This document shows positions 1 through 10,000 of a DNA stretch of 10,000 nt, in pieces. The notes beneath the pieces were generated by a model, which was not told the origin of the DNA, searched no databases, and saw nothing but the letters and a program-made list of their open reading frames with translations. Source of the DNA: Flavobacterium sp. (GTDB lineage Bacteria; Bacteroidota; Bacteroidia; Flavobacteriales; Flavobacteriaceae); the NCBI RefSeq assembly GCF_020217025.1, contig NZ_JAIWOF010000224.1, positions 1 to 10,000 on the forward strand, given 5' to 3'. Made by a program: the position numbers and the translations under genes. Numbering within the stretch: position 1 is the first letter of the stretch; the number at the start of each line of letters is the position of its first letter.

Positions 1-20
1 GTGGCTTTAATTTTTTTATA

Positions 21-28
21 TAAATTTG
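21..28 (+). promoter_or_regulatory. Putative promoter -7 element upstream of the tRNA locus
   Basis: TAAATTTG matches the Bacteroidota -7 consensus TAnnTTTG exactly. The -33 element would lie at or before the window edge and cannot be checked. No coding region follows until 408, so this is the best candidate for driving a transcript through the broken tRNA copies and the intact tRNA at 293. No -7 element is visible directly before that tRNA. Confidence 0.45.
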
Positions 29-40
29 CATCATAATAAA

Positions 41-66
41 GTAAACGATTCCGTAAACGTTTTTAC
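41..66 (+). repeat. Short direct repeat GTAAACG x2 with overlapping inverted repeat
   Basis: GTAAACG occurs at 41-47 and 53-59, a 12-bp period. The second copy is part of the inverted repeat GTAAA-CGTT-TTTAC (53-66), which is followed by a T-rich stretch. It lies just downstream of the putative promoter. It could be an operator, a leader hairpin or a weak terminator. The rest of 1-130 shows nothing else except a 14-bp palindrome at 117-130. Confidence 0.3.
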
Positions 67-130
67 TTTTTAAGCTGGTAAATAATAATTTAGGTTATTG
101 ATTTTCAAGGGTTTAATTTTTAATTAAAAA

Positions 131-191
131 GAGTTTTTAAACTCATAACCCGAAGGTCACAGGTTCGAGTCCTGTTCCCGCTACTAAGAAG
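131..191 (+). pseudogene. Broken tRNA-fMet copy 1 (3' part only)
   Basis: Bases 142-191 are identical to 324-373 of the intact initiator tRNA locus: the 3' side of the anticodon arm, variable loop, T arm, acceptor 3' strand and the CTACTAAGAAG trailer. The 5' half is absent. In its place is an inverted repeat, GAGTTT-TT-AAACTC (131-144), whose last three bases are shared with the tRNA sequence. Without the 5' acceptor strand and D arm it cannot fold as a tRNA. Confidence 0.85.
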
Positions 192-212
192 TGATAATTT
201 CAGCGAGTAAGG

Positions 213-269
213 TGAGCTCATATCCGCCACGGCGGACACAGGTTCGAGTCCTGTTCCCGCTACTAAGAA
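213..269 (+). pseudogene. Broken tRNA-fMet copy 2 with palindrome in the anticodon arm
   Basis: GCTCATA (216-222) and 237-269 match the intact tRNA locus (323-329 and 340-372). The ten bases ACCCGAAGGT between them are replaced by the palindrome-like TCCGCCACGGCGGA (223-236). Upstream sequence at about 202-216 only loosely resembles a D arm. The anticodon stem cannot form, so the copy is not a functional tRNA. Confidence 0.8.
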
Positions 270-292
270 TTTATTGAATTACAACCGTACAT

Positions 293-365
293 CGCGGGAT
301 AGAGCAGTAGGCAGCTCGTCGGGCTCATAACCCGAAGGTCACAGGTTCGAGTCCTGTTCCCGCTA
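293..365 (+). tRNA. Initiator tRNA-Met (CAT)
   Basis: A complete cloverleaf of 73 nt that delivers formyl-methionine to start translation. The acceptor strand CGCGGGA (293-299) pairs with TCCCGCT (358-364) except at position 1, where C faces T. An unpaired first position is the initiator hallmark. The D arm runs from GAGC to GCTC. The anticodon stem has the three consecutive G:C pairs (GGG/CCC) typical of initiators around loop CTCATAA with anticodon CAT. The T arm is ACAGG-TTCGAGT-CCTGT (341-357), and the discriminator is A365. CCA is not encoded. A terminator follows six bases downstream. This is the only intact copy among four related sequences here. Confidence 0.95.
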
Positions 366-370
366 CTAAG

Positions 371-399
371 AAGCTTCACAGAAATGTGGAGCTTTTTTT
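371..399 (+). terminator. Rho-independent terminator of tRNA-fMet
   Basis: Stem GCTTCACA (373-380) pairs with TGTGGAGC (385-392) with one T.G wobble, around loop GAAA, and is followed by seven T. It lies directly behind the tRNA. An apparent ATG at 384 falls inside it, which argues against that start for the next gene. Confidence 0.85.
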
Positions 400-407
400 A
401 TAAAGTT

Positions 408-662
408 ATGGAAGAATTTGTGGTTTACATATTATTCTCTGAGGATTATGGTAAAACTTATATTGGTTTTACATCAAATTTGATTGAACGTTTTAAATCT
501 CACAATTATTTGAGTAAAAAAGGTTACACAATCAAGTTTAGGCCTTGGAAAGTTATATATGTTGAATTTTTCTCAACAAAATCCGAGGCTTTAAAAAGAG
601 AAAAGCATTTGAAATCAGGAAAAGGCAGAGAGTTTATAAAAGAAATAATTTCTAAACTATAA
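408..662 (+). CDS. Small GIY-YIG nuclease-like protein (UPF0213 type)
   Basis: An 84-residue single-domain GIY-YIG protein. The GIY-like strand is VVY (5-7) and the second motif is YIG (18-20). The helix with the conserved Arg/His is ERFKSHN (27-33), and the acidic helix is SEALKREKHLK (59-69), whose E60 or E65 would be the metal-binding glutamate. Proteins of this size are usual for the UPF0213 group. Their substrate is not established, but the fold belongs to DNA endonucleases including homing enzymes. I chose ATG 408 because an in-frame ATG at 384 lies in the tRNA terminator. No TAnnTTTG promoter is visible between that terminator and the gene, so expression may depend on read-through. The stop codon touches the next broken tRNA copy: the repeat AGCTCGTCGGG begins at its last base. 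The gene thus sits precisely between two tRNA-fMet 3' segments. Confidence 0.88.
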   Translation: MEEFVVYILFSEDYGKTYIGFTSNLIERFKSHNYLSKKGYTIKFRPWKVIYVEFFSTKSEALKREKHLKSGKGREFIKEIISKL

Positions 663-728
663 GCTCGTCGGGCTCATATCCGCCATGGCGGACACAGGTT
701 CGAGTCTCCGTTTTTAGCGGACTACTAA
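662..728 (+). pseudogene. Broken tRNA-fMet copy 3 with two palindrome replacements
   Basis: Three blocks match the intact locus: 662-678 to 313-329 (17 bp), 693-706 to 340-353, and 722-739 to 363-380 (the last running into the terminator). Between them, ACCCGAAGGT is replaced by TCCGCCATGGCGGA (679-692) and CTGTTCCCG by TCCGTTTTTAGCGGA (707-721). Both inserts are inverted repeats with TCCG/CGGA ends. The anticodon stem, the T-stem 3' strand and the acceptor 3' strand are destroyed, and there is no 5' acceptor strand, so no tRNA can form. It begins at the stop codon of the GIY-YIG gene. Confidence 0.85.
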
Positions 729-730
729 GA

Positions 731-757
731 AGCTTCACATTTCTGTGAAGTTTTTTT
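731..757 (+). terminator. Rho-independent terminator, second copy
   Basis: Stem CTTCACA (733-739) pairs with TGTGAAG (744-750) around loop TTTC, followed by seven T. It is a near copy of the terminator at 371-399 in the same relative position behind tRNA-derived sequence, but its loop is the reverse complement of the GAAA loop there. It would end transcripts covering the GIY-YIG gene. Confidence 0.85.
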
Positions 758-815
758 ATTTGTAATTAATTCATTAACAAATGATTATGGTTGTAATTGT
801 TTTTGTTTTTCTTGC

Positions 816-843
816 TTGATTAAATAATAAAACACTACTTTTG
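816..843 (+). promoter_or_regulatory. Promoter of the J-like/KTSC gene
   Basis: TTG (816-818), a 17-bp spacer and TACTTTTG (836-843) match the Bacteroidota form TTG-N17-23-TAnnTTTG. The start codon at 864 follows after a short leader. Confidence 0.65.
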
Positions 844-863
844 CACCTTTATTTTTAAAAATT

Positions 864-1313
864 ATGAATCCAAAGAAAATTGCCGAGTACAGAAAGTTAC
901 TTGATGTTACTAAAACAGCTACGCTGAAAGAATTGAAAACCATTTACAGAAATAGCATGAAGGAAGATCATCCTGATACTATTGCTGATCCAGTGGAGCG
1001 TTTAGCTGCTGAAGAAAGAAGTAAAAATATTATTGAGGCATACCATTTTTTGGTTAGTATTGCTCCTGAAACTCAAGAGAAAAACAAAGAAGTTTATCAA
1101 AAAATTACTTCAACTGTAAATATCCAAGATTTCTATATGGATAATGGGGTGTTGTATATTTCATTTTTAGATGGAAGTAACTACGAATATTTCAGCGTGC
1201 CAAAAGTAACGTACATTAAAATGGTAAATGCTGAGTCTCCAAGTCGTTTTGCGAGAAGACACATTTATAATGAGTTCTTATATCGCAGTGCAAGCAAAAT
1301 AGTTGCAGAATAA
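864..1313 (+). CDS. J-domain-like and KTSC domain protein
   Basis: A 149-residue cytoplasmic protein of unknown role. Residues 8-65 resemble a J domain: a helix rich in Lys/Leu, the diagnostic HPD tripeptide at 36-38, then a helix with EERSKNIIEAYHFL (50-63) in the place of J-domain helix III. Residues 85-147 look like a KTSC domain, a fold first named from a C-terminal extension of some lysyl-tRNA synthetases: VLYISFLDGSNYEYFSVP (96-113), YIKMVNAESPSRFARRHI (117-134) and a terminal Tyr-containing helix. The HPD suggests contact with an Hsp70 such as DnaK; that is family knowledge and not shown here. It has its own promoter at 816-843. No terminator is obvious before the next gene, which has its own -7 element. 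Confidence 0.8.
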   Translation: MNPKKIAEYRKLLDVTKTATLKELKTIYRNSMKEDHPDTIADPVERLAAEERSKNIIEAYHFLVSIAPETQEKNKEVYQKITSTVNIQDFYMDNGVLYISFLDGSNYEYFSVPKVTYIKMVNAESPSRFARRHIYNEFLYRSASKIVAE

Positions 1314-1333
1314 ACAATTATTAAATTTTTTCC

Positions 1334-1341
1334 TATATTTG
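1334..1341 (+). promoter_or_regulatory. Promoter -7 element of the DUF1761 gene
   Basis: TATATTTG is an exact TAnnTTTG match, 27 bp before the ATG at 1369. No convincing -33 TTG is present at the usual 17-23 bp spacing. Confidence 0.55.
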
Positions 1342-1368
1342 ATATACTAACCAAAAACTATATCAAGT

Positions 1369-1851
1369 ATGGAAATTAATTTTTTAGCTGTTTTAGTGGC
1401 AGCACTCTCAAGTTTTGTTGTTGGATTTGTGTGGTATAATCCTAAAGTTTTCGGAACGATTTGGATGAATGAAGTCGGGATGACTGAGGAAAAAGCCAAA
1501 CAAGGAAATATGGCAAAAATTTTCGTATTAACATTTGTATTTGCCTTTATGTTAGCTTTTATAATGATGCCAATAACGATTCATCAATTCGGTGCTTTAG
1601 GAATGGTTGGAGGAGATGAAACAAAAGCATTGCCTTCTTATGCCACTTTTATGGCAGATTATCAAGATGCCTTCAGAACTTTTAAGCATGGTGCTTTACA
1701 TGGATTCATGGCGGGATTATTTATTGCTTTACCAGTGGTGGCAACGAATTGTTTGTTCGAACAAAAATCATTTAAATACGCAGCTGTAACTTCTGGTTAT
1801 TGGATTGTGGTAATGACCTTAATGGGAGCTATCATTTGTGGCTGGAAATAA
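1369..1851 (+). CDS. DUF1761 family membrane protein
   Basis: A 160-residue inner-membrane protein with about four hydrophobic segments (roughly 4-23, 50-69, 108-127 and 137-157). The family signature VWYNPKVFGTIWM (21-33) follows the first segment, and a small soluble loop (about 72-105) separates the second and third. The family has no established biochemical function. The gene stands alone between its own -7 element and a strong terminator at 1881-1913, so it is probably monocistronic. An overlapping reading frame inside it has no family features and is a shadow. Confidence 0.82.
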   Translation: MEINFLAVLVAALSSFVVGFVWYNPKVFGTIWMNEVGMTEEKAKQGNMAKIFVLTFVFAFMLAFIMMPITIHQFGALGMVGGDETKALPSYATFMADYQDAFRTFKHGALHGFMAGLFIALPVVATNCLFEQKSFKYAAVTSGYWIVVMTLMGAIICGWK

Positions 1852-1880
1852 ATTGAATTTTAACATTTAATTATATAGGA

Positions 1881-1913
1881 ATCGCTCTACTTTTGTGGAG
1901 CGATTTTATTTTT
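1881..1913 (+). terminator. Rho-independent terminator after the DUF1761 gene
   Basis: Stem ATCGCTCTAC (1881-1890) pairs with GTGGAGCGAT (1895-1904) with one wobble, around a TTTT loop, followed by TTTATTTTT. The reading frame of the next gene can be extended back into this hairpin, but a start there is unlikely. Confidence 0.88.
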
Positions 1914-1916
1914 ACC

Positions 1917-3062
1917 TTGGACAAAATTTCATTTAAAATATACAATTCGGTTAAAGATTTACCTGCTCTTTGGGATATTGTAGCCCAGAGTAACATATTT
2001 CTGCAAACACCTTACTTAACTGTGTTAGAAGAATCGGCTCCTGTAAATATGGAGTGTTTTTATATTGGAATTTTTGAAAATTCAGAATTGATAGGTGTTT
2101 CTTTGGCGCAATATTTAGATTTGAATAAATTAGAATCTTTTGGAGAGCGCGATAAATCGTTAAAAATTGCAATTCGTAATTTTATCTTTAAAAATTTTGC
2201 ATCTCATACTTTATTTTTAGGGAATAACATGATTACAGGTCAAAATGGTTATGTGTTTTCAAAGGAAATCGACTTCAATCATATAAGTGAAATTCTTTTA
2301 CAAAGTGCCGATGAAATCACGTTGTACTTCAAGAAAAAAGGAATTTCAATTCACTTAGTTTCCTTCAAAGATTTTTACGATCATTGTTCGGTAGAGTTGA
2401 AAAAGTATCGTTTTTCAAATATTTACGAATTCAATACACAACCCAATATGATTTTCTATTTGGATGAAAATTGGAAATCCTTAGACGATTATGTGGCTGC
2501 ACTTTCCAAAAAATACCGCGATCAATTTAAAAGAGCTCGAAAAAAGTTCGATGGCATTCAAATGAAGAATCTTTCTTACGAAGAAGTACTTCAAAATGAA
2601 GGAAAGATATATGAGTTGTATCATTATGTTGCCAAAAATGCACCTTTCAATACGTTTTTCTTATCTAAAAATCACTTTTCTACCTTAAAAGGACAATGCG
2701 GGAATCGATTCCAAATTTTTGGTTATTTTCTAAATGAAGAGTTAGTAGGTTTTCATACTTTGTTACTAAATGATGAAACTTTAGAAACCTATTTCTTAGG
2801 TTATAATGATCACATTCAAAAAGAAAATATGTTGTACTTAAATATGTTGTACAACATGACGGAATATGGAATTGAAAACGGATTTAAGCGAATTATTTTC
2901 GGTAGAACAGCTCTAGAAATTAAAAGTTCTATCGGAGCAACACCTGTTCAAATGTCCGGTTTTATCTACCACAACAATAAATTAATCAATCGATTTATTG
3001 GTAAAATCTTCAGAAATTTAGAGCCAGAATTACATTGGCAACAGCGTCATCCTTTTAAATAA
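1917..3062 (+). CDS. FemAB/GNAT-like acyltransferase
   Basis: About 381 residues, cytoplasmic. The N-terminal part (about 1-180) has the FLQTPYL-type opening seen in tandem GNAT or FemAB-like proteins. The C-terminal part (about 190-370) carries an LDDYVAALSKKYRDQFKRAR stretch (near 187-206), a core strand reading FLNEELVGFHTLLL and a final FGRTALEIKSSIGA segment, as in proteins labelled GNAT or FemAB-like in Bacteroidota. Such enzymes transfer acyl or aminoacyl groups, but the substrate cannot be read from sequence. The start is uncertain: no ATG exists before 2049, and starting there would remove the conserved opening. I chose TTG 1917, directly after the T tract of the preceding terminator. 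An upstream TTG at 1893 lies inside that hairpin. No clear promoter was found; TACCTTGG at 1913-1920 is a poor -7 match. Confidence 0.72.
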   Translation: MDKISFKIYNSVKDLPALWDIVAQSNIFLQTPYLTVLEESAPVNMECFYIGIFENSELIGVSLAQYLDLNKLESFGERDKSLKIAIRNFIFKNFASHTLFLGNNMITGQNGYVFSKEIDFNHISEILLQSADEITLYFKKKGISIHLVSFKDFYDHCSVELKKYRFSNIYEFNTQPNMIFYLDENWKSLDDYVAALSKKYRDQFKRARKKFDGIQMKNLSYEEVLQNEGKIYELYHYVAKNAPFNTFFLSKNHFSTLKGQCGNRFQIFGYFLNEELVGFHTLLLNDETLETYFLGYNDHIQKENMLYLNMLYNMTEYGIENGFKRIIFGRTALEIKSSIGATPVQMSGFIYHNNKLINRFIGKIFRNLEPELHWQQRHPFK

Positions 3063-3063
3063 A

Positions 3064-3081
3064 ATACGGCATATTACGTAT
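3064..3081. promoter_or_regulatory. Inverted-repeat operator candidate, site 1 (ATACG-N8-CGTAT)
   Basis: ATACG (3064-3068) and CGTAT (3077-3081) are separated by eight bases. The same motif recurs at 5944 and 8853, always between genes. It ends 21 bp before the -7 element at 3103, which centres it near -42 relative to the expected start, the position used by LuxR-type activators. The likely binder is the regulator encoded at 8200 (inference). Confidence 0.6.
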
Positions 3082-3102
3082 ATAGGCATAAAACTAAAAA
3101 AA

Positions 3103-3110
3103 TATATTTG
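3103..3110 (+). promoter_or_regulatory. Promoter -7 element of the OmpA-family gene
   Basis: TATATTTG matches TAnnTTTG exactly, 29 bp before the ATG at 3140. No -33 TTG is seen at the usual distance. The inverted repeat at 3064-3081 covers that area, which fits activator dependence. Confidence 0.6.
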
Positions 3111-3139
3111 TAAAGTTTTAATAATTAAATCTTTACGAT

Positions 3140-5218
3140 ATGCGATTAACTTTTACCCTCTTAACCTTTTTGTTGGTTTCCGCTTTTGGATTGGCACAGA
3201 ATGTAAAATTCAATGATACTTTTGATGATGATAAAAACACTTGGTCATCCAATTCTGATGGTTTTGTAACATCTGTTAATAAAGGAAAATTAACAATGGA
3301 GAACAACCATGAAAAAAACTCAAAATGGATTTGGAAAGCAATTGTTAATGATGGTACCGCTACTGATTTTGATGTTGAAGCTACTTTAATTTTGGATAAA
3401 ACACCAAATGAATATGCTACGTATGGTTTAGTTTGGGGAATGTATAGCGATAATTCAGATTACCGAGTTGTGCAGTTATCAGCCAATAAACAACTTCAAA
3501 TTTATCATTATTATGGGAGTGATTTCCATTACGATAAAAAATGGGAACCTTCAAAACAAGTGAATGGTAAAGACAAGAAGAACAAAGTAAAAGTAGAAAA
3601 AAGAGCAAATATTTATAAAGTGTTTATAAACGATGAATTGGTTTTTCAAACAGGAAATAATTCTTATTACGGAGGTAGATTCGGATTTATTGTAGATGCA
3701 GGGGTTACGCTTTTAGCTGAAGATTTTAAGGTAATTGAATATCCATCTTCAATTAATGTGGTGAAAGAATTTAATTCGAATTTAAAAATGCTAAAATTAC
3801 CAGAAACAGTTTCTAGTACAACGATTGAAGAAACAAATCCAGTAATTTCTGCAGATGGAAACATCTTGTATTTTGATAGAAAAAATAATCCATCTAACGT
3901 TGAAACCGATAAAGACGATATTTGGTATTCGGTTAAAGATAGAAATGGAAAATGGGAACAAGCAAAAAATATAGGAAGACCATTAAATAATAAAGATTAT
4001 AATTTTGTAATTTCTTCATCTCCAGACAACAATACGCTTCTGTTAGGTAATAAATATGCATCAGATGGAGTTTCTCCAAATGGAGCAGGGGTTTCAATAG
4101 CTCAAAAAGGATTGCGTGGATGGGAAATTCCAAAAGATGTGGTAATAGAAGATTATGTAAATAAAAATGATTATGTGGGGTATTTTCTTTCGAGCGATAA
4201 CAAACATTTACTTATGTCTGTGGAGCGTCCAGAAGGATATGGTTTAAAAGATATTTTTGTGAGTTACGTAAAAGAAGATGGTACATTTTCAAAACCAAAA
4301 AATTTAGGGAATGTTGTAAATTCATTCGAAGATGAAACCAATCCGTTTTTAGCTGCCGACGGAAAAACACTTTATTTTGCAAGTAAAGGACACCCTGGCT
4401 ACGGATATTACGATTTGTTTGTAAGTAAACGACTAGATGATTCTTGGACAAATTGGACAAAGCCCGAAAATTTAGGAAATATCATCAATTCTCCAGGGTA
4501 TGAATTAAGTATTTTTCTTTCAGCAAAAGGGGATAAGGCTTATGTAGGTAGAGAGCAAGACATTTGGGAAATTGATAATACCGTAAAACAAGATCCGGTG
4601 GCTTTAGTCAAAGGAAAAGTATACGATAGCAAAACGAAAAAAGTAATGAGTGCTCTAATTGTTTACAACGCACTTAAAACCAATAAAGAATTAGGAACCG
4701 CTATTTCAGATCCATCAACCGGAAGTTATTCCATCGTATTACCTTATGGCGAAAAGTACAGTTTTATGGCGGAGAAAGAAGGATATTACGCCGTTACCCA
4801 AAACGTTGATTTATCAGATTTAAAGGAATACAAAGAAATCGAAGTAGATTTATATTTGAACCCAATTGAAAAAGGAGAAATCATTCGATTAAACAATATC
4901 TTCTTTGCTTCAGGAAAATACGAATTGTTAGCAGAATCGTATGGTGAATTAGATAAATTACTTCAGGTTTTAAAATCAAATTCAAAAATGAAGATTGAAA
5001 TTTCAGGTCATACCGATGCTGTTGGAGCGGATGCAGATAACTTAACATTATCTAATAATCGTGCTAATGCCGTTATGAATTACTTGTTAGGAAAAGGAAT
5101 TGCAAAAGACAGATTGTCTGCAAAAGGATACGGAGAAACAAAATTCATTGCAACAAACGATACCGATGAAGGCAAACAATTGAACCGTAGAGTAGAGTTT
5201 GTAATTCTTGAAAAATAA
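3140..5218 (+). CDS. Multidomain OmpA-family outer membrane/periplasmic protein (PD40, CarboxypepD-like, OmpA C)
   Basis: A 692-residue exported protein. A signal peptide covers 1-19 (LLVSAFGLA, then QN). Residues about 22-200 look like a concanavalin/LamG-like beta-sandwich (FNDTFDDDKNTW opening, GRFGFIVDAG near its end). Residues about 230-485 hold PD40/TolB-like propeller blades, with two clear copies of NP-(V/F)-(I/L)-x-ADG-x-x-LYF at 233 and 401. A carboxypeptidase-regulatory-like beta domain follows (about 488-575), and then an OmpA C-terminal peptidoglycan-binding domain (about 585-692). In the last, GHTDAVG carries D626 and SNNRANAV carries R641. These are 15 apart, as for the diaminopimelate-binding Asp and Arg of OmpA. 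The propeller/CRD/OmpA order recalls PorE of the type IX secretion system, but with a beta-sandwich in place of TPRs. A role in anchoring an envelope machine to peptidoglycan is inference. The promoter carries operator candidate site 1. Confidence 0.88.
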   Translation: MRLTFTLLTFLLVSAFGLAQNVKFNDTFDDDKNTWSSNSDGFVTSVNKGKLTMENNHEKNSKWIWKAIVNDGTATDFDVEATLILDKTPNEYATYGLVWGMYSDNSDYRVVQLSANKQLQIYHYYGSDFHYDKKWEPSKQVNGKDKKNKVKVEKRANIYKVFINDELVFQTGNNSYYGGRFGFIVDAGVTLLAEDFKVIEYPSSINVVKEFNSNLKMLKLPETVSSTTIEETNPVISADGNILYFDRKNNPSNVETDKDDIWYSVKDRNGKWEQAKNIGRPLNNKDYNFVISSSPDNNTLLLGNKYASDGVSPNGAGVSIAQKGLRGWEIPKDVVIEDYVNKNDYVGYFLSSDNKHLLMSVERPEGYGLKDIFVSYVKEDGTFSKPKNLGNVVNSFEDETNPFLAADGKTLYFASKGHPGYGYYDLFVSKRLDDSWTNWTKPENLGNIINSPGYELSIFLSAKGDKAYVGREQDIWEIDNTVKQDPVALVKGKVYDSKTKKVMSALIVYNALKTNKELGTAISDPSTGSYSIVLPYGEKYSFMAEKEGYYAVTQNVDLSDLKEYKEIEVDLYLNPIEKGEIIRLNNIFFASGKYELLAESYGELDKLLQVLKSNSKMKIEISGHTDAVGADADNLTLSNNRANAVMNYLLGKGIAKDRLSAKGYGETKFIATNDTDEGKQLNRRVEFVILEK

Positions 5219-5241
5219 TTCAGGTAACTTTTCTATCTTCG
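5208..5241 (+). promoter_or_regulatory. Possible promoter of the DUF4230 gene
   Basis: TTG (5208-5210), a 23-bp spacer and TATCTTCG (5234-5241, one mismatch to TAnnTTTG) precede the ATG at 5257 by 15 bp. It has no ATACG-N8-CGTAT site. The gap to the OmpA gene is only 38 bp and has no terminator, so co-transcription is equally possible. Confidence 0.45.
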
Positions 5242-5256
5242 TGTAAAATTTAAATC

Positions 5257-5943
5257 ATGGCACGAACAAGTTCTACCGAAACCGCAATAAAAAATATGCT
5301 TATTCCATTAGTACAAGCGATTGGACGTTCGGGAAAGTTAATTTATTTGTTGATTTTGTTGATTGTTGGGTTTTTAGCGTATCAGTTTTTTACTAAAAAG
5401 GCAAATACCACAACTATTGAATATGACACCAATTTAATTCAAGTTCAAATTAAAAACGTTGGAAAATTAGTAGTAACCGAAGGACATTTTGCAGAAGTTT
5501 TAACATACAAAGACAAAAAAGAAACCTACATTCCAGGTTTGTCGTTTGATAAAAAAGCATTGGTGGTAATTAATGCCGATGTTACCGTTGGCTTCGATTT
5601 AAGTAAAGTTACCTATGATATTGATGCAAAAAATAAAGTTTTAACCATTACAAATATTCCAAAAGAAGAAATTAAAATTAGTCCTGATTTTAAATATTAT
5701 GACACCGAATCCTCAACTTTCAATGAGTTTACGGGTGACGATTATAATAAGATAAATAAAATTGCTAGAGCCAATTTGTTGAAAAAAATCGAGAAATCTA
5801 CCTTAAAAACAAATGCTCAAAATAGATTGTTGAGCGAGCTTTCTAAAATGTTGATTATAACAAATTCTTTAGGTTGGACATTATCATACAAAGGAAATGT
5901 CGTAAAAAACGATAAAGATTTAGAACTCAAAATCATCAATTAA
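5257..5943 (+). CDS. DUF4230 domain membrane-anchored protein
   Basis: 228 residues. A charged and polar N terminus (1-26) is followed by one hydrophobic anchor at about 27-45 (KLIYLLILLIVGFLAYQFF). The rest is a soluble DUF4230-type domain (about 48-225) with alternating strands such as LIQVQIKNVGKLVVTEGHF (60-78) and a C-terminal amphipathic helix region (IARANLLKKIEKSTL, about 169-183). The family is common in Bacteroidota and has no assigned function; the topology suggests an inner-membrane protein with a large soluble domain, probably extracytoplasmic. It lies 38 bp after the OmpA gene and ends at a terminator (5972-6014), so it may be the last gene of that unit. Confidence 0.82.
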   Translation: MARTSSTETAIKNMLIPLVQAIGRSGKLIYLLILLIVGFLAYQFFTKKANTTTIEYDTNLIQVQIKNVGKLVVTEGHFAEVLTYKDKKETYIPGLSFDKKALVVINADVTVGFDLSKVTYDIDAKNKVLTITNIPKEEIKISPDFKYYDTESSTFNEFTGDDYNKINKIARANLLKKIEKSTLKTNAQNRLLSELSKMLIITNSLGWTLSYKGNVVKNDKDLELKIIN

Positions 5944-5961
5944 ATACGCATTTATTCGTAT
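5944..5961. promoter_or_regulatory. Inverted-repeat operator candidate, site 2 (ATACG-N8-CGTAT)
   Basis: ATACG (5944-5948) and CGTAT (5957-5961) with an eight-base spacer, immediately behind the DUF4230 stop codon. It ends 22 bp before the -7-like CAAATTTG at 5984. This places it upstream of the operon that encodes the kinase and regulator, so autoregulation is the natural reading (inference). Confidence 0.6.
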
Positions 5962-5991
5962 TGAAAAAACCAAGTCATTAAGTCAAATTTG
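5961..5991 (+). promoter_or_regulatory. Putative promoter of the small-protein/kinase/regulator operon
   Basis: TTG (5961-5963), a 20-bp spacer and CAAATTTG (5984-5991, one mismatch to TAnnTTTG). The -7 element falls inside the terminator hairpin of the preceding gene. A transcript starting near 5997 would lack the left stem and could not form that hairpin. Confidence 0.5.
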
Positions 5992-6014
5992 TAATTGATT
6001 TAATGACTTTTTTT
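5972..6014 (+). terminator. Rho-independent terminator after the DUF4230 gene
   Basis: AAGTCATTAAGTCAA (5972-5986) pairs with TTGATTTAATGACTT (5995-6009) as a 15-bp stem with one G.T pair. The loop is eight bases, and a run of seven T (6008-6014) follows. An ATG at 6003 lies within the right stem and is therefore an unlikely start for the next gene. Confidence 0.82.
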
Positions 6015-6287
6015 ATGGATAAAATAATAGTAGTGGTTTTGTGCTTATTATTGCTCTTAGCGATAATTTTAATAATTGCTAACAAACGAATTAAGCAAAT
6101 GCATTATCATAAGATGAAGCAATTAAAAGAGGTATTTAATAGTTTATCAAGTAAGCAGGAAATATTGAATCATAAAGCCTCCATTTCAACTGATTTTCAA
6201 TCCAATTATAAATCCGATATGAAGAAATTGAGCGAAGAAATTTTTGTGCTTCAAAAAAGAATATTCGAATTACTTACAAAGAAATAA
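6015..6287 (+). CDS. Small membrane-anchored coiled-coil protein
   Basis: A 90-residue protein I do not recognise as a named family. Residues about 3-22 are a very hydrophobic helix (IIVVVLCLLLLLAIILIIAN). The rest is charged and helical, with heptad-like spacing toward the end (SEEIFVLQKRIFELLTKK, 73-90), so a short cytoplasmic or periplasmic coiled coil is likely. The start at 6015 is chosen because the in-frame ATG at 6003 sits in the preceding terminator. The gene ends 28 bp before the histidine kinase, probably in the same transcript, with operator candidate site 2 upstream. The context suggests an accessory or partner of the two-component system, but nothing in the sequence proves it. 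Confidence 0.7.
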   Translation: MDKIIVVVLCLLLLLAIILIIANKRIKQMHYHKMKQLKEVFNSLSSKQEILNHKASISTDFQSNYKSDMKKLSEEIFVLQKRIFELLTKK

Positions 6288-6292
6288 TTTAG

Positions 6293-6300
6293 TACTTTTA
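6293..6300 (+). promoter_or_regulatory. Possible internal -7 element before the kinase gene
   Basis: TACTTTTA has one mismatch to TAnnTTTG and lies 15 bp before the ATG at 6316. No -33 TTG is seen. It is weak support for a separate kinase promoter. Confidence 0.25.
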
Positions 6301-6315
6301 GTATATAAAATCCAA

Positions 6316-8196
6316 ATGATGAACAAATATTTAGTCATAGTCTTATCGTTGTGTTTTCAGTTTGTAAATGCACAAAAAGAGCCTAATACGACTTATCAAT
6401 TTCTAAAAAAAATAGACGACATCAATTATTTGAACGATGCAAAAAACAAATCGGCTATCGATTCTTTACACTTGATAATTGATAAAAATTCAAACGATAC
6501 TATAAAAGGATATTTCTACAGAATTGAGGCTAAATTTTTGATCAATCAATTAGAACATGATGCCGCTTTAAAAAGTTTGGACAAATCCATCGCTTTTTAC
6601 AAAAACGCTAATCATTCATTGGGAATTATAAAATCTATGATGAACAAAGGCGGTGTTTTGTATCAAAAAGGCGAAGCAAAAAAAGCAACGCAAGAATATG
6701 TCAATGCTTTAGCAATAGCAGAAAAAAAAGGATATAAAAATGAAATTGCAGCTTTGTACAAGAACATCGGACTCGTTTATTATTCGCAAGGAAAAACAAA
6801 AGAAGCTTTGGCTTACAACAATAAAGCTTTAGTTATTTTTAATCAATTACAATCTAAAAAAGATATTGCAGCAACTTATGTCAATATCGGAAATTGTTAT
6901 TTCGACGATTACCAACCTCAAAATGCTTTGTTGAATTATAATAAAGCCTTGGAATTATCAAAAGAAACAAATGACAACCAAACGATTGCGAAGTTGTATA
7001 ATAACATTGGTTCGGTTTACATCAACGATTTGCAAGACACCATCAAAGGAATCGATTATTTGTTAGATGCTTTAGCCATAAAAAAACAGATGAACAACCA
7101 AAACGATTTGATTATTCAATACAACAACATTGCAGCGGTTTATTTAGATATTAAAAAATACGATTTAGCGCTGAGTTATAATGATAAAGCCTTTGAATTG
7201 GCTTCTAAATCGGGAAATCTGGAAGAATTAATCAATGTTTATGATACGTATGCATTAATTAATTCGGCAAAAAAAGATTTTAAAAAAGCCTACGATTATC
7301 ATAAACTGTATTCAAAAGCAAAAGATTCTTTATTGAATATTGACAATTTAAAAGCAGTCGAAGAAATCAATACCAAATACCAAACCGCTGAAAAAGAAAA
7401 GCAACTGTTACAAAAAGAAGCCGAAGCCAAAAAGAAAACCACAACTATAATTATTCTTTCGCTATTAGCCTTTTTCATTGCGATTGTTGGGTTTTTAATT
7501 TACCGTCAACAACGTTTGAAAAATTTGCAACAAAAGCAAGAATTTGAATTGCAATCGGCTATTGCACAAATCGAAAATCAAAATAAATTACACGAACAAC
7601 GTTTGGCGATTTCAAGAGATTTGCATGACAATATTGGAGCGCAATTGACATTTATTATTTCTTCGGTTGAGAATTTGAAATTCGGATTTCCAACAATGGA
7701 GAATTCGATTAAAAATCATTTGACGAAGATTAGCGATTTTACGAAAACTACGATTGTAGAACTTCGCGACACGATTTGGGCTATGAATGCTAACGAATTT
7801 ACGTTTGACGATTTAAGTTCCAGAATTTATAATTTCATCGAAAAAGCGCAATCGGTAAAAGAAAATACAGCGTTCAAATTTTCGGTTGATGACAGTTTAA
7901 AAAACAGTAAGTTTTCCTCTTTAGAAGGGGTTAATTTGTACAGAACCATTCAAGAAGCGGTGAATAATGCTATTAAATATGCTGATGCAACCGAAGTGTC
8001 AGTTCAAGTAAAACCAAATGAAAACGGAATTACAATTGAAATTTCAGATAACGGAAAAGGTTTTGATATCGACACAATCGATTTAGGAAACGGAATTGTA
8101 AACATGCAAAAACGTATCGAAGAAATTGGTGGTGTTTTTAAAATCCAATCCGAACTTAACAAAGGAACTCAAATCACAATTTCTCTAAACAAATAA
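6316..8196 (+). CDS. TPR-containing sensor histidine kinase (HisKA_3/HPK7 type)
   Basis: 626 residues, the sensor of a two-component system. Signal peptide 1-19 (LCFQFVNA, then Q), then a periplasmic region of about seven TPR units (about 40-345; clear ones include ALYKNIGLVYYSQGKTKEAL). A coiled coil leads into one transmembrane helix (about 377-398). The cytoplasmic part holds the dimerisation/phosphoacceptor motif SRDLHDNIGAQL with H437, the N box EAVNNAIKYA (N550/N551), G1 DNGKGFD (578-584) and G2 GNGIVNM (591-597). All key kinase residues are present. TPRs outside the membrane suggest that the signal is a protein partner. Start: the reading frame extends upstream into the previous gene, but ATG 6316 (or 6319, giving MNKYLV) places the signal peptide at the N terminus. 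The response regulator follows after 3 bp. Confidence 0.93.
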   Translation: MMNKYLVIVLSLCFQFVNAQKEPNTTYQFLKKIDDINYLNDAKNKSAIDSLHLIIDKNSNDTIKGYFYRIEAKFLINQLEHDAALKSLDKSIAFYKNANHSLGIIKSMMNKGGVLYQKGEAKKATQEYVNALAIAEKKGYKNEIAALYKNIGLVYYSQGKTKEALAYNNKALVIFNQLQSKKDIAATYVNIGNCYFDDYQPQNALLNYNKALELSKETNDNQTIAKLYNNIGSVYINDLQDTIKGIDYLLDALAIKKQMNNQNDLIIQYNNIAAVYLDIKKYDLALSYNDKAFELASKSGNLEELINVYDTYALINSAKKDFKKAYDYHKLYSKAKDSLLNIDNLKAVEEINTKYQTAEKEKQLLQKEAEAKKKTTTIIILSLLAFFIAIVGFLIYRQQRLKNLQQKQEFELQSAIAQIENQNKLHEQRLAISRDLHDNIGAQLTFIISSVENLKFGFPTMENSIKNHLTKISDFTKTTIVELRDTIWAMNANEFTFDDLSSRIYNFIEKAQSVKENTAFKFSVDDSLKNSKFSSLEGVNLYRTIQEAVNNAIKYADATEVSVQVKPNENGITIEISDNGKGFDIDTIDLGNGIVNMQKRIEEIGGVFKIQSELNKGTQITISLNK

Positions 8197-8199
8197 TCC

Positions 8200-8847
8200 A
8201 TGATTAGAATTGCCATAGTTGACGATAATACATTTCTTCAAAAAACCATTCAAGATAAATTGAGTTTTTTCGCAGATGTTGAGGTGCGTATGAAAGCCAT
8301 TCACGGACAAGATATCATTGAAAAATTAGAAAAAAATCACAATCTCGATTTAATTCTGATGGATATCGAAATGCCAAAAATGAATGGTATCGAAGCAACG
8401 GCAATCATCAAATCAAAGTTTCCACAAATCAAAATCATCATGCTAACGGTTTTTGATAACGATGAAAATATTTTCAAAGCCATAAAAGCAGGAGCCGATG
8501 GTTATTTTTTAAAAGAAGTCAATCCACAAGAATTGTATAACGGAATTCAAGAAACCTTATCTGGTGGCGCAGGAATGACGCCTTCCATTGCATTAAAAAC
8601 ACTAAAATTATTACGTGAACCTTTAGTTTTTGATGATTCAATCACCAAAGAAGAAATCAGTTTAACTTCAAGAGAAATCGAAGTTTTGGAGCAATTAAGC
8701 AAAGGATTAAAATACAACGCCATTGCCGAAAACTTGTTTTTATCACCAGGAACAATTCGTAAACATGTGGAGAATATTTACACTAAACTTCAAGTTCACA
8801 ATAAGTTGGAAGCCATTCAAAAAGCAAAAAACAACAAGTTGATATAA
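8200..8847 (+). CDS. LuxR/NarL-family response regulator
   Basis: 215 residues, the partner of the kinase 3 bp upstream. The receiver domain (1-120) has the acidic pair D8/D9, phosphoacceptor D55 in LILMDIEMP, T83 and K105, so it should be phosphorylatable. A linker joins it to a GerE/LuxR-type helix-turn-helix (about 153-212; LTSREIEVLEQLSKG then IAENLFLSPGTIRKHVENIY), which usually binds inverted repeats as a dimer after phosphorylation. The three ATACG-N8-CGTAT sites in this window, near -42 at three promoters, are the obvious target candidates. No clear terminator follows; a weak TTGAT/ATCAA stem at 8839-8851 lacks a T tract. Confidence 0.95.
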   Translation: MIRIAIVDDNTFLQKTIQDKLSFFADVEVRMKAIHGQDIIEKLEKNHNLDLILMDIEMPKMNGIEATAIIKSKFPQIKIIMLTVFDNDENIFKAIKAGADGYFLKEVNPQELYNGIQETLSGGAGMTPSIALKTLKLLREPLVFDDSITKEEISLTSREIEVLEQLSKGLKYNAIAENLFLSPGTIRKHVENIYTKLQVHNKLEAIQKAKNNKLI

Positions 8848-8852
8848 TCAAT

Positions 8853-8890
8853 ATACGAATTTCTACGTATTTCTTTACGTACGTCTACCG
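8853..8890. promoter_or_regulatory. Inverted-repeat operator candidate, site 3, with extra half-sites
   Basis: ATACG (8853-8857) and CGTAT (8866-8870) again with an eight-base spacer. More TACG-type half-sites follow: TACG at 8876 and 8880 (within the palindrome ACGTACGT, 8877-8884) and TACCG at 8886. The core site ends 22 bp before the -7-like TAATTTTA at 8893. Of the three sites this is the densest, so it may bind more than one regulator dimer (inference). Confidence 0.6.
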
Positions 8891-8892
8891 CA

Positions 8893-8900
8893 TAATTTTA
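8893..8900 (+). promoter_or_regulatory. Putative -7 element of the barrel-protein gene
   Basis: TAATTTTA has one mismatch to TAnnTTTG. No -33 TTG is found at 17-23 bp. Its distance from operator site 3 (22 bp) matches the arrangement at the other two promoters. The leader to ATG 8947 would be about 40 nt. Confidence 0.45.
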
Positions 8901-8946
8901 CTTCATAATTAAGAACAAAAAATGTTTTACTAATTCTGAAGAAATT

Positions 8947-9651
8947 ATGAAAAAACTACCTTTATTTTCAATACTTATTTTGGCTTTTGCTTTTCAAAAT
9001 GCAACGGCTCAATTAGACAAATTAGCCATAAAATTCAATACGGGAATGTCGTTCTCAAAACCTGGAGACGATTTAGGCGAAGTTGCCGACAAAGGAAAAG
9101 CAATGCAATTATTTGCCAGTTTAGAAGGTTCGTATCATGTAAATTATACCAAAAACACCAAATTCGGTTTCAAAGGAGCAGCTGTTATTGGTCGAGATTG
9201 GGCTAACTTTTTAGCGGCTGACAGAAGTACCGAATTAAAGGTTGGGGTTACAAGTGCCAAGTTAAGAGTTTATCCACTTTCTTATAACGGTCATATCGAT
9301 GATGGTTTAGAACAATTACTTTCTGACGATTTGCCGTTAATGGTTCAAATTCCGGTTTATATTGGTATTTACTCGGTTTTTAATAGTTTACACTTTGATT
9401 ATGGTGTTGGAGCTGGTAAAATTCTAGAAACGGCTTACGTGGATGAAGTTAATTTTCAAGATGAAACGGTAAAACGTACTATGAAATATTTTGGTTGGGG
9501 ATTTCAGCCACAAATTTTTCAATCCGATTCAGAAAAATGGTCGTGTAATGCAGTTTTCGATTTTGGAAAATATTCATGGAAAAATGCAAACGGAGGAACT
9601 TCTTCTTTTAAAAGCAATCACGTAGGTTTTGGAGTTCAATATAACTTCTAA
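8947..9651 (+). CDS. Putative outer membrane beta-barrel protein
   Basis: 234 residues of unrecognised family. Signal peptide 1-21 (ILAFAFQNATA, then Q). The mature part is rich in alternating hydrophobic/polar strands with many Gly and aromatic residues, for example AMQLFASLEGSYHV and SLHFDYGVGAG, and it ends in VGFGVQYNF. A terminal Phe after alternating residues is typical of outer membrane barrels, with a length suited to about eight strands. It follows the response regulator and has operator candidate site 3 in front, so it is a likely direct target of this two-component system (inference). The next gene starts 12 bp downstream, probably in the same transcript. Confidence 0.72.
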   Translation: MKKLPLFSILILAFAFQNATAQLDKLAIKFNTGMSFSKPGDDLGEVADKGKAMQLFASLEGSYHVNYTKNTKFGFKGAAVIGRDWANFLAADRSTELKVGVTSAKLRVYPLSYNGHIDDGLEQLLSDDLPLMVQIPVYIGIYSVFNSLHFDYGVGAGKILETAYVDEVNFQDETVKRTMKYFGWGFQPQIFQSDSEKWSCNAVFDFGKYSWKNANGGTSSFKSNHVGFGVQYNF

Positions 9652-9663
9652 AAAAATATAAAA

Positions 9664-10000
9664 ATGAAAAAAATAATCACAATTATAGCCGTATTGGTAG
9701 TAAGTTTTACGAATGCACAAATTGCAAAATACAAAGCTTCTGATTTTAATTTAACTTCAGATGTAACAAAATACGAAGAGAAAGAGTTTTATTTTGATTT
9801 CGAATTAAATAAATATAAGTTATCAAATACAAGAACGATTTATTTAGAAAAAGGTTTGGTTACAAAAATCGAAAACATGTCTAATTATTTCATGTACATG
9901 GAAGGAACGAATACGTTTAATTATAAAAACGGATTACTGCAATCGATTCATATTAAAACACAATTAGGCGAATACACTGAAAACTACGTGTATAAAAATG
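9664..10000 (+). CDS. Secreted protein, truncated by the window end
   Basis: The first 112 codons are visible with no stop. A signal peptide covers about 1-18 (MKKIITIIAVLVVSFTNA, then Q). The mature start is polar and strand-rich, including FYFDFELNKYKLSNTRTIYL and a YKNGLLQSIHIKTQLGEY stretch that resembles MORN-like or YD-like short repeats, though too little is visible to say. No family is recognised. It starts 12 bp after the barrel-protein gene without its own promoter, so it probably shares that promoter and operator site 3. Confidence 0.7.
   Translation, partial: MKKIITIIAVLVVSFTNAQIAKYKASDFNLTSDVTKYEEKEFYFDFELNKYKLSNTRTIYLEKGLVTKIENMSNYFMYMEGTNTFNYKNGLLQSIHIKTQLGEYTENYVYKN

What the first reader, a model, noticed from the sequence alone, without database searches (positions are those of the whole stretch)
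3064..8870. Three identical-spacing inverted repeats ATACG-N8-CGTAT define a likely regulon of the encoded two-component system
The 18-bp motif occurs at 3064-3081, 5944-5961 and 8853-8870, always intergenic, and I found no other copy. Each ends 21, 22 or 22 bp before a TAnnTTTG-like -7 element (3103, 5984, 8893), centring it near -42, where LuxR-type activators bind. Assuming about one third G+C, ten fixed bases would be expected roughly 0.01 times in 10 kb. The three targets are the OmpA-family gene, the small protein/kinase/regulator operon and the barrel-protein gene. The -33 element is missing at two of the three promoters, which fits activation. That the regulator at 8200 is the binder is inference.
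Basis: partly seen in the sequence, partly recalled or inferred. Interest (0 to 1): 0.75.

Follow-up and report, generated by a model that had tools for sequence, protein, structure and literature searches.

The report
Self-wired NarL-type switch and its operators
Three copies of a short DNA palindrome in this flavobacterial sequence are very probably landing sites where the neighbouring two-component regulator switches on its own genes and adjacent cell-envelope genes, a conserved arrangement of a familiar kind.

Summary
In detail: ATACG-N8-CGTAT sits at the three stated places (0 expected), each 21-22 nt before a -7-like box. The own genome (2.53 Mb, 93% complete) has six exact copies: these, and three around a paralogous TPR-kinase/LuxR-type regulator pair. 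A third paralog has two diverged copies beside it. In 79 loci fetched by regulator homology, 97 exact copies occur (87 intergenic; arm-reversed control 1). Of 89 copies oriented by their downstream gene.AnnTTT starts 22 nt downstream in 79. In 299 family genomes, sites with either of two regulator-type cores plus the box occur in 54, of which 53 encode the regulator; 56 of 69 such sites lie within 12 kb of it. Core sequence tracks a residue at the recognition helix. Best reading: a NarL/FixJ-type regulator binds a 7-2-7 inverted repeat centred near -43 and activates its own operon and neighbouring envelope genes. The regulon looks local, not genome-wide. Binding is not shown experimentally. 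New member of a known kind. In passing: the same promoter geometry beside a second LuxR-type regulator heads tandem small-RNA-like units without an Rfam match.

The parts
3064..3081 (+). operator 1, ATACGGCATATTACGTAT, centred about -42.5
   Evidence: present with its -7 box in the close relative G012
3103..3110 (+). -7 box TATATTTG of promoter 1, 21 nt after operator 1
3140..5218 (+). target 1: signal-peptide protein with PD40 repeats and C-terminal OmpA domain; below the cut-offs of the PorE and CHU_0125 families
   Evidence: Pfam, NCBIfam; signal peptide by eye
5944..5961 (+). operator 2, ATACGCATTTATTCGTAT, centred about -43.5, immediately after the stop of the DUF4230 gene
   Evidence: equivalent sites in 7 further loci
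5972..6009 (+). hairpin (stem 5972-5986 with 5995-6009) running into T7; reads as a terminator of the upstream DUF4230 gene; the -7 box of promoter 2 lies at its loop
   Evidence: fold of 5930-6020, z -4.2; 92.5% of cells paired in 8 loci, 3 of 15 pairs with a change on both sides
5984..5991 (+). -7 box CAAATTTG of promoter 2, 22 nt after operator 2
6003..6287 (+). target 2a: 94-aa (90-aa from the ATG at 6015) single-TM small protein, first gene of the kinase/regulator operon
   Evidence: no Pfam or NCBIfam match; TM by eye
6313..8196 (+). target 2b: sensor histidine kinase, TPR repeats then HisKA_3 and HATPase_c; TPRs probably periplasmic
   Evidence: Pfam; matches the FimS model over residues 47-590 with 88.5 bits against a cut-off of 600; topology by eye
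8200..8847 (+). target 2c and presumed binder: NarL/FixJ-type response regulator (receiver plus GerE/LuxR HTH)
   Evidence: Pfam; aligned with NarL and VraR
8853..8870 (+). operator 3, ATACGAATTTCTACGTAT, centred about -43.5
   Evidence: equivalent sites in 4 further loci
8893..8900 (+). -7 box TAATTTTA of promoter 3, 22 nt after operator 3
   Evidence: signal peptide by eye

Best explanation
The three palindromes are operators of the response regulator encoded at 8200-8847, a NarL/FixJ-type protein presumably phosphorylated by the TPR-containing kinase at 6313-8196. Shown by sequence: each site is a 16-bp TACGNNN-NN-NNNCGTA (7-2-7) inverted repeat flanked by A and T, placed so that its centre is near -43 of a promoter whose -33 element is absent or would overlap the right arm. 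Inferred: the phosphorylated regulator binds as a dimer beside sigma and recruits RNA polymerase (class II activation). This switches on its own small-protein/kinase/regulator operon (positive feedback) and the flanking envelope genes (PD40-OmpA protein, secreted 234-aa protein). The visible regulon is the local cluster. Paralogous cassettes in the same genome carry their own, partly diverged operators, which would reduce cross-talk.
For: Exact sites and spacing. Own genome: six exact copies, all beside two paralogous kinase/regulator pairs; control 0. Third paralog (C94, 61% identical) has ATACGCCAAACGGCTTAT just after its stop and ATACGCTTTTTGGCTAAT before its operon. 79 regulator loci: 97 exact sites, 87 intergenic; control 1 and 0. 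89 oriented sites, all in the regulator's direction.AnnTTT at offset 22 in 79 and at 21-23 in 85; at offset 22 in 50 of 60 after redundancy removal and in 75 of 84 without the own genome. Kinase relative adjacent upstream in 68 of 76 loci. Regulator-type sites: 53 of 54 genomes carrying them have the regulator, against 23 of the 245 others; Fisher p 3e-39; 56 of 69 sites within 12 kb of the regulator. First downstream gene is the regulator itself in 15 of 86 scanned. Residue 184 tracks core type. NarL's engineered site TACCCCTAAAGGGGTA has the same 7-2-7 form, and 7-2-7 sites lie at -40/-49 (napF) and -38/-47 (yeaR) (PMC4549865 passages).
Against: No binding or expression data. The bare 10-base palindrome occurs in 27 of 40 relatives, in large genomes at about control level. 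56 of 223 genomes without a detected regulator have a site plus box of some core; at least part of this belongs to a second LuxR-type regulator. Genome G331 has a regulator-type site without a detected regulator. Three of 76 regulator genomes have no exact site plus box, and 7 of 86 loci have none even with two arm mismatches. Core/helix association is not tree-corrected, residue 156 ranks above 184 by z-score, and Gly184 goes with both core types (24 and 12).
Confidence: 0.87

Rival explanations
1. The sites are real operators of a NarL-type regulator but the C148 paralog (69% identical), alone or together with the window's regulator, binds them, so the clusters form one shared regulon.
For: Both regulators have sites with the same arms and nearly the same spacing; R187, K188 and H189 are shared.
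Against: Cores differ: C148 sites carry CA..TG or its right half, window sites carry at most one CA; residue 184 is Gly in the window's regulator, Ala in C148, Ser in C94. In other genomes core type goes with residue 184.
Confidence: 0.3
2. The palindromes are repressor sites: the regulator blocks transcription from these promoters.
For: NarL itself represses at some promoters, for example frdA (PMC4549865 passages); a site near -43 could occlude the -33 region.
Against: The spacing to the -7 box is fixed to within 1 nt in 85 of 89 sites, as expected for contact with polymerase; the box is weak (TAnnTTTG exactly in 14 of 89) and a -33 TTG can be read at the arm's end in 43 of 89 only.
Confidence: 0.07
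3. The palindromes act as RNA hairpins or terminators rather than protein sites.
For: Site 5944-5961 can form a short RNA hairpin.
Against: They lie upstream of the -7 box and so outside the transcript they precede; no T-run follows the three sites' arms in the manner of the hairpin at 5972-6009; co-occurrence with a DNA-binding protein.
Confidence: 0.02
4. Chance: three coincidental palindromes.
For: None.
Against: 0 expected in the window, six in the genome, all in regulator clusters.
Confidence: 0.005

Closest known systems
Escherichia coli NarX/NarL (and NarQ/NarP), 7-2-7 operators
   Same: Receiver plus LuxR-type HTH; inverted heptamers 2 bp apart beginning TAC and ending GTA; upstream 7-2-7 sites at -40/-49 (napF) and -38/-47 (yeaR) (PMC4549865 passages); window regulator aligns with NarL over residues 4-206.
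   Different: 126 bits against NCBIfam's NarL cut-off of 250; arms TACGNNN rather than TACCCCT; the kinase has TPRs; targets are local envelope genes; a partner activator such as FNR was not sought.
Porphyromonas gingivalis FimS/FimR
   Same: Bacteroidota kinase; window kinase scores 88.5 bits over residues 47-590 against the FimS model. FimR binds the mfa1 promoter and activates it directly (PMC1974823 passages).
   Different: Far below the FimS cut-off of 600; FimS/FimR controls fimbriae; the terms 'palindrom' and 'inverted' do not occur in the main text of PMC1974823; FimR's sequence was not compared here.
VraR response regulators of Gram-positive bacteria
   Same: Best solved-structure matches of the regulator (8e-31).
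   Different: Different phylum and kinase (recalled); operators not compared.

Membership tests
NarL/FixJ-type (LuxR-HTH) response regulators | N-terminal receiver domain above Pfam cut-off | tested here: met
   PF00072, 86.1 bits against 30.2
NarL/FixJ-type (LuxR-HTH) response regulators | C-terminal GerE/LuxR HTH above Pfam cut-off | tested here: met
   PF00196, 65.2 bits against 23.5
NarL/FixJ-type (LuxR-HTH) response regulators | Encoded with a HisKA_3-type kinase | tested here: met
   HisKA_3 and HATPase_c in 6313-8196; kinase relative within 600 nt upstream in 68 of 76 loci
NarL/FixJ-type (LuxR-HTH) response regulators | Binds an inverted-repeat operator | not testable with these tools
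   Only sequence association
NarL proper (NCBIfam NF007935) | Score above curated cut-off | tested here: not met
   126.4 bits against 250
NarL-type 7-2-7 operator | Two 7-bp inverted half-sites 2 bp apart, TAC...GTA ends | tested here: met
   TACGNNN-NN-NNNCGTA in the exact sites compared with TACCCCT-AA-AGGGGTA; only the outer five bases of each half are inverted in the window's sites
FimS/FimR of P. gingivalis | Kinase above FimS cut-off | tested here: not met
   88.5 bits against 600
Class II activator promoter | Operator centred near -42, fixed to about 1 nt, touching the -35/-33 region | tested here: met
   85 of 89 sites with .AnnTTT at 21-23 nt; box position from PMC9723704
Class II activator promoter | Transcription rises when the regulator is active | not testable with these tools
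   No expression data held
PorE family of the type IX secretion system (target 1) | Score above NCBIfam NF052230 cut-off | tested here: not met
   203.5 bits against 600

The most novel reading that the evidence does not exclude
A widespread Bacteroidota family of self-contained signalling cassettes: a TPR kinase and NarL-type regulator activate their own operon and adjacent envelope genes from a rigid -43 operator, and when cassettes are duplicated side by side the operators and one position at the recognition helix (184: Gly, Ala or Ser in the three paralogs here) diverge together so that each cassette becomes insulated. The same operator-promoter geometry is used by a second LuxR-type regulator to drive tandem arrays of small RNAs.
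Probability: 0.45. Interest if true: 0.62.

Novelty: new member of a known kind. Interest (0 to 1): 0.5.

Why it matters
Few operators seem to be assigned to LuxR-type response regulators of Bacteroidota (an impression from the listings and from recall). This gives a precise, testable operator-promoter rule for a regulator detected in 76 of 299 family genomes examined, predicts its targets, and offers a natural experiment, with three paralogs in one genome, on how duplicated two-component systems become separated at the DNA level.

Tried and rejected
Genome-wide regulon: relaxing the own-genome scan to 3 mismatches in palindrome plus box gave 51 and 51 hits against controls of 46 and 49, so nothing beyond the clusters stands above noise. 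Two-mismatch hits elsewhere (C12, C69, C166, C192, C211, C224) were not followed.

Bare palindrome as marker in relatives: rejected. It occurs in 27 of 40 relatives and its counts in large genomes resemble the control; adding the -7 box and core type made it specific.

Mutual-information ranking of regulator residues: residue 184 is first by excess information but second to 156 by z, and several receiver and linker columns also score, so phylogeny contributes. The nearest-pair contrast (22 concordant, 2 discordant, 12 ties of 36) is a partial correction only; no tree was built. Of 184 sites used, 40 have two arm mismatches and may include chance hits; with at most one mismatch the table is Gly 24 other/12 CA..TG, non-Gly 2/28.

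G331 exception: in the notebook I took an 82-aa ORF for a kinase remnant; it has no Pfam match, so that is unproven and the exception stays unexplained.

Promoter footprint: I picked the orthologous sites by exact arms, so their invariant arms are partly by construction; only spacer, core and box are informative.

Papers: the ten searches listed nothing that I recognised as describing this motif. Beyond titles and abstract openings I saw passages of PMC1974823, PMC3878776 and PMC4549865, and passages, outline and abstract of PMC9723704.
Full report
CHECK OF THE OBSERVATION. ATACG-N8-CGTAT occurs three times in the window, at the stated coordinates, with none expected. All copies are intergenic. 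The -7-like boxes lie 21, 22 and 22 nt downstream. The box at 5984 begins with C and the one at 8893 ends with A, so only the first is a perfect TAnnTTTG. With the flavobacterial box at -12 to -5 (PMC9723704, passages seen), the centres are -42.5, -43.5 and -43.5.

OWN GENOME. The assembly holding the window (2,527,226 bases, 238 contigs, 92.75% complete) has six exact copies and no reversed-pattern copy. The other three are on contig C148, around a paralogous TPR kinase and a LuxR-type regulator 69% identical to the window's. There they stand before a 159-aa protein gene, before the kinase gene, and after the regulator gene at the contig's end. A third regulator, 61% identical, lies on C94 behind its own small protein and kinase. 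It has a one-mismatch copy just after its stop and a two-mismatch copy before the small-protein gene. In the near relative G012 all three clusters lie on one contig: regulators at 11.8, 19.1 and 47.2 kb, exact sites at 19.0, 21.9, 24.8, 42.3, 45.2 and 47.9 kb. With three mismatches allowed over palindrome and box, hits equal the control, so the visible regulon is confined to these clusters.

RELATED LOCI. They hold 97 exact palindromes, 87 intergenic, in 1.46 Mb, of which about 119 kb is intergenic by my ORF rule; a control with reversed arms gives 1 and 0. With the window and C148 added there are 103 sites: 89 could be oriented by their downstream gene, 9 lie in predicted ORFs (several of them short and doubtful) and 5 are ambiguous. 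All 89 point in the regulator's direction. The -7 box was not used to orient them. .AnnTTT starts at offset 22 in 79 of 89, at 21-23 in 85, and at each other offset in at most 7. After removing near-duplicates 50 of 60 have it at offset 22; without the own genome 75 of 84. The first base of the box is more often C (37) than T (29), and perfect TAnnTTTG is found in 14 of 89. TG follows the palindrome in 43 of 89, which can be read as a -33 TTG overlapping the right arm. Many of these promoters thus look as if they need an activator.

TARGETS. Of the 89 downstream genes I scanned 86 (three short or fragmentary ORFs, in L139, L140 and L151, were left out): 20 match DUF6252, 15 are receiver-LuxR regulators (the cassette's own by position), 4 are TPR kinases, 2 are PD40-OmpA proteins. 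By eye about a dozen are the small single-TM protein that precedes the kinase, although tblastn with the window's copy finds it in only 5 of 79 loci. A kinase relative lies within 600 nt upstream of the regulator in 68 of 76 loci with enough sequence. So autoregulation plus neighbouring envelope genes is the recurring theme.

CO-OCCURRENCE. In 299 genomes of the family the regulator (E at most 1e-50) was found in 76. Palindrome plus box with any core is in 129 genomes: 73 of the 76 with the regulator and 56 of the 223 without. Restricting the core to nCAnnTGn gives 28 genomes, all with the regulator; nAWTTCnT gives 28, of which 27 have it. These two cores were chosen after seeing the loci, which come from a different but overlapping collection. 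Together 53 of 54, against 23 of the 245 other genomes, Fisher p 3e-39, without correction for relatedness. 56 of the 69 sites lie within 12 kb of a regulator gene. The own genome is included. The exception, G331 (84% complete), has its site before a DUF6252 gene and no detected regulator; unexplained.

CORE AND RECOGNITION HELIX. For 86 regulator loci (L140 and L075 left out beforehand), 79 had at least one site with up to two arm mismatches and the box; L158 was dropped as a near-duplicate of the window, leaving 78. Where residue 184 is Gly, 24 loci have other cores and 12 have CA..TG; where it is not Gly, 5 and 37 (Fisher 6e-7, not tree-corrected). With at most one arm mismatch the non-Gly row is 2 and 28. 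Closest pairs differing at 184: 22 concordant, 2 discordant, 12 ties. In the own genome the residue is Gly (window), Ala (C148) and Ser (C94), with three different operator sets. Residue 184 precedes the T-[IV]-R-K-H stretch that aligns with NarL's T-V-K-V-H; that this is NarL's recognition helix, and which residues touch DNA, is recalled.

FOOTPRINT. Orthologous promoters were picked by exact arms, so invariant arms are partly by construction. At least 7 of 8 box positions are kept, against 8 to 13 of 22 spacer positions, for the three window sites. For site 3064 only one relative was available and its upstream coding end is as conserved as the site; the three C148 promoters, each with one relative, keep 15 to 19 of 22 spacer positions and are less informative.

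MECHANISM. The 16-bp TACGNNN-NN-NNNCGTA has the form of NarL's 7-2-7 site, for example TACCCCTAAAGGGGTA, and NarL acts at napF and yeaR from 7-2-7 sites at -40/-49 and -38/-47 (PMC4549865, passages). The best reading is therefore a phosphorylated NarL-type dimer acting as a class II activator. The kinase has TPR repeats ahead of its HisKA_3 and HATPase domains; by eye there is a signal peptide and one TM, so the TPRs would be periplasmic. The signal is unknown.

WHAT IS SHOWN AND WHAT IS INFERRED. Shown: site positions, spacing, recurrence, co-occurrence, core/residue association. Inferred: identity of the binder (strongly), activation rather than repression (moderately), positive feedback, insulation of paralogs (weakly). 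Not shown: any binding or expression.

VERDICT. A well-supported operator family for a NarL-type regulator, not recognised in the paper listings searched, of a known kind.

Noticed in passing
L206:3043-3550, L207:2385-2900, L208:2460-2884 (- strand), L211:2236-2505, L209:2461-2760, L212:2024-2500, L213:2445-3095: In 7 of 8 such loci fetched, 2-4 tandem units (often about 145 bp apart) follow directly behind a second LuxR-type regulator gene (Pfam-checked in 3), itself behind an aspartyl-protease-like gene (Pfam-checked in 1). Each unit begins with the same palindrome and -7 spacing; 17 of 20 units, aligned, share a TACAnTGCTATTAATT-like leader and a hairpin in which 11 of 14 pairs show a change on both sides. 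No Rfam family reaches its gathering score. They look like regulator-driven tandem small RNAs.
   Followed up: partly
window 5972-6009: The -7 box of the kinase/regulator promoter lies at the loop of a hairpin that runs into T7 and pairs in relatives (92.5% of cells in 8 loci against 17-46% when slid; 3 of 15 pairs changed on both sides): apparently the terminator of the upstream DUF4230 gene and the next promoter share the same bases.
   Followed up: partly
window 6003-6287; L063:3380-3640; L083:7752-8045 and others: A small single-TM protein of about 90 aa precedes the TPR kinase in many cassettes (by eye; the window's copy has no Pfam match); a candidate accessory component. The listed ATG at 6003 lies in the hairpin, so 6015 may be the start.
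   Followed up: no
G012 contig C2, 11.7-48 kb (L064-L066); own contigs C93, C94, C148: Three paralogous kinase/regulator cassettes lie within about 36 kb in a close relative, so C93 and C94 are probably neighbours in the own genome.
   Followed up: partly
window 9664-10000 and L063:3-3319: The gene starting at window 9664 and three genes at the start of C94 look, by eye, like related signal-peptide proteins (one is cut at its start); those on C94 carry repeated Y-D-x-x-G-N motifs. They would form an array between the first and third cassettes.
   Followed up: no
window 130-380 and 660-730: A tRNA gene (293-365, Rfam RF00005) is surrounded, by eye, by several partial copies of its 3' part; a GIY-YIG gene (384-662) lies among them.
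   Followed up: no
L214:7507-8103 (genome G331): A regulator-type site before a DUF6252 gene in an 84%-complete genome in which the regulator was not found: missing data or a cassette that has lost it.
   Followed up: partly
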